DNA of 64,000 nt from Ilyobacter polytropus DSM 2926 (GTDB lineage Bacteria > Fusobacteriota > Fusobacteriia > Fusobacteriales > Fusobacteriaceae): contig NC_014632.1 of NCBI RefSeq assembly GCF_000165505.1, positions 248,001 to 312,000 of the forward strand, in the 5' to 3' direction. Below are positions 1-64,000 of the stretch, one piece after another. Within the stretch, counting starts at the first letter, position 1. Each line of letters begins with the position of its first letter. The notes under the pieces were generated by a model, which did not search any database, was not told the DNA's origin, and saw nothing but the letters and a program-made list of their open reading frames with translations. The translations under genes and the position numbers were made by a program.

Positions 1-690
1 GCTAAAAAAGATATAAAAAAAATAGATTACAGCAGATCAAATAATAAAAATATGAAATTTTCAGTAATTGTCTCAAACTCCTCTCAAAGAGATACAGCTG
101 TGAGGTACGGGATAGAAAAAATATATGAAAAAGGTCTGGATGTGGCAAAAGAATCACAGCTAGGAAGAATCGATTTAGAAAGCAAGTTGGCATGGAATTT
201 ATATCAGCTTCTTGAAAATAAAAATAATGCCGTAACTGTCAATTGGAATCTAAATATAACCAATACTTATGCTTTAGAGGAAATAAGTAAGATACCAGGT
301 GCAGACACTGTGATAATATCACCTGAACTGAATCTAGACAGAATAAAAGAGATAGGTGAAACAGGGATTAGAAAAGGACTCATGATATACGGTAAATTAA
401 AGGGAATGTTTATAGAGGTACCGATTTTTCAGGAAAATAAAGTTACAATTACAAATGATCAGGGAGATCAATTTGATGTAATTAAAAATTCTATAGGGAA
501 CAGTGAATTGTACCTTGAAACCCCTATGAATCTTATACCAAATTTAGAGAAACTTCTAGATGCCGGAATAGATGAACTGGTACTTTTATTTACTGATGAG
601 TCAGAAGAAGAAACAGAAAAGATTTTGAACTCACTAAAAACTAAAACAGGAGAGTACAACCCTTATAATTTTCAAAAAGGGGTTTACTAA
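1..690 (+). CDS. U32-family peptidase (collagenase-like), C-terminal part; 5' end outside window
   Basis: The frame is open from the first base, so the ATG at 52 is probably internal and the gene starts upstream of the window. The visible part carries the late half of a U32 peptidase: a TIM-barrel strand pattern with VNWNLNITN, then VIISPELNLDRIKEIG, then YGKLKGMFIE. U32 proteins such as YegQ/RlhA and PrtC act on RNA modification or on protein substrates, so the name peptidase is historical. The catalytic or Fe-S cysteines would lie upstream and cannot be judged. It ends 12 bases before pgpA, which has its own ribosome-binding site GGAGTGG, so co-transcription is likely. The family call is good; the exact role is not known. 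Confidence 0.7.
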   Translation, partial: AKKDIKKIDYSRSNNKNMKFSVIVSNSSQRDTAVRYGIEKIYEKGLDVAKESQLGRIDLESKLAWNLYQLLENKNNAVTVNWNLNITNTYALEEISKIPGADTVIISPELNLDRIKEIGETGIRKGLMIYGKLKGMFIEVPIFQENKVTITNDQGDQFDVIKNSIGNSELYLETPMNLIPNLEKLLDAGIDELVLLFTDESEEETEKILNSLKTKTGEYNPYNFQKGVY

Positions 691-702
691 GGAGTGGAAT
701 AG

Positions 703-1200
703 ATGAAGAAAAAAACAGTAAAAAATCTGGCTACATGCTTTGGACTTGGAGATCTTCCAAAGGCTCCTGGAACCTTTGGAACCTTAGGAGGGATACCGAT
801 ATTTATAGGGCTCACCTTTATCAGAAGGTTTTTTCCAAACAATATGGTATACAATTCCTTTTATTTTATGTTTCTTATAACTCTTTTTGCAGTGGCTGTA
901 TATGTGTCAGACATATGTGAAAGGGAGATATATAGAGAGAAGGACCCTCAAAATGTTGTAATAGACGAGGTGTTAGGATTTCTGACGACACTATTTCTTG
1001 TCAATCCAGTAGGCGTGGTACAGAATATAGGGGCAATATTTTTAGGGTTTGTCATATTTAGAATACTTGATATAACAAAGATAGGGCCTATATATAAATC
1101 ACAGATGTTTGGACACGGTGTAGGTGTGGTCTTAGACGACTTTTTGGCGGGAATAATCGGAAACTTTATCATGGTGTGTATCTGGAGTTTTTTCTTTTAA
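703..1200 (+). CDS. pgpA: Phosphatidylglycerophosphatase A
   Basis: This 165-residue membrane protein matches PgpA, which removes the phosphate from phosphatidylglycerophosphate to make phosphatidylglycerol at the inner membrane. The family signature LPKAPGTFGTLGG lies at about residues 18-30. The acidic catalytic region VIDEVLGF is at about 87-92, followed by FRILDITKIGPI and VVLDDFLAG. Three to four hydrophobic segments fill the spaces. Length is normal for the family. It lies in a tight plus-strand run between the U32 gene and cinA (18-base gap). No sign of damage. Confidence 0.93.
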   Translation: MKKKTVKNLATCFGLGDLPKAPGTFGTLGGIPIFIGLTFIRRFFPNNMVYNSFYFMFLITLFAVAVYVSDICEREIYREKDPQNVVIDEVLGFLTTLFLVNPVGVVQNIGAIFLGFVIFRILDITKIGPIYKSQMFGHGVGVVLDDFLAGIIGNFIMVCIWSFFF

Positions 1201-1218
1201 TAAAGGTGGAGTAATGGC

Positions 1219-2427
1219 ATGAAAGCATTTATTATTTTGGTAGGAACAGAACTTCTAAGTGGTATGACAGTGGATACAAATAGTTTATTTATGGCAGAGG
1301 AACTGAATAAATACGGTATTGAAATATCTTCTAAAATAACTGTTGGGGATAATATAAAAGAGATAATAAAGGCCATAGAATTTGGCAAAAGTCAAAGTGA
1401 CCTCATAATAATGTCAGGTGGACTAGGCCCTACAATGGATGATTTGACCAAGGAGGCCATCGCCAAATATCTTGGAAAAGAACTGGTGGTAGACCCAGAA
1501 GAATACAGAGAGCTTAAAAAAAAGTTTGATAAACTGGGAATAGAGTTTCTAGACAACAATGTAAAAGAAGTGGAAAAACCAGAGGGAGCAGTAAGTTTTG
1601 GAAACGGCGCCGGAATGGCTCCAGGAATATATATAGACAGGATAGCGGCTTTTCCAGGAATACCAAGAGAGCTATATAATCTGTTTCCGAAATTCATGGA
1701 TTACTACGCAAAAGAAAATAAGCTAGAGGATGAGATTTATATAAAGGATATTCTAGTCTGGGGAATCCCGGAATCACATCTAGAAAAAAGAATAAAGAAC
1801 TTCTTTGATGAAAAAGATATTTTTTATGAGTTCCTGGCCAAGGACTACGGAATAGTTGTCAGGCTTCAGGGGAAAGAAAGTTCAAAAAATCTAGTAGAAA
1901 AAATAGTAGAAAAAATATATAATGAAATAGGTCATTATGTAATAGGTGAGGATGGAAAAAGAGTTCAAGACAGTGTAGTGTCTCATCTAAAAACACTAGG
2001 TTATAATATTTCTCTGGCAGAATCTTGTACTGGAGGTCAGATAGCTTCGATGCTTGTGGAAGTTTCTGGAGTTTCCAAGGTGTTTTTTGAAGGGATAGTA
2101 TGCTACAGCAATGATTCTAAGATCAATAGGCTAAAAGTAAGTCCGGAAACACTAAAAGTTTACGGCGCTGTAAGCGAGGAGACAGCCAGAGAGATGCTGG
2201 CGGGATTAAAAGGAGATGTGGCCATAGCCACTACGGGAATAGCAGGACCCCAAGGTGGAACCAAGGAGAAGCCGGTGGGAACTGTTTATATAGGGGTCCG
2301 TATTTTGGATGAATACTATATAAAAAAATATGAATTTAAGGGTGATAGAAAAAGAATAAGAAGATATTCGTCTATGACTGCTTTGTTTAAATTACTTAAA
2401 ATGCTTGAAAAGAGGGTGGAATACTAA
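1219..2427 (+). CDS. cinA: CinA, competence/damage-inducible protein (NMN amidase family)
   Basis: The 402-residue product has both CinA domains. Residues 1 to about 170 form the MoaB/MogA-like nucleotide-binding part, with ILVGTELLSG and MSGGLGPTMDD. Residues from about 250 on form the C-terminal CinA (PncC) amidase domain, with SLAESCTGGQIAS and ATTGIAGPQGG. The known activities of the family are ADP-ribose pyrophosphatase and nicotinamide-mononucleotide deamidase, used in NAD salvage; in some species it is co-regulated with recA and competence. Its stop codon overlaps the start of the next gene by one base (TAATG), which implies translational coupling to the XRE-cupin regulator. Confidence 0.93.
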   Translation: MKAFIILVGTELLSGMTVDTNSLFMAEELNKYGIEISSKITVGDNIKEIIKAIEFGKSQSDLIIMSGGLGPTMDDLTKEAIAKYLGKELVVDPEEYRELKKKFDKLGIEFLDNNVKEVEKPEGAVSFGNGAGMAPGIYIDRIAAFPGIPRELYNLFPKFMDYYAKENKLEDEIYIKDILVWGIPESHLEKRIKNFFDEKDIFYEFLAKDYGIVVRLQGKESSKNLVEKIVEKIYNEIGHYVIGEDGKRVQDSVVSHLKTLGYNISLAESCTGGQIASMLVEVSGVSKVFFEGIVCYSNDSKINRLKVSPETLKVYGAVSEETAREMLAGLKGDVAIATTGIAGPQGGTKEKPVGTVYIGVRILDEYYIKKYEFKGDRKRIRRYSSMTALFKLLKMLEKRVEY

Positions 2428-2975
2428 TGTCGTTAGGAGAAAGAATAAAGAAGAATAGAAATGAAAAAGGATTATCACTAAGAGATTTAGCAGGTAGGGT
2501 AGATTTGTCTGCAAGTTTTTTGTCTCAGATAGAGCAGGGGAAAGCTTCTCCATCTATAGAGAATCTAAAAAAAATAGCTAACTGCCTTGATGTAAGGGTC
2601 AGCTACCTTATAGAAGATGATGAAGTTAAGAAAAATACTGATATAATCAGAAAAGGTGAAAGACACTTTATAGAAAGTATAGACTCTAATACGAAGATCT
2701 CACTTTTAACATCATCAGATATAGAAAAAAATATGGAGCCTATTCTTTATGAGATTTATCCAGGGGGAGAAAGTGGAAGAGATTATTATACTCATCCAGG
2801 TGAAGAGTTCATCTTTATTTTAGAAGGAACTTTGGAAATATATATAAATGATATGGTTCATTCACTAAATGAAGGAGATAGTCTTTATTTTAAATCTAGC
2901 CAAAAACATAGATTTGTAAATAATGGAGATAAAGTGGCTAGGGCTCTATGGGTGGTAACACCTCCGAGTTTTTAG
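2427..2975 (+). CDS. XRE-family transcription regulator with C-terminal cupin domain
   Basis: The 182-residue protein starts with a Cro/C1-type helix-turn-helix at about residues 5-60 (LSLRDLAGRVDLSASFLSQIEQG is the recognition region, split here over two helices). It ends with a small cupin at about 105-180, seen as the turn EEFIFILEGTLEIYIND and the closing LNEGDSLYFKS. Proteins of this build (PuuR/SutR-like) sense a small molecule in the cupin and repress or activate nearby metabolic genes. The ligand cannot be read from the sequence. It is translationally coupled to cinA and followed by kdsC after 28 bases, so it may only be carried along in the operon. Confidence 0.9.
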   Translation: MSLGERIKKNRNEKGLSLRDLAGRVDLSASFLSQIEQGKASPSIENLKKIANCLDVRVSYLIEDDEVKKNTDIIRKGERHFIESIDSNTKISLLTSSDIEKNMEPILYEIYPGGESGRDYYTHPGEEFIFILEGTLEIYINDMVHSLNEGDSLYFKSSQKHRFVNNGDKVARALWVVTPPSF

Positions 2976-3003
2976 TTATAGACTGAACAGACAAGGAGAA
3001 AAA

Positions 3004-3525
3004 ATGCGTGAAAAAGCGAGAAAAGTAAAAATTATAGTCCTCGATGTAGATGGAACCCTTACAGATGGCAAGTTATATACAGACAATAACGGGGTAGAAA
3101 CCAAGGCCTTTAATGCAAAGGATGGAATGGCCATAGCTCAGGGAATAAAATACGGAATGAAGTTTGCTATTGTAACAGGTAAAAACTCACAGATAGTAAA
3201 AGCAAGAGCCCAGGAACTAGGGATAGAAGAGGTATATCAAAAGGTATCCAATAAAATAAAGGTTTTAGATGAAATACTGGAAAAATATAAACTTACCTAT
3301 GAGGAAACGGCCTATATGGGAGATGACATAAATGATATTCCGGCAATAATGAGAGTTGGAATGTCAGGTGCACCGTTTGATTCTTCTAATGATATACTTC
3401 AAATGGTTGACTTTAAGTCCTCTTCTAAGGGAGGAAAGGGTGCTGTAAGAGAGTTTGTCGAGTATATTCTGAGAGAGAAAGGAATCTGGAATAAGGTTCT
3501 AGAGGACTATAGAAATAAAAGATAA
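3004..3525 (+). CDS. kdsC: 3-deoxy-D-manno-octulosonate 8-phosphate phosphatase (HAD IIIA)
   Basis: This 173-residue C0-type HAD phosphatase has no cap domain. It shows motif I VLDVDGTLTDG (nucleophile Asp and acid/base Asp), motif II VTGKNS and motif IV MGDDINDIPA. KdsC makes Kdo for the inner core of lipopolysaccharide, so it supports a Gram-negative envelope together with hldD further on. A related alternative is a YrbI-like phosphatase of another sugar acid; the GTLTDGKLYT start and the length favour KdsC. A purine-rich ribosome-binding site (AAGGAG) precedes the ATG by 5 bases. Confidence 0.88.
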   Translation: MREKARKVKIIVLDVDGTLTDGKLYTDNNGVETKAFNAKDGMAIAQGIKYGMKFAIVTGKNSQIVKARAQELGIEEVYQKVSNKIKVLDEILEKYKLTYEETAYMGDDINDIPAIMRVGMSGAPFDSSNDILQMVDFKSSSKGGKGAVREFVEYILREKGIWNKVLEDYRNKR

Positions 3526-3546
3526 AGAGGCTGTGGAGGAGATACT

Positions 3547-6066
3547 ATGAAAATTGAAGTAAAAGTTCTTAACGTACAGAGGCTGACAAAACTATTTATT
3601 GCATCTAGCAGATGGCTGTCAAAATATGCCGATGTATTGAATGACCTCAATGTGTATCCTGTACCAGATGGTGATACAGGAACCAATATGTCAATGACCC
3701 TCCAATCTGTAGAAAACGAACTTGTAAAACTGAATCACGAACCGGATATGGAAGAGTTTTGTGAAATCGTGTCAGAGGCGATACTTTTGGGAGCAAGAGG
3801 AAATTCAGGTACTATTTTATCTCAAATAATACAGGGATTTTTATCTGGGATATCCCATACAGAAAATGTAACTGTAGATGATGCAGTGGTGGCCTTTAAA
3901 AAGGCAAAAGAAAAGGCGTATCAATCGGTGACTGAACCAGTAGAAGGGACTATACTTACAGTAATAAGAGTAGTCTCTGAAGAAGCTGAAAAGTACCAGG
4001 GCCCTAAAGATGATTTTATACTTTTTCTAGCTCATCTTAAAAATGTTGCAGGTAAGGCTGTTGAAGAGACCCCGAATCTACTTCCAAAACTAAAAGAAGC
4101 CGGTGTGGTAGATGCTGGTGGTAAAGGGATGTTTTATATTTTAGAGGGGTTTGAAAAATCGGTAACAGACCCGGAAATGCTAAAAGATTTAGAAAGGATA
4201 GTGCAATCTCAGTCTAACAGACGTGAAAGGTTAGAACACAGTGTAACTTCTCTTGAAAAAATCAATTTCAAATACTGTACGGAGTTTATTATAGAATCTG
4301 GAGATTTTGATCTGGAGAAGTATAAATCTGATATTATAAATTTAGGAGACTCTGTAATATGTGCTCAGACTTCTAAAAAAACAAAGACTCATATACATAC
4401 CAATAACCCTGGTAAAGTAATAGAAATAGCAGGGAGTTTAGGGGATCTTAATCATATAAAAATTGAAAACATGAAGATACAGCACAGAAATGTACTAACA
4501 AAGGATGCAAGATATCAATCAGAAAAATCAATGAAATCAAAGACAGTGTTTAAAAATGAGAATAGTCGTCCAATTGCTTATTTTGCAGTGGCAGATAATC
4601 TTCAGATGGGAGAACTCTTTATAAACAGCGGAGCTTCTGCCGTTTTGATAGGAGGACAGACCCAAAATCCAAGTGTTTCAGATTTGGAGAAGACGCTAGA
4701 TCATATAAAGGCTGAGAAAATAATAATACTTCCAAACAACAAAAATATAATTTCAGCGGCTAAAATAGTTGCTGAAAGATCTATAAAGGAGATTACTGTT
4801 ATAGAAACAAAATCCATGTTAGAGGGACACTATATTCTGAAAAATAAGATGGAGACTCTGAACTATCTTGTAAAAGGTGTGAAGAGAAATATATCAGTTG
4901 AGATCACAAAAGCTGTCAGAGAGACTAAATCTGAGGATATGATGATAAAAAAAGGTGATCATATAGCCCTTGTAAATGGAAAAATCATGAAAAAATCTGA
5001 TAAAATAGAAACTCTTATAGAGGATGTATACGGATCATATATTTCTGAGGATACTTTGAGTGTTTTTGCAGTAATGGGAAAAGAATCCACAGAAGAAGGT
5101 AACAAGGTATTAAAGCCTGGTTTGGATGTAAGGTATTCAGACTATCCTGGAATGCAGGATAATTATTCCTATTATATCTATATAGAAAACAGAGACCCTG
5201 AACTTCCAGAGATAGCAGTTGTTACTGATTCAACCTCAGACCTAAGTGAGGAATTTGTTGCAGATATGAATATAGATATAATTCCTCTCAAGCTTAAATT
5301 TGAAAGTGATAAATATTATAAAGACGGTATAGATATTTCTAAGGAGGACTTTTGGAGAACAGTATTAAGTAAAAATGTGATTCCAAAAACCTCACAGCCA
5401 TCCCCAGGAGAGTTTAAAGATCTTTATGAAAGACTATTTAATAAGGGATATAAAAAAATTATCTCTATTCATATTTCAAGTAAGTTAAGCGGTACCCAAC
5501 AGGCTGCTAAGGTAGCTAGAGGAATGCTTGGCAGGGAAAAAGATGTAGCTATTGTAGACTCTAAATCTGTTACTTTAGGTCTAGGACACCTCGCCTTAGA
5601 ATCAGCAAGACTTGTAAAAGAGGGACATAGTTTTAATGAAATCTTGGAATGGATAGATGAGGCTCAAAATAAAATAAAGGTATATTTTGTTGTAAAAGAA
5701 CTTTCTTTCTTAGAAAAAGGTGGCAGAATAGGAAAAGCTTCATCTGTAATAGGAGACGTTTTCCAGATAAAACCGGTTCTGACAATTGAAAACGGAGAGG
5801 TTTGCACGGAGAAAAAGCCTATTGGAGAGATAGGAGCCATGAGGTATATGGAAAAAATAATAAAGAATGAATCTAAAAACGGATCAATAATTTTATACAC
5901 AGGTTGGGGAGGAACTCAGGATGAACTTGATAGTGCTGATCAACTGAGGTCTATAGGAGACAAACAGAAGAAAGCTGACTATAGGGGAAGATTTGAAATT
6001 GGTGCCGCTATAGGCTCTCACAGTGGACCTGTTTATGGTATGGTTATTTTTCCAAAAATAAGATAG
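3547..6066 (+). CDS. FakA-FakB type fusion: DAK2 (DhaL) kinase domain plus DegV fatty-acid-binding domain
   Basis: The 839-residue protein joins two proteins that are separate in Firmicutes. Residues 1 to about 200 are a DAK2/DhaL kinase domain with the metal/ATP loop VYPVPDGDTGTNM and GARGNSGTILSQI. About 230-320 is the FakA middle domain. About 340-430 is the FakA C-terminal domain with VLIGGQTQNPS and IILPNNKNI. From about residue 553 a complete DegV (EDD) domain follows, with VVTDSTSDLSEEF, KTSQPSPGEF and the SSKLSGTQQAA stretch. FakA phosphorylates a fatty acid held by FakB, so this enzyme may carry its own lipid carrier. A strong terminator follows immediately. Confidence 0.9.
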   Translation: MKIEVKVLNVQRLTKLFIASSRWLSKYADVLNDLNVYPVPDGDTGTNMSMTLQSVENELVKLNHEPDMEEFCEIVSEAILLGARGNSGTILSQIIQGFLSGISHTENVTVDDAVVAFKKAKEKAYQSVTEPVEGTILTVIRVVSEEAEKYQGPKDDFILFLAHLKNVAGKAVEETPNLLPKLKEAGVVDAGGKGMFYILEGFEKSVTDPEMLKDLERIVQSQSNRRERLEHSVTSLEKINFKYCTEFIIESGDFDLEKYKSDIINLGDSVICAQTSKKTKTHIHTNNPGKVIEIAGSLGDLNHIKIENMKIQHRNVLTKDARYQSEKSMKSKTVFKNENSRPIAYFAVADNLQMGELFINSGASAVLIGGQTQNPSVSDLEKTLDHIKAEKIIILPNNKNIISAAKIVAERSIKEITVIETKSMLEGHYILKNKMETLNYLVKGVKRNISVEITKAVRETKSEDMMIKKGDHIALVNGKIMKKSDKIETLIEDVYGSYISEDTLSVFAVMGKESTEEGNKVLKPGLDVRYSDYPGMQDNYSYYIYIENRDPELPEIAVVTDSTSDLSEEFVADMNIDIIPLKLKFESDKYYKDGIDISKEDFWRTVLSKNVIPKTSQPSPGEFKDLYERLFNKGYKKIISIHISSKLSGTQQAAKVARGMLGREKDVAIVDSKSVTLGLGHLALESARLVKEGHSFNEILEWIDEAQNKIKVYFVVKELSFLEKGGRIGKASSVIGDVFQIKPVLTIENGEVCTEKKPIGEIGAMRYMEKIIKNESKNGSIILYTGWGGTQDELDSADQLRSIGDKQKKADYRGRFEIGAAIGSHSGPVYGMVIFPKIR

Positions 6067-6098
6067 AAAAAAGCCGGATATTTTTTCCGGCTTTTTTT
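6067..6098 (+). terminator. Intrinsic terminator after the FakA-FakB gene
   Basis: The stem AAGCCGGA/TCCGGCTT with a 7-base T-rich loop is followed by a run of T. It closes the pgpA-to-FakAB run. Confidence 0.9.
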
Positions 6099-6167
6099 AA
6101 AAGTTGAGATGATAAGTTTAATCAAACATCGATATAAATAAGGCCATTTTTTAAAACTCATTATTCC

Positions 6168-6196
6168 TTGACAATATCATATATTAGTAGTATAAA
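6168..6196 (+). promoter_or_regulatory. Sigma-70 type promoter upstream of the EIIA-CBS gene
   Basis: TTGACA and TATAAA are separated by exactly 17 bases. The start codon lies about 180 bases further on, so the mRNA would have a long leader. A second, weaker candidate (TTGACT at 6285, 17 bases, TAAATA at 6308) would give a short leader instead. Confidence 0.65.
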
Positions 6197-6236
6197 TAAG
6201 TTTGTCATAAAAAATAGTAGTTTTTTTTAAAAAAAC

Positions 6237-6255
6237 TGTTAAATTTAATTTAACA
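6237..6255. promoter_or_regulatory. Perfect 9-1-9 palindrome, candidate operator
   Basis: TGTTAAATTTAATTTAACA is a perfect inverted repeat with a single central base. It lies about 40 bases downstream of the first -10 box and upstream of the second candidate promoter, a typical place for a repressor. The binding protein is not identifiable; the sequence is AT-rich, so some chance is involved. Confidence 0.45.
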
Positions 6256-6382
6256 CACATACAATGTTTTATCTTTTATATAAATTGACTTGAGGCTAGG
6301 AAAATATTAAATAAAGAGTATACTTAGATAGAAGATAACAAACTCTTGCGAGAAATTAATAATAAATTAGGGGGTAAATTTT

Positions 6383-7306
6383 ATGAAGCTTTCCAGTTAT
6401 TTAGATCCAAAACTTATTTTTACAGACCTAGAGGTAGAAACAAAGGAAGAGGCTATAAAGTTATTGATAGAAAAATCTGCACAAGAGGATAAAAAAATAG
6501 CCTCGATGAAAAAAGATATAATAAAAAGTGTTTTAGAAAGAGAAAATGAAATCTCAACTGCCATGGGTCAGGGGATAGCTATACCTCATGCTAGAATTGA
6601 AGGTTTGGATGATTTTATAATTATAATAGGTCTCCTTAAAAATCCAATTAAATGTCAAGTTGCTGCACTTCATAAAGAAGATGATGTGAAAATGGTAATA
6701 CTTTTAGTTTCTGAAGTTCTTAGAAATAAAAGAATGTTAAAAGTAATGTCTGGAATCATGAAGATAGCAGTAAAACACCCGAAGGTTTTAGAAGAGATAA
6801 AAAGTAGTTCTAATTCAAATATATTATTTGACTTTATAAAAAATGCCGAAGTTGAAATTGATGGAAAAATAGTAGCAGAAGATGTACAGAGTCCAGAGTT
6901 AATGCCTGTACATCCAAACGATACTCTAGACAAAGTGGCCAAAAGACTTATAATAGAGGACAGAACTGGACTTCCAGTGGTTAAAGATGGATATTTTTTA
7001 GGAGAGATAACAGAAAGAGAACTTATAGAGTTTGGAATGCCAAAATATACATCTGTTATGCAGGATTTAAACTTCCTTACTGTAGGAGAGCCCTTTGAGG
7101 AATATCTAGTAAATGAAAAAATAGCTACAATAGAGGAATTATATAGAAAAATAGACGTCATCACGGTAGACAAAAAAACTCCGATTATGGAGATATGTTT
7201 TTTAATGGTAAACAAAGGAAAAACAAGAATTTACGTTGTGGAAAATGGCAAATATTATGGAATGATCCAAAGATCAGACATAATTAAGAAAGTTCTTCAC
7301 ATTTAA
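6383..7306 (+). CDS. PTS EIIA (type 2, fructose/mannitol-like) domain fused to a CBS pair
   Basis: The 307-residue protein begins with a PTS EIIA type-2 domain (about residues 5-150). The phospho-acceptor His is at about residue 69 in GIAIPHARIE. A pair of CBS domains follows (about 165-305), with the repeated pattern TGLPVVKDGYFLGEITERE and IYVVENGKYYGMIQRSD. No EIIB or EIIC domain is present nearby. The gene sits 12 bases before a transporter of the ArsB/NhaD type, so I infer a regulatory EIIA that couples PTS phosphorylation state and an adenine-nucleotide signal (CBS) to transport. The ribosome-binding site AGGGGG is strong. The domain call is firm; the role is inference. Confidence 0.88.
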   Translation: MKLSSYLDPKLIFTDLEVETKEEAIKLLIEKSAQEDKKIASMKKDIIKSVLERENEISTAMGQGIAIPHARIEGLDDFIIIIGLLKNPIKCQVAALHKEDDVKMVILLVSEVLRNKRMLKVMSGIMKIAVKHPKVLEEIKSSSNSNILFDFIKNAEVEIDGKIVAEDVQSPELMPVHPNDTLDKVAKRLIIEDRTGLPVVKDGYFLGEITERELIEFGMPKYTSVMQDLNFLTVGEPFEEYLVNEKIATIEELYRKIDVITVDKKTPIMEICFLMVNKGKTRIYVVENGKYYGMIQRSDIIKKVLHI

Positions 7307-7318
7307 TGGAGGTATTTA

Positions 7319-8599
7319 ATGTTACAACTGATTGTCGGGTTACTTATTTTTATATTTGTGTTTTTTTTGATAATCACAGAGAAAGTTCCAAGTGTTTTAG
7401 CAACAATGGGTGGCGGATTAGCAATGGCTCTTGTGGGCCTTTTAAATGAAGAGCAAGCTCTAGAAGCTGTAGCTTCAAGACTTGAGATAATATTTTTATT
7501 GATAGGTATGATGATAGTAGTTCATCTTATATCTGAAACAGGTGTATTTCAGTGGTTTGCAATCAGGGTCGCTCAGATTGTAAGGGGAGAACCCTTTGCC
7601 CTTATAGTGTTGCTGTCTGTAGTAACTGCTATATGTTCGGCATTTTTAGATAATGTGACTACAATATTATTGATGGCTCCCGTGTCTATACTTCTAGCGG
7701 AACAGCTGAAACAGAAACCCTTTCCATTTATCATGACGGAAATAATGGCTGCTAATATAGGGGGATCTGCCACACTGATAGGAGATCCAACTCAACTAAT
7801 CATAGGAAATGAGGGAAAGCTTGGGTTCAATGATTTTATAATAAACACCGCTCCGGTATCTATACTAGCTTTTATTTCCCTTATGGTTACAGTTTACATT
7901 CTGTACGGAAGAAAGATGATAGTCTCCAGAGATTTGAAAGCTAGAATAATGGATTTAGACGCCTCTAGATCACTTAGAAACATGAGTCTTTTAAAGCAAT
8001 CGGGAACGATATTTGTGCTTATAATTACCGGTTTCATAATGAATAATTTTATAGATAAGGGTCTGGCTATTATTGCCTTAAGTGGTGCAACAGCACTTAT
8101 TATTCTTGCTAAGAAAAAACCTGAAGATATATTTAAACATGTAGAATGGGATACACTGTTTTTCTTTATAGGTCTGTTTATTATGATAAAAGGTGTAGAA
8201 GAAACTCACCTGATAGATCTGCTAGGGGAAAAAATAGTAAATATTACAGAGGGCAATTTTAATTTTGCGGTAATGCTTATAACCTGGGTTTCTGCATTAT
8301 TCACATCTGTCATTGGAAATGTAGCCAATGCAGCCACTGTGTCAAAGATAATCCACGTAATGACTCCTTCATTCCAGTCCTTAGGAGATGTAAAGGTATT
8401 TTGGTGGGGACTTTCACTGGGATCGTGTCTAGGTGGAAATGCAACAATTCTAGCCTCAGCAACTAATGTGGTTGCCGTAGCTGCAGCAGCAAAGGCGGGA
8501 TGTAAAATATCTTTTGTAGAATTCGTAAAATTTGGAGCTATAATATCTATTCAAACTCTGGTTATCGCCAGTGCTTATATTTGGCTCAGATATTTATAA
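7319..8599 (+). CDS. ArsB/NhaD (ion transporter superfamily) permease
   Basis: A 426-residue membrane protein with about 11 hydrophobic spans. It has two inverted halves, each with the conserved re-entrant motif of the family: DNVTTILLMAPV with IGGSATLIGDPTQLIIG in the first half, and GNVANAATVSKI with LGGNATILASATNVV in the second. The family contains Na+/H+ antiporters (NhaD), arsenite pumps (ArsB) and the human P protein, so the ion is not certain. No arsR, arsA or arsC is adjacent, which argues against arsenic resistance. Coupling with the EIIA-CBS gene upstream suggests that activity is controlled. A palindromic terminator overlaps its stop codon. Confidence 0.88.
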   Translation: MLQLIVGLLIFIFVFFLIITEKVPSVLATMGGGLAMALVGLLNEEQALEAVASRLEIIFLLIGMMIVVHLISETGVFQWFAIRVAQIVRGEPFALIVLLSVVTAICSAFLDNVTTILLMAPVSILLAEQLKQKPFPFIMTEIMAANIGGSATLIGDPTQLIIGNEGKLGFNDFIINTAPVSILAFISLMVTVYILYGRKMIVSRDLKARIMDLDASRSLRNMSLLKQSGTIFVLIITGFIMNNFIDKGLAIIALSGATALIILAKKKPEDIFKHVEWDTLFFFIGLFIMIKGVEETHLIDLLGEKIVNITEGNFNFAVMLITWVSALFTSVIGNVANAATVSKIIHVMTPSFQSLGDVKVFWWGLSLGSCLGGNATILASATNVVAVAAAAKAGCKISFVEFVKFGAIISIQTLVIASAYIWLRYL

Positions 8600-8631
8600 A
8601 AAGATGGGAATCTATAGATTCCCATCTTTTT
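8598..8631. terminator. Bidirectional palindromic terminator
   Basis: AAAAAGATGGGAATCTA followed directly by its exact complement, with flanking A and T runs, gives a 17-bp self-complementary stem. Confidence 0.9.
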
Positions 8632-8741
8632 ATATGACGTGATAGAATATTATGTGTTGTACTAAACCTTTTGAAATTACGTGTAATAGATAAAAAATTC
8701 TCTTTATGATATAATTTTATCAAATAAAGGGAGGTATTTAA

Positions 8742-9464
8742 ATGAGAGTTTTTAGGTTTGGTGAGATAGATTCTACCAATAGTTTTTTGAAAAGAGAAAA
8801 CAAGCTTGAAAATTATGACCTGGCAATGGCTAAAAATCAGACTGAAGGAAGAGGAAGAAGAGGAAACTCTTGGGTCTCAAAGGAAGGAGCCGCACTTTTT
8901 AGTTTTGTGCTGAAAGAAAATTCTAAACTTCCTATGGAGGAGTACAGAAAACTTCCTTTGGTGGTAGGAGTTGCTGTTCTTCGGGCACTAAAAAAATTTC
9001 AAAGTTTGGATTATAAGTTTAAGTGGACAAATGACATATATGTAAATGAGAAAAAAATATCTGGAATTTTAGTTGAAAAAATAAATGAAAATTTTATAAT
9101 TGGAATAGGAATAAATGTTAACAATGAAGATTTCGGAGATCTAAAAAATTCTGCAACTTCCCTGAAAATTGAAAGCAATAAAGAATTTAATATAGAAGAG
9201 CTAATATTAACAGTTGTAGAGGAGTTTAAAAATTGTTTTGAAGAATTTTTAAATGGAGGCTGGGAACTTATATTAAAGGAGATAAACGAAAAAAATTACT
9301 TACTTGATAAACCTGTAACAATAAAGATAATAGATAAGATAACAAGAGGTATAGGGGGAAAAGTTCTAGATGACGGGACTCTAGAAGTAGACGTAGAGGG
9401 AATTAAAAAGAGCTTTGATATTGGTGAGGTGCATATTTCTTTTAAGGACAAGGCGGTAAAATGA
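8742..9464 (+). CDS. birA: Biotin--[acetyl-CoA-carboxylase] ligase, monofunctional (no HTH)
   Basis: The 240-residue enzyme joins biotin to carboxyl-carrier lysines through biotinyl-AMP. The catalytic loop GRGRRGNSWVS is at about residues 38-48. The core KWTNDIYVNEKKISGILVE is at about 92-110, and a short SH3-like C-terminal domain closes the protein. It starts directly with the catalytic domain (RFGEIDSTNSF), so it lacks the winged helix that makes E. coli BirA a repressor; biotin genes must be controlled by another protein. The promoter region contains TTTATGATATAAT just upstream. bioB and bioC lie about 8 kb away. Confidence 0.92.
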   Translation: MRVFRFGEIDSTNSFLKRENKLENYDLAMAKNQTEGRGRRGNSWVSKEGAALFSFVLKENSKLPMEEYRKLPLVVGVAVLRALKKFQSLDYKFKWTNDIYVNEKKISGILVEKINENFIIGIGINVNNEDFGDLKNSATSLKIESNKEFNIEELILTVVEEFKNCFEEFLNGGWELILKEINEKNYLLDKPVTIKIIDKITRGIGGKVLDDGTLEVDVEGIKKSFDIGEVHISFKDKAVK

Positions 9465-9493
9465 AAAGCAAAGAGTATAGAGGGAGGTAAGAG

Positions 9494-10564
9494 TTGAAAA
9501 AAAAGGTAGTGGTAGGAATGAGCGGAGGGGTTGATTCTTCTGTGGCGGCATACCTTTTGAAGGAAGAGGGATACGAGGTTATAGGGGTAACATTAAAGCA
9601 CTTAAGTGATGAAGATTCTGAAAATACCAATACAAAAACCTGTTGTTCACTAGACGATATATATGATGCAAAGATGGCATGTTTTAAGCTAGGGATACCT
9701 CATTATGTTGTAGATGCAGTAGAACCCTTTAAGAAGGACGTAATCGATTACTTTATAGGGGAATACTCTAAAGGTATAACTCCTTCTCCCTGTGTAGTCT
9801 GCGATGAGAAGATTAAGATAAAAAAGTTGGCAGAAACAGCAGATAAGCTGGGAGCAGATTATATATCTACAGGGCACTACTGTGATGTGAGTTATAGTCA
9901 GGAGTTGGGGTCGCATCTCTTGAAACTATCTAAAAATTCTGCTAAAGATCAGACTTATATGCTTTATAGGATCGGAGAAAATATACTGAAAAGAATGCTC
10001 TTTCCTTTGAAAAATTTTGAGAAAAAAAAGGTTAGAGGGATAGCAAAAGAAGCGGGAATATCGGTTCATGATAAAAAGGACAGCCAGGGAATCTGTTTTG
10101 CACCTGAAGGATATAAAGAACTTCTTAAAAGAATCCTTGGAGAGAAGATTAAACCTGGAAATTTCATCACAAGAGACGGTCATATCTTAGGGCAACACGA
10201 GGGGTATCAGCTATACACCATAGGTCAACGAAGAGGGCTAGGAATAAATCTTTCCAAAGTTTATTTTATAACTGGCATAGATTCAGATAAAAACGAGATA
10301 ATCTTAGGTGATTTTGAAGAGCTTATGAAAAAAGAGGTAGAGTTGACTGACACTGTTTTCCTAGCAGATATTGAAAAACTTGAAAAAATAAAATTATTTG
10401 GAAGACCAAGATTTTCTAGTATAGGACTTCCTGGAAGATTGAAAAAAATAGATAATAGAATATTTTTCATTTATGACGAGGAAAACGCAAAAAATTCTCC
10501 AGGACAGCATATGGTAATATACTATAAAGACCTTGTTGTAGGTGGAGGAAAAATAATTTTTTAA
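9494..10564 (+). CDS. mnmA: tRNA-specific 2-thiouridylase MnmA
   Basis: The 356-residue enzyme thiolates U34 of tRNA Lys, Glu and Gln. The PP-loop SGGVDSSVA is at residues 10-18. The first catalytic cysteine pair lies in SPCVVCDEK (about C100/C103). The persulfide cysteine is in SQGICFAPEG (about 205), and a C-terminal tRNA-binding beta-barrel begins near residue 280. It has an extra CC pair (KTCCSLDD), which occurs in a subset of MnmA proteins. The start is TTG, chosen because GGGAGG precedes it at the right distance and no better in-frame start exists. The gene ends in a bidirectional terminator. Confidence 0.95.
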   Translation: MKKKVVVGMSGGVDSSVAAYLLKEEGYEVIGVTLKHLSDEDSENTNTKTCCSLDDIYDAKMACFKLGIPHYVVDAVEPFKKDVIDYFIGEYSKGITPSPCVVCDEKIKIKKLAETADKLGADYISTGHYCDVSYSQELGSHLLKLSKNSAKDQTYMLYRIGENILKRMLFPLKNFEKKKVRGIAKEAGISVHDKKDSQGICFAPEGYKELLKRILGEKIKPGNFITRDGHILGQHEGYQLYTIGQRRGLGINLSKVYFITGIDSDKNEIILGDFEELMKKEVELTDTVFLADIEKLEKIKLFGRPRFSSIGLPGRLKKIDNRIFFIYDEENAKNSPGQHMVIYYKDLVVGGGKIIF

Positions 10565-10566
10565 AA

Positions 10567-10601
10567 AAATGGATCCAGAATATTATTCTGGATCCATTTA
10601 A
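10567..10601. terminator. Bidirectional terminator between convergent mnmA and the aconitase gene
   Basis: ATGGATCCAGAATA pairs with TATTCTGGATCCAT and is flanked by A and T runs, so it can serve both converging genes. Confidence 0.92.
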
Positions 10602-10602
10602 A

Positions 10603-12858
10603 TTATGATTTTTTATAATAGTTGATAAGGCATCCTTCTATGATAGTTTCTCTTTCTTCATCAGTGAGGTCAGTGAGTGTCAGATCAAATTCCTTGATTT
10701 CATCCCCTATAACATAGGCCTTGATAGTGTCCTTTTTCTCGGCTATAGAGTTTTTTATATCTCTGATTAAGATAAAGTCCTCATTTTCAAATGGAACCTC
10801 TCCCTCTATAGTAAAAGGAACCATCCCCCAGTTAATAAGGTTTGAACGATACCGCTTGGTAGCGTACTCCTTGGAGATATTGGCCCATCCTCCCAATACC
10901 TTTTGGCAGGAAGCCGCCTGTTCACGGGCTGAACCGTCTCCAGGTTTATTTGCATAAATTGTACTTCCGATTCCAGTAGCTTTTGGGTCTATATTTTCCA
11001 GTCCAGGAATGGTTTTGATTTTATCAAAAACTTTTTTCAAGTTTATATCTAAGGCTACAGGATCCTTTCCATCTTCTCTTTCTTTTTCAAATATCTGAAC
11101 GGCCTTTGATTTTTCAACGTACTCAGGAACCCTACGGGACAAAGTAAACTCAGCCAATTTCAGAGGATTGGAACGGAATGACGAGGCCTCTCCAGAAGGA
11201 ATAAGCTCATCTGTAGTTGTCACAGGATCTTTTATAAAGGCGGTTACCTTTAGCAAAAGATTATCTGTGAGTTTTGGCATTGCAGGCCAGTCCACTATGT
11301 TTGGACCAAAAGTCAGTTCTGAGTCCAATGGGTGTTCGTATCCATAATAAACCCTGTTTTTATACACAGTGCTGTCAAATTTATATTCAGGTTTTGTATA
11401 CTCTATATCTAAGTCTGTTGCAGGAGTAAGGATCCCTCCATTTATGGCAGTTGCTGCTATTGATCTTGCATCCATAAGAGCAACAGATGAGATCTGTCCC
11501 TCTCCAGGTTTAGAACCTTCCCTGCTTGGAAAGTTCCTAGTGGTATGACGCAGACTCAATTGATTGTTGGCAGGAGTGTCTCCGGCTCCAAAACATGGGC
11601 CGCAAAATGCTGTACGAACTATGGCACCTGCAGCCATAAATTTTGCTGTAGAACCATTTTTTACAAGGCTTAGTGCTGTAGGTTGACTAGAAGGATAAAC
11701 ACTCAGTGAAAAATCATGACTGCTTACTGCTTTGTTGTCTAAAATGTCGGCAACATCCATAAGATTATCATATGTACCTCCTGCACATCCGGCAATGATT
11801 CCCTGTTCTGCATGAAGCTTCCCATCAATAATCTTACTTTTCAGATCTATTTTTAGTCCCTGCTCTGCAGCTTCTTTTTCCACCTTTGTGAGAATCTCCT
11901 CTAGATTGGCATTGAGCTCTTTTATAGTATAGACATTACTCGGATGGAATGGCAGAGCGATCATAGACTCTACCTCTGATAGATCAACTTGAATCATTCT
12001 ATCGTAATAGGCTATATTACCGGGCTTAAGCTCTTTGTAGTCTTTAATACGTGAGTGAGTATCTAGATAGTTTTTCACCTTGTCATCTGTAACCCATATA
12101 GATGAGAGGCAAGTGGTCTCAGTGGTCATAACGTCTATACCATTTCTAAACTCTACATCTAGATCAGAAATTCCATCACCAACAAATTCCATAACTCTAT
12201 TTTTGACATATCCATTTTTAAATACAGCTCCGATTATAGCTAGAGCTATATCCTGAGGTCCTATTCCTTTTTTCGGCTTTCCTGTTAGGTATACACCTAC
12301 AACCTCTGGGCAATTGATATCGTAGGTTTTATTTAAAAGCTGCTTTGCCAGCTCACCTCCACCTTCCCCTATAGCCATAGTTCCAAGGGCTCCGTATCTG
12401 GTGTGAGAGTCAGATCCTAAGATCATTTTTCCGCAGCCAGCCATCTCCTCCCTCATATACTGGTGAATAACAGCTTGGTGTGCAGGGACATAGATACCTC
12501 CGTATTTTTTTGCAGCGGAAAGTCCAAACATATGGTCATCTTCATTTATGGTACCCCCTACAGCACAAAGACTGTTGTGACAGTTTGTTAGAACATAGGG
12601 AATTGGAAATTTTTTAAGACCGCTGGCTCTCGCTGTCTGAATAATACCCACATAGGTTATGTCATGGGAGGCCATACAGTCAAATTTTATATTGAGTTTT
12701 TCCATATTATCAGATTTATTGTGAGATTTAAGTATGGAATAGGCTATGGTATTTTTTCTTGCCTCCTCTGGAGTAGTTCCTAAGTTTTTTCCAGAATCAG
12801 CAGGGATTATTTCCTTTCCATTTACAAGGTATACTCCAGCCTCACTAAGTTTTATCAT
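10603..12858 (-). CDS. Aconitase-family hydratase (YbhJ-like), probable aconitate hydratase
   Basis: The 751-residue protein has the aconitase fold. The three 4Fe-4S ligands are visible: one Cys in [11 protein letters not shown] and two in [10 protein letters not shown]. Earlier it shows [13 protein letters not shown] and the swivel domain is at the C-terminus. The first ligand loop departs from the usual SCTNS of AcnA/AcnB, and length and sequence style resemble E. coli YbhJ, whose substrate is uncertain. Its gene follows an isocitrate dehydrogenase gene on the same strand with an 83-base gap, which supports citrate-to-isocitrate conversion for 2-oxoglutarate and glutamate supply. No citrate synthase is in the window. 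The ATG follows AAGGAGG. Confidence 0.82.
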
Positions 12859-12899
12859 TAAAATCCTCCTTAGATATATTTCTCTTTATCAAAAAAATC

Positions 12900-12939
12900 A
12901 GATGTTTCCATCTATAAATAGCGCTGTCAGATATGACAG
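12900..12939 (-). terminator. Two small hairpins between icd and the aconitase gene; possible attenuator
   Basis: On the minus strand, CTGTCA-TATC-TGACAG is followed by AGATG-GAAA-CATCT (a GNRA-type loop) and then a run of seven T. This looks like a weak terminator inside the operon that would lower expression of the second gene. Confidence 0.5.
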
Positions 12940-12941
12940 GC

Positions 12942-13973
12942 TTATTTAACGATTCTAGAAGAAAATGATTTTATGTGATTTATTTTATCAATGATAGCCT
13001 GGGTAATTTCTGTAGTAGTGGCATTTCCTCCCATATCCCTTGTAAGGTGTTTTCCGTCTTCCATTACTTCGATGATAGCTCTAAATACTAACTCAGCTCT
13101 GTCAAAATCTCCTAGGAATTTCATCATATGAACTGCACATAAGAGAACAGCAATTGGGTTAGCAAGGTCTTTTCCTGCGATATCAGGAGCACTTCCGTGA
13201 ACTGCCTCAAAAATAGCGATATCATTACCAATATTTGCACCTGGGACAAGACCTAGTCCTCCTACAAGACCTGCAGCAAGATCAGATAAAAGGTCTCCGT
13301 AAAGGTTTGGAGCTACAATGACCTCAAATTGAGAAGGGTTCATAACCATCTGCATACACATATTGTCAACGATAACTTCTGAAAGCTCTATGTTAGGGTA
13401 ATCTTTTGCCACCTCTCTCACACAGTCTAAGAAGAGACCGTCTGCAAGCTTTAGGATATTTGCCTTGTGGACAGCGGCAACCTTTGTTTTTCCCTGCTGA
13501 ACAGCGTACTCAAAGGCTGACTTTGCAATTCTCATAGATCCTTTTCTTGTAACTACCTTTTTTGCCACAGCAGTATCTTCATCTTGCATCTCCTCTATAC
13601 CGATGTAAAGACCCTCGGTATTTTCCCTGAAAATAACAAGGTCGACATTTTCATATTTGGATTTAACTCCTGGTATATTTTTAACTTCTCTTATATTTGA
13701 GTATAGATCATATTTTTTTCTAAGCTGGACATTTATGCTTCTAAAACCCTTTCCTATAGGAGTAGCGATAGGTCCTTTGAGGGCAATTTTATTTCTTTCT
13801 ATACTTTGAAATACCTCATCTGGTACAAGAACTCCAGTTTTTTCAAATACTTCTGAACCGGCGTTGACTACCTCCCACTCTACTTTAAAACCGGCGGCTT
13901 CCAATATTTTTACCGTACTTCCTGTAACTTCAGGTCCGATTCCATCTCCAGGGATAAGTGTAATTTTATGCAT
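12942..13973 (-). CDS. NAD-type isocitrate dehydrogenase (IDH/IPMDH family)
   Basis: The 343-residue beta-decarboxylating dehydrogenase converts isocitrate to 2-oxoglutarate. Visible motifs are LIPGDGIGPEV at the start, the substrate-loop RSINVQLRKKYDLYSNIR, and EGLYIG. VHKANI and the Asp-rich NLYGDLLSDLAAGLVGGLG follow, and the coenzyme loop is AVHGSAPDIAGK. That loop is of the NAD rather than the NADP kind, judged from family knowledge. Isopropylmalate or homoisocitrate dehydrogenase are alternatives, but the neighbouring aconitase-like gene favours isocitrate. I start it at the ATG behind AAAGGAG; an upstream ATG would add seven residues without a site. Confidence 0.85.
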   Translation of the reverse strand: MHKITLIPGDGIGPEVTGSTVKILEAAGFKVEWEVVNAGSEVFEKTGVLVPDEVFQSIERNKIALKGPIATPIGKGFRSINVQLRKKYDLYSNIREVKNIPGVKSKYENVDLVIFRENTEGLYIGIEEMQDEDTAVAKKVVTRKGSMRIAKSAFEYAVQQGKTKVAAVHKANILKLADGLFLDCVREVAKDYPNIELSEVIVDNMCMQMVMNPSQFEVIVAPNLYGDLLSDLAAGLVGGLGLVPGANIGNDIAIFEAVHGSAPDIAGKDLANPIAVLLCAVHMMKFLGDFDRAELVFRAIIEVMEDGKHLTRDMGGNATTTEITQAIIDKINHIKSFSSRIVK

Positions 13974-14055
13974 AACATCTCTCCTTTCTAACATAGTTAG
14001 ATTTATTATTGATTTTTTTGTTGTTAAAATAGTTTTTACTAAACACTGCTTTTAA

Positions 14056-14157
14056 ATTATACAAAAGATAAGAAGAAAAACCTTTTCATAAACCACATTA
14101 ATTAAAGTTTGCAAATACATTAACCTCGTATATGATAACATCGGACACTGTATACAG
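14056..14157 (-). promoter_or_regulatory. Probable icd promoter region with a CTGTATACAG palindrome
   Basis: A minus-strand TATAAT lies about 85 bases before icd, without a good -35 box, so an activator may be needed. A perfect 10-bp palindrome CTGTATACAG lies about 90 bases further upstream (14148-14157). Regulator unknown. Confidence 0.3.
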
Positions 14158-14330
14158 CAAGTTTATTTTTTATATCAAAACAATATATTTGATATATGAT
14201 GATTATATTGAGGTCTAGTTTTTATAAGAAATTAAATTTATAGTTGATTAGTTCTGGCATAGATGTATAATTAACTTAGGATGCTAGTTAATTCAAGTAA
14301 AGTTAAATTATTGAGTTTCTCCAAAGTTCC

Positions 14331-14764
14331 GTTACTTTTCCTTGATGAAAAGTAACCAAAAATCAAGGCCTGTGAAAAATAAGCTAAATGCCTTCGGAAA
14401 TCTAAGTAAAAATCAAAACTCGCTTTGCTCAAACAGTTGATTTTTTCTAGAGATTTCTCTCAGCCATTCTTAACGCTTATTTTATCAATGGCCAAAAACT
14501 TAAAAAACCTTTTGTGTGCATAAACCTTGGTAAACAATTGCGCTTGCTTTTTAAGTGAGAACATATGGTTTTAAATTTTTTTGAATTTCAAGTCGCAGGG
14601 CTTATACAGGAAAGAGCCCGCACTTAGCCGTCCTACAGAATAAGTTCCGCAGGGAACCGAGGACTGTAGCTTACAAAGGCGATAAAAGAAATATATACTT
14701 CCTAGACATTTGAAAATTCTTGATTTTCTTTGGTTACTTTCTTTTATCAAGAAAAGAAAGTAAC
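14331..14764. repeat. Non-coding element with inverted, hairpin-forming ends (MITE-like or structured RNA)
   Basis: The left end is the hairpin GTTACTTTTC-cttgat-GAAAAGTAAC followed by CAAAAATCAAG. The right end is GTTACTTTCTTTT-atcaag-AAAAGAAAGTAAC, preceded by CTTGATTTTCTTTG. Read in reverse complement, the right end repeats the left, including the loop CTTGAT and the adjoining CCAAA(g)AAAATCAAG, so the element has terminal inverted repeats of roughly 40 bases that also fold on themselves. The inside has further stems: AAAAATCAA/TTGATTTTT at 14408-14445 and GCCATT/AATGGC at 14463-14492. No reading frame of useful length lies within. From memory, unverified, GTTACTTT-type palindromes recur between genes in many bacteria. 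Confidence 0.65.
14594..14669. ncRNA. GC-rich folded core of the hairpin-ended element; candidate RNA
   Basis: This stretch is much richer in G and C than its surroundings. It contains GC(A)GGGCT pairing with AGCCCGC and, after a short linker, an arm CTACAG/CTGTAG enclosing GTTCC-gcag-GGAAC. Such an island in AT-rich DNA is typical of a structured RNA. The transcribed strand is not clear and no promoter stands out. Confidence 0.35.
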
Positions 14765-14845
14765 ACAGGTTTTCAGATAAAGTCAGTAATTTATTAATAA
14801 GTTAGTAATTTAGATTAATTATAAAAGAGATTGAGAGGAGAAAAC

Positions 14846-15910
14846 ATGATACTTAATAAAATAATGAAAGAGCTAGATGCTCAGGGAATATTGATCACTA
14901 ATATGATAAATGTGAGGTATTTTACCGGATTTACAGGTACTACAGGAGTTGCTCTTATTTTGGGAGATAAAAGATATTTTTTAACAGATTTCAGATATGA
15001 AGAGCAGGGAAAAAAAGAGGTAGTTCCTAAGGGCTTTCAGCTTGTGAGAGAGGATAAAGATCCTGTTGGAAAGGCTGGGGAGCTCATAAAAGAATCTAAA
15101 ATAAAGAAGCTGGCTATAGAGGACGGAAGTGTGACCCTGTCACAATATAGAAGTTTTGAAAAAAACTTTGGTAATCTTGAATACACAGGTATAGAGGATA
15201 AATTTCTAAAGGCTAGAATGGTAAAGACAGAGGAAGAGATAAAACTCATAAAGGAAGCTACCAAAATAGCAGACAAGGCCTTTGAAAATATAAAAAGTCT
15301 TATAAAAGAAGGAATATCTGAAGAGAGACTGGCCACAGAGCTAGAGTATGAGATGAAAAAACTAGGGGCAGAAGGGCCTTCCTTTGATACAATAATAGCT
15401 TCTAACTATAGATCTGCAATGCCTCACGGTGTTGCCAGTGAAAAAAAACTTCAGAAAGAAGGCTTTGTTAAGTTTGATTTCGGATGTTTTTATAAGGGGT
15501 ATGTATCTGATATGACAAGAACAGTGTATCTTGGGATAAATCCTACAGAAAGACATTATGAAATATATAATACGGTTAAAGAAGCTCAGAAGAAGGCTAT
15601 AGATGCAGTGAAGGCCGGAATTACAACTAGAGAGTTAGACAAGATAGCTAGAGACTACATAACTGAAAAAGGGTACGGAGACTGTTTTGGCCATGGACTA
15701 GGTCACGGGATTGGGTTAGAGATTCATGAATATCCGTATTTATCTTATAAGGCAGAGGACTTGGTACTTGAGGAGAATATGGTAGTCACTATAGAACCTG
15801 GGATATATATAGAGGGCTTCGGAGGAGTCAGGATAGAAGATGATGTAGTTGTAAAAAAAGACGGGTGTGAAGTTTTGAATAAAACAACTAAAGAGTTTGT
15901 AAAACTTTAG
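14846..15910 (+). CDS. M24-family Xaa-Pro aminopeptidase/dipeptidase
   Basis: The 354-residue cytosolic metallopeptidase removes residues next to proline. An N-terminal creatinase domain (about 1-125) has the typical IDENIRYFTGF-like opening, here NMINVRYFTGFTG. The pita-bread domain has the metal ligands in FDFGCFYKGYVSDMTRT (two Asp), GHGLGHGIGLEIHE (His), TIEPGIYIEG (Glu) and GVRIEDDVVV (Glu). All five ligands are present. I chose the ATG behind GAGAGGAG; a TTG 15 bases earlier would lie inside that site. It stands alone after the hairpin-ended element. Confidence 0.92.
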   Translation: MILNKIMKELDAQGILITNMINVRYFTGFTGTTGVALILGDKRYFLTDFRYEEQGKKEVVPKGFQLVREDKDPVGKAGELIKESKIKKLAIEDGSVTLSQYRSFEKNFGNLEYTGIEDKFLKARMVKTEEEIKLIKEATKIADKAFENIKSLIKEGISEERLATELEYEMKKLGAEGPSFDTIIASNYRSAMPHGVASEKKLQKEGFVKFDFGCFYKGYVSDMTRTVYLGINPTERHYEIYNTVKEAQKKAIDAVKAGITTRELDKIARDYITEKGYGDCFGHGLGHGIGLEIHEYPYLSYKAEDLVLEENMVVTIEPGIYIEGFGGVRIEDDVVVKKDGCEVLNKTTKEFVKL

Positions 15911-16049
15911 AATATTGAAATTTTGAATTTCAGTAAAGAATTCTGATCTGATATTTAACAGGGAATTATAATTCCAGTGATATTCTTAAAAATTAATTTT
16001 GTATTTTTTTAAATATGAGCCTGGGTTTTTTCTTTTGATTTTATTTAAA

Positions 16050-16093
16050 TTGACAAAATATTCTCTATAAATTACAATAACTTGTTGTAATTT
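16050..16093 (+). promoter_or_regulatory. Promoter with overlapping operator for the GntR-family gene
   Basis: TTGACA and TACAAT are 17 bases apart. A perfect inverted repeat AAATTACAA-N7-TTGTAATTT (16069-16093) covers the -10 box. This is the geometry of autorepression by the GntR protein encoded 37 bases downstream. Confidence 0.7.
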
Positions 16094-16129
16094 ATAAAAA
16101 AAGTTTGTTTTTAAAGAGAGGAGAGACCC

Positions 16130-16777
16130 ATGATCATACAGAAAAATAAGCCTATGAGAGAGCGTGTATATGAAATTTTGAAAAAAATGATAATAGACGG
16201 GGAGATATCTCCTGAAGAAAAAATAGTTGAAACAGAATATGCTGAAAAATTTCAGATAAGCAGGACTCCCTTGAGGGAAGCTATAAGGATGTTAGAATTA
16301 GAAGGATATGTAGAGGCACACAGTAGGGGCGGTGTGATAGTAAAAAACTGCACCAAGGAAGATGTAGAGGAGATATACAAGATCAGAATAGCTCTAGAAG
16401 GGATAATTCTAGAGGAGGTTATAAAAAAATCCTCTCAGTCAGATATAAAAAAATTGGAAAAGATAATAAAAGAAACAAAAGAAATTATGGTTGAAAATAA
16501 AAATAATGGTGATATATTTAAACTCTTTTCTAAATTTAATAATACTCTTTATAGTATTGCAAAGATGTCAAGAGTAGAGGATCTTATAAAGAATATGAAT
16601 CTTTATTTAAAAAGGTTCAGAAAAATGGCAGTTGAAGATTTTGAAAGAAAAAAACAGGCTTCTGATGACCATGTTGAGCTTGTAAATGCAATAAAAGAAA
16701 AAGATATAAATAAGGCTTTGGAAATAAATAAAATCCATCTAGAGAGATCGAAAAACTTTATAATTTCTGAAATTTAA
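16130..16777 (+). CDS. GntR-family (FadR subfamily, FCD) transcription regulator
   Basis: The 215-residue protein has an N-terminal winged helix (about residues 8-75: RERVYEILKKMIIDGEI, then SRTPLREAIRMLELEGYVE). A C-terminal all-helical FCD ligand domain occupies about 85-210. FCD proteins bind metal and a carboxylic acid such as pyruvate, lactate or a fatty acid. The effector is not known here. The matching inverted repeat over its own promoter suggests autoregulation. It precedes bioB but is separated from it by a terminator, so control of biotin genes (as by BioR in alphaproteobacteria) is possible but not shown; I see no copy of the inverted repeat before bioB. Confidence 0.9.
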   Translation: MIIQKNKPMRERVYEILKKMIIDGEISPEEKIVETEYAEKFQISRTPLREAIRMLELEGYVEAHSRGGVIVKNCTKEDVEEIYKIRIALEGIILEEVIKKSSQSDIKKLEKIIKETKEIMVENKNNGDIFKLFSKFNNTLYSIAKMSRVEDLIKNMNLYLKRFRKMAVEDFERKKQASDDHVELVNAIKEKDINKALEINKIHLERSKNFIISEI

Positions 16778-16860
16778 ATTCAAAACCAAGCCAGGATAGT
16801 TGGTGACAATTTTTTCTGATCTAATTCTTGTTTAGATAACTATAAAAACAAATATAATAG

Positions 16861-16892
16861 GAAGCAGTGATTTGTATAAGAGTTACTGCTTC
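16861..16892 (+). terminator. Terminator after the GntR gene
   Basis: GAAGCAGTGA pairs with TTACTGCTTC (one G-T pair) and is followed by TTATTTTTTATT. Confidence 0.85.
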
Positions 16893-17031
16893 TTATTTTT
16901 TATTATGTGCTTTTCTCTGATATGATTATTTATGGGAAGATACGAAATTTTGAATTTATTTTTGGAGAGCAAAAATAATATATTTATGTTATAATTTCCT
17001 TGTGAGCAGATAAACTTTTTAGGAGGCATAA

Positions 17032-18003
17032 ATGAATATAAGAGACTTTATTGATAGAGAAATAACCAAAGAGGAGGCTTTAGAACTTTGTAAAATAAAG
17101 GGTTCAAAGATGATGGAGCTTTTTTCTGTTGCAAATGAGGTAAGAGAAAAATATTGTGGAAATACACTTCATACATGTACCATATCCAACGCAAAGTCCG
17201 GTGAATGTGAAGAAGATTGTAAGTTTTGTGCCCAGTCGGCTCACTATAAAACCAGTCTCTCAACTTATGATTTAAAAGAAAAAGATACCTTAATGTCTGA
17301 ATACAAAAGAGCAGAAAAACTGGGAAGTACTAAGTTTGGTGTTGTTACAAGTGGAAGAAGTATAAAAAAAGGATCAGAAGAATATGATAATATAAAAGAT
17401 TTTGTAAAGGATGCCAAGAAAGAAGATATAACTACCAATATCTGCTGTTCTATAGGACTTTTAGATGAAGAGGAATTAAAGGAGCTAAAAGATATCGGTG
17501 TGACTAGATTTCACAGCAATATGCAGACCTCTATAAATGCATACAACAAAATAGTGGCCACTACTCACAAGATAGATGACAGGCTGGCTACGATAAAAGC
17601 GGCCAAGAAAATAGGGATGGAAGTGTGCAGCGGAGGAATAATAGGTATGGGGGAAACCTGGGAGGACAGGATAGACATGGCCTTTACTCTAAAGGACCTC
17701 AATGTAGATGGTATACCTGTGAATATACTGAACCCTATAGAGGGGACACCTTTAGGAGACAGAGAACACCTTTCTATGGATGAAATAATTAAAACAATAG
17801 CTATTTACAGGATAATATTTAAGGATAAGGTAATAAAAATAGGAGCTGGAAGAGAGGGAATCTTAAAGGATTTCATGGGGATGGCTTTTATGAGTGGAGC
17901 CAACGGAATGCTAGTAGGAGGATATCTTACAGTTAAGGGCAGAACCTCTGAGGAAGATTTTGTATTTATGGAAAATGTGAAGAAAATGTGGGAGAGGGAT
18001 TAA
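17032..18003 (+). CDS. bioB: Biotin synthase
   Basis: The 323-residue radical SAM enzyme inserts sulfur into dethiobiotin. The 4Fe-4S motif CEEDCKFCAQS (CxxxCxxC) is at about residues 61-71. Further on are GVVTSGR, CCSIGLLDEEELKEL, the conserved RFHSNMQTS (usual RYNHNLNTS position), CSGGIIGMGET and NGMLVGGYLT. Both cluster sites therefore appear intact. A -10 box TATAAT stands about 35 bases before the start and AGGAGG is well placed. bioC follows after 3 bases, so the two are one operon; bioF, bioA and bioD are not in the window. Confidence 0.96.
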   Translation: MNIRDFIDREITKEEALELCKIKGSKMMELFSVANEVREKYCGNTLHTCTISNAKSGECEEDCKFCAQSAHYKTSLSTYDLKEKDTLMSEYKRAEKLGSTKFGVVTSGRSIKKGSEEYDNIKDFVKDAKKEDITTNICCSIGLLDEEELKELKDIGVTRFHSNMQTSINAYNKIVATTHKIDDRLATIKAAKKIGMEVCSGGIIGMGETWEDRIDMAFTLKDLNVDGIPVNILNPIEGTPLGDREHLSMDEIIKTIAIYRIIFKDKVIKIGAGREGILKDFMGMAFMSGANGMLVGGYLTVKGRTSEEDFVFMENVKKMWERD

Positions 18004-18006
18004 TAA

Positions 18007-18813
18007 ATGGCTATTATTGATAAAAAAAGGGTGAATCAAAATTTTTCAAGAGGAGCTAAAACCTACGACAATTATGCACAAGTACAGAAGCATATGGCAG
18101 ATAAATTGGAAATTTTTGTACATGGGTCTAAAAAACAATATAATATATTAGAAGTGGGTTGTGGTACAGGTATCTTTTCCCAAAAAATACTGAAAAGATT
18201 TCCCAATTCAAAAATAGATCTTTTGGATATTTCCCCTGCTATGGTAGAAACGGCAAAAGAAAAGCTTGGTGATTCTCCAAATCTTAATTTTATAGTTGAA
18301 GATGTCGAAAATTATAATCCTGAAAAAAAGTATGATTTAATTTTTTCCAATGCTACATTTCAGTGGATAGACGATCAAATGAGACTTTTTAACCATCTGT
18401 ATTCTTTACTAGATTATGGAGGTAAAATAGCATTTTCAACATTCGGTAATAAAACATATTTTGAGTTAAGAGAAAGTTTGAGCACCTTAGACCCAGAATT
18501 AAAATATTCTCAAAAATTTGTAAAGCTTGATGAAATGACTGAAATAACAAATAAGAATTTTAGAATTCTTGCTGCTGATGAAGATTTTTTTATAGAAAAA
18601 TTTGAAAATGTAATGGCTTTTTTAAAAGCAATAAAGGGAATAGGATCAAACAGTGCCCTTTCCAATAAACGTAACTTTACAAGAGAAAAATTTAAGGCTC
18701 TTGATAAGATATATAGGGATAAATTCGGAGACAAGAACATTATAAATGTTACCAATCACCTGTTATATATGGTTTTAGAAAAGGTAAAAATGCGTGATGA
18801 AAATCTAAAGTAA
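18007..18813 (+). CDS. bioC: Malonyl-[acyl-carrier protein] O-methyltransferase
   Basis: The 268-residue SAM-dependent methyltransferase caps malonyl-ACP so that fatty-acid synthesis can build pimelate for biotin. It opens with the BioC-type VNQNFSRGAKTYDNYAQVQ. Motif I is ILEVGCGTGIF at about residues 46-56, followed by the acidic LDISPAM and FSNATFQWIDD, a BioC signature. It is joined to bioB and ends before a bidirectional terminator. Length is usual. Confidence 0.92.
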   Translation: MAIIDKKRVNQNFSRGAKTYDNYAQVQKHMADKLEIFVHGSKKQYNILEVGCGTGIFSQKILKRFPNSKIDLLDISPAMVETAKEKLGDSPNLNFIVEDVENYNPEKKYDLIFSNATFQWIDDQMRLFNHLYSLLDYGGKIAFSTFGNKTYFELRESLSTLDPELKYSQKFVKLDEMTEITNKNFRILAADEDFFIEKFENVMAFLKAIKGIGSNSALSNKRNFTREKFKALDKIYRDKFGDKNIINVTNHLLYMVLEKVKMRDENLK

Positions 18814-18847
18814 GGATAATCAAAAGTTTAAATTATGGATAAAATAA

Positions 18848-18880
18848 AAGGACCCAAGATCGTAGCGATTCTGGGTCCTT
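18848..18880. terminator. Bidirectional terminator between bioC and der
   Basis: AAGGACCCA pairs with TGGGTCCTT around an inner GATCG/CGATT stem, with A-rich and T-rich flanks. Confidence 0.9.
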
Positions 18881-18888
18881 ATTTTATA

Positions 18889-20208
18889 TTAGCTTTCACC
18901 TTTTTTTTGTAAAATAATATCAATAGGTGAACCTTCAAATCCAAAGGCATCTCTAAATTTATTTTCAAGATATCTCAGGTAAGAGAAGTGTATAAGGTCT
19001 GGGTAATTACAGAATAAAACAAATCTCGGAGGAGCAGTTGAGATCTGAGTAGCATAGTTTATTTTAACCAGTCTACCTTTTCTTGTAGGTGGAGCATTAA
19101 GAATAAGTGCCTCTTTAAGAACAGTATTCAAAATACCTGTTGAGATTCTCTTTGTATATTCGTCGTAAACAGTGTCTGCAAGATCCAATAATTTAAGTGT
19201 TCTTTGTCCTGTAAGTGCAGAGACAAATTCCACAGGAGCATAATTAAGGAAAGGCAGTTCTGAAAGAATAAGCGCCTTCATATCTTTCATTGTATTGGTT
19301 TCTTTTTTTAAAGCATCCCACTTGTTCATTACCACAATTATAGGTTTTTTCTCATCATATGCGATACCTGCTATTTTTTTGTCCTGCTCTGTGATTCCCT
19401 CTTGAGCATCTAACATAAGCATACATACATCTGATCTTTTTATCGTTTTAATAGCTCTCAAAACGGAATAATATTCAAGGCTTTCTTCAACCTTTGATTT
19501 TCTCCTGATACCTGCAGTGTCAATAAGAATGTATTTATTATAGTTGTATTCAAAAGTTGTATCAATTGCATCTCTGGTAGTTCCAGCGATGTCACTTACG
19601 ATTGCTCTTTCTTTTCCAGATAATCTATTTACCAGGGATGATTTTCCTGCGTTTGGTTTTCCTATTATGGCAAGTTTGAGACCTTCTTCTTCCTCTTCAG
19701 GTAACTCTAACTGATTTATATTTTGTACTATTGTATCTAACATATCACCAAGATTCAGTTTATGTTCTGCCGAGATCGGTAATAGGAATTCAAATCCAAG
19801 GGACCAGAAGTCATAGACATCATCACTTTGTCTTTGAAAGTTATCCACCTTATTTACACATAAGATCACAGGTTTATTTTTCTTTCTCAGAATATAGGCT
19901 ACCTCTTCATCTAAAGCCGTAACTCCTGCCTTACCATCTACAACAAAAAGAATAACATCAGCTTCATTTATAGCTACTTCAGCCTGTTGTTTTATCTTTG
20001 TCATCATAAAATCTTTGTTTCTAGGCTCTAGACCTCCTGTATCAACTATTACGAATTCAGTTCCTAGCCAGTCGGTTTCTCTGTAAAGTCTATCTCTTGT
20101 AACGCCAGGTTGGTCATCTACGATTGCTATTCTGTCTCCCACCAGTTTATTAAAAAGTGTTGATTTTCCTACATTTGGTCTTCCTACTATTGCAACTATT
20201 GGTTTCAA
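18889..20208 (-). CDS. der: Ribosome-assembly GTPase Der (EngA)
   Basis: The 439-residue protein has the two tandem G domains unique to Der. The first has GRPNVGKSTL, DTGG and NKVD. The second has GKPNAGKSSL, DTAGIRRK and NKWD. A KH-like C-terminal domain ends in GSPIDIILQKK. Der is essential and acts in 50S subunit maturation. Translation starts at TTG, with GGAGGG upstream on the coding strand; no in-frame ATG lies nearby. Confidence 0.97.
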   Translation of the reverse strand: MKPIVAIVGRPNVGKSTLFNKLVGDRIAIVDDQPGVTRDRLYRETDWLGTEFVIVDTGGLEPRNKDFMMTKIKQQAEVAINEADVILFVVDGKAGVTALDEEVAYILRKKNKPVILCVNKVDNFQRQSDDVYDFWSLGFEFLLPISAEHKLNLGDMLDTIVQNINQLELPEEEEEGLKLAIIGKPNAGKSSLVNRLSGKERAIVSDIAGTTRDAIDTTFEYNYNKYILIDTAGIRRKSKVEESLEYYSVLRAIKTIKRSDVCMLMLDAQEGITEQDKKIAGIAYDEKKPIIVVMNKWDALKKETNTMKDMKALILSELPFLNYAPVEFVSALTGQRTLKLLDLADTVYDEYTKRISTGILNTVLKEALILNAPPTRKGRLVKINYATQISTAPPRFVLFCNYPDLIHFSYLRYLENKFRDAFGFEGSPIDIILQKKGES

Positions 20209-20276
20209 AATATTCCCTCCTTAATTATCTTACATAGGGGATTGTAAAATTGGTCTGTAAAATTAATCATTATTAT

Positions 20277-22049
20277 TTAACGATTTTTCCATCTGTTATT
20301 TTTATTTTTTTTAGTTTTATTTTCAGAAAAGGTTGATCTTCTGAAAGATTTTTTATGACTTTCCTTTGAAACTAGGATGTCTTTTTGTTTTTGTTTTTTA
20401 CCAGTGTCTTTCTCTACAAAAAGTTTTTTACCAGTATAGGGATCCATCTCGGTGTAGTACATGAGAGTAGAGTATGTAGAGGGTGTAGGAGTGAAAATCT
20501 GTACCTGTTCTGGATTTGTGTTTAGTTCTCTACTGGCAAATTTCTTCAAATTTTCCATATCTTTTTCATTACATCCTGGATGAGCCGCTATGAGGTAGTA
20601 AGTTAGGAACTGTTTCATTCCCAAACTATTATTTATAGAATAAAATTTTTCTTTAAATTCTTTAAGGATACTTTTTTCCTGTTTACCCATTAGAGAAAGG
20701 ATTTTATCCTCTGTATGTTCAGGAGCAATCTTAAGTTGTCCTGAGACATGATTTTTTATAAGATCTTTAAGATAAAGATTACCGCATTTTTCATCACTTA
20801 AGATAAGATCATACCTGAGACCTGAGGCGATAAAGACTTTCTTTACTCCGTCCAATCTCTCTAACTTTTTCAAGAGTGAAACCTGCTTAGAGTGGTCTGG
20901 TTTTAAAACAGGGCATGTTTTAGGATACATACATTTTTTATCTTTACATGCACCAGATTTAAGTTTTTTTTCACATTCTATTCCATACATATTTGCAGTA
21001 GGACCACCTACATCAGAGATATAACCTTTAAATTTAGGTGAAGATAATATTGTGTTAGCTTCAGAAATTATTGATTCTTCACTTCTGCATGTAACGGTAC
21101 GACCCTGGTGAACAGCTATAGCACAGAAGTTACACTCTCCATAGCAGCCTCTATGAGTTGTTATGGAGTTCCTTATGGTTTCAAGGGCTTTAACTTCACC
21201 TAAGGATCTGTAATAAGGATGCACTTCCCTTTCAAAATCCATTCCGTAAATACTATCCATCTCTTCTGAGGAGAAAGGCATAGATGGAGGATTTTGTACA
21301 AAGTATCTTGTGTCCTGCTTTTGAAATATACCCTTTGCAGTCAAAGGGTCACAGTTCAGATAAAAAGTTTCAAAAGCCTTGATAAAGAGTTTTTTATCCC
21401 CTATACATTCTTCAAATGAAGGCAACTCGAGGTACCCTTTTCTAGGTTCTTTTGAGATATAAGCTATCCCTCTTATATTCTCCCAGGGCTCTCCTCTTTT
21501 CATGGCCAGAGCCAGTTCAAGCATTGATTTTTCTCCCATACCGTATGAGAGTATATCAGCTTTGGCATTAAATAAAATAGATTTCCTGAGTTTATCAGAC
21601 CAGAAGTCATAATGCACTATCCTACGAAGGCTAGCCTCTATACCGCCTAAAACAACCGGCACTTTATTATTCTTAAAGTATCTTTTTATCAGATTTGTAT
21701 ATACGATACTGGCCCTGTCAGGCCTTTTATTATTTATTCCTCCAGGTGTAAAGTCATCACTTTTTCTTCTTTTTTTGGTGGCAGTGTAGTTTGCTACCAT
21801 AGAATCTACACATCCTGCAGATACTCCCCAAAAAAGTTCCGGAGGACCTAATCTTGTGATATCATCAGGAGACGATATGTCAGGCTGGGCTATAACCCCC
21901 ACCTTGAATCCATATCTCAAAAGCCATTTACCTATAACCGCAGTGCCGTTATAAGATGAATCTATATATGTGTCTCCAGAGACTAAAATTATATCTAGGG
22001 AATCCCACCCTAGTTTATCCATCTCTTCTTTTGTTGTAACCAAAAACAT
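20277..22049 (-). CDS. YgiQ-family radical SAM protein
   Basis: The 590-residue protein has the UPF0313 N-terminal domain, then a radical SAM motif CYGECNFCAIAVHQG (CxxxCxxC) at about residues 300-315, and TCPVLKPDH. The C-terminus is rich in Lys and Arg, as usual for the family. The enzymatic reaction of YgiQ proteins has not been established to my knowledge. It shares strand with der but is separated by about 70 bases. Start ATG is followed by a region that is conserved from the first residues (MFLVTTKEEMDKLGWD). Confidence 0.92.
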   Translation of the reverse strand: MFLVTTKEEMDKLGWDSLDIILVSGDTYIDSSYNGTAVIGKWLLRYGFKVGVIAQPDISSPDDITRLGPPELFWGVSAGCVDSMVANYTATKKRRKSDDFTPGGINNKRPDRASIVYTNLIKRYFKNNKVPVVLGGIEASLRRIVHYDFWSDKLRKSILFNAKADILSYGMGEKSMLELALAMKRGEPWENIRGIAYISKEPRKGYLELPSFEECIGDKKLFIKAFETFYLNCDPLTAKGIFQKQDTRYFVQNPPSMPFSSEEMDSIYGMDFEREVHPYYRSLGEVKALETIRNSITTHRGCYGECNFCAIAVHQGRTVTCRSEESIISEANTILSSPKFKGYISDVGGPTANMYGIECEKKLKSGACKDKKCMYPKTCPVLKPDHSKQVSLLKKLERLDGVKKVFIASGLRYDLILSDEKCGNLYLKDLIKNHVSGQLKIAPEHTEDKILSLMGKQEKSILKEFKEKFYSINNSLGMKQFLTYYLIAAHPGCNEKDMENLKKFASRELNTNPEQVQIFTPTPSTYSTLMYYTEMDPYTGKKLFVEKDTGKKQKQKDILVSKESHKKSFRRSTFSENKTKKNKNNRWKNR

Positions 22050-22140
22050 AATATCACCTTATTTTTCGAAATTCTACATATTATATCATAAATACTAAAA
22101 AAAATGAAGACAGCAAAAGTCAGGAAGAGGTGTTCAAATA

Positions 22141-22166
22141 AAAAACCAGCCTAAGCTGGTTTTTTA
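22141..22166 (-). terminator. Terminator after hsp20 (works on both strands)
   Basis: AAAAACCAGC-ctaa-GCTGGTTTTT is a perfect stem, placed just beyond the hsp20 stop codon on the minus strand. Confidence 0.88.
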
Positions 22167-22187
22167 TTTTATGAGAAGAGTGATCTT

Positions 22188-22607
22188 TTAATCAACTTTT
22201 ATCTCGGCAATTATGTCTGCAGCAGATTCCTGACTTTCTTGTTTTGGGAGTCTAATAAAAAGTACACCGTCATTGTAGCAGCTAGAAATAGAATTTTGAT
22301 CTACATCTGAAGGGAGATTAAAACTTCTTTCCAAGGCAGAATGACCAAATTCCTGAGAATAGTAATTTTTTTCTTTGTTTTCCGTATCATCTATTTCAGC
22401 TAAAACAACAAGTCTGTTAGATTCAATTGTAACTTTGAAAAACTCTTTTTTCAAACCAGGAGCTGCGACTTCGATCTCATAAGCATCAGCCTTATCTAAG
22501 ATATTTGAAGCTGGTACCTTACCACCGTGTTTGAATAACGGATCATCCTCTTCCATAAAATCATCCATAAAATCACTGCTCAAAATACCTCTTTTTTTCT
22601 CTGTCAT
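22188..22607 (-). CDS. Small heat-shock protein (Hsp20/alpha-crystallin family)
   Basis: The 139-residue chaperone has a short N-terminal arm. The alpha-crystallin domain runs from about residue 38 (DAYEIEVAAPGLKKEFFKV) to FNLPSDVDQNSISSCYNDGVLF, followed by a short tail. Such proteins hold unfolding proteins during stress. I do not see a CIRCE element (inverted repeat TTAGCACTC) before it, so HrcA control is not indicated. It is a single-gene unit with AGGAGG before its ATG and a strong terminator after it. Confidence 0.93.
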   Translation of the reverse strand: MTEKKRGILSSDFMDDFMEEDDPLFKHGGKVPASNILDKADAYEIEVAAPGLKKEFFKVTIESNRLVVLAEIDDTENKEKNYYSQEFGHSALERSFNLPSDVDQNSISSCYNDGVLFIRLPKQESQESAADIIAEIKVD

Positions 22608-22837
22608 AAAATCCCTCCTTTACTATACTTACTTACCTAAAATGTACCGAATAATTTTCAGTATCCTTTTGAAACAGAAAATAAAAATTTTAATTATAAA
22701 TTGTTATTTTAATCTAGTATATACCTTTTTTTTCAAGGGAAAGATTCATTTGTTATAGCTTCAAGCTATAGGTGGAGGTCTTAAATACAGACATTATTTT
22801 GAAAGAATTTTATATTATTTTGTAAAAAAAAAATATA

Positions 22838-22863
22838 AAAAAACCGGGAAATTTCCCGGTTTT
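22838..22863 (-). terminator. Terminator after the CBS-pyrophosphatase gene
   Basis: AACCGGGAAATTTCCCGGTT is self-complementary, with A and T runs on the two sides. Confidence 0.88.
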
Positions 22864-22869
22864 AAAGAC

Positions 22870-24486
22870 TTATATAGACTGACTGGCAGCCATTAGGAAA
22901 GGGACTAGCTGTTTCTTTCTTGAAACAACGCCCTCTAACCAAGCAGAATTATTTTCAAGTTCTGTATTGAATCCGTTTTCTACAAGAGATGCCCACTGAC
23001 CAAGTGCGATCACCTGTGAACCGGCATTTATAATATCTGTGATGGCTAGTATAAATGCATCATAACCTTTTTCTGATATCATCTTGTCCATTACACTTTC
23101 AAGCTCTTTCTGCTTATTTAGTGTACCTTTGACATCTACTGTATTTACCTGAGCAACGGCTACAGACAGTCCGGACATTCTAAATTCTTTCATATCCATG
23201 GTTATTATTTCCATAGGACTTTTATCTCCAAGAGAAGTCCCTGCTATCAGCATCTCCATTCCGTATTTTTCATAATCAAAGCCTAAAAATTCAGCAAGTT
23301 CTTTAGCGGCCTTTATATCCTTTTCAGTACACGTAGGAGATTTGAAAAGAAGTGTGTCTGAAAGTATGGCACTGAGCATAACCCCTGCAACCTCTTTAGA
23401 AGGAGATAAACCTGCTTCTTTGTAGAGGTTAAAGATAATGGTAGAAGAACATCCTACGGTCTCAGCTCTGATTTGAAGAGGTTCGTTTGTTTCAAAATTT
23501 CCAAATTTATGGTGATCTACAACCTCTAATATTTTAGCATCATCAATTCCGTCAACAGACTGACTTTTCTCATTGTGGTCTACAAGTATTACTTTTTTTC
23601 TTGTAAAATTAATCAGGTTTTTTGATCTGATTGTACCGTAAATTTTTCCTTCTTTGTCAACTACTGGGAAGTTTGTCTGATCGGCTTCTTTCATAATATC
23701 TTTTATCTCGTGGAGAAAATCCTCCTCTTTAAATTGATAAAACTTTTTAGAGTGCGACATGATAGAAGATATAGATACTGACTGAGTTATTAGTCTGAAA
23801 GTTTTAAACAAACCTTTTTCTACCTTCATAACCGGGGTCTTTGTGCTAGTAGGTTTAGGGATTTCGTCACCTTCGTTAACACATAAAATTACAAGTCCGG
23901 CTCCTGCATCAATGGCATTTTCAACTGCATTTTCAACAAGAGTAGTAGTTACAACGATGTCTCCTTGTTTTACAGAGTCCATCTCAGAAGCAGCTTTGAG
24001 ACTTCCCTGTATTATACCGGTAGGGTATTCTCCGCTTATTATCTCTCCTTTGAGCATAGATTTTAAATTCTTGTAAAGGGTGGAATAATTGTTGAAAAGT
24101 TTTGTATGATCCATTTCAAGATAGGTATTAGCAATGTCAGATACATGTATCATTCCTACAAGTCTTCTTTCCTCGTCAACAACAGGAAGGCTTGAGAAGT
24201 TTTCTTTTATCATGAGGTCTAGTGCAGATTTTAAAGAGTCATCTACATAGATTACCTCTTTTTCTAAATGTGTAAGATCTGAAATTTGAGGTCTTACAGT
24301 ATTTATAAGCTCAGGGGCCACGAGATTAAAGTGATTTAAGACAAATTCAGTCTCTCTGCTGAGTTGTCCAAGCCTTACGGCTTTAGATTGTTGACCAAGT
24401 TTATTTTTAAGTTCGGCGTAAGCAATGGCCGAACATATAGAATCGGTGTCGGGATTTTTATGTCCTAAAACTAAAACAGAATCCAT
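22870..24486 (-). CDS. Manganese-dependent inorganic pyrophosphatase with CBS and DRTGG regulatory domains
   Basis: The 538-residue family II PPase is split by a regulatory insert. The DHH part starts at residue 1 with LGHKNPDTDSICSAIAYA. A CBS pair with a DRTGG domain between (GEYPTGIIQGSL, then IVVTTTLVENAVENAIDAG) fills about 65-310. The second DHH motif VVDHHKFGNF follows. The DHHA2 domain ends in VVSRKKQLVPFL. In this subfamily (known from clostridia) AMP/ADP and diadenosine polyphosphates act on the insert. All metal-ligand motifs are present. It forms its own unit with a promoter and terminator. Confidence 0.93.
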   Translation of the reverse strand: MDSVLVLGHKNPDTDSICSAIAYAELKNKLGQQSKAVRLGQLSRETEFVLNHFNLVAPELINTVRPQISDLTHLEKEVIYVDDSLKSALDLMIKENFSSLPVVDEERRLVGMIHVSDIANTYLEMDHTKLFNNYSTLYKNLKSMLKGEIISGEYPTGIIQGSLKAASEMDSVKQGDIVVTTTLVENAVENAIDAGAGLVILCVNEGDEIPKPTSTKTPVMKVEKGLFKTFRLITQSVSISSIMSHSKKFYQFKEEDFLHEIKDIMKEADQTNFPVVDKEGKIYGTIRSKNLINFTRKKVILVDHNEKSQSVDGIDDAKILEVVDHHKFGNFETNEPLQIRAETVGCSSTIIFNLYKEAGLSPSKEVAGVMLSAILSDTLLFKSPTCTEKDIKAAKELAEFLGFDYEKYGMEMLIAGTSLGDKSPMEIITMDMKEFRMSGLSVAVAQVNTVDVKGTLNKQKELESVMDKMISEKGYDAFILAITDIINAGSQVIALGQWASLVENGFNTELENNSAWLEGVVSRKKQLVPFLMAASQSI

Positions 24487-24526
24487 TTTTTAAAGTCCTC
24501 CTTTGATTTTTAACATTCTGTATGAG

Positions 24527-24555
24527 ATTTTATCATTAAATGATGAAATCAACAA
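24527..24555 (-). promoter_or_regulatory. Promoter for the CBS-pyrophosphatase gene
   Basis: On the minus strand TTGTTG and TAAAAT are 17 bases apart, about 40 bases before the start codon. Confidence 0.5.
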
Positions 24556-24604
24556 GTCGAAATATGTATAATTTTAGAACTTTCAAAGTTATGAAAAATC
24601 AAAT

Positions 24605-24800
24605 TCTTATTTAATAAAAAATAAAAAGTCCCTTTTAGATAAAAATCTACAGGGACCAGAAAAAGAGTAAAATAAATTAAAATAAAAGATTTGTATTTTG
24701 AATTTTAAGTTAGTAATTCAGAGTCTTTTAAAAAAGACTCTGAGTCCCAAAAGAAAAAGGAGAAACTTTGCGAGAGATTCTTTTTTTCTTTCTTATATAA
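24605..24800 (-). ncRNA. Candidate small RNA with the CTCTCGCAAAGTT motif (copy C)
   Basis: Between the beta-barrel gene and the pyrophosphatase gene, the minus strand holds several RNA-like features in order. First is the motif ATCTCTCGCAAAGTT between AAAGAAAAA and TTTTTCTTT (a possible 9-bp stem). Next is a perfect 12-bp hairpin TCAGAGTCTTTT/AAAAGACTCTGA with a 2-base loop. Last is a terminator TCCCT.TAGAT-tttt-ATCTA..AGGGA followed by a long T-rich run. No protein frame is evident. A weak TATAAG lies near its presumed start. Transcription is not shown. Confidence 0.35.
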
Positions 24801-24969
24801 TATCCTGTTTACTTTATAATTAAAATGACAGGTGTCGTAAAAATGGATTCTTTTGTAGAAATTTTATAATAATATCTTTATCCATATTTTTTTAGTGACA
24901 ATTAAAATTACAATATGTGTATTTCAAAATTTCTTTTAAAAATAAAGCCTCAAAAGGACAGTGATAGCT

Positions 24970-25150
24970 AAAAAAAATACGTCTAATGCCATGGCAACAG
25001 ACGTATTTAAAAAATTTTATATTATTAATTATTCTCTCTGGTTTAAGAATCAAATTTCACTTATGCAGAGTAGATTACCTCAGGAATTCTAGAACTTTGC
25101 GAGAGTTTGAAATCATAGGGAGGTTTCTGTTTAAAAAAATTATTTAAATT
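24970..25150 (-). ncRNA. Candidate small RNA or 3' UTR of the beta-barrel gene, with CTCTCGCAAAGTT motif (copy A)
   Basis: On the minus strand, 60 to 235 bases after the beta-barrel stop codon, AACTCTCGCAAAGTT lies in the loop of ACCTC/GAGGT. Upstream of it is CCTCCC, which is complementary to Shine-Dalgarno sequences. The region ends at a 10-bp stem AAATACGTCT/AGACGTATTT with an inner GCC-AT-GGC, followed by seven T. It may be a stand-alone sRNA, a processed 3' end, or only a long untranslated region. Confidence 0.35.
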
Positions 25151-25208
25151 ATATAATAGTTTGGTTAAACATATCTGCATAAAAAGAAATTTAAATTTTA
25201 AAATTTAA

Positions 25209-26123
25209 TTAAAATGTTGCTTTAAGCCCTGCTACAACTTGAAATTCGTTATCACTATACCAGTCGCCGCCTTCTTTGTAGTTAACTGAAAGAACTTCAT
25301 AAGAAGTATAAACCCATGCAGTAACACCATCATCTAATTTTGTAGAATATCCAATTCTTGGTCCGATGTGTGAATCCATCCATTCTTCAGCTTTGTCTCC
25401 AGCCTCTCCATCGAAATAGTATTCAATCCCAGCATATACTCCAGAATCATGAGTATATACAGTAGTGAAAGCTTCAGCCTCTAACTCAGCAGATGTAGAC
25501 TCGTTACTTCCGCTTCCTCCTGAAGTGTTATGATATAAATATAACCATGTTCCGGTATAGTCAAAGAAAGCTACCTTACCAGTATCGAGTAGGATATCTA
25601 ACTCATAGTCGTCTCCATGTACTTTTCCTGTTTTGTTTCCATCGTCATCATATTGGTTTGCATTTCCATCGTTGTAGTACATAGCACCCCAAAAAGTAAG
25701 TTTTGTGTTGTCTGTAAGAGCTGTACTAGCTTCAAACCAAGGTGAATATTGTGACTTTGTTACATCATCGCTACCATTTGTATCATAGTAGTAGTCAATC
25801 CCTGTAGAAAGGTCCCAGTCTCCTGATTTTCCCAGGTCATAAGAGAATCCGAATCTGTTATCCCAGTAAGTTTCTAAATCTTTTCCATTTGTAATGTTGT
25901 CGTAATTTTTTTCCACATCAAATGTAACTGCAAGTTTATCTGTGATACCAATAGACCCCTCTGCAAGAGTCCATTCAACTCCTTGAGAATTACTTCCAGT
26001 ATCATTATTAGTTGGACGCTCTTCAGTTAGTTCTGCCCAGTTTCTTATCCATCCTGTTGCTGCAGGAGCCATTACACCTAGTGTAAGTAACCCTGCTAAA
26101 GTAACTATTAATCTTTTTTTCAT
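25209..26123 (-). CDS. Outer-membrane beta-barrel protein (porin-like)
   Basis: The 304-residue precursor has a signal peptide (KKRLIVTLAGLLTLGVMAP, cleavage near AAATG). A mature part with alternating polar and aromatic strands follows, for example LAVTFDVEKNY, RFGFSYDLG, WDLSTGIDYYYD, TVYTHDSGVYAGIEYYFDG, and it ends in phenylalanine (VVAGLKATF). The terminal Phe and strand pattern are the marks of a barrel inserted by BamA. About 12 strands seem likely. It resembles small fusobacterial outer-membrane proteins in style, but I cannot name a family. I start it at the ATG after GGGGAG; an upstream start would add 12 residues with no signal-peptide character. It is divergent from the marR gene. 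Confidence 0.82.
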   Translation of the reverse strand: MKKRLIVTLAGLLTLGVMAPAATGWIRNWAELTEERPTNNDTGSNSQGVEWTLAEGSIGITDKLAVTFDVEKNYDNITNGKDLETYWDNRFGFSYDLGKSGDWDLSTGIDYYYDTNGSDDVTKSQYSPWFEASTALTDNTKLTFWGAMYYNDGNANQYDDDGNKTGKVHGDDYELDILLDTGKVAFFDYTGTWLYLYHNTSGGSGSNESTSAELEAEAFTTVYTHDSGVYAGIEYYFDGEAGDKAEEWMDSHIGPRIGYSTKLDDGVTAWVYTSYEVLSVNYKEGGDWYSDNEFQVVAGLKATF

Positions 26124-26163
26124 TACACTCTCCCCTTTGTAATATTTATTGTAAAGCAAAATA

Positions 26164-26191
26164 ATTATACTCTTCTAAATTTATTTTTCAA
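26164..26191 (-). promoter_or_regulatory. Promoter of the outer-membrane protein gene
   Basis: On the minus strand TTGAAA and TATAAT are 16 bases apart, about 40 bases before the start codon. No ATTCG-N4-CGAAT operator is present here. Confidence 0.6.
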
Positions 26192-26349
26192 CGACAAGTG
26201 ACGTTTACAGATGAATTTTATCTTTTTATAATATTACAAGTATTTAGTATTTGAAATAAATAATGAAGAAAGTAAATATCAAAAAAGAATCAGCCCAAAG
26301 GGTTCGAAATCCAAGATTTTTAACCCATTGAAATATTTTTTAAAAACTG

Positions 26350-26378
26350 TTGACATTTCATTCGGAAACGAATATAAT
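26350..26378 (+). promoter_or_regulatory. Consensus promoter with embedded MarR operator
   Basis: TTGACA and TATAAT, both perfect, are 17 bases apart. Between them, ending on the first base of the -10 box, is the perfect inverted repeat ATTCG-GAAA-CGAAT (26360-26373). This is a strong promoter that is shut when a dimeric regulator binds. The same operator recurs before each of the three small secreted-protein genes. Confidence 0.85.
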
Positions 26379-26414
26379 CATGTTGTAGCTAGATAGTTGA
26401 TTGGTGGTGATTTC

Positions 26415-26861
26415 ATGGATATAAAAGATTCTGTAATAGGAGAAGCTTGTGCACTGGGAATTATCAGGCATATAAGTGAAGAATTTGGAGATTATCTGGG
26501 AAAAGAACTCAGAAGAAGAAAAATGCCTATACAGGTAAAACATGCGGGACTTTTTATGATTCTTTTTTCTAAAGGTGAAAAAATTGAATTTAAAGAGTTG
26601 GCTCGTATATGGAGAAAATCAAAATCTACTCTTTGTGACATTACATCTAAGTATGCAGATGAAAAACTTATTAAAAAAACAAACTGCTGCTCTGATAAAA
26701 GGAATGTTTATGTAGAAATTACTGAAGAAGGTCTAAAATATAAGAAAGATTTTAATGAGATAAGTGAAGCTTTTTTAAAAAAGGCAACTTCAAATCTATC
26801 TGATCAACAAGTTGAAGATTTAAAATTTATTTTAGATAAAATGATTAAAGCCTTTATATAA
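26415..26861 (+). CDS. MarR-family transcription regulator with a Cys-Cys pair in the wing
   Basis: The 148-residue protein has the MarR layout: a dimerisation helix, a winged helix-turn-helix (about residues 55-100, FKELARIWRKSKSTLCDITSK) and C-terminal dimer helices. The wing reads TNCCSDKRNVYVEIT, where the common pattern is a DRR-type wing; Cys91 and Cys92 could be a redox or metal switch, and Cys12 and Cys74 are also present. It probably represses itself through the operator in its own promoter and controls the three downstream genes that share the operator. I chose the ATG behind GGTGGTGA over a TTG 18 bases earlier. Confidence 0.88.
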   Translation: MDIKDSVIGEACALGIIRHISEEFGDYLGKELRRRKMPIQVKHAGLFMILFSKGEKIEFKELARIWRKSKSTLCDITSKYADEKLIKKTNCCSDKRNVYVEITEEGLKYKKDFNEISEAFLKKATSNLSDQQVEDLKFILDKMIKAFI

Positions 26862-26931
26862 TTTGTTTATTTATGGGAAAAAAGTTGTTGTTAAGATTTC
26901 ATTTTATGAAGTAAAACTCAAATATCTTAAC

Positions 26932-26955
26932 AATAACTAACCGTTATTTTTTAAA
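26932..26955 (+). terminator. Terminator after marR
   Basis: AATAAC-taacc-GTTATT is followed by a T run. Just before it is a wider stem TTGTTAAGAT/ATCTTAACAA with a 26-base loop. Confidence 0.6.
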
Positions 26956-27029
26956 CTATATGATGAACAGAATAGTCTAATTTAGTGAAGTTAGAAAAGT
27001 TAGTTTTTTAGATTTGAATATAGAAAAAC

Positions 27030-27077
27030 CCCTTAAAACTTCCAAACTCTCGCAAAGTTAAATAAGAAAATTAAGGG
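27030..27077 (+). repeat. Third copy (B) of the CTCTCGCAAAGTT stem-loop motif
   Basis: AACTCTCGCAAAGTT (27045-27059) lies in the loop of CCCTTAA/TTAAGGG. Upstream bases resemble copy A (AGAAA.CC.CC pattern, then TTcCAAACTCTCGCAAAGTT), so the shared part is longer than the core, roughly 35 bases. The rest of the stretch between marR and the first small gene is AT-rich and shows no reading frame. Confidence 0.5.
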
Positions 27078-27195
27078 TAGATGTTAGGATGATGTCGTTA
27101 TTTCTTTTTCATTTTTATTTTTTCAAAGAATGGTTCGAAAATGGATGAGATTCAGATTTATTTCAGTTTTTGGTTGTTATTTTTTTACCCATATC

Positions 27196-27209
27196 ATTCG
27201 TTATCGAAT
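27196..27209. promoter_or_regulatory. MarR-type operator before small secreted-protein gene 1
   Basis: ATTCG-TTAT-CGAAT has the same perfect arms as the marR operator with a different centre, 88 bases before the first gene. The -35 and -10 boxes here are not clear. Confidence 0.7.
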
Positions 27210-27297
27210 AATTTGGGTTTGAAATAAACTTTCTAAATAATATTCTAGAATTTAATTTAAATAAAAATAAAAAATTAAAATACAGGAGATGAGAATT

Positions 27298-27510
27298 ATG
27301 AAAAAAACAATATTAGGATTGATGTTAATAGTAGGATCTTTATCATTAGCCAATGACAGGCTAGACAGAGGAGAGCAAAAGTTTTTTGAATGGCAGAACA
27401 GTAACCTTGCTAAGCAGGAAAGAGTCGCAGATGAAAACTTAAGTAGAAAGGTAAAGGAATTAAAAGTCGAAACTAATGAAATTATGAATGAAAGAGGTTC
27501 TAACAGATAA
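27298..27510 (+). CDS. Small secreted helical protein, tandem copy 1
   Basis: The 70-residue product has a signal peptide of about 18 residues (KKTILGLMLIVGSLSLA) and a mature part of about 52 highly charged residues that should be one long helix. Hydrophobic positions L30, L37 and I44 of the mature chain follow a heptad, as in a coiled coil. It has no cysteine. I do not recognise a family; the build recalls the secreted helical adhesin FadA of Fusobacterium, but it is about half as long and I see no clear alignment. The start is the ATG nine bases after AGGAG; another ATG directly abuts that site. The MarR-type operator lies upstream. Confidence 0.8.
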   Translation: MKKTILGLMLIVGSLSLANDRLDRGEQKFFEWQNSNLAKQERVADENLSRKVKELKVETNEIMNERGSNR

Positions 27511-27527
27511 ATTTTTTTCAAGTCAAC

Positions 27528-27541
27528 ATTCGGAAGCGAAC
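27528..27541. promoter_or_regulatory. MarR-type operator before small secreted-protein gene 2
   Basis: ATTCG-GAAG-CGAAC keeps the full left arm and four of five bases of the right arm. It follows the stop codon of copy 1 by 17 bases. Confidence 0.65.
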
Positions 27542-27603
27542 AATAGATGCATTTGAGCATAATTTAAATAAAATAAAAAATTAAAATACAGGAGATGAGA
27601 ATT

Positions 27604-27816
27604 ATGAAAAAAACAATACTAGGATTGATGTTGATAGTGGGATCATTATCATTAGCCAATGATAGGCTAGATAGAGGAGAGCAAAAGTTTTTTGAATGGC
27701 AGAACAGCAACCTTGCTAAGCAGGAAAGAGTCTCAGATGAAAACTTAAGTAGAAAGGTAAAGGAATTAAAAATCGAAACTAATGAAATTATAAATGAAAG
27801 AGGCTCTAACAGATAA
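27604..27816 (+). CDS. Small secreted helical protein, tandem copy 2
   Basis: Same 70-residue protein as copy 1 with conservative changes only (Ala to Ser, Val to Ile, Met to Ile), and most base changes silent. This means that the sequence is under selection as protein. The signal peptide is identical. Identical AGGAG spacing precedes the ATG. No hairpin terminator separates it from copies 1 or 3, so the three may also be read as one mRNA. Confidence 0.8.
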   Translation: MKKTILGLMLIVGSLSLANDRLDRGEQKFFEWQNSNLAKQERVSDENLSRKVKELKIETNEIINERGSNR

Positions 27817-27833
27817 ATTTTTTTCAAGTCAAT

Positions 27834-27847
27834 ATTCGGAAACGAAC
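27834..27847. promoter_or_regulatory. MarR-type operator before small secreted-protein gene 3
   Basis: ATTCG-GAAA-CGAAC matches the marR operator at 13 of 14 positions. It stands at the same place relative to the preceding stop codon as in unit 2. Confidence 0.65.
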
Positions 27848-27920
27848 AATGGATGCATTTGAGCATAATTTAAATAAAATAAAAAATTAAAACTTTAAAA
27901 AAGTACAGGAGATGAGAATT

Positions 27921-28133
27921 ATGAAAAAAACAATACTAGGATTGATGTTGATAGTGGGATCATTATCATTAGCCAATGACAGGCTAGACAGAGGAGAGCA
28001 AAAGTTTTTTGAATGGCAGAACAGCAACCTTGCTAAGCAGGAAAGAGTTTCAGATGAAAACTTAAGTAGAAAGGTAAAGGAATTAAAAATCGAAACTAAT
28101 GACATCATAAATGAAAGAGGAAGTTCTAATTAG
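27921..28133 (+). CDS. Small secreted helical protein, tandem copy 3
   Basis: The third 70-residue copy differs from copy 2 by Glu to Asp and by its last residues (GSSN in place of GSNR). At DNA level it follows copy 2 nearly everywhere, but shares two silent changes (GAC codons of the NDRLDRG stretch) with copy 1, which suggests gene conversion or unequal crossing-over. A large terminator follows the gene. Confidence 0.8.
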   Translation: MKKTILGLMLIVGSLSLANDRLDRGEQKFFEWQNSNLAKQERVSDENLSRKVKELKIETNDIINERGSSN

Positions 28134-28178
28134 TTAGATATAATAGGTGACTTAAACGCCTAATTTTTACTTTGTTAA

Positions 28179-28229
28179 GAGCCTTCATAAAAATGTATAA
28201 TTAACTTACATTTTTATGAAGGCTCTTTG
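28179..28229 (+). terminator. Long hairpin terminator after the triplicated genes
   Basis: An 18-bp perfect stem (GAGCCTTCATAAAAATGT and its complement) with an 11-base loop is followed by TTTGT. The inner part shares 16 bases with a hairpin-like stretch at 14263-14278. Confidence 0.8.
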
Positions 28230-28343
28230 TGAGTTTATTTTGGTATTATTCTTATATTTCTCTCAATTTATAGTAAAATTAATTAGTAACTTAAATTATT
28301 TATGGTAAAATATTTTAAGGATTTATAGCTAAATTTTGAATAA

Positions 28344-30407
<2,064 letters not shown>

Positions 30408-30772
30408 AAATCTTTTATAAAATAATTTTCTATTTGGAAATCTATTTTTTTTATAAATTTCTGAATCTATAAAATACAGAAAAATTAACACAAATAATAA
30501 AAATTTTTTTGTCACATTTGTCACAGATGAAACAGAGAAAAATAAAGTTTCCCAGAGTTGAAGTAGAAATTATAAATATTTTATTTTGTCAGAGTTTTTA
30601 TATCCTTTTTTCATATCCATAGACAAAATCAGAATTCAGATTATTTTTCATAGGGTTTGCTTTTATTATGCCCTGACCAAAATGAAGAAATGCCATTTGG
30701 TTTATTTTAGTTGATGAAAATAAAAGAATTTTAGATAAATATATGTTGAAGTGTTGGTCTGGAGGAGACTAA
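30408..30772. promoter_or_regulatory. 365-base gap with a TTGTCACA direct repeat
   Basis: Two copies of TTGTCACA start 9 bases apart at 30509 and 30518. Read on the other strand they are TGTGACAA, close to a Crp half-site, and the next gene encodes a Crp-family protein. Otherwise the gap is AT-rich with no reading frame or strong terminator. Confidence 0.3.
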
Positions 30773-31423
30773 ATGGAAAGAATTCAATCGCTATTAAAGA
30801 AACTAGGAATAGAAAATCTTGTAGATGATAAACTTATGAAAGAGTTTAAAATAAATAAGTTTAAAAAGCACAGCTTAGTTCTTGGTTCTGGAGATTCTTC
30901 TGAAAAAGTGATGGTTATACTTCAGGGGGAAGTGAAGGTACACGTATATTCAGATGAGGGAGGAGTTTTTTATGGAATGCTGAAAAAGGGAGAATTTTTC
31001 GGGCTTATATCAACCATTCTCAACCGTCCTGTTTTACCGGATTTTATAACCACAAAAGATTCAGAGATACTTATTTTTCCTTTAAAAAAGATTATGACTA
31101 CTAGAAAGGACATTATGAATCTAATATGGGATAAAATTGCAATAAAAACAGCTGAAGAATCTGTTAGTATTATTTCGAAAACTTTATCGAGAGCAACCTC
31201 TTCCAATGAGCTTTTTTTTATTAAATATATTGAGAAAAATAAAGGGGAACTATCATATTCAAGTACATCTGAACTTTCTGAAAATCTCAATATAAATATC
31301 AGAACACTTCAAAGAATAATTAAAAAACTTTCTGAAAAAGAGATAATAGAAAAGTCAAAAGGGCTTATTAGAATAAAAAAATATGATCTTTTTAAAAAAC
31401 ATAAACAATCATTATTAGGTTAA
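30773..31423 (+). CDS. Crp/Fnr-family transcription regulator
   Basis: The 216-residue protein has a cyclic-nucleotide-type beta roll at about residues 20-120 (VMVILQGEVKVHVYSDEGG, then GEFFGLIS). A dimer helix follows, then a C-terminal winged helix (about 150-205, STSELSENLNINIRTLQRIIKKL). The Fnr cysteine cluster is absent, and the usual cAMP-contact pattern RTA is not evident, so the effector is unknown. It is a single gene in front of secA. GGAGGAG precedes the ATG. Confidence 0.88.
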   Translation: MERIQSLLKKLGIENLVDDKLMKEFKINKFKKHSLVLGSGDSSEKVMVILQGEVKVHVYSDEGGVFYGMLKKGEFFGLISTILNRPVLPDFITTKDSEILIFPLKKIMTTRKDIMNLIWDKIAIKTAEESVSIISKTLSRATSSNELFFIKYIEKNKGELSYSSTSELSENLNINIRTLQRIIKKLSEKEIIEKSKGLIRIKKYDLFKKHKQSLLG

Positions 31424-31612
31424 AAGAAACTGCAGGATCTATATCAGTTAAAATATATAACTTTTTATATAGAACTATAGTCTAAAAATTTGAGTAGGTA
31501 CATTTAAAAGCGAAATAAGAGGAAAGAGTTGGAGTTTATTGACTTGAGTATATCTTTATGATAACATGATAATGGGTTATATTATACTACTTATGGAGAG
31601 AGGTAAGCTATA

Positions 31613-34300
31613 ATGATTGGTTCTTTAATGAAAAAAGTATTTGGAACGAAAAATGACAGAGAGATAAAAAGAATAATGAAAATAGTCGATGAAATCAACA
31701 AGTTAGAACCACAGTTTGAAGGTTTTTCCGACGAAGAGTTAAAAGGCAAGACTGTAGAATTCAGAGAAAGGATATCAAATGGAGAAACTCTTGATGATAT
31801 TCTTGTAGAAGCTTTTGCAGTGGTCAGAGAGACATCCAAGAGAGTTCTTGGTATGAGACATTATGATGTACAGCTCGTAGGTGGAGTTGTTCTTCACGAA
31901 GGTAAAATAACAGAGATGAAAACTGGAGAGGGTAAGACACTAGTTGCAACTTGTCCTGTTTATCTGAATGCCCTTGTGGATAATGTACATCTGGTAACGG
32001 TAAATGATTATTTGGCAAAAAGAGATAGGGAACTAATGGGTAGGATCTATGAATTTTTAGGACTTACTTCAGGGGTTATACTAAATGCTATGCCTGTCCC
32101 AGAGAGGAAAAAAGCTTATGAATGTGATATTGTCTATGGTACAAATTCAGAGTTTGGATTTGACTATCTAAGAGATAATATGGTCAGCAAGATAGAGGAA
32201 AAAGTACAAAGAAATCTCCACTTCTGTATAGTGGATGAGGTGGATTCGATACTTATAGATGAGGCGAGGACTCCACTTATAATATCTGGACCGGCAGAAG
32301 ATACTGCAAAATGGTACAAAATATTCTACCAAGTTTCTCAGATGCTTGTAAGAAGCTATGAAACAGAGGATATAAAGGATCCTAAAAAAAAGAAAGAGAT
32401 GAACATTCCAGATGAAAAATGGAGAGATTATGAAGTAGATGAAAAATCTCATAATATAACCCTAACGGAAAAGGGAATAAAAAGAATAGAAGAGATAATG
32501 AAGATAGACAATTTATATTCTCCTGAAAACGTTGAGCTGACACATTATATGAATCAGGCTCTGAGAAGTAAGGAATTGTTTAAAAGAGATAGAGACTACC
32601 TCGTAAGAGAAGGAGAGGTAATAATAATAGATGAGTTTACAGGAAGAGCAATGGAGGGGCGAAGGTATTCAGATGGTCTTCACCAGGCTCTAGAAGCAAA
32701 AGAGGGTGTAACAATAGCAGGAGAAAACCAAACTCTTGCAAGTATAACTCTTCAAAATTATTTCAGAATGTATGATAAACTTTCTGGAATGACAGGTACT
32801 GCAGAAACTGAGGCGTCTGAATTCATGCATACATACGGATTGGAAGTAGTTGTAATCCCTACTAACCAACCTGTTATCAGAAAAGACAGTCCAGATCTTG
32901 TATACAAAACTCATGCAGAAAAAGTAAATGCTATTTTTGAAAAAATAGAGGAACTTCATAAAAATGGACAGCCTGTGCTCGTAGGTACAATTTCAATATC
33001 AAGCTCAGAGATGCTTTCTAGCCATCTTCAGAAAAGAGGTATACCTCACAATGTACTAAATGCAAAATTCCATGCAAAAGAGGCTGAAATAGTAGCTCAG
33101 GCAGGAAGGTACGGTGCAGTTACAATAGCCACCAATATGGCAGGTAGAGGTACAGATATCATGTTAGGTGGTAATCCTGAATTTATGGCCCTTGAGGATA
33201 TACCTTCAAGAGAAGATGAAGGATATGAAGAACTGCTTAAAAAATATAAAATCCAGTGTGAAGAGGAAAAACATGAGGTGCTAGAAGCAGGCGGACTATT
33301 TATACTAGGAACTGAAAGACATGAATCTAGAAGAATAGATAACCAGCTTAGAGGTAGATCTGGAAGACAGGGAGACCCTGGAGCTTCTGAATTTTACCTG
33401 TCTTTGGAAGACGACTTGATGAGACTATTTGGTTCTGACAGAGTAAAAAATATGATGGAAAAATTGGGACTTCCAGAGGGAGAGCCTATAACTCACAACA
33501 TGATAAGTAAGGCTATAGCCAATGCACAGAAGAAAGTTGAATCTAGAAACTTTGGTATCAGAAAATCTCTTCTTGAGTTTGATGATGTTATGAACAAACA
33601 AAGAGAAGCAATATATAAGAGTAGAAATGATGCTTTGGCTAAAGATGATCTGAAATCTAATATTGCTGAAATGATTAGAAGGACTATAGAAAGCATAGCA
33701 ATAGAAAAACTTGTAGGAGAATATAAGGAAGACTGGGATATAAATGGATTTGCAGAAAAAATAAATGACTTATATGAATACAAAATCGAGGATTTAGAAG
33801 AATATAAGGCTTTGACTGTAGAAAGTTACAGTGAAAAAATATACAATGAAGTTATGGAAAAGTATAAAGAAAGAGAAACTATTTTTGGAAGCGACATGAT
33901 GAGAAAGCTTGAAAAATATATGCTTTTTGAAGTTGTAGATTCAAGATGGAGAGAAAATTTAAAAACTTTAGATTCGCTTAGAGAGGGTATATACCTTAGA
34001 TCTTACGGACAAAAGGACCCTATTGTAGAGTATAAGTTACTTTCGGGAGAACTTTATCATCAAATGTTAAATACGATCGATGAGGAAACTACTTCATTCT
34101 TGTTTAAGATAAGAATAAGAGATGAAGAAGAGGAACTTGAGATGAAGAGAAAAGAGACTCCTAAAAATGTAAAATACAATGCAGGAGAGACTCCTGAAAA
34201 AGAAACAGAGAATCAGAGACACTCAAGTAAAGTAGGGAGAAATGATCTTTGTCCTTGTGGGAGTGGAAAAAAATATAAAAAATGTTGCGGAAGATTATAA
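31613..34300 (+). CDS. secA: Preprotein translocase ATPase SecA
   Basis: The 895-residue motor drives export through SecYEG. The Walker A motif is in [14 protein letters not shown], and the DEAD-type box is [20 protein letters not shown]. The second nucleotide domain has [15 protein letters not shown] and [11 protein letters not shown]. The zinc-binding tail is [16 protein letters not shown]. The start gives the normal amphipathic N-terminus. A promoter (TTGACT at about 31550 and AT-rich -10 region) precedes it, and the lipoprotein gene follows after 25 bases. Confidence 0.97.
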
Positions 34301-34325
34301 TAACTACTATGGAGGATAAAAAGGT

Positions 34326-35060
34326 ATGAAAAAACTATTATTTTTACCGATATTGCTTATAATGGTATCTTGCAGTTCTCTTTTTGCACCTAAAACTGAT
34401 CTTGCAGAAAAATACAGTGTGGATAAAGAGGCTGTTAAAAATTGGGATAAAACCATAAGTGAGACAGTAAAAGGTGAGGCTCTTATAGAGGACTGGTATG
34501 GAAATGATGAACCAATATTTTATTTGAGAAAATCAGGGATAATGAAGGAGAAAGAGTATAATTTCCTTACTTCCCTTAAAAAGAAAGAGGCTATAACTCA
34601 AGAGGACACAGAAGAATTTAACACTCTTTTAAACAAATACAACAAAAAACTTAAAAGAGAATTTTGGCTGAAAGATGAAAATCTAAAAGACCCTAAGGGG
34701 CTTGCAGAAAAAATAGTTAAAGAGGCCAATTTAAGAATGAAAAATCCTTCAAATTATATTTTAAATAATGTAGCTACAGGAAAAGAAAAAGATCTTTTAT
34801 CCTCTTATGCAAAGAAAAAAGACCTTACAGAAAAAGAGACCAAGAAACTAAAAAAAATGCTTAATTCTTTCTTGAAAAGAGAAGAGTTTTTCTTAGCAGA
34901 AAACTGGTATAACAGAGAGATATCTTCTAGACTTATAGAGATAGTTGAAATTTCTAAAAAAGATAAGGTTTCTAAATTTGAAAGAAACAATATAAATGCC
35001 AAGGCACTTTATATTGCTTATCCAGAGTATTTCTCAGAACTAGAAAAATGGAAAGATTAA
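34326..35060 (+). CDS. Lipoprotein of unknown function
   Basis: The 244-residue product has a lipoprotein signal ending in the lipobox IMVSCSS, with the acylated cysteine at about residue 16. The rest is helical and charged, without recognisable catalytic motif. It contains two similar stretches (KKEAITQEDTEEFNTLLNKY and KKDLTEKETKKLKKMLNSF), each preceding an FWL or FFL motif, so it may have arisen by internal duplication. It is joined to secA by a 25-base gap and followed by a terminator. Confidence 0.8.
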   Translation: MKKLLFLPILLIMVSCSSLFAPKTDLAEKYSVDKEAVKNWDKTISETVKGEALIEDWYGNDEPIFYLRKSGIMKEKEYNFLTSLKKKEAITQEDTEEFNTLLNKYNKKLKREFWLKDENLKDPKGLAEKIVKEANLRMKNPSNYILNNVATGKEKDLLSSYAKKKDLTEKETKKLKKMLNSFLKREEFFLAENWYNREISSRLIEIVEISKKDKVSKFERNNINAKALYIAYPEYFSELEKWKD

Positions 35061-35068
35061 TGTATAGG

Positions 35069-35091
35069 CCGGGCTTTTACTGCCCGGTCTT
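35069..35091 (+). terminator. Terminator after the secA-lipoprotein operon
   Basis: CCGGGC-ttttact-GCCCGG followed by TCTTTT. Confidence 0.85.
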
Positions 35092-35212
35092 TTCATATGT
35101 TTAAATAGTTGGAAATCTTTATAATTTAGATGTCAAAGATACTGATTAAAATTGAAATTTTCTAAGAGCTGAATTATAATAAAGAGACAGATTTAAATTA
35201 CCGGAGGTAATT

Positions 35213-35410
35213 GTGAAAAATAAAAATGGAATATGTCCACTTTGCGGCAAAGAAAACCATTGTGCCACAGTTGCAGGTTCTGATCCTTACAGCTGCTGGT
35301 GCATGACGACAAAAGTTCCTGAGGAACTTTTAGAAAGAATACCAAAAGATATAAGGGGAAAGGCCTGTGTCTGTAAAGAATGTGTGGAAAAATATTTGAA
35401 AGAAAAATAG
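35213..35410 (+). CDS. Cysteine-rich CWC-family small protein
   Basis: The 65-residue protein has seven cysteines in CPLCGKENHC, CWCM and CVCKECVEKY, matching the cysteine-rich CWC family, a likely zinc-binding unit of unknown function. The start is GTG behind GGAGG. It is 10 bases before the PHP phosphoesterase gene and so probably belongs to its operon. Confidence 0.8.
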   Translation: MKNKNGICPLCGKENHCATVAGSDPYSCWCMTTKVPEELLERIPKDIRGKACVCKECVEKYLKEK

Positions 35411-35420
35411 GAGGACTGAC

Positions 35421-36257
35421 ATGGTAGATATGCATCTGCATACAACAGTCTCAGACGGGGCTTTGTCTCCAACAGAACTTGTAGAAAAAGCCTATGAAAA
35501 GGGTATTAAAGTTTTGGCTATAACAGACCATGATACTGTGGATGGGTTGGAAGAGGGAAGAAAAAAAGCCCTTGAGCTAGGTATTGAATTCATAAACGGA
35601 ATCGAAATATCATGTGACTGGCTGGGGAAAGAGGTTCATATTTTAGGTTATTTTATAAATTGTGAAGATGAAAAATTTCAGAGCGAGATCATGGCACTGA
35701 GAGAAATAAGGGAAAATAGAAATAAAAAAATGCTGGAAAAACTGGAGAAAAATGGTATATACATAACATTAGAGGAACTTCAGGAAGAGGCAAAGGGAGA
35801 TATACTGAGCAGATCTCATATGGCCAATATAATAATGAAAAAAGGCTATGCTTATTCAAAAAAAGAGGCCTTTTCAAGATATCTAGGTCAGCATGGAATA
35901 GCCTATGTACCTAAAAGCAACCTCAGCCCTGACAGAGCCGTGAGAATAATAAAAGAGAATGGAGGCTTGGTCTCTCTGGCACATCCAAAACTCATAACAA
36001 GAGACAGAGGTCAGATACTTAAAATAATAAATGGGCTTAAAAAAGTGGGGCTAGATGCACTAGAGGCATACCACGGTAAATTTCAAATAAATGATGTGAA
36101 ATATTATATGGATCTTGCTAAAGAAACCGCGCTTCTGTGGACAGGGGGTTCTGATTTTCATGGCAATGAAAGAGATATAATAGAGATAGGTGACGGAGAA
36201 GTTCCTATGTATGTATATGAGGCTCTTTTGATTTATTATGAGGGGAGGAAAATATGA
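35421..36257 (+). CDS. PHP-domain phosphoesterase (RnmA/YciV-like nucleotide phosphatase)
   Basis: The 278-residue metal-dependent phosphoesterase starts with the PHP motifs DMHLHTTVSDG and AITDHDTVDG. It has GIEISCDW, then SLAHPKL and the final GSDFHGNE; together these hold three metal ions. Relatives (E. coli RnmA, formerly YciV/TrpH) hydrolyse 3',5'-nucleoside bisphosphates and short oligonucleotides. The stop codon overlaps the next gene (ATGA), a nucleotide N-glycosidase homologue, which suggests shared nucleotide clearance. Confidence 0.87.
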   Translation: MVDMHLHTTVSDGALSPTELVEKAYEKGIKVLAITDHDTVDGLEEGRKKALELGIEFINGIEISCDWLGKEVHILGYFINCEDEKFQSEIMALREIRENRNKKMLEKLEKNGIYITLEELQEEAKGDILSRSHMANIIMKKGYAYSKKEAFSRYLGQHGIAYVPKSNLSPDRAVRIIKENGGLVSLAHPKLITRDRGQILKIINGLKKVGLDALEAYHGKFQINDVKYYMDLAKETALLWTGGSDFHGNERDIIEIGDGEVPMYVYEALLIYYEGRKI

Positions 36258-36673
36258 AAAAAATATATTTTGCAGGTTCCATAAGAGGTGGCAGAGAAAA
36301 TATGGAAATTTATGCTGAGTTAATCGAATTTTTAAGTAATTATGGAACGGTTCTTACTGAGCATGTGGGATATAAAGATTTAGAGGAGACAATGGAGAGT
36401 GAAAAATCAGACTTTGCAATATATGATCAGGACATAGCCTGGCTCAGAGAGTGTGACCTGGTAGTGGCAGAGGTATCACAGCCTTCTATAGGAGTGGGGT
36501 ATGAAATAGGTATTGCTGAATCTCTGGGGAAAAAAATACTGTGTCTTTATAATGAGGAGGCACCCAAAAGACTATCAGCTATGCTTGCAGGTAACGAAAA
36601 AATATCAACATGTTTTTATAACTCTATAGAGCACGCAAAAAGGTGTATAGAGGGAGCCCTAAAAAACCTTTAA
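36254..36673 (+). CDS. DNPH1/RCL-like 2'-deoxynucleoside 5'-phosphate N-hydrolase
   Basis: The 139-residue protein resembles mammalian DNPH1 (RCL) and the nucleoside deoxyribosyltransferase fold. YFAGSIRGGREN is the phosphate-binding start. LTEHVGYKDLEE comes next, then the catalytic glutamate region VVAEVSQPSIGVGYEIGIAES. DNPH1 splits deoxynucleoside monophosphates, preferring damaged ones such as hydroxymethyl-dUMP, into base and deoxyribose phosphate. The 4-base overlap with the PHP gene implies coupling. Confidence 0.83.
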   Translation: MKKIYFAGSIRGGRENMEIYAELIEFLSNYGTVLTEHVGYKDLEETMESEKSDFAIYDQDIAWLRECDLVVAEVSQPSIGVGYEIGIAESLGKKILCLYNEEAPKRLSAMLAGNEKISTCFYNSIEHAKRCIEGALKNL

Positions 36674-36746
36674 AAATTGAAATATAAGGTGAAAAGTGAT
36701 AAAATAAAAATGACGATCTGGAAATAAAAAACACAGGAGGATATAT

Positions 36747-37745
36747 ATGATTCTAGTTACTGGAGCTGCTGGATTTATAGGGAGTGCCCTTGTCTGGAAG
36801 CTCAATGAAGATGGGATAAATGACATAGTCGTATCTGATAAATTAAGAACAGAAGATAAATGGTTGAATCTAAGAAAAAGAGATTATGCTGACTGGGTAG
36901 ACAGAGATGAACTTTTTGAATGGCTGTCTGTTTATGAAAATGCTCGTAAACTAACTGCAGTAGTACATATGGGTGCCTGTTCTGCAACAACAGAACAAAA
37001 CGGGGACTTTCTTATGAAGAATAACTATGAGTTTTCAAAAAAATTGTGGGAATTCTGTACAAACAGAAACATAAAATATATCTATGCATCATCTGCTGCT
37101 ACTTACGGGATAGGAGAACAGGGATATAATGATGATGTATCTTCTGAAGAATTAAAGAAACTCATGCCTTTAAATAAATACGGATATTCTAAAAAATACT
37201 TTGATGACTGGGCCTTTAAACAAGAGGAAAGCCCTAAAGAGTGGATAGGTCTTAAGTTCTTTAATGTATATGGTCCTCAGGAATATCATAAAGGAAGAAT
37301 GGCATCCCTGGTATTTCATGCCTTTAATCAGTATAAAGAAAACGATATAGTAAAACTTTTTAAATCTCACAAAGAGGGATATGAAGACGGATGGCAGCTT
37401 AGAGACTTTGTATATATAAAAGACGTTGTAAATGTAATAAAATTCTTTTTGGATAATGATACAAAATCCGGAGTATACAACCTAGGAACTGGAAAAGCTA
37501 GAAGTTTTTATGAACTGGCCTTGAATACAGTTAGGGCAGCAGAAGATAATTATGATATAAAAGGTGAAGATGTAATAGAATTTATACCTATGCCTGAAGA
37601 CTTGAGAGGTAGATATCAGTATTTTACCCAGGCAGAGATGAATAAACTAAAAAAAATAGGTTATACTGAAGAATTTCATACCCTTGAAGAGGGAGTCAAA
37701 GATTACGTACAAAATTATCTGGTGAAAGAAGACTCGTATCTATAG
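36747..37745 (+). CDS. hldD: ADP-L-glycero-D-manno-heptose-6-epimerase
   Basis: The 332-residue short-chain dehydrogenase has the Rossmann start VTGAAGFIGSALVW and the catalytic Ser/Tyr/Lys in ASSAATYG and YGYSKKYFD. The substrate region is RMASLVFHAFNQ, with LRDFVYIKDV further on. It makes the heptose donor for lipopolysaccharide inner core and so, with kdsC, documents a Gram-negative envelope. uppP follows after 14 bases. Confidence 0.94.
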   Translation: MILVTGAAGFIGSALVWKLNEDGINDIVVSDKLRTEDKWLNLRKRDYADWVDRDELFEWLSVYENARKLTAVVHMGACSATTEQNGDFLMKNNYEFSKKLWEFCTNRNIKYIYASSAATYGIGEQGYNDDVSSEELKKLMPLNKYGYSKKYFDDWAFKQEESPKEWIGLKFFNVYGPQEYHKGRMASLVFHAFNQYKENDIVKLFKSHKEGYEDGWQLRDFVYIKDVVNVIKFFLDNDTKSGVYNLGTGKARSFYELALNTVRAAEDNYDIKGEDVIEFIPMPEDLRGRYQYFTQAEMNKLKKIGYTEEFHTLEEGVKDYVQNYLVKEDSYL

Positions 37746-37759
37746 GGGGATAAAATAAC

Positions 37760-38563
37760 TTGAATTCATTATTGATAGTAATTATACTTGGAATAGTAGA
37801 GGGACTGACAGAATTCATACCTGTTAGCAGCACCGGTCATATGATTCTTGTGGAACAGTTTGTAAATAATCCACAGTTATCTAAAGAGTTTATGGATACT
37901 TTTCTCATAGTTGTGCAACTAGGAGCTATACTGGCAGTTGTTATTATTTTCTGGAAGGATATCAGCCCATTTGTAAAAGACAGGAAAAAGGTAGAAGAGA
38001 AACTTACTCTCTGGAGTAAGATAGCAGTAGGGGTTCTTCCTGCAGCAGTTTTAGGCCTTCTTTTAGATGATTATATATCGGAATATTTTTTTGGAAATGT
38101 GATAATAGTATCGGTAATGCTCATTCTATATGGGTTTATCTTTATGAAGGAAAAGAACTTTGAAAAGGAAAACTGTATTGAGGATATAAAACAACTTACT
38201 TATAAAACAGCATTCCTTGTAGGCTGGTTTCAGTGTTTGGCCATGATACCAGGAACCTCGAGATCAGGGGTAACTATAATTGGTGGTATACTTTTGGGGC
38301 TTTCTAGAGGAGTAGCCGCAGAGTACTCTTTTTTTCTTGCTATTCCAATAATGGCAGGTGCTACTCTGCTCAAGGTTTTAAAAAACGGCCTTGATTTTTC
38401 TCCCGAAGAGTGGAAGCTCACACTTGTAGGAACTGCTGTCTCTTTTTTTGTAGCTTACATTGTTATAAAATGGTTTATGTCTTATATAAAAAGCAGGGAT
38501 TTTAAGGTATTTGGTGTATACAGAATTGTACTGGGAATCCTGGTATTGATCAGTATTTTTTAA
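37760..38563 (+). CDS. uppP: Undecaprenyl-diphosphatase (BacA type)
   Basis: The 267-residue membrane enzyme recycles the lipid carrier of peptidoglycan and polysaccharide synthesis. The two active-site motifs EGLTEFIPVSSTGHMIL and MIPGTSRSGVTIIGG are intact. About eight spans are present. Translation begins at TTG, with AGGGGGA upstream at a suitable distance. Overproduction of this family confers bacitracin resistance. A hairpin terminator overlaps its stop codon. Confidence 0.95.
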   Translation: MNSLLIVIILGIVEGLTEFIPVSSTGHMILVEQFVNNPQLSKEFMDTFLIVVQLGAILAVVIIFWKDISPFVKDRKKVEEKLTLWSKIAVGVLPAAVLGLLLDDYISEYFFGNVIIVSVMLILYGFIFMKEKNFEKENCIEDIKQLTYKTAFLVGWFQCLAMIPGTSRSGVTIIGGILLGLSRGVAAEYSFFLAIPIMAGATLLKVLKNGLDFSPEEWKLTLVGTAVSFFVAYIVIKWFMSYIKSRDFKVFGVYRIVLGILVLISIF

Positions 38564-38592
38564 ACAAGGAATAAAATTCCTTGTTTAATTTT
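38562..38592 (+). terminator. Terminator between uppP and pilT
   Basis: AAACAAGGAAT-aaa-ATTCCTTGTTT followed by AATTTTT. Confidence 0.85.
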
Positions 38593-38610
38593 TATAAGGG
38601 GGGATAAATT

Positions 38611-39660
38611 ATGAATATTACAGACATTCTAGTTGCAGCAAAGGACGCAGAGGCATCTGATATCCATCTTGTGGCAGGAAAACCGCCTACATTCAGAATC
38701 CATGGTGTTTTGGAAGATATGCCCGGCTGCGAGGAAAAATTAATGCCTTTGGCTGTAAAAGAACTTGCCTACTCAATATTAAATGAGGATCAGGAAAAAA
38801 GTTTTGAAAAAAATAAAGAGTTGGATTTTTCCTTTGGTATATCAGGAGTTGGTAGATACAGGGTAAATGTCCATGTACAGAGAGGTACAATAGGAGTTTC
38901 GATAAGATCACTGAGTACAGAGATACCTGATTTTTCAAAATTAGGTCTACCTGAAGTGGTAAGAAGTTTCACAGAATATGAAAACGGTCTGATACTGGTA
39001 ACAGGTCCTACTGGAAGTGGTAAATCTACTACACTGGCCTCTTTGATTGATAAAATAAACAAAGAAAAAGCACATCATATAATAACTGTAGAGGACCCCA
39101 TAGAATATCTTCATACTCATAAAAGGGCTTTGGTGGAGCAAAGGGAATTAAAGGCCGATACAGAAAGTTTTTCTACGGCTCTTAAATATGCTCTGAGACA
39201 GGATCCAGATGTAATTCTTATAGGTGAGATGAGGGACCTTGAAACTATAACAGCTGCCCTTACAGCAGCAGAAACCGGTCACTTGGTATTTGGGACACTG
39301 CATACAAACAGTGCAGCAAAGACAATAGATAGAATAATAGATGTATTTCCTATGGATCAGCAGTCTCAGATAAGAATACAGCTGTCAACTTCATTAAGAG
39401 CGGTATTGGCTCAGCAACTTGTTCCTTCTACTGACCGCAAGAGAAAAGTTGCCTGTGAAATAATGGTAGGAACCCCGGCAATAGGAAACTTAATAAGAGA
39501 AAATAAGACATATCAGATACCTTCAATGATAGAAACTGGTATGAGACACGGAATGATAAGTATGGACGCTTTTTTGGAAAAGCTTCTTAAACAAGGTAAA
39601 ATAACCACACAGGAATTTGAAAAAAGATCCAGTGTTAAGAAAAATAAAATTGATCTATAG
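38611..39660 (+). CDS. pilT: Type IV pilus retraction ATPase PilT
   Basis: The 349-residue hexameric ATPase shows the N-terminal ASDIHLVAGKPP motif. The Walker A motif is TGPTGSGKSTTLASL (about residues 131-145). Asp and His boxes follow, with IGEMRDLETI (PilT-type GEMRD) and TGHLVFGTLHTNSA. These identify PilT rather than the extension ATPase PilB. PilT depolymerises pili, powering twitching and DNA uptake. pilC follows after 10 bases; no pilin or pilB gene is in the window. Confidence 0.95.
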   Translation: MNITDILVAAKDAEASDIHLVAGKPPTFRIHGVLEDMPGCEEKLMPLAVKELAYSILNEDQEKSFEKNKELDFSFGISGVGRYRVNVHVQRGTIGVSIRSLSTEIPDFSKLGLPEVVRSFTEYENGLILVTGPTGSGKSTTLASLIDKINKEKAHHIITVEDPIEYLHTHKRALVEQRELKADTESFSTALKYALRQDPDVILIGEMRDLETITAALTAAETGHLVFGTLHTNSAAKTIDRIIDVFPMDQQSQIRIQLSTSLRAVLAQQLVPSTDRKRKVACEIMVGTPAIGNLIRENKTYQIPSMIETGMRHGMISMDAFLEKLLKQGKITTQEFEKRSSVKKNKIDL

Positions 39661-39670
39661 GTGATGAATT

Positions 39671-40879
39671 GTGCCAAAATATAAATACAGAGCCAGAGAT
39701 AAAAATGGACACCTAATTGACGGAGAAATGGAAGCAGCTAATGAATCGGAGCTGAATGTAGAGTTAGATAATCTCGGACACTTTCTGATAAGTGTAGAAA
39801 AACCAGATGCAATTCTAGGGGGGGATATACTCGCTCCTTTCAAAAAAGTAAAGATAAAAGAGATGACACAATTTACAACAGAACTGTCTACCCTTATAGA
39901 AGCCGGAATATCTATAGTCTCAGCTCTTGAGATTGAGGCGAAGCAACTAAAGGATGGGGTCTTGAAAACAGCTATATCAAAGGCTATAGAGGACATCAAG
40001 GGAGGGGAAAGTTTCTCTGATGCCCTGTCAAAACACCCTAAGGTCTTTAAAAAAATATATACGGGACTTGTAAAATCAGGAGAGGTTTCAGGACAGTTGG
40101 ACAATATATTGTTAGATCTTGCAAAGTATCTGGATGTGAGCTACAAGAACAGATCAAAGGTAAAATCTGCAATTATTTATCCCTGTGTAATGTTTATAGT
40201 GGCACTGGCAGTATCTGTGTTTCTATTGGTAGTTGTACTGCCTAGTTTTGTTTCTGTATTTGAAAATGCAGGTGTGGACCTTCCTCTTCCTACAAGAATA
40301 CTTTTAAATCTTTCTCTTTTTATGAAAACCAAGTGGTATTTGATGCTTGGGGGAATAGCTTTTATCATCGCATTGATACGTCTTTGGTATACTACTGTTG
40401 ACGGGAGATATAATATAGATGGATATAAACTAAAAGTCCCTATATTTGGGAGCCTTATGAAAAAGTCAGTGGTATCAAGATTTACAAGGACTTTCGGAGC
40501 CCTCATGAAAAGTTCTGTCCCTATGCTTCATGCATTGGATATCCTAAAGGAAAGTATAGAAAATGCTGTCATAGAAGAGGTCGTGGATAAGATGAAAGTG
40601 GTTGTGAGTGAAGGTGGAAAGGTCTCTAAAGAGCTAGAGGAAAGTAAATATTTTCCGGCGATGGTTGCAAGGATGGTTTCCGTAGGTGAAAATACAGGAG
40701 AGCTCGATAAAATGTTGCTGAAGATATCCGATCACTATGATAACGAGCTAGAAAATGATATAAAAGGGCTGACTTCAATTATCGAACCTATCCTCATAGT
40801 TTTTATGGGTGTAGTAGTTGGAAGTATCGTTTTAGCTGTTATGCTTCCTATGTTTGATATGATAAAGCTTGTGAAATAG
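39671..40879 (+). CDS. pilC: Type IV pilus inner-membrane platform protein PilC (GspF family)
   Basis: The 402-residue protein has two GspF domains (about 65-190 and 270-392) with three main membrane spans. It begins with KYKYRARDKNGHLIDGEMEA, typical of PilC. FTTELSTLIEAGISI and FTRTFGALMKSSVPMLHALD are the repeated domain openings. It is the platform on which PilT and PilB act. Start is GTG behind AGGTGATG, close to the pilT stop codon. Confidence 0.93.
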   Translation: MPKYKYRARDKNGHLIDGEMEAANESELNVELDNLGHFLISVEKPDAILGGDILAPFKKVKIKEMTQFTTELSTLIEAGISIVSALEIEAKQLKDGVLKTAISKAIEDIKGGESFSDALSKHPKVFKKIYTGLVKSGEVSGQLDNILLDLAKYLDVSYKNRSKVKSAIIYPCVMFIVALAVSVFLLVVVLPSFVSVFENAGVDLPLPTRILLNLSLFMKTKWYLMLGGIAFIIALIRLWYTTVDGRYNIDGYKLKVPIFGSLMKKSVVSRFTRTFGALMKSSVPMLHALDILKESIENAVIEEVVDKMKVVVSEGGKVSKELEESKYFPAMVARMVSVGENTGELDKMLLKISDHYDNELENDIKGLTSIIEPILIVFMGVVVGSIVLAVMLPMFDMIKLVK

Positions 40880-40896
40880 AAACCGGAGGTTAGAGT

Positions 40897-42291
40897 TTGA
40901 TTTTAGATACAGATTTTGATATTACAGAAAACAGTATGGATGAGTTTTTGAGAATACTGGTTCCCGAAGCAAGAGGAAGAGATATAAAAATAAGAACTAT
41001 AGAGGAAGGAGAGAATATAAGCCTTCTCATAGAAACCAACGGTTTTAAAAAACAGTTCACCTATAAAAACCATATCGACAGAATAGATGATCAAAAGATA
41101 GTCATGGCAAAGACCTCTCTTTTAGAGATCTATGGTAAAGACTATGCCTGGGGAAGTTTAAAGGGGGTAAGACCTACTAAGCTTGTTAGAAGGCTGTTGG
41201 CTTTAAATTATGACTATCTAGAGATAAAGGATATTTTAGAGGGACTTTTTAAGGTGTCAGAAAAAAAGAGCTCTCTTATTATTGAGGTTGTAAAAAAAGA
41301 AATGGAGTACCTAAACCGAGAGTATATAAATATGTATATAGGTATACCTTTCTGTCCTACAAAATGCAGATACTGTTCTTTTGCATCCTATGAGATTAAC
41401 AGTGGAGTGGGAAGACACTATAACGCCTTTGTAGATACCTTAATAGAAGAGATAAAGCTCACAGGAGAACATTTGAAAGAAAACGGCTATAAGCTTGGAT
41501 CGGTTTATATAGGTGGAGGTACACCGAGTATACTGACAGAAACTGACATTGAAAGGGTGCTGGCGTCTGTGAAGAATAATGTGGATCTTTCTTCTGTAAA
41601 AGAATTTACCTTTGAAGCTGGACGAGTGGATACTCTCACAAAGAAGAAGCTTGAGATAATGAAAAACTATGGTGTAGACAGAATAAGCTTAAACCCTCAG
41701 ACATTTAATGAGGAAACCTTAAAAAATCTAAATAGGACATTCTCTAGAGATAAATTTGATGAGATGTATTCCTTATCCAAGAATATGGGATTTATCATAA
41801 ATATGGACTTGATTATAGGTCTTCCTGGAGAGGGAACCAAAGAGATACTAAATACTATGAAAGAGCTTGAAAAATATCAGATGGAAAATCTCACTGTGCA
41901 TGTATTGGCACTTAAAAAAGCCTCAGTGCTTTTTAAAGAGGGACATCAGGAGGAAAAAATCGACAGGCAAGCTGTTGAGAATGGTATAGAAGAGCTTACT
42001 AAAAAGAAATCTCTTAAACCCTATTACATGTATAGGCTGAAAAACAGCACCCAGTGGGGAGAAAACCTAGGCTATGCTATCGAGGGGAAAGAATCTATAT
42101 TTAACATAGAAATGATAGAGGAAAACCAGTCTACCATTGGTCTAGGCGGAGGAGCCATCACAAAAAAAATATCGGCAGAATCCCCTGTGAGAGATCATAT
42201 AGACAGACTGGTAGGGCCAAAAGAACCGGCAACCTATGTAAGAGAAATGAGAGAAAGGCTTAAAAAAAAGTTAGACCTTTTTAAAAAATAA
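40897..42291 (+). CDS. hemZ: Coproporphyrinogen III oxidase-like radical SAM protein (HemZ type)
   Basis: The 464-residue protein has an N-terminal extension of about 145 residues, then the radical SAM start MYIGIPFCPTKCRYCSFAS (CxxxCxxC). VYIGGGTPSILTE and NMDLIIGLPGEG follow. The long N-terminal part distinguishes HemZ from HemN and HemW. Bacillus HemZ takes part in heme synthesis. Here no other heme gene is adjacent, so another substrate is possible. Start is TTG, preceded by CCGGAGG. It continues the pilT-pilC run. Confidence 0.85.
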   Translation: MILDTDFDITENSMDEFLRILVPEARGRDIKIRTIEEGENISLLIETNGFKKQFTYKNHIDRIDDQKIVMAKTSLLEIYGKDYAWGSLKGVRPTKLVRRLLALNYDYLEIKDILEGLFKVSEKKSSLIIEVVKKEMEYLNREYINMYIGIPFCPTKCRYCSFASYEINSGVGRHYNAFVDTLIEEIKLTGEHLKENGYKLGSVYIGGGTPSILTETDIERVLASVKNNVDLSSVKEFTFEAGRVDTLTKKKLEIMKNYGVDRISLNPQTFNEETLKNLNRTFSRDKFDEMYSLSKNMGFIINMDLIIGLPGEGTKEILNTMKELEKYQMENLTVHVLALKKASVLFKEGHQEEKIDRQAVENGIEELTKKKSLKPYYMYRLKNSTQWGENLGYAIEGKESIFNIEMIEENQSTIGLGGGAITKKISAESPVRDHIDRLVGPKEPATYVREMRERLKKKLDLFKK

Positions 42292-42316
42292 TTTTTTAAA
42301 TTTATCGGGAGGAAAG

Positions 42317-42865
42317 ATGAGTGAGAACAGAAAATTCCTGCTTCTCATCTTACTGATACTTGGAATTTTTGCAGGAGAAAAACTTTATAAAAATTTCAAT
42401 ACTGAAAAAAACAAAAAAGAGTCAAAGTATGAGCTCACTGTAACAAGAAACGCTTATAAAGATAAAAATAAACCTCTAGATATAAATAAAGCTACTGTGG
42501 ATACGATGTTGAAAAATGGTATAAATCTAAGATATGCCGAAGGTATAGACGAGTATCGTGAGATAACAGGAGGATTTCAAAATATAGAGGAACTCAGAAG
42601 GATAAAGGGTATAGGGGCGAAAACTCTTGAAAAAATCTCTGGAAAAGTAAAAGTTTATGAGAAGGCAAAAAGAAATAAGCTTTATATAAATGAAGCCTCT
42701 GATAAGATTCTTCTTTATTTTGGTTTTACAAAAAAAGAGATAAAGAAAATAAGAAAAAAACAAAAAGAAAATTTTAAAATCAATAGTAATATTGAATTTA
42801 GAGAGTTACTAGACGATGAAAGGTATTATTATTTTAAAGATTTTGTACAATACGAGAGATACTGA
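42317..42865 (+). CDS. ComEA-like helix-hairpin-helix protein with membrane anchor
   Basis: The 182-residue protein has one N-terminal hydrophobic segment (FLLLILLILGIFAGEKL) that anchors it outside the membrane. A paired HhH domain follows at about 55-115 (LDINKATVDTMLKNGI, then FQNIEELRRIKGIGAKTLEKI), as in the DNA receptor ComEA. The C-terminal 60 residues repeat the fold loosely (YINEASDKILLYFGFTKKEI). With pilT and pilC a short distance upstream, a role in DNA uptake is plausible. Most ComEA proteins are shorter after the HhH domain. Confidence 0.75.
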   Translation: MSENRKFLLLILLILGIFAGEKLYKNFNTEKNKKESKYELTVTRNAYKDKNKPLDINKATVDTMLKNGINLRYAEGIDEYREITGGFQNIEELRRIKGIGAKTLEKISGKVKVYEKAKRNKLYINEASDKILLYFGFTKKEIKKIRKKQKENFKINSNIEFRELLDDERYYYFKDFVQYERY

Positions 42866-42866
42866 T

Positions 42867-42896
42867 GGAGGCCTTCTAGGTCTCCTTTGGTTTTTT
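42867..42896 (+). terminator. Terminator after the ComEA-like gene
   Basis: GGAGGCC-ttcta-GGTCTCC (one G-T pair) followed by TTTGGTTTTTTA. Confidence 0.8.
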
Positions 42897-42981
42897 ATAT
42901 ACTTAGCTTCATAAGAATTGAAAAAAAATGTTATCTATGATAAAATCAGGTTTGTAAATTTATTTTTGAGAGGAGCAAAAG

Positions 42982-43869
42982 ATGGCCAGACTTATTAGAG
43001 GTGCTAGCAAGAATGCTAGATTTTTTATAGTAGATTCAAAGGATGTTGTTCAAAAGGCTCAAGATATACATAAATGCAGCCCTACTGCTATTGCTGCATT
43101 TGGAAGACTCCTTACAGCAGGGATAATAATGGGTGCAGGGTTAAAAGGTGATGATCTCATGACTCTTAGGACTGACACAGATGGATCTTTAAATCACATG
43201 GTTGTTACCTCAGATTCATTAGGGGGAATAAAGGGGTATCTTTCAAACCCAGAGGCGGAACTGCCTTTAAAATCCAATGGACAGCCTGATGTAGGTGGAG
43301 TAGTAGGAAAGGGTATGTTGAGAGTAATAAAGGATATGGGACTGAAAGAACCATACGTTGGTATTTCCAATATACAGACTGGAGAGATAGCAGAAGATAT
43401 AGCTTATTATTATTATACATCAGAACAGACGCCAACGGTTCTAGCTCTGGGAGTTTCATTGAATGATGACATGTCCATAAAAAATGCAGGAGGATATATG
43501 ATTCAGCTTTTGCCTGATTCTGAGGATCAGTTTATAGACAAGTTAGAAGCAAAGATAGGTGCTATAAGACCTGTGACTGAACTCTTTGATGGAGGTATGA
43601 ATCTAGAAAGAATAGCAAAACTTCTTTATGAAGACATGGAAGATGAGAATGCTGAAAAACTTGTAGAGGACTATGAGGTATACGAAGAGATAGAAACAAA
43701 ATACAGTTGTAATTGCGATAAAGATAGGTTCTATAAGGGCCTTGTTGCCCTTGGGAAGAACCAGCTTGAAGAAATCTTCTCTGAGAAGGATACTTTAGAG
43801 GTAGAGTGTCACTTCTGTAAATCAAAGTATTCTTTTAGTAAGCAGGAGTTTGAAAATTTAATGAACTAA
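42982..43869 (+). CDS. hslO: Redox-regulated chaperone Hsp33
   Basis: The 295-residue chaperone is activated by oxidation. The four zinc-binding cysteines are in YSCNCDKDRF (CxC) and VECHFCKSKYSF (CxxC) near the C-terminus. The N-terminal domain has the family patterns GRLLTAGIIMGAGLKGD and KGMLRVIKDMGLKEPYVG. It forms a single-gene unit with its own upstream AT-rich promoter and a terminator. Confidence 0.95.
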   Translation: MARLIRGASKNARFFIVDSKDVVQKAQDIHKCSPTAIAAFGRLLTAGIIMGAGLKGDDLMTLRTDTDGSLNHMVVTSDSLGGIKGYLSNPEAELPLKSNGQPDVGGVVGKGMLRVIKDMGLKEPYVGISNIQTGEIAEDIAYYYYTSEQTPTVLALGVSLNDDMSIKNAGGYMIQLLPDSEDQFIDKLEAKIGAIRPVTELFDGGMNLERIAKLLYEDMEDENAEKLVEDYEVYEEIETKYSCNCDKDRFYKGLVALGKNQLEEIFSEKDTLEVECHFCKSKYSFSKQEFENLMN

Positions 43870-43871
43870 TT

Positions 43872-43899
43872 AAAAATGGCGGTCTAAACCGCCATTTTT
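43872..43899. terminator. Bidirectional terminator after hslO
   Basis: AAAAATGGCGGT-ctaa-ACCGCCATTTTT is a perfect 12-bp stem. Confidence 0.9.
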
Positions 43900-44010
43900 A
43901 ATTTTTTAGATTTATTTATTATACCAGGTTAAATTTTATATTTGTATTTCTATAAATATTTAAGATTTTTAATTATTCTCTTTATGGTGATATTAAATTT
44001 TAGAATTTCT

Positions 44011-44901
44011 TTATTCCACAATATTGGTAAGAGTACCTATTTTTTCTATCTCACAGACAACTTTGTCCCCTGATTTCAAGAATTTAAAGGGTTTGAATCC
44101 AAGTCCCACCCCAGAAGGAGTTCCTGTGATTATAATATCTCCCTTGTGGAGTTTCATTCCTTTAGAAAGGTCACTTATGATTGTGGGTATGTCAAAAATC
44201 ATCATGTTTGTATTTGAATTTTGACGAAGCTCATCATTTACACTGCATTTTATGTCTAATTCAACAGGAAAAGGGATTTCACTTTTATGGACTATTACTG
44301 GCCCCATAGGGCAAAAAGTCTCAAGACATTTACCTTTGAACCACTGTCCGTGTTTTCTTTGTATATTTCTTGCGGACACATCATTTACGATTGTATATCC
44401 AAATATATGATCTTCAACCTTTTCGGGTTTTATATTAATCCCTTCCTTACCTATGACAATCCCTAATTCTACCTCATAGTCGATCTTATCTGTGATATCC
44501 TTGTGATTTAGGATGATATCTCCATCACCTATGGCAGGGTCTGCTATTTTTGAAAAGTAGATGGGAAACTTTGGTATAACGTCTTCTGCTCCCTTTAGTC
44601 CTTTGATCTCCTTGGCATGATCTAGGTAGTTTTTTCCTAGACACAGAAGGTTTCTCTTTGGATATTCTATAGGTGCTAGAAGTTTAACATCAGTTAGATT
44701 TGAAGTAGCTTTATTTTCAGTGATAAATTTTTTGAGATCCTCTAAAAATAGTTCGTCCCAGCTGTCTAACAGTTCGTTGATATCTTTTGGTTTTTTAATG
44801 TTTTTAGAAGAATAAAAATCACTTATATCCACTATAGATTGAGCATTTTTCATTATTCCTATTTTTTTTTCGTCGTTTTCCAAGTAATAAACAAATTTCA
44901 T
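44011..44901 (-). CDS. Fumarylacetoacetate hydrolase family protein
   Basis: The 296-residue protein has a short N-terminal domain and the FAH fold. CLGKNYLDHAKE opens it. The metal-binding acids lie in YEVELGIVIGKEG, with NDVSARNIQRKHGQW, and the last part GDIIITGTPSGVGLGF is the family signature. The group includes acylpyruvases, oxaloacetate decarboxylase/tautomerase (FAHD1) and isomerases of aromatic breakdown. The substrate cannot be told; no aromatic pathway gene is near. It is divergent from putP. Confidence 0.87.
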   Translation of the reverse strand: MKFVYYLENDEKKIGIMKNAQSIVDISDFYSSKNIKKPKDINELLDSWDELFLEDLKKFITENKATSNLTDVKLLAPIEYPKRNLLCLGKNYLDHAKEIKGLKGAEDVIPKFPIYFSKIADPAIGDGDIILNHKDITDKIDYEVELGIVIGKEGINIKPEKVEDHIFGYTIVNDVSARNIQRKHGQWFKGKCLETFCPMGPVIVHKSEIPFPVELDIKCSVNDELRQNSNTNMMIFDIPTIISDLSKGMKLHKGDIIITGTPSGVGLGFKPFKFLKSGDKVVCEIEKIGTLTNIVE

Positions 44902-45058
44902 TTTGACACCTCCATATATTTAAAAACCTTTTTTCTATAATATAATATAAACAAGGAAAATACCAAAATTATATTTAAGTTTCAATATAGGAAATATCTA
45001 ATTAGAAATAATTCTTTAGTCAGCTTTATGAAAATATTAGGTTCAAAGTCAACAATAA

Positions 45059-45088
45059 TTGACAGTGTGAATGAAATTGTGATACCAT
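45059..45088 (+). promoter_or_regulatory. Promoter of putP
   Basis: TTGACA and TACCAT are 18 bases apart, about 55 bases before the start codon. Confidence 0.5.
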
Positions 45089-45144
45089 ATTAACTGCATA
45101 GATGTTATATGGCTGAATATAAAAAAATCTAAGGAGGAATAATA

Positions 45145-46593
45145 ATGGCGGGATTTGAGACGCTTTTTACCTTTGGGATATATATGATATTTCTCATAGG
45201 TGTAGGGGTTTACTTCTATAATAAAACAAACAACGTAGAGGATTATTTAATAGGCGGAAGAGGGATGGGGTCGTGGGTCACTGCACTTTCGGCTCAGGCT
45301 AGTGATATGAGTGGATGGCTACTAATGGGACTTCCTGGAGCTGTGTATCTATCTGGTATTAATCAGGCTTGGATAGCCATTGGACTTTTAGTAGGAACCT
45401 ATTTAAACTGGAAGTTTGTCGCACCAAAACTAAGGGTTCAGACAGAAGAGACAGATACAATGACTATTTCCACTTTTTTAGAAAAAAAATTGGGAGATAA
45501 CACCGGGCTTATTAGAAATTTCTCAGCAATAGTTACACTTTTTTTCTTTACAATTTATTCATCATCTGGACTGGTAGCAGCAGGGAAACTCTTTGAATCT
45601 ATGTTGGGGATAGATTATAAAATTGCCGTAATTATAGGGGCACTTACAATAGTAACTTACACCTTTATGGGGGGATATCTGGCTTCTTGCTGGACAGACT
45701 TTTTTCAGGGTGCTCTTATGTTTGGAGCTATAATACTTGTGCCTCTTATGGCATTGAATATTTCCGGTGGTACTCAAGGGGTAATAGATGCAATGACAGC
45801 CAAAAATATAAGTATGGATATTTTTAGCAGTGGATCTGGAAAACTTGGACCAGTTGCGATCATCTCTTCTCTTGCATGGGGGCTAGGATACTTTGGACAG
45901 CCTCATATATTAGTCAGATTCATGAGCATAAACTCTGTGAAAGATCTTAAAAAATCAAGATTAATAGCTATGATATGGGTAGTGATATCTCTAGCTGGGG
46001 CAATAGCAGTAGGTCTAGCAGGAATAGCAATGTTTGCAAACCCTGCAGATATGGGTGGCGATTCTGAAAAATTATTTATTTATATGATATCAAAGCTCTT
46101 TAATCCTTGGTTTGGAGGAATTCTTTTGGCTGCGATACTGTCTGCAATAATGTCTACAATAGATTCTCAACTTCTTGTATCGTCGACGACACTTACAGAG
46201 GATTTTTATAAATATATAAAAAAAGATGTAAATGACAAGGAACTCATGTGGGTAGGAAGAATTTGTGTGATAGGTATATCTATCGTCTCTGTACTTATGG
46301 CACTTAATCCTAGTGCAAAGGTTTTGGCCTTAGTTTCTTATGCATGGGGAGGATTCGGAGCTGTATTTGGTCCAGCCATTATAGCGACTCTTTACTTTAA
46401 AAATATGAACTGGAAAAGTGTATTCACAGGAATGGTGGCAGGGATGCTTGTTTTGGTAACATGGAAGCATCTAGGTTATGGTTCATTTATGTATGAGATT
46501 GTTCCAGGGTTTATGGCAAATGCATTGGTAACGCTTATAGGAGAGAAGGTATTTTTCAAAGAAAAATCACAGGAAACAAATGAACTTGCTTAG
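45145..46593 (+). CDS. putP: Sodium/proline symporter (SSS family)
   Basis: The 482-residue transporter has about 13 spans. The PutP signatures are DYLIGGRGMGSWVTALSAQASDMSGW (here given as DYLIGGRGMG followed by ALSAQASDMSGWLLMG), then FFTIYSSSGLVAAGKLFE. GYFGQPHILVRFM and AAILSAIMSTIDSQLLVSS are further SSS hallmarks. It imports proline with sodium, fitting an anaerobe that ferments amino acids. It is a single gene ending in a terminator. Confidence 0.92.
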   Translation: MAGFETLFTFGIYMIFLIGVGVYFYNKTNNVEDYLIGGRGMGSWVTALSAQASDMSGWLLMGLPGAVYLSGINQAWIAIGLLVGTYLNWKFVAPKLRVQTEETDTMTISTFLEKKLGDNTGLIRNFSAIVTLFFFTIYSSSGLVAAGKLFESMLGIDYKIAVIIGALTIVTYTFMGGYLASCWTDFFQGALMFGAIILVPLMALNISGGTQGVIDAMTAKNISMDIFSSGSGKLGPVAIISSLAWGLGYFGQPHILVRFMSINSVKDLKKSRLIAMIWVVISLAGAIAVGLAGIAMFANPADMGGDSEKLFIYMISKLFNPWFGGILLAAILSAIMSTIDSQLLVSSTTLTEDFYKYIKKDVNDKELMWVGRICVIGISIVSVLMALNPSAKVLALVSYAWGGFGAVFGPAIIATLYFKNMNWKSVFTGMVAGMLVLVTWKHLGYGSFMYEIVPGFMANALVTLIGEKVFFKEKSQETNELA

Positions 46594-46617
46594 GGAGCTT
46601 TTAGCTCCCTTTTTTCT
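46593..46617 (+). terminator. Terminator after putP
   Basis: GGGAGC-tttta-GCTCCC followed by TTTTTTC; the stem begins at the stop codon. Confidence 0.85.
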
Positions 46618-46780
46618 TGATTTTTTAAACAATATACATTAAAATTATATTAGCTGATTTAAATTTTGTGAAGATCTATAGAAGATAATCGCATTATGAT
46701 TTTAAGAGGTTTAATTTCAACGGTTTCTATGGAAACAATTACTAAAAAACAAGCAATTAAACTTAAAGGGGGAAATTTTA

Positions 46781-48508
46781 ATGGACGCTAATATTTGGAA
46801 AAAATTTGAAAACTGGTCAAGTTCAGACTATATTGATGCAGAGGACAGAGAAGAACTGAAACAGATAAAGGATAATACCAAAGAGGTGGAAGATAGATTT
46901 TATACTGATCTAGAATTTGGAACTGGAGGTATGAGAGGTATAAGAGGAGTAGGTACCAACAGAATAAATAAATATATAGTAAAAAAAGCAGCCCAGGGGA
47001 TAGCAAACTATATGCTGAAAATGGATGCGGAGGCGGCAGTGGATAGAGGTGTGGTTATAGCTTATGACTGCAGAATAGGATCCTATGAATATTCTCTTAA
47101 TATGGCTCTTGTTTTTGCGGCAAACGGTATAAAAACCAATCTTTTCGAATCTTTGAGATCAACACCGGAGTTATCCTTTGCAGTTAGAGAGCTAGGAACA
47201 ATGGTAGGAGTAATGGTAACTGCATCTCATAACCCAAAAGAATATAATGGATTTAAAGTATACTGGGAAGACGGAGGACAAGTTGTAGAACCTCATGCTA
47301 CTGAGATAGTAAAAGAAGTATACGCAGTAGAAAGCTTTGATGATATAAAAGCTATGACTCAAAAAGAAGCTGAAGAAAAAGGGCTTCTTAAATTTGTAGG
47401 GAAATCTGTTGATGATAAATATATAGAGGCTATAAAAAAAGAGGTTATCAATACTGATATCCCAGGTAAAAAAGAATTTAAAATAGTATATTCGCCACTT
47501 CACGGAACTGGAAAAAGACCTGTTCAGAGAGTAATGAAGGAGATAGGCTTTGACAGTCTATATACTGTAGCAGAACAGGAAGAACCAGATGGAACTTTCC
47601 CAACTTGTGACTATGCAAACCCTGAAGATCCAGCAGTATTTAAACTTGGTATAGAACTTGCTGAAAAAATGGGATCTAAACTATGTATGGCTAATGATCC
47701 TGATGCAGACAGGATAGGCATAGCCGTTAAGAGAAAAAATGGAGAATGGGTTTATCCAAATGGAAACCAGGTCGGGCTTCTTCTTATGAATTATATTCTT
47801 GAGAACAAAAAAGATATACCAGAAAACGGAGCGGTAATTTCCACTGTGGTGTCTACTCCTATGTTGGATGTAGTAGCTGCAGATAAGGGTGTTAAGATGT
47901 TCAGAACTCTTACAGGATTTAAATATATAGGGGAAAAAATATTAGAATTTGAAACAGGAAAAATTGACGGGACATACTTATTTGGGTTTGAAGAATCTTA
48001 TGGTTATCTGGTTGGAACTCATGCAAGGGATAAGGATGCCATAGTCTCTACAATGCTTATAGCAGAAATGGCAGCTTATTATGAATCAAAGGGTACATCA
48101 GTAATAGAAGAACTAGAAAAACTTTATGACAAGTACGGATGGTATAAAGAGGGAATACAGGCTATCACAATGAGCGGTAAAGAGGGAGCTGAAAAAATAC
48201 AAAATATAATGAAGTCCCTCAGAGAGAATATGCCAGTAGAAGTTTTAGGAAAAAAAGTAAAAAAAGTAAGAGACTTCCAGCTTCAAAAGGACTATGATAA
48301 AGAAGCGGGAAAAGAATATCCGATAGAACTTCCTAAGTCTAATGTAATACAGATGATACTTGAAGATGATACACATATAACTGCAAGACCTTCTGGAACT
48401 GAGCCTAAGATAAAGTACTATTATGGAATAAATGCAAAAACAGAAGCAGAGTCAGAGAAAAAATTGGAAAATACAATGAAGGGATTCTCAGAATTCCTTG
48501 AAAAATAA
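46781..48508 (+). CDS. Phosphoglucomutase/phosphomannomutase
   Basis: The 575-residue alpha-D-phosphohexomutase has all four domains. The phosphoserine loop is VTASHNPKEYNGFK, and the metal loop is NDPDADRIGIA. The sugar-specificity loop is FGFEESYGYL, and the phosphate-contact loop is ITARPSGTEPKIKYY. The length and GGMRG start match the PgcA type of Firmicutes and Fusobacteria. It links glycolysis with sugar nucleotides for the envelope. Confidence 0.93.
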   Translation: MDANIWKKFENWSSSDYIDAEDREELKQIKDNTKEVEDRFYTDLEFGTGGMRGIRGVGTNRINKYIVKKAAQGIANYMLKMDAEAAVDRGVVIAYDCRIGSYEYSLNMALVFAANGIKTNLFESLRSTPELSFAVRELGTMVGVMVTASHNPKEYNGFKVYWEDGGQVVEPHATEIVKEVYAVESFDDIKAMTQKEAEEKGLLKFVGKSVDDKYIEAIKKEVINTDIPGKKEFKIVYSPLHGTGKRPVQRVMKEIGFDSLYTVAEQEEPDGTFPTCDYANPEDPAVFKLGIELAEKMGSKLCMANDPDADRIGIAVKRKNGEWVYPNGNQVGLLLMNYILENKKDIPENGAVISTVVSTPMLDVVAADKGVKMFRTLTGFKYIGEKILEFETGKIDGTYLFGFEESYGYLVGTHARDKDAIVSTMLIAEMAAYYESKGTSVIEELEKLYDKYGWYKEGIQAITMSGKEGAEKIQNIMKSLRENMPVEVLGKKVKKVRDFQLQKDYDKEAGKEYPIELPKSNVIQMILEDDTHITARPSGTEPKIKYYYGINAKTEAESEKKLENTMKGFSEFLEK

Positions 48509-48512
48509 GGTG

Positions 48513-48540
48513 CCAGGGGCTTGATGTCCCTGGTTTTAAT
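48513..48540 (+). terminator. Terminator after phosphoglucomutase
   Basis: CCAGGG-N9-CCCTGG followed by TTTTAATTT. Confidence 0.8.
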
Positions 48541-48691
48541 TTATGAGTCAGATTATAAAGTAAGCTTCCTGTATATAATTGTAAGAATATATACAGATAC
48601 TGTATTAAATATAAACGATATATTTTGACTAATTGAAAATTTGTGGTATTAATATATTGTTTTGTTAATTACAATTAATGGGAGGTAGTTT

Positions 48692-49732
48692 ATGAAAAAT
48701 ATTAAATTTAGTAATCTGTTATTGTTGATTCTTCTGATTATTTTTGGAGTATCCTGTGGAAAGGCCGAAGATAAGGCAGAGGATAAGGGTAGCCTTACAT
48801 TTTATGCAGGACTTCAAGAAGACCATGCAGCTATGATAGCAAAAGAATTTGAACAAGAAACCGGAATAAAGACGAGTTTTGTAAGAATGAGTAGCGGGGA
48901 AGTACTTGCAAGACTTAAGGCAGAAAAAAATAACATGTCTGCTTCAGTTTGGTATGGCGGGCCTATTGATGCTTTTGTGGCGGCCAACGAAGAAGGATTA
49001 ATCGAAAAATACGAATCTCCTGAAGGAGAAAATATAAAGCCTGAATTTAAAAGTACAGACAATACTTGGAATGGAATCTATGTGGGATACCTTGGGTTTG
49101 TTGGGAATGAAGAGATACTTGCTGAAAAAGGACTTGAGATGCCTACATCTTGGGAAGATCTTTTAAAACCGGAATATAAAGGTGAGATTGTAGTTGCCCA
49201 TCCTGGATCATCAGGGACTGCATACACAATGCTTGCCACAGTGGTTCAACTTATGGGTGAAGATGATGCTATGGAATATTTCAAGAAGTTTAATGGACAA
49301 GTGAGACAATATACAAAATCAGGAACTGCACCTGGAAGAATGGTAGGCCAGGGTGAAGCTACTATAGGAATAACATTCCTTCACGATGCAATCAAGTATA
49401 AAAAAGAAGGGTATAAGGATATAATCATTTCGGCACCGTCAGAAGGAACAGGATTTGAAATTGGTGGAGTATCACTTCTGAAAAATGGTCCAAATCCAGA
49501 TGAAGCGAAACAATTTATTGACTGGGTACTTACTAAAGAAGTGCAGGAAAAAGGACAGACAGTAGGATCATTCCAGTTCCTTACTAATAAAAATGCCATC
49601 CCACCTGAAGAGGCTATGGCAATAAAAGACACAAAACTTATTGATTATAACTTTGACTGGGCAGGACAAAACAGAGTTAGACTTGTGGAAAGATTCAGTA
49701 AAGAAACAAGTACTACAGCTCCTACTAAGTAA
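48692..49732 (+). CDS. Fe3+-type ABC transporter substrate-binding lipoprotein
   Basis: The 346-residue precursor has a lipoprotein signal ending in GVSCGKAED. The type-1 binding protein of the FbpA/FutA/AfuA group follows, with LTFYAGLQEDHAAMIAKEFEQETGI, SVWYGGPIDAFVAANEEG and VAHPGSSGTAYTML. The group binds ferric iron, but related proteins bind 2-aminoethylphosphonate, thiamine or spermidine. The tyrosine pair that holds iron cannot be assigned with certainty from sequence alone. The permease and ATPase follow in the same direction. Confidence 0.87.
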   Translation: MKNIKFSNLLLLILLIIFGVSCGKAEDKAEDKGSLTFYAGLQEDHAAMIAKEFEQETGIKTSFVRMSSGEVLARLKAEKNNMSASVWYGGPIDAFVAANEEGLIEKYESPEGENIKPEFKSTDNTWNGIYVGYLGFVGNEEILAEKGLEMPTSWEDLLKPEYKGEIVVAHPGSSGTAYTMLATVVQLMGEDDAMEYFKKFNGQVRQYTKSGTAPGRMVGQGEATIGITFLHDAIKYKKEGYKDIIISAPSEGTGFEIGGVSLLKNGPNPDEAKQFIDWVLTKEVQEKGQTVGSFQFLTNKNAIPPEEAMAIKDTKLIDYNFDWAGQNRVRLVERFSKETSTTAPTK

Positions 49733-49737
49733 TGTTG

Positions 49738-49771
49738 AACTTACCTTAGTATTTTCTAAGGTAAGTTTTTA
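49738..49771 (+). terminator. Internal terminator between binding protein and permease
   Basis: AACTTACCTTAG-tatttt-CTAAGGTAAGTT followed by TTTATTATT. Read-through would explain more binding protein than membrane components, a common arrangement. Confidence 0.85.
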
Positions 49772-49808
49772 TTATTAAAAGCAGTGGAAAAGTATTCGGG
49801 AGGAAGTA

Positions 49809-51530
49809 ATGAATGACATCAGATTAAAGATTGATCAAGAACTAAAACATATAAAAAAAATTACAAACGATCCCACTTTATTAATAACGGTATTATTTTC
49901 TATATTTGTAGTTTCTTTCTTTGTCTTGGTACCGCTATCAAATATATTAAAGGAAAGCTTTACATCACAGGGAGATATAAACTTAGACAATTACAGAGCG
50001 GCATTTACTAGAAGCGGGAATGTGGTAGTTATATTTAACACAATAAAATTAGGACTGGTAACGGCGACTCTCGCACTTATAATCGGATTCTTCTTTGCCT
50101 ACACTACATCTTATATGACCATAAAAGGGAAGAGACTGTTTGATTTTATAGCTATGCTTCCGATAATATCACCTCCCTTTGTAGTTGCTTTATCTGCTAT
50201 ATTATTATTTGGAAGACAGGGCCTTATCACAAGGGGGTTACTCGGTATCAGAGATTATGAAATCTACGGGTTTCATGGGTTAGTACTTGTACAGGTGTTG
50301 AGTTTCTTTCCAATAGCGTATCTAATGCTTGTGGGATTATTGCAAAAAATAGACCCCTCTGTAGAGGAAGCGTCTAGGGATTTAGGTGCTAACAGATTAA
50401 AAGTGTTTACAAGTGTTACTTTTCCTCTGGTTGTTCCCGGAATAGGAAATGCTTTTTTACTTGTGTTTATACAGTCTATTGCAGATTTTGCAAACCCCGT
50501 TGTTATAGGGGGGAATTTTACAACTATAGCTGTTAAGATATATCAGGAAGGAATAGGTAACTTTCAGCTTGGAATAGCAACGGCTTTGGCAATGATATTA
50601 CTATCTCTGTCTATATCCATGTTTGTTATACAAAGGTTCTATATTAATAAAAAATCTTATATAACAGTAACAGGTAAGATATCTAGAAAAAGAGAGCTCA
50701 TTTCAGACAGGATAGTTACTGTACCTGTAACAGTTCTTCTTGTGACTATGACACTTTTTGTAATCGGTATGTATATACTTATTCCTGTAAATTCCTTTGT
50801 AAAATTGTGGGGTATAAATTATACTCCAACATTAGACCATTATAAATACATTTTTAAGTTTGGAATGGATCCTGTTTTACAAACGACAATTCTATCTGTA
50901 ATAGCTACTTTTATAACTGGATTTTTCTCAATGATAATAGCCTTTTTAATTGTCAGAAAAAGGTTTATAGGAAAGACATTTATAGAGTTTACAACTGTTA
51001 TGGCCATGGCTATACCAGGGACTATAATAGGTCTAGGGTATGTTATCAGTTATAATAAGACTTATTATATACCCTTTACTAATATTACACTTATACCTCC
51101 ACTTACGGGGACAGCACTGATTATAATTGTGGCATTTATAATAAGAAGTCTTCCTGTGGGAGTAAGAAGTGGTATGAGTTCTCTGCAGCAGATAGATCCT
51201 TCTATTGAAGAAGCCGCAAGTATTCTTGGGGCATCTAGTCAGAAGATATTCTTTTCTGTAACACTGCCTATGATAAAAGAAGCTTTTTTCAGTGGACTTA
51301 TATATTCTTTCGCTAGAAGTATGACCCTTGTAAGTACTATTATATTTCTAATATCTGCCAAGTGGAAACTCCTCACTCCGGCAGTAATGGAGAATATTGA
51401 TACTGGTAGAATAGGAATTGCTTCGGCTTATTGTACAATGCTGATTATAATAGTTTCAATTGTTATGGTATTTATGAAAATAGTAACTTCAAAATTAGGA
51501 ATTCAAAACGAAAACTCAGGAGATGTCTAA
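49809..51530 (+). CDS. ABC transporter permease, fused double domain (FbpB-like)
   Basis: The 573-residue protein has about 12 spans in two homologous halves. Each half has the cytoplasmic EAA loop that contacts the ATPase: EEASRDLGANRLKVFTSVTF in the first and EEAASILGASSQKIFFSVTL in the second. Two fused permease domains are the rule for FbpB-type ferric transporters. The stop codon overlaps the start of the ATPase gene (TAATG). Confidence 0.92.
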   Translation: MNDIRLKIDQELKHIKKITNDPTLLITVLFSIFVVSFFVLVPLSNILKESFTSQGDINLDNYRAAFTRSGNVVVIFNTIKLGLVTATLALIIGFFFAYTTSYMTIKGKRLFDFIAMLPIISPPFVVALSAILLFGRQGLITRGLLGIRDYEIYGFHGLVLVQVLSFFPIAYLMLVGLLQKIDPSVEEASRDLGANRLKVFTSVTFPLVVPGIGNAFLLVFIQSIADFANPVVIGGNFTTIAVKIYQEGIGNFQLGIATALAMILLSLSISMFVIQRFYINKKSYITVTGKISRKRELISDRIVTVPVTVLLVTMTLFVIGMYILIPVNSFVKLWGINYTPTLDHYKYIFKFGMDPVLQTTILSVIATFITGFFSMIIAFLIVRKRFIGKTFIEFTTVMAMAIPGTIIGLGYVISYNKTYYIPFTNITLIPPLTGTALIIIVAFIIRSLPVGVRSGMSSLQQIDPSIEEAASILGASSQKIFFSVTLPMIKEAFFSGLIYSFARSMTLVSTIIFLISAKWKLLTPAVMENIDTGRIGIASAYCTMLIIIVSIVMVFMKIVTSKLGIQNENSGDV

Positions 51531-52600
51531 TGAAAGAATTTAAAAAAGTAGAGATAAAAAACTTAACTAAAATATTTATATCTGGAAAAAATAAGGTGAA
51601 AGCGGTCGATAATCTGGACCTTACTATTGAACCAGGTGAGTTTGTATGTCTTTTGGGACCATCAGGATGTGGGAAGACCACGATGCTTAGAATGCTAGCA
51701 GGTTTCGAAGTTCCTACTACAGGAAATATTTTTATCGGAAATAAGGATGTGGCAAACCTGACTCCAGACAAGAGAGATACTGCCATGGTCTTTCAAAACT
51801 ACGCATTATTCCCTCATATGAATGTTTTTGATAATATTGCTTATGGTTTAAAGGTGCAAAAGAGACCCAAAGCTGAGATTAATGAAAGAGTAGAAAAAAT
51901 ACTAAAGCTTATGAAAATGGATGATTTTGCAACAAGAGTTCCATCACAGATGTCAGGTGGACAGCAGCAAAGAGTTTCCCTTGCAAGGGCCCTTATAATG
52001 AATTCGGGAGTACTTCTTTTTGACGAACCTCTTTCTAATTTGGATGCCAAGTTGAGACTGCACATGAGGGATGAGATAAGAAAACTTCAAAAAGAGGTGG
52101 GGATAACCTCTATATATGTAACCCATGACCAGGCAGAGGCTATGTCCCTTTCAGATAAAGTAGTAATAATGAAAGACGGGAAAATAATGCAGGTAGGTTC
52201 TCCCATCGAGATCTATCAGAGACCAAATAGTGAATTCGTGGCAAAATTTATCGGACGGGCTAATATTTTAAAAGCTAAACTGATACCTGAAGATGGAAAT
52301 TCTGCAACTATAAATATATTTGGGCATGAATATCCAAGTAAGGAAGACTTGAACGGGAAATCGAAAGAGGTAGATATTGTAGTAAGGCCTGAAACAATTA
52401 AGTTTGACAAAAAAACTCACGAAGGAACAGTTTTAAAGAGTGTATTTATGGGGGAGAACCATGAATACGAGATAGAGGTTAATGGCCAGATTATAGAGGC
52501 TGTACTAAGTAATCCTCACGGAAAAGATATAAAGTCTGTAGGGGAAAGAATAGGATTTACTTTTGATCATGAGGCTCTTCACATAATAGACAATAATTAG
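51530..52600 (+). CDS. ABC transporter ATP-binding protein (FbpC/PotA type)
   Basis: The 356-residue ATPase has Walker A LGPSGCGKTTMLR, the signature MSGGQQQRVSLARAL, Walker B LLFDEPLSNLDAKLR and switch His in YVTHDQAEAMSLSD. A C-terminal TOBE region runs from about residue 240. It energises the permease encoded just upstream. I place the start at the ATG that overlaps the permease stop; a longer reading would add 33 residues of permease frame without a site. It ends in a terminator. Confidence 0.94.
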   Translation: MKEFKKVEIKNLTKIFISGKNKVKAVDNLDLTIEPGEFVCLLGPSGCGKTTMLRMLAGFEVPTTGNIFIGNKDVANLTPDKRDTAMVFQNYALFPHMNVFDNIAYGLKVQKRPKAEINERVEKILKLMKMDDFATRVPSQMSGGQQQRVSLARALIMNSGVLLFDEPLSNLDAKLRLHMRDEIRKLQKEVGITSIYVTHDQAEAMSLSDKVVIMKDGKIMQVGSPIEIYQRPNSEFVAKFIGRANILKAKLIPEDGNSATINIFGHEYPSKEDLNGKSKEVDIVVRPETIKFDKKTHEGTVLKSVFMGENHEYEIEVNGQIIEAVLSNPHGKDIKSVGERIGFTFDHEALHIIDNN

Positions 52601-52621
52601 ATTATAGAATTATAAACTCTT

Positions 52622-52655
52622 AATAACCCCACTTAATGCGGGGTTATATTTTTTT
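52622..52655 (+). terminator. Terminator after the ABC transporter operon
   Basis: ATAACCCC-N9-GGGGTTAT followed by ATTTTTTT. Confidence 0.88.
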
Positions 52656-52719
52656 AAAAGGGCTTTGATTTAAATAAATAAAAAAATTTTAGCTAAATCA
52701 GAAAGTAATTGTGGAAAAA

Positions 52720-52737
52720 TAATCATTATTATGATTA
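52720..52737. promoter_or_regulatory. TAATCAT-TATT-ATGATTA inverted repeat, possible metal-regulator site
   Basis: A perfect 7-4-7 repeat lies 150 bases before hemW in an otherwise featureless AT-rich gap. It somewhat resembles Fur/PerR boxes, which are built from ATAAT/ATTAT halves, but the fit is partial. Confidence 0.3.
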
Positions 52738-52889
52738 GATAAAAGGTTATATAAATCTAATAAGAATAATAACTAATATCTAAAGAAGATAAGAAGGAAA
52801 AATATTTGGTCAAAATATATGAATTTGTAAAAAAAATACACAGATATTAAAATATTATTTTGAATAACCAAACTGGAGGTAAATTGAAA

Positions 52890-53969
52890 ATGTGTGACGC
52901 AATATATATACACATCCCTTTTTGCATAAATAAATGCCAGTACTGTGATTTTCTATCTTTTAAAAGCACCCCTTATAAGAGAAGAGAGTATGTAGAGTAT
53001 CTGAAAAAGGAGATAAAACTATATCCTGAATTTGAATATGATACTGTTTACTTTGGAGGAGGAACTCCGTCACTTCTTGACCCTTTTGAAGTGAAGGAAA
53101 TATTAGAACTACTTCAAATAAGAGAGGATTCAGAGGTAACTTTAGAAGTGAATCCTAAAAGTGTCGATTTAGAAAAGCTAAGAGCTTTTAGAAATGCCGG
53201 GATAAACAGGTTGAGTATAGGGGTTCAGAGTTTTGATCCGTATTATCTGAAACTTATTGGGAGACTGCACACAGGTATAGAGGCAGAGGAAATATACAGA
53301 GATGCCAGAAAAGCGGGATTTGAAAATGTCAGTTTGGACCTTATGTTTTCGTTGCCGGGGCAGAGTATAGAGGATGTGAGAAAAGACCTGGTAAAGATAG
53401 CGAAACTTAGGCCTGAACACATATCTATATACTCACTTATATGGGAAGAGGGGACACCTCTATATGAGAAGTTGTTAAAGGGTGATTTAGAAGAGACAGA
53501 CAATGAAATAGAGGCAGAGATGTATGAACTTATAATAGATTTTTTAAAGTCAAAGGGATATATACACTATGAGGTGTCTAATTTTTCACTGCCAGGGAAA
53601 GAAGCGAGGCATAATACCAAATATTGGGAGAACAAAGAGTATTTGGGGGCAGGCCTAGGAGCATCTGGATATATAGGAAATCAAAGGTATAAAAATGCTG
53701 TGAATTTTGAAGATTATTATGGTAAAATAGATAATAATGAAAAGCCTTATGAAGAGGTGGAAGTCCTAAAGGAAAAAGAAAAAGAGGAATATCGATATAT
53801 TCTCGGCCTGAGACTCCTAGAAAAAGGAGTAGAGGCAGATAAAGAGTATATTGATAAGTGCGTAGAATTAGAAAAAAAAGGTTACCTTATGAAAAAATCA
53901 GGTAGGTATATTTTGACTCATAAGGGGCTTATGATAGCAAATGATGTTTTTGAAGAATTTATAAGCTAA
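52890..53969 (+). CDS. hemW: HemW-family radical SAM protein (heme chaperone / HemN-like)
   Basis: The 359-residue protein starts almost at once with YIHIPFCINKCQYCDFLSF (radical SAM CxxxCxxC plus the Cys-Asp of HemW). It has VYFGGGTPSLLDP, RLSIGVQSFD and DLMFSLPGQ, and a C-terminal HemN domain (YEVSNFSLPGKEARHNTKYW). HemW lacks the coproporphyrinogen-oxidase N-terminal segment and in other bacteria binds heme. The ATG nine bases behind GGAGGT is the best start; a longer TTG reading would lie before that site. yggS follows after 19 bases. Confidence 0.92.
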   Translation: MCDAIYIHIPFCINKCQYCDFLSFKSTPYKRREYVEYLKKEIKLYPEFEYDTVYFGGGTPSLLDPFEVKEILELLQIREDSEVTLEVNPKSVDLEKLRAFRNAGINRLSIGVQSFDPYYLKLIGRLHTGIEAEEIYRDARKAGFENVSLDLMFSLPGQSIEDVRKDLVKIAKLRPEHISIYSLIWEEGTPLYEKLLKGDLEETDNEIEAEMYELIIDFLKSKGYIHYEVSNFSLPGKEARHNTKYWENKEYLGAGLGASGYIGNQRYKNAVNFEDYYGKIDNNEKPYEEVEVLKEKEKEEYRYILGLRLLEKGVEADKEYIDKCVELEKKGYLMKKSGRYILTHKGLMIANDVFEEFIS

Positions 53970-53988
53970 ATTAAAGGAGGAGATTGTT

Positions 53989-54669
53989 CTGGGAAGCATA
54001 AAGAATAATATCCAGGAGATATCAGAGGATATAAAAAAATATTCTCCGTGTCCTGAAAAGGTTAAACTAGTGGCTGTTACTAAATATGTAGGGACAGAAG
54101 AGATGACCGATGTACTAGCATCAGGGGTCAACATTGTAGGCGAAAACAGGGTACAGGTTCTAAAGGACAAGAAAGAAAAATTTGATCAGAGTGAATTGGG
54201 AAGTAAAATAAAATGGCATTTTATCGGAAATCTTCAGAAAAACAAGGTAAAGTACATTTCGGATTATATAGAGTTGATTCATTCTGTAAACAAGCTTTCC
54301 CTAGCGAAGGAGATAAATAAGAGGGCAGAAGCTACAGACAGAATTATAGAAGTTCTTTTGGAGATAAATATAGCAGGCGAGGAAAGTAAAGAAGGGTACA
54401 AAATAGAGAAGCTTTATAAAGAACTTCCGGAAATATTAAAACTTAAAAATATAAAAGTAACAGGACTCATGACAATGGCTCCTTTCACAGAAGATACAGA
54501 TCTAGTGAGAAGGATCTTTAGAGAACTCAGAAAGCTTAAAGATGATCTTAGCAGAGACTATTTCCAAGGAGAGTTGAAGGAACTATCTATGGGGATGAGT
54601 GGTGATTATAAGATAGCGCTCGAAGAGGGAGCTACATTAATTAGAATAGGAAGTAAAATTTTTTCCTAG
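53989..54669 (+). CDS. YggS-family PLP homeostasis protein, apparent CTG start
   Basis: The 226-residue PLP-binding protein has the PLP lysine in LVAVTKYV, then GENRVQ, WHFIGNLQKNK, MTMAP and the final LSMGMSGDYKIALEEGATLIRIGSKIF. The frame contains the expected N-terminal helix (GSIKNNIQEISEDIKKY) ahead of AVTK, yet there is no ATG, GTG or TTG to begin it. A CTG stands 8 bases behind a perfect AAAGGAGG and gives the usual family start, so I take CTG as start codon. A GTG further down would cut off the first helix and begin four residues before the PLP lysine. YggS proteins buffer pyridoxal phosphate and often neighbour sepF, as here. Confidence 0.85.
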   Translation: MGSIKNNIQEISEDIKKYSPCPEKVKLVAVTKYVGTEEMTDVLASGVNIVGENRVQVLKDKKEKFDQSELGSKIKWHFIGNLQKNKVKYISDYIELIHSVNKLSLAKEINKRAEATDRIIEVLLEINIAGEESKEGYKIEKLYKELPEILKLKNIKVTGLMTMAPFTEDTDLVRRIFRELRKLKDDLSRDYFQGELKELSMGMSGDYKIALEEGATLIRIGSKIFS

Positions 54670-54678
54670 GAGGGTGTG

Positions 54679-55215
54679 TTGAAGATGAAAGAGATGCTTA
54701 GGGGACTTAAATTTAAAGATATTCTAGGTATAAACGACGCTACAGATGATGAGACAGAGGAGTTGGGAAAGGTAATTGACAGTGTAGAGGAGATAAGGGA
54801 GGAAAAACCCGCTTTAAAGACAGAATTTCTTAGCACAGGTGAAACTGGAAAAACAGATGAAAAGACAAAGTCGAAAATAGAAATCCCGGTAAAATCACCT
54901 GATGAACCTAAAGTTAAAACTCCACCTATGGGGATAAAAGACTATCAGACTGTCTTTGTAGATCCAAAGAAATTTTCTGAGTGTAAAAAAATTGCAAATT
55001 ATATAAGAGATGATAAAATAGTAACTGTTAACCTTGAGTACGTAGATAGTCCCACTGCCCAGAGGATAATAGATTTTTTGAGTGGGGCCATGAGTATAAA
55101 AGAGGCTCAGTTTATAGAGGTCAGTAAAAAAGTATATATGGCTGTCCCTAAAAAGGTACAGGTCCTTTATGATGGGAAGACTGAAGCTGTAAATACAGGA
55201 CTATTGGAGATTTAA
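54679..55215 (+). CDS. sepF: Cell-division protein SepF
   Basis: The protein of about 178 residues has an N-terminal membrane-binding helix (KEMLRGLKFKDIL), a charged, variable linker, and the C-terminal SepF domain from about residue 95. That domain contains VFVDPKKFSECKKIANYI, IVTVNLEYVD, AQRIIDFLSGAMS and VYMAVPKKVQV. SepF anchors FtsZ to the membrane. It is known mainly from Gram-positive bacteria and archaea, so it is notable beside lipopolysaccharide genes. Start is uncertain: TTG 5 bases behind AGGAGG (used here), or ATG at 54685. Confidence 0.88.
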   Translation: MKMKEMLRGLKFKDILGINDATDDETEELGKVIDSVEEIREEKPALKTEFLSTGETGKTDEKTKSKIEIPVKSPDEPKVKTPPMGIKDYQTVFVDPKKFSECKKIANYIRDDKIVTVNLEYVDSPTAQRIIDFLSGAMSIKEAQFIEVSKKVYMAVPKKVQVLYDGKTEAVNTGLLEI

Positions 55216-55230
55216 GGTATAGGGGGAAAT

Positions 55231-56160
55231 TTGAAGTTACTTAAGGATAGTGTCAACATAAGTTGCAAACTTTTAAAAATAATGCTGCCGGTGAGCATTT
55301 TGGTAAAAATCCTCAGTCATTTTGGGATAATTGAAACAATATCTAGAGGTATATCTCCTGTTATGGGAATCATGGGACTGAGCGGAGAGATGGGAATAGT
55401 CTGGGCTACGGCAATGACGACCAATATATATGCCGGTATTCTTACACTTTTTACCCTAACAGAAAACACTAGTGTAACAGTGGCAGAGATAACCATTTTG
55501 TCTACAATAATTCTTGTGGCTCATTCACTGCCGGTAGAACTTAAGGTAATATCTGAAACAGGAGCAAAACCTTCAAAAATTTTGGGTATCCGGGTATTCT
55601 GTGCTATAATAGCAGGAGTGTTTTTAAATATAGTGTTTAAATTATTTAATCTTTATCAGGAAAATGCGAATTTTAGCTTTATTCCTGAAAAGGCTAAACC
55701 TGGAATTTTTTACTGGATCCAGGGGGAAGCTAAAAAGTATATGATGATATTTTTTATAATTTTTATACTCTTAGCTGTAATGGAGATCCTGCAAAAGATT
55801 GGAGTAATAGACTGGATAAATTTAAAATTTTCCCCAATGATGAAGCTGTTTGGCATAGAATCAGGCCTTTCGTTTACATGTATAGTAGGATTAACCATGG
55901 GGATAAGTTATGGAAGTGGATTTATAATTAAAGAAAGCAGAGAGGGGAAATACAGCAAGAGAAGTTTTTTTTTGGTAGCTGTGTTTATGAGTCTTTGCCA
56001 TGGTTTGATAGAAGATACACTTTTGATGGTATCCATAGGAGCCAAAATGATAGGAATATTCTGGTTTAGACTGATTTTTGCAATAGTCGTAACTGTTATT
56101 TTTAATAAATTAATGCCCTATGAAAAATTGGAAAAAATAGGGAAAGGTATAGAAGAATAA
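55231..56160 (+). CDS. Nucleoside-recognition (Gate) domain membrane protein
   Basis: The 309-residue protein has about eight spans and two Gate-type halves, like SpmA/SpmB and YjiH families: ISPVMGIMGLSGEMGIVWATAMTT in the first (given here in its MGLSGEMGIVWATAM core) and MMKLFGIESGLSFTCIVGLT in the second. HGLIEDTLLMVSIG is a further conserved stretch. The substrate is unknown; the name comes from nucleoside transporters that share the domain. Start is TTG behind AGGGGG. Confidence 0.8.
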   Translation: MKLLKDSVNISCKLLKIMLPVSILVKILSHFGIIETISRGISPVMGIMGLSGEMGIVWATAMTTNIYAGILTLFTLTENTSVTVAEITILSTIILVAHSLPVELKVISETGAKPSKILGIRVFCAIIAGVFLNIVFKLFNLYQENANFSFIPEKAKPGIFYWIQGEAKKYMMIFFIIFILLAVMEILQKIGVIDWINLKFSPMMKLFGIESGLSFTCIVGLTMGISYGSGFIIKESREGKYSKRSFFLVAVFMSLCHGLIEDTLLMVSIGAKMIGIFWFRLIFAIVVTVIFNKLMPYEKLEKIGKGIEE

Positions 56161-56233
56161 AAAGTTAACTTAAGGGCTGCCGCCAGTTTAGGTGAGGAGT
56201 CCTTTAGCATTTATAAGGAAGGTGATTTTTAAA

Positions 56234-57223
56234 ATGAGAGCATTAGCGTTATTTTCAGGGGGATTAGACAGTGCCCTTGCCATCAAAGTGGTAGTAGACC
56301 AAGGTATAGAGGTTATAGCCTTAAACTTTGTATCCCATTTTTTTGGAGGTAAAAATGAAAAAGCAGAAAAAATGGCAGAGCAGCTGGGTGTTAGGCTTGA
56401 GTATGTTGACTTTAGTAAGATACATACTGAGATACTAAAAGAGTCTCCAAGTGGAAGAGGAAAAAATATGAATCCTTGCATAGACTGTCATGCCCTTATG
56501 TTTGAGGTGGCAGCTAAACTTCTTGAAAAGTACGATGCAAACTTTATTATATCCGGGGAAGTTTTAGGTCAGAGGCCTATGTCTCAGAATTATATAGCCC
56601 TTGGAAAGGTAATGGAACTTTCAGGTGTAGAAGACCTAATTGTGCGTCCTTTGTCTGCAAAACTATTGCCTCCTACAAAGCCTATAAGAGAGGGATGGGT
56701 TGATAGAGAGCAACTCCTAGATATACAGGGAAGAAGCAGAAAGAGACAGATGGCCCTAATGGAAGAGTATGGAATAGTAGAGTACCCTAGTCCAGGTGGT
56801 GGTTGTATGCTTACAGAACCAAATTATTCTTACAGACTGAAAACTCTTGAAAATGATGGTTTTCTTGAGGACAATTATTCATTTCTTTTTCATCTTGCTA
56901 AATATGGTAGATTTTTCAGAATGGAATCTGGTAAATATTTATTTGTGGGAAGAGAACACGATGATAATCTGAAAATTTCAGAATACAAAGATTTTGGAAG
57001 CTTATACATAGTAGGGGCTGGAACTCCTGGTCCAGCTGTTGTAGGATATGGAGATCTGACTAAGGAAGAGATAATCTTTGGAAAAGAATTATTTGCTAGG
57101 TACTCCAAGAGTAAGGGGAAAAGCAACACTGAAATGGTAGTGAATGGTGTAATAGAAGAGATAGAGGCATTGGATGAAAAATCTATAAATGAAAAAATCA
57201 AAAAATATCAGGTTATTTTATAA
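56234..57223 (+). CDS. PP-loop ATPase, probable tRNA-thiolation enzyme related to ThiI/MnmA
   Basis: The 329-residue protein has the PP-loop ALFSGGLDSALA at residues 4-15. A CxxC pair is in MNPCIDCHALMF (about residues 75-80), with FIISGEVLGQRPMSQ and the glycine-cysteine motif SPGGGCMLTEP. The C-terminal part (YLFVGREHDDNLKI) resembles an NFACT-R/DUF814 domain. Family members are annotated as thiouridine synthases, but I know of no firm assignment. I begin at the ATG after AAGGAAGG; an upstream reading adds 14 residues before the conserved start. It closes the hemW-to-here run. Confidence 0.78.
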   Translation: MRALALFSGGLDSALAIKVVVDQGIEVIALNFVSHFFGGKNEKAEKMAEQLGVRLEYVDFSKIHTEILKESPSGRGKNMNPCIDCHALMFEVAAKLLEKYDANFIISGEVLGQRPMSQNYIALGKVMELSGVEDLIVRPLSAKLLPPTKPIREGWVDREQLLDIQGRSRKRQMALMEEYGIVEYPSPGGGCMLTEPNYSYRLKTLENDGFLEDNYSFLFHLAKYGRFFRMESGKYLFVGREHDDNLKISEYKDFGSLYIVGAGTPGPAVVGYGDLTKEEIIFGKELFARYSKSKGKSNTEMVVNGVIEEIEALDEKSINEKIKKYQVIL

Positions 57224-57263
57224 AAAAAAGAATAAGCTCATACCTATTAAGCTAGAAGGCTTT

Positions 57264-57298
57264 AGGAGTCTTGCCACTATGTGGTTAGGCTCCTCTTT
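57264..57298 (+). terminator. Terminator after the PP-loop gene
   Basis: A 14-base stem (AGGAGTCTTGCCAC with GTGGTTAGGCTCCT, including G-T pairs and one mismatch) around TAT, followed by CTTTAATTTT. Confidence 0.75.
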
Positions 57299-57543
57299 AA
57301 TTTTAAGGCTGAAATTTTGAATTGTAAAAGAATTTGAAAAGATATCTGATAATGAGATTAAAGGTATTTTGAAAGATAATGGTAAAACAATGAAATGTGC
57401 ATATGGATAGCAGAGGATCTCTATATTAGAAGTGAAAATGGAATCAACTACGGAAATAGTAATTTAAGAAAGGTACTTTATTTTTAAAGAAATAATAAAA
57501 AAAAATTATAAATAAATATTATATTGGTTATGGGGGTAAAAAT
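57299..57543. other. AT-rich gap, possible remnant of coding sequence
   Basis: A 26-codon open stretch (EFEKISDNEIKGILKDNG... then a stop) looks protein-like but has no start signal or continuation. I see no recognisable gene; a promoter for the acetyltransferase must lie in the last 60 bases. Confidence 0.25.
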
Positions 57544-58032
57544 ATGGAACTAAAAATAAGAAATGGAAAGGTAGAAGACTTGGAGGAGAGTTTTATATTG
57601 GAGAGAAGAACCTTTCTAGAGTGTGAAGCTGCTTCTAAGGAAAATATAAAAATAAGGCTCTCTGAATTTTCTGATGGATTTATAGTTGGAGAGATCGGAG
57701 GTAAGATAGTGGCACATATAAATAGTGGTTCAACAAATAAAGACGATATAACTGATGAGGAATTTAAGGGCCTTATCGGTCATGAAAGTGGCGGAAAAAA
57801 TATAGTAATATTTTCTGTAGCAGTTGATCCACAGTACCAAAAACAAGGAATAGCATCTGAAATGATGAGAGAATTTATAGAGGTTTCAAAAAAAATAAAG
57901 AAGAAAAATATACTACTTCTATGTAAAGAAAATCTTATTGGGATGTATGAAAAAATGGGGTATGAAAACAATGGAATATCAGCATCGACACATGGAAACG
58001 CTGTATGGTATGAAATGGTTTACTCTCTCTAG
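57544..58032 (+). CDS. GNAT-family N-acetyltransferase
   Basis: The 162-residue protein shows the GNAT acetyl-CoA site: VIFSVAVDPQYQKQGIASEMMREF (the VAVDPQYQKQGIAS part is motif A) at about residues 82-105. The closing part is LLLCKENLIGMYEKMGYE. The substrate is unknown. N-terminal residues RNGKVEDLEESFILERRTF fit the beginning of the fold, so the ATG is right. It stands alone. Confidence 0.87.
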   Translation: MELKIRNGKVEDLEESFILERRTFLECEAASKENIKIRLSEFSDGFIVGEIGGKIVAHINSGSTNKDDITDEEFKGLIGHESGGKNIVIFSVAVDPQYQKQGIASEMMREFIEVSKKIKKKNILLLCKENLIGMYEKMGYENNGISASTHGNAVWYEMVYSL

Positions 58033-58196
58033 AGATCCTCTAAAATTTTAATACTTATCTATTTAATCCAATAAAATACCGAGATAAGCTTAAGCTGGGG
58101 TTGTATCTTTTTTATTTGATAATTTTATGGTGATGGAAAATTAAAACCAAAATGATAGTATGATATTCCATAAATACAACCTCTTAAGGAGGATAA

Positions 58197-58265
58197 ATGA
58201 TAAAAATAAAAACAGACTCTCAGAAAATTAATCCAAGAGAGTCTGTCAGTTTAGTTGAGAACTAA
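58197..58265 (+). CDS. Possible 22-codon reading frame overlapping a terminator
   Basis: ATG lies five bases behind AAGGAGG, and 22 codons follow before TAA. The frame runs through the terminator of the opposite gene, so it could be accidental. No relative is recognised. Confidence 0.2.
   Translation: MIKIKTDSQKINPRESVSLVEN
58212..58246 (-). terminator. Terminator after the winged-helix gene
   Basis: ACAGACTCTC pairs with GAGAGTCTGT; on the minus strand a T-rich run follows. Confidence 0.8.
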
Positions 58266-58300
58266 TTTTTGGAGAATACACAAGAGATCTTGTTCAATGT

Positions 58301-58591
58301 TTATGGATGTTGTCCATATTCCTCTATAGCCTTCCAAGTGATTACTCTTATCTTTTTCACCTTGTCACTGGGCTTATAAGTTGGAGATGTGCAGTTTCCT
58401 CCTTTAGAGCAGTTGTCACAAGTCTTTTCGAAATATCCGTTGTCCACCTCTAAGTACCCTTCATCTTCGAGAATATCAAAAAGATTTTCAAGTTCTTTTG
58501 TATTTATGTTCATATTTTCCATGATTTCATCTTCTGAAAAGACTTCTCCTGAAAGAAGAAGTTTCAAAAGATCAATCTCTTTGTTTTCCAT
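58301..58591 (-). CDS. Winged-helix protein with C-x2-C-x5-C cluster (FeoC-like)
   Basis: The 96-residue protein has an N-terminal winged helix (about 1-55, LLLSGEVFSEDEIMENMNINTKELENLFD). A cysteine cluster follows, TCDNCSKGGNC, which could hold a 4Fe-4S centre or zinc. FeoC proteins combine a winged helix with such a cluster, but no feoA or feoB is adjacent. It is divergent from two TtcA genes, which carry Fe-S clusters themselves. The call of the fold is fair; the function is open. Confidence 0.6.
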   Translation of the reverse strand: MENKEIDLLKLLLSGEVFSEDEIMENMNINTKELENLFDILEDEGYLEVDNGYFEKTCDNCSKGGNCTSPTYKPSDKVKKIRVITWKAIEEYGQHP

Positions 58592-58827
58592 ATTTTACTC
58601 CTTTTTGTTTGTAAAAATTTAGGTTTTAATGAATTTTGATAAATAGAATATTCGATATTTAACATTAAAATATAATTGTAGTGCTTTATAGGGAAAAAGT
58701 CAAACCATTCTTTATCAAATTGATAAAAAAACTTTTAAAAAAATAATTACTTGTGATATAATTATATGATTCGAAAAAAAGAGAAAGATAACTTATATCT
58801 ATTGAAATAAAAGCAACGGAGGTTTTT

Positions 58828-59676
58828 ATGAAAGAAAAAAAAGTTTATGAAGACATAGATGAAAGAATAAAGGAAGAGGGAATTAGTCGTGGTAAGATAG
58901 CCACAGAATCCATAAGGACTACTTATAGAAAAAAAATATGGTCTAAATTTATAAAGGCTATAAAAGATTTTGAACTTATAGAGGACGGAGACAGAATAGC
59001 AGTAGGGGTATCAGGAGGAAAAGACAGTCTTCTTATGTGTAAGCTTTTTCAGGAACTGAAAAAAGACAGAACTAAAAATTTTGAAGTAGTATTTATCTCT
59101 ATGAACCCGGGGTTTGAAGCTATGGATGTAGATCAGTTTAAGCATAATTTAACGGAACTGGATATCCCATGTGAAATATTTGATTCTAACGTATGGGAGG
59201 TTGCCTTTGAGCAAGATCCTGAAAATCCTTGCTTTTTATGTGCAAAAATGAGAAGAGGAGTACTCTATAAAAAAGTAGAGGAACTAGGGTGTAATAAGCT
59301 GGCTCTAGGACATCATTTTGATGATGCAGTGGAAACTGCTCTTATCAATATGTTCTATGCAGGAACAGTCAAGACAATGATACCCAAGGTAAAATCAACG
59401 AGTGGTAAATTGGGACTTATAAGACCTATGATCTACATAAAGGAAATAGATATAATAAATTATACCCATAAAAACGGGATATCTCCTATGACCTGTGGTT
59501 GCCCTATAGAGTCTGGAAAAACAGATTCTAAAAGAAAAGAGATAAAAAATCTTTTGGCAGATATGGAGCAAAAAAATCCAAATATAAAACAAAGTATATT
59601 TAACTCCATGAAAAATATAAATCTTGACTATGTTATAGGTTATACAAGGGGTAACAAAAAGGACAGAGGGGTATAG
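58828..59676 (+). CDS. TtcA-family tRNA 2-thiocytidine synthase, paralogue 1
   Basis: The 282-residue PP-loop enzyme has VGVSGGKDSLLM at about residues 57-68. The Fe-S cysteine pair is in NPCFLCAKMRRGVLY, with LALGHHFDDAVETALIN and a third cysteine group TCGCPIESG. TtcA thiolates C32 of several tRNAs with a 4Fe-4S cluster held by three cysteines, all of which have counterparts here. A second paralogue begins two bases after it. GGAGG precedes the start. Confidence 0.88.
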   Translation: MKEKKVYEDIDERIKEEGISRGKIATESIRTTYRKKIWSKFIKAIKDFELIEDGDRIAVGVSGGKDSLLMCKLFQELKKDRTKNFEVVFISMNPGFEAMDVDQFKHNLTELDIPCEIFDSNVWEVAFEQDPENPCFLCAKMRRGVLYKKVEELGCNKLALGHHFDDAVETALINMFYAGTVKTMIPKVKSTSGKLGLIRPMIYIKEIDIINYTHKNGISPMTCGCPIESGKTDSKRKEIKNLLADMEQKNPNIKQSIFNSMKNINLDYVIGYTRGNKKDRGV

Positions 59677-59678
59677 AT

Positions 59679-60638
59679 ATGGCTATTAAAATAAATGATC
59701 TGAATGAACTTCAGGGAGTAAAACATGAAAATTATTTGTTTTCTATAGAGGGAGACAGAATAAAGGCTTTTAATTCCAAGGAAAAAACAGAGATATATTT
59801 TGATCTGAATGTTAAAAGAAGATTCAAAACAGCAGAAGCAATTGAAAAACACACAGGGTTAAAGATCGAGCTTGAAAACCTTTCAGACAGAGAGCTGCTG
59901 GCATTTATCGAATCAAAGGGTTTTAATAAGACCCTGTGGAATCCAATAGGGAAAGCGATGCACAAATACAATATGATAGAGGCTGGAGATAGTATAGCAG
60001 TTGGTGTGTCAGGTGGTAAAGACAGCCTCACCACTATAAATGCCCTGGTGAGAATAAAAAAAATAGTAAATTTTGATTTTGAGATAATTCCTATACATAT
60101 TCATCCTAGTACTGACAGCTCAAGTTATAATAAAACTGAGGATTATTGCAAAAAAATGGGTTTGGAACTTCAGGTTTTTGAAACAGATCTGCAGAATCTA
60201 CTTTTTGAAGAAAAAAAAGAGAAAAACCCGTGCTTTTTATGTGGAAGGATAAGAAGGGGAATGCTTTACAGGATAATGAAGGAACAAAATATAAACAAGC
60301 TCGCTTTAGGGCATCATAAAGACGATATAATAGAAACATTTTTGATGAATGTATTTTATCAGGGAAACATGAATGTGATGAAACCGGCCTATTATTCAAA
60401 AGATTACGGTGTCATGGTGATAAGACCACTTTCATTTGTAGAGGAAAAAAATATAATAAGATATGTAAGAAAAACTAATCTTCCTATATTAAAATCTGAA
60501 TGTGCCTATGAAACAAATGAAAACTCAAGAAGACTTCGGGTAAAAAATATTATAACTGATTTATCAAAAGAAAATTCTGAAATAAGAAGTGTAATGCTAA
60601 ACAGTATAAAAGATCTTCTAGAGGAAAAGGATCTATAA
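59679..60638 (+). CDS. TtcA-family tRNA thiolase, paralogue 2 with N-terminal extension
   Basis: The 319-residue protein has an added N-terminal domain of about 85 residues (short beta-rich, FSIEGDRIKAFNSKEKTEIYF). The same enzyme core follows: VGVSGGKDSLTTI, NPCFLCGRIRRGMLY, LALGHHKDDIIETFLMN, and a single third cysteine in SECAYETNE. It is clearly a relative of paralogue 1 but has diverged widely. All three presumed cluster cysteines are kept, so it is likely active, perhaps on another position or tRNA. Confidence 0.83.
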   Translation: MAIKINDLNELQGVKHENYLFSIEGDRIKAFNSKEKTEIYFDLNVKRRFKTAEAIEKHTGLKIELENLSDRELLAFIESKGFNKTLWNPIGKAMHKYNMIEAGDSIAVGVSGGKDSLTTINALVRIKKIVNFDFEIIPIHIHPSTDSSSYNKTEDYCKKMGLELQVFETDLQNLLFEEKKEKNPCFLCGRIRRGMLYRIMKEQNINKLALGHHKDDIIETFLMNVFYQGNMNVMKPAYYSKDYGVMVIRPLSFVEEKNIIRYVRKTNLPILKSECAYETNENSRRLRVKNIITDLSKENSEIRSVMLNSIKDLLEEKDL

Positions 60639-60670
60639 ATCTAAGAATTTAATGAAAAATATACCAATAA

Positions 60671-60700
60671 AAAAGGACTGTAGAAATAAACAGTCCTTTT
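60671..60700. terminator. Bidirectional terminator between ttcA-like 2 and the response regulator
   Basis: AAAAGGACTGT-agaaata-AACAGTCCTTTT, flanked by A and T runs. Confidence 0.88.
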
Positions 60701-60714
60701 GTGCCTCTTATTCT

Positions 60715-61407
60715 TTAGATATTAAACTTATATCCTATTCCCCATACAGTTTGAATATATTCTGGATTTTTAGAATCATCTTCTATTTTTTTTCTGAGAT
60801 GACGGATGTAGACCATTATTGAGTTATTATCAATAATAGTATTATTCCAAACTTTTTCATAAAGCTGTTCTTTGGTGAAGACTCTGTTTGGATTTTCCAT
60901 GAAAAATTTCATGAGCATGATTTCCTTGGATGAAAGAAAAATCTCCTCTCCGTCTTTAAAAAGCTGATAAGTATCTATATTTAAGACAAATGGAGCTTTT
61001 GTGATTTTTCTCGAGGAAGTCTGGAGTTCTTTTATTTTGTCTGAACGTCTAAGATGTGCCTTTATTTTTGCTATCAAAACAGACATACTAAAGGGTTTTG
61101 TGATATAATCGTCAGCACCCATTCCCAAAGCAAGTATTTTATCGTAATCCTGTTGTTTACCGCTTAAAAAAATAACTGGAATCTCGATATCTTCAGCCTG
61201 AATTTTTTTCAAAAGCTGAAAACCATCGGTGTCATCTAGCATAATATCAAGAATAATAAGGTCGAAGGCCTGAGAGTTAATAACATTTCTGGCTTCCCTT
61301 CCAGTAGAGATGGTAAGGGTCTCTATATTTTCTGGATCAAGGGCCTTTTTTATCATTTGGCATATTTCTATGTCGTCATCAACTAAGAGAACTTTATAGC
61401 TTTTCAA
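60715..61407 (-). CDS. OmpR-family response regulator
   Basis: The 230-residue protein has a receiver domain (about 1-120) with VDDD, the phospho-acceptor Asp54 in LIILDIMLDD, FLSGK and TKPFS. A winged-helix DNA-binding domain follows at about 130-228 (SSKEIMLMKFFMENPNRVF, then VYIRHLRKKIEDD and TVWGIGYKF). Start is TTG, with GGAGG upstream. It lies head to head with a hybrid histidine kinase gene, a likely partner, though the kinase has its own receiver. Confidence 0.92.
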   Translation of the reverse strand: MKSYKVLLVDDDIEICQMIKKALDPENIETLTISTGREARNVINSQAFDLIILDIMLDDTDGFQLLKKIQAEDIEIPVIFLSGKQQDYDKILALGMGADDYITKPFSMSVLIAKIKAHLRRSDKIKELQTSSRKITKAPFVLNIDTYQLFKDGEEIFLSSKEIMLMKFFMENPNRVFTKEQLYEKVWNNTIIDNNSIMVYIRHLRKKIEDDSKNPEYIQTVWGIGYKFNI

Positions 61408-61573
61408 TTAAAGGCTCCTCCTTTTGCTTTATTTTAAATACTTTAAACAAAAAATATGTTATTATATTTCTATTCAAAATATTTAATGGTTAAAAAAATA
61501 CAAGTCTGTCATATATTATACAACATTTCATTGTAAAAGAATATATCTTTTTATATATCGAAAGGAGAATATA

Positions 61574-63799
61574 GTGGGGAAAATTAAATTAAAGGTACTG
61601 CCGGTCATAGCAATAGCTTTTGTAATTTTAGTTGTAGGAAATATAAGTTACAGAAGTTTTTTGAATTATCAGAATATAATTGTAGAGCAGCAGATGGAAC
61701 ATCTAATGACAATATCCAAATCTATAGGTAGAAGTCTAGAGCTATATGTACAGGAGAAGGAAAAAGGTCTGAGGGACCTTGGGAATAATATAGAATACAG
61801 AATAAAAGAGCAGGAAAATAACCTGATAGATGAAGTGATTTTAAATAGCTTAGAGACATTTTATCTGTCTCAAAATAAAGAGATCGACAACTTAATCTAT
61901 ATAAATATAAACGACAATTCTTTTCATAGTTATCCTGAAGATATGCAAGAGGAAAAGTTTATAACAGAAAGAGACCAATTTTCCAAAGAAATAAGTTATG
62001 TAAAAAGAACCCAGGAATCATATGCCGGGAACCCTTATCTAGACAGAGACAACACCTTCTCTTTCAATATATTAGAGCCTGTTGTAGTGAAAGATGAAAT
62101 TGTAGGAATAATTTTGGGTAAGATAAAAGTAATGAACATGTATGAACTTTTAGTAAAGCCTGTAAAGGCCGGTAAATTTGGTTATGCCATGGTGAAAGAC
62201 AAAGATGGTTTGATTCTGATGCATCCTGTAAAAGAGCAGGTGGGATATGATGTTATAAAGTCTAGAATGCAAAAATATCCTGGATTAGATTATGATGATC
62301 TGGAAAAACTTTTGGAAAAGCAGATGTCAGGTGTAGAGGGTTCTTATGTATATTACTCTTACTGGTGGCCTCAGGACAAACTGGAAAAAGTAAAAAAACT
62401 AAACGCATTTTCACCGGCAAAAGTTTCCGAAGACTTTTGGATTGTAGCTGTTGTGATGTCCTATGACGAGATAAGCGAACCTATTATAAATTATCTTTTA
62501 AGTAATATCGTAATTGCAATAGTAGTGATAATGATTTTTTCCTGGGTGATTTTTCTGAGTGTAAGAATGATAAAAAATAAAGAAGCTTATGAGATGGAAA
62601 CCAGGTATTTGAAAGAAATAAATAAATCTACAGAAGAACTGAGGATAAAAGATGCTGAACTTCATCATAAGAGAAAACTTGAAACAATAGGGAGACTTAC
62701 TGGAGGAATAGCTCACGAGTTCAACAATGTACTGACACCTATTATGGGGTATTCTGAAATGGTCTTAAGAAACTTGGATCCTGAACTTGACAGTTATGAC
62801 TATGTAAAAACAATTCATAAATCCTCTAAAAGGGCTCAGGAAATAATAGACCAAATCAGGATGTTCAGCGGGGATAAAAATATAAAAATAAAATATGAAA
62901 TTATTTCTATAAATAAAATTTTAGATGATGCAATCAGCTTTGCAGAGTCGGTATCTCCTTCGAATATAAAAGTCATAAAAAACATAGATAAAAATTGCGG
63001 AAATGTATATGCAAATGAAACACAGATTCATCAGGTAGTCTTGAATCTGTGTACAAATGCATTTAATGCAATGAAAGAAACAGATATCGGGAATCTAAAA
63101 ATAACTGCAAAAAATGTAAAGAATAAGAAGTTACATAATATGGAAGAAAACATAGTTGATAAAAAAGAATATGTGAAAATATCCTTTGAAGACAATGGTT
63201 GTGGAATGGACAGCGAAACCCAGGAGAAAATATTTGATCCGTTTTTCACCCAAAAGCTATCAAGAAAAAGCAGTGGTTTAGGACTTGCAATTGTACAGGG
63301 AATAATAACAAAGCATGGTGGGAGTATAGAGGTATATAGTGAAAAAGGGAAAGGAAGCAGATTTGATATTTATATTCCTATAGCACAGAACATAGAATCA
63401 GGTAAAGAACAGGTCTACGAAGATGAAATTTTAAGAGGTAATGAGAAGGTGCTTGTTGTCGATGACGATGAGTTTATTGCTGAGATGCTAGAAAAAGGTC
63501 TTGTAGACTTAGGATATAAGGCTGAGTCCATGACAGATGGGATAGAGATTTTAAAAAAGTTTGATTATATTAAAAATAATTTTAAAATTGTGATAACTGA
63601 CCTTACAATGCCGGAAATAAACGGAATACAGCTTGCGAAAAAAATAAAGGAAAATAATCCTGAGATAAAGGTAATTTTAATGACTGCTTATTCAGAAGAG
63701 CCATTAGAAGAATATATGCGGCTTGGAATAATAGACAGTTATCTAATAAAACCTGTTTCTGCTGCACAAATAAGCAGAAGTATAAGGGAATTGGTTTAA
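61574..63799 (+). CDS. Hybrid histidine kinase with Cache sensor and C-terminal receiver
   Basis: The 741-residue protein has a membrane span near residues 8-26, an extracellular dCache-like sensor (about 30-310, with GILGKIKVMNMYEL-like and GYAMVKDKDGLILMHP strands), and a second span at about 311-335. The kinase core has the phospho-His381 in GGIAHEFNNVLTP, the N box NLCTNAFNAM, DNGCGMD and SSGLGLAIVQGI. The receiver has VVDDDEF and Asp676 in VITDLTMPE. The sensor probably binds an amino or organic acid. Start is GTG behind AAAGGAG. No HPt domain is visible here. Confidence 0.9.
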   Translation: MGKIKLKVLPVIAIAFVILVVGNISYRSFLNYQNIIVEQQMEHLMTISKSIGRSLELYVQEKEKGLRDLGNNIEYRIKEQENNLIDEVILNSLETFYLSQNKEIDNLIYININDNSFHSYPEDMQEEKFITERDQFSKEISYVKRTQESYAGNPYLDRDNTFSFNILEPVVVKDEIVGIILGKIKVMNMYELLVKPVKAGKFGYAMVKDKDGLILMHPVKEQVGYDVIKSRMQKYPGLDYDDLEKLLEKQMSGVEGSYVYYSYWWPQDKLEKVKKLNAFSPAKVSEDFWIVAVVMSYDEISEPIINYLLSNIVIAIVVIMIFSWVIFLSVRMIKNKEAYEMETRYLKEINKSTEELRIKDAELHHKRKLETIGRLTGGIAHEFNNVLTPIMGYSEMVLRNLDPELDSYDYVKTIHKSSKRAQEIIDQIRMFSGDKNIKIKYEIISINKILDDAISFAESVSPSNIKVIKNIDKNCGNVYANETQIHQVVLNLCTNAFNAMKETDIGNLKITAKNVKNKKLHNMEENIVDKKEYVKISFEDNGCGMDSETQEKIFDPFFTQKLSRKSSGLGLAIVQGIITKHGGSIEVYSEKGKGSRFDIYIPIAQNIESGKEQVYEDEILRGNEKVLVVDDDEFIAEMLEKGLVDLGYKAESMTDGIEILKKFDYIKNNFKIVITDLTMPEINGIQLAKKIKENNPEIKVILMTAYSEEPLEEYMRLGIIDSYLIKPVSAAQISRSIRELV

Positions 63800-63895
63800 A
63801 TTATAAAAATAAGAATTTTCTTATAAAGGGTATAAAACAATAAGTCTATAAATAGTTTACTGGAATAATGATAAAAAAAAGCACTGAAATATATC

Positions 63896-63932
63896 AAAAA
63901 AGAACCGAGATGTATTATCTCGGTTCTTTTTT
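63896..63932 (+). terminator. Terminator after the hybrid kinase
   Basis: AGAACCGAGAT pairs with ATCTCGGTTCT and is followed by TTTTT. Confidence 0.9.
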
Positions 63933-64000
63933 AATTGAAAAATACCACATCTTAAAATATTTTAAAAAACTCAATGAAATATTTTAAAAAGTAACCTTTA

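Follow-up and report, generated by a model that had tools for sequence, protein, structure and literature searches.

The locus lies in a window of 64,000 nucleotides (the whole stretch of DNA that was analysed), which belongs to chromosome I (2,046,464 bp) of the 3,132,314-bp genome of Ilyobacter polytropus CuHbu1, a strict anaerobe of class BSL-1 from marine anoxic mud (PMC3035301). Three ORFs in tandem on the forward strand (27298–27510, 27604–27816 and 27921–28133) code 70-residue proteins that are ~96% identical. They form direct repeat units spaced by 306 and 317 bp, each of which includes its upstream region and ribosome-binding site. An AGGAG found 9 nt before the ATG at 27298 makes this start of copy 1 preferable to the in-frame upstream ATG at 27289. 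The precursors carry an 18-residue signal sequence (MKK, a hydrophobic core, and a cleavage site between SLA and ND) coded by 27298–27351, 27604–27657 and 27921–27974, respectively, leaving a mature part of ~52 residues whose carboxyl terminus is altered in copy 3. The three near-identical genes and the exported product of this size, both described in an earlier sequence-only reading, are thereby confirmed. A search of the whole I. polytropus genome revealed no additional copy. The array is followed by a probable terminator (28177–28227), a 21-bp perfect inverted repeat preceding T-rich sequence, whose hairpin is kept with changed bases in the congeners G042 and G043. Upstream of the array and on the same strand is found a gene coding a MarR-type regulator of 148 residues (26415–26861), followed by a possible terminator or attenuator (26883–26938, forward strand) with a 15-bp inverted repeat that is partly kept in G042. 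The range originally delimited, 27298–28133, covers the three peptide genes and omits the regulator, the four operators described below and the terminator. Rfam has no match in the 64-kb window.

The palindrome RTTCG-N4-CGAAY (RTTCGNNNNCGAAY) has four sites in the 3.13-Mb genome, all at this locus (26360, 27196, 27528 and 27834). Note that the motif was first recognised and defined on these loci, which in part accounts for its presence here, but not for its absence from the rest of the genome or its recurrence in other genera. The marR promoter (26350–26378, forward strand) is a perfect TTGACA-N17-TATAAT (12/12) with the operator ATTCGGAAACGAAT (26360–26373) in its spacer, the classical position for a repressor; the same composite is present at marR in nine of nine genomes. 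The peptide genes are preceded, on the forward strand, by the operators ATTCGTTATCGAAT (27196–27209, copy 1), ATTCGGAAGCGAAC (27528–27541, copy 2) and ATTCGGAAACGAAC (27834–27847, copy 3). The first lies within a promoter-like TTTACC-N17-AATAAT (27184–27212) and after a T tract (27180–27186); the T tracts of copies 2 and 3 are at 27512–27518 and 27818–27824. A T tract ~8–9 nt before a variant operator is thus a feature of all three Ilyobacter copies, and also of nearly every later copy in genus g14. A weaker operator-like site, GTTCGAAAATGGAT, is located at 27133–27146 (forward strand), 8 nt 3' of a T tract. The variant or extended operator pattern has 16 sites in 12 genomes; 14 belong to promoters of marR or of peptide genes, and two lie inside ORFs. 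The promoter-operator composite is found at 15 places in nine genomes, all at marR or at the first or solo peptide gene, and the reversed-pattern control at none. In G057 the composite led to a marR gene that is interrupted by the end of the contig and had escaped the protein search; its start was identified by translation. This provides an independent check of the operator. The order of genes and sites makes it very probable that the MarR protein controls its own gene and the peptide genes. The strong regulator postulated at the outset is supported as a dedicated one, by the adjacency of marR and by the operators at both marR and the peptide genes.

A profile of the regulator matches MarR proteins of the PDB at 8.5e-10, while Pfam MarR_2 gives 13.6 bits, under the cut-off of 27. 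Its AF2 model (pLDDT 84, pTM 0.75) has the canonical winged-helix fold with amino- and carboxyl-terminal dimerisation helices, and the top Foldseek matches are all MarR structures, including oxidised E. coli MarR. The model places C74 within helix 70–82, the predicted recognition helix (KSTLCD), and C91 in the wing loop. Both cysteines are invariant in the eight array-linked MarR proteins (8/8), a set that includes the one from G061, whose operator-bearing peptide sits on another contig. They are both missing in the four same-genome MarR paralogues without arrays (4/4) and in three more distant homologues. A second I. polytropus MarR paralogue without the two cysteines (L057:6673–7101; C1, ~1764672–1765100) is coded by a gene that precedes a permease-like gene and whose promoter contains the related site GTACGGATTCGGAT. 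Comparison of 26415–27260 with the corresponding region of G042 (L049, 6127–6940) gives a dS of 0.066 for marR versus 0.75 for the nearby ligA, and this near-identity at silent sites points to recent interspecies exchange of the marR block.

A single peptide gene is found in each of the congeners G042 and G043 (80% and 56% identity, respectively), where it is likewise flanked by a MarR-type gene and ligA. The copy number in relatives, whose comparison had been suggested, is therefore one in each of these species and three in I. polytropus. Propionigenium maris DSM 9537 (G053) codes five small exported proteins of two unrelated groups directly after marR. Its copies 2–5 have no operator of their own and may depend on the first promoter for their transcription. 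The peptide genes that follow marR in genus g14 number four (G055), three (G059) and two (G054), while in G061 marR has no adjacent array and a solo peptide copy that bears the operator is found elsewhere. MarR-linked arrays of one to five small exported proteins thus exist in three independent genera, within unrelated chromosomal contexts, which identifies the regulator-peptide pair as the element that is kept. The regulator, the operator and the architecture persist across genera; the context and the mature peptide sequences differ. Dosage by tandem copies, as proposed initially, is supported by the independent recurrence of tandem amplification in other genera. No conserved neighbour besides marR, be it an immunity, processing or exporter gene, is found beside the arrays of g1, g13 and g14. 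Mature parts from different genera give no reliable alignment; the case for a common function therefore rests on synteny, and that for a common ancestry of the peptides on synteny together with the operator. The RG/D-F motifs that the mature parts share are suggestive only, and homology is not claimed.

Scanning of GTDB contigs with the peptides identified no relative, and with the MarR protein only P. maris and one MAG. Viral contigs have no match, leaving a phage origin unsupported. The g14 peptide profile (A4) matches many genomes outside g1 and g14, but these hits are short amino-terminal matches in ORFs of 90–700 residues and reflect leader similarity; weak matches in the FadA-bearing G081 (E 0.008–0.05) are attributed to chance. 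Solo relatives of the g14 peptide are scattered in G054, G055 and G059 (L006, L007, L014, L027 and L096). The operator is missing before the first four and none is apparent before L096. The regulon thus does not include the whole family, and the solo copies without operator may be under other control. In G043 an insertion of ~520 bp with 34-nt imperfect terminal inverted repeats (L050:5866–6386) separates the operators from the peptide gene. G055 also carries another amplified array of exported peptides (L029:1501–2914), composed of tandem small lipoproteins with near-identical leaders and an OmpA-like protein at its end.

The differences between the Ilyobacter copies were compared at the codon level. 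Copies 1 and 2 are separated by 8 synonymous and 3 non-synonymous changes (dN/dS 0.08, Fisher p 1e-4), copies 1 and 3 by 9 and 10 (dN/dS 0.23, p 0.003), and copies 2 and 3 by 6 and 7 (dN/dS 0.26, p 0.02). The significant synonymous excess indicates purifying selection on the copies at the protein level, in agreement with the sequence-only reading that protein function is selected. Its further statement that the changes are mostly silent applies to copies 1 and 2 and fails for copy 3 with its changed carboxyl terminus. Between G042 and G043 the non-synonymous rate of the peptide is ~10 times that of ligA (odds ratio 10, p 1e-18) and exceeds that of marR (p 4e-4); the dN/dS between species nevertheless stays below 0.5 despite this fast evolution. 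Variation between species is mostly in the mature part, including carboxyl-terminal indels, and the leader is conserved. Copies within one genome are nearly identical, whereas mature parts from different genera have no confident alignment, a pattern that indicates repeated independent amplification or gene conversion of the peptide copies.

The mature peptides of the different genera have a GRAVY of -0.7 to -1.7, 29–46% charged residues and mostly no cysteine; that of Ilyobacter has a net charge of 0 and no cysteine. AF2 predicts one long helix for the whole precursor, but its five models agree poorly (mean pLDDT 62–79, pTM 0.34) and are uninformative on mechanism. The helical hydrophobic moment of the peptide is not above that of shuffled sequences, which leaves the heptad-like hydrophobics perceived in the first reading unsupported. 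Composition, poor agreement of the models and hydrophobic moment together are more easily reconciled with a polyampholyte that is disordered or marginally helical than with a coiled coil, the hairpin of an adhesin or a cationic pore former. The peptides have no Pfam match at E ≤ 10, and their matches in NCBIfam, PHROGs and the PDB are non-significant and below cut-off, so the earlier failure to recognise a family is borne out.

These observations, all drawn from sequence, can be combined in a self-contained, autoregulated and thiol-switched regulon that provides the envelope with small protective polyampholytes, a reading that we favour at a little under even odds as a whole. The MarR protein would bind ATTCG-N4-CGAAT palindromes in the marR promoter and upstream of each peptide gene, leading to repression; the position and conservation of the operators are observed, and from them we infer binding and repression. 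A thiol-reactive signal (an oxidant, sulfane sulfur, an electrophile or a thiophilic metal) would then modify C74/C91 and release the repressor. Thiol sensing, a specific proposal drawn from residue conservation, is somewhat probable: the two cysteines co-occur with the arrays and lie in two elements predicted to contact DNA. The amplified array would next yield abundant small peptides, exported by the Sec pathway and cleaved to soluble, strongly hydrophilic polyampholytes; their sequence is observed and their location is predicted to be periplasmic. The peptides might finally shield envelope proteins and membranes through bulk physical properties, in an LEA/Asr- or YhcN-like manner. Such action would fit a high dosage and a sequence that drifts fast as long as length, charge and hydrophilicity stay within limits. 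This last step is speculative and held with less than even confidence; it draws on composition, dosage and the analogy with SlyA-YhcN.

The main rival is that the peptides are secreted for antagonism or signalling, like bacteriocins or pheromones, and released when the MarR protein senses a competitor metabolite. The conserved leader and diverging mature parts would be expected of such peptides, as would the excess of non-synonymous change over ligA and marR and the independent amplification of near-identical copies in several species. However, the dN/dS remains below 0.5, the arrays lack a conserved immunity, processing or exporter gene, the leader is of the common Sec type and the cell has an outer membrane, and the near-zero net charge and low hydrophobicity are unlike those of common antimicrobial peptides, which together make this explanation improbable. 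The first reading had named both a protective envelope component and a toxin-like peptide; sequence does not separate the two, although the near-zero charge, the missing immunity or exporter neighbour and the MarR regulator favour the protective one. The fast divergence and carboxyl-terminal indels, the single copy in two sister species and the lack of a copy next to marR in G061 could also be those of a weakly constrained orphan family whose copies are recent, nearly neutral duplicates, with only the regulator being of importance. This is quite unlikely in view of the synonymous excess between copies, the operator before each Ilyobacter copy, the recurrent amplification and the regulator-peptide linkage kept in three genera.

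The peptides also recall FadA-type adhesins or surface structural subunits in being fusobacterial, exported, predicted to be helical and coded by tandem copies, as FadA genes often are. Such homology had been named at the outset as evidence against a new system. The FadA profile PF09403 matches 34 of 98 Fusobacteriota, which serves as positive control, but neither the peptides nor any protein in the I. polytropus genome. The mature FadA is a two-helix hairpin of ~100 or more residues; the peptides have about half this length, a single predicted helix that is not significantly amphipathic and no sequence match. An adhesin subunit of FadA type, as suggested initially, is therefore not supported and very improbable. 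In the phylum search PF09403 was absent from all genomes of the three array-carrying genera. A different objection concerns the signal: the regulator may sense a ligand, such as an aromatic acid or a substrate, with the cysteines having a structural role. The usual binding site of small organic modulators in MarR proteins is the dimer interface (PMC11211675), and many of the structural neighbours found by Foldseek are ligand-bound structures. The invariance of both cysteines and their confinement to array-linked regulators speak against it, making ligand sensing a possible but rather unlikely alternative.

The favoured reading, a thiol-switched regulon of protective peptides, has partial counterparts in known systems. 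Asr/LEA-like periplasmic or desiccation protectants are likewise short, very hydrophilic and highly charged; they are stress-linked and could act by bulk properties. No sequence relation to them is shown. Hydrophilins are defined by strong hydrophilicity and high glycine, and the peptides have a GRAVY of ~-1.5 but only 3.8% glycine, below the usual content, and are not assigned to this hydrophilin/LEA-like class. An LEA peptide is reported to raise acid tolerance (PMC12871917). Control of a small stress-protective protein by a MarR-family regulator has a precedent in SlyA-YhcN/DUF1471 of Yersinia and other enterics, in which SlyA binds the promoter of the gene for a small protein that cells under stress require for their integrity (PMC13033631). 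DUF1471 is, however, a globular domain for which a dedicated Pfam profile exists (PF07338); this matches neither the three copies (E ≤ 10) nor their relatives. SlyA is a global regulator without a tandem array, whereas regulation in Ilyobacter seems to be local and to include the marR gene itself. Some MarR proteins are known to sense ROS or sulfane sulfur through two cysteines (PMC11211675). The Ilyobacter protein, with an identity of only ~15–18%, resembles E. coli MarR and P. aeruginosa MexR in its predicted winged-helix fold and autoregulation and in the proposed cysteine sensing of oxidants or sulfane sulfur (PMC11211675). MarR and MexR control efflux pumps, while the Ilyobacter regulator adjoins peptide genes, and their cysteines (C30/C62 in MexR, C80 in MarR) differ in position from C74 of the recognition helix and C91 of the wing.

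MarR-controlled small stress proteins are thus a known kind, and a search of the open-access literature found nothing on a local MarR regulon with an amplified, fast-evolving array of orphan peptides and the C74/C91 pair. The confinement of the operator pattern to this locus of the genome suggests a compact switch that has not been described before and probably serves to protect the envelope. It is conceivable, though doubtful, that it represents a new class of peptide system, for envelope defence or for action between cells, among marine anaerobic Fusobacteriaceae, in which a two-cysteine MarR protein would sense oxygen, polysulfide or electrophiles and control only itself and a copy-variable array of polyampholytes, with dosage and not sequence being selected. 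Three nameless small genes become in this manner a defined and testable regulon, in which a regulator with two candidate sensor cysteines is joined by its operator to an amplified array of effectors. The operator, which already located the missed marR fragment of G057, offers a route to fast-evolving effectors that escape homology searches. If the proposal is true, the dosage of small disordered or helical peptides would be one way in which an anaerobe can protect its envelope.
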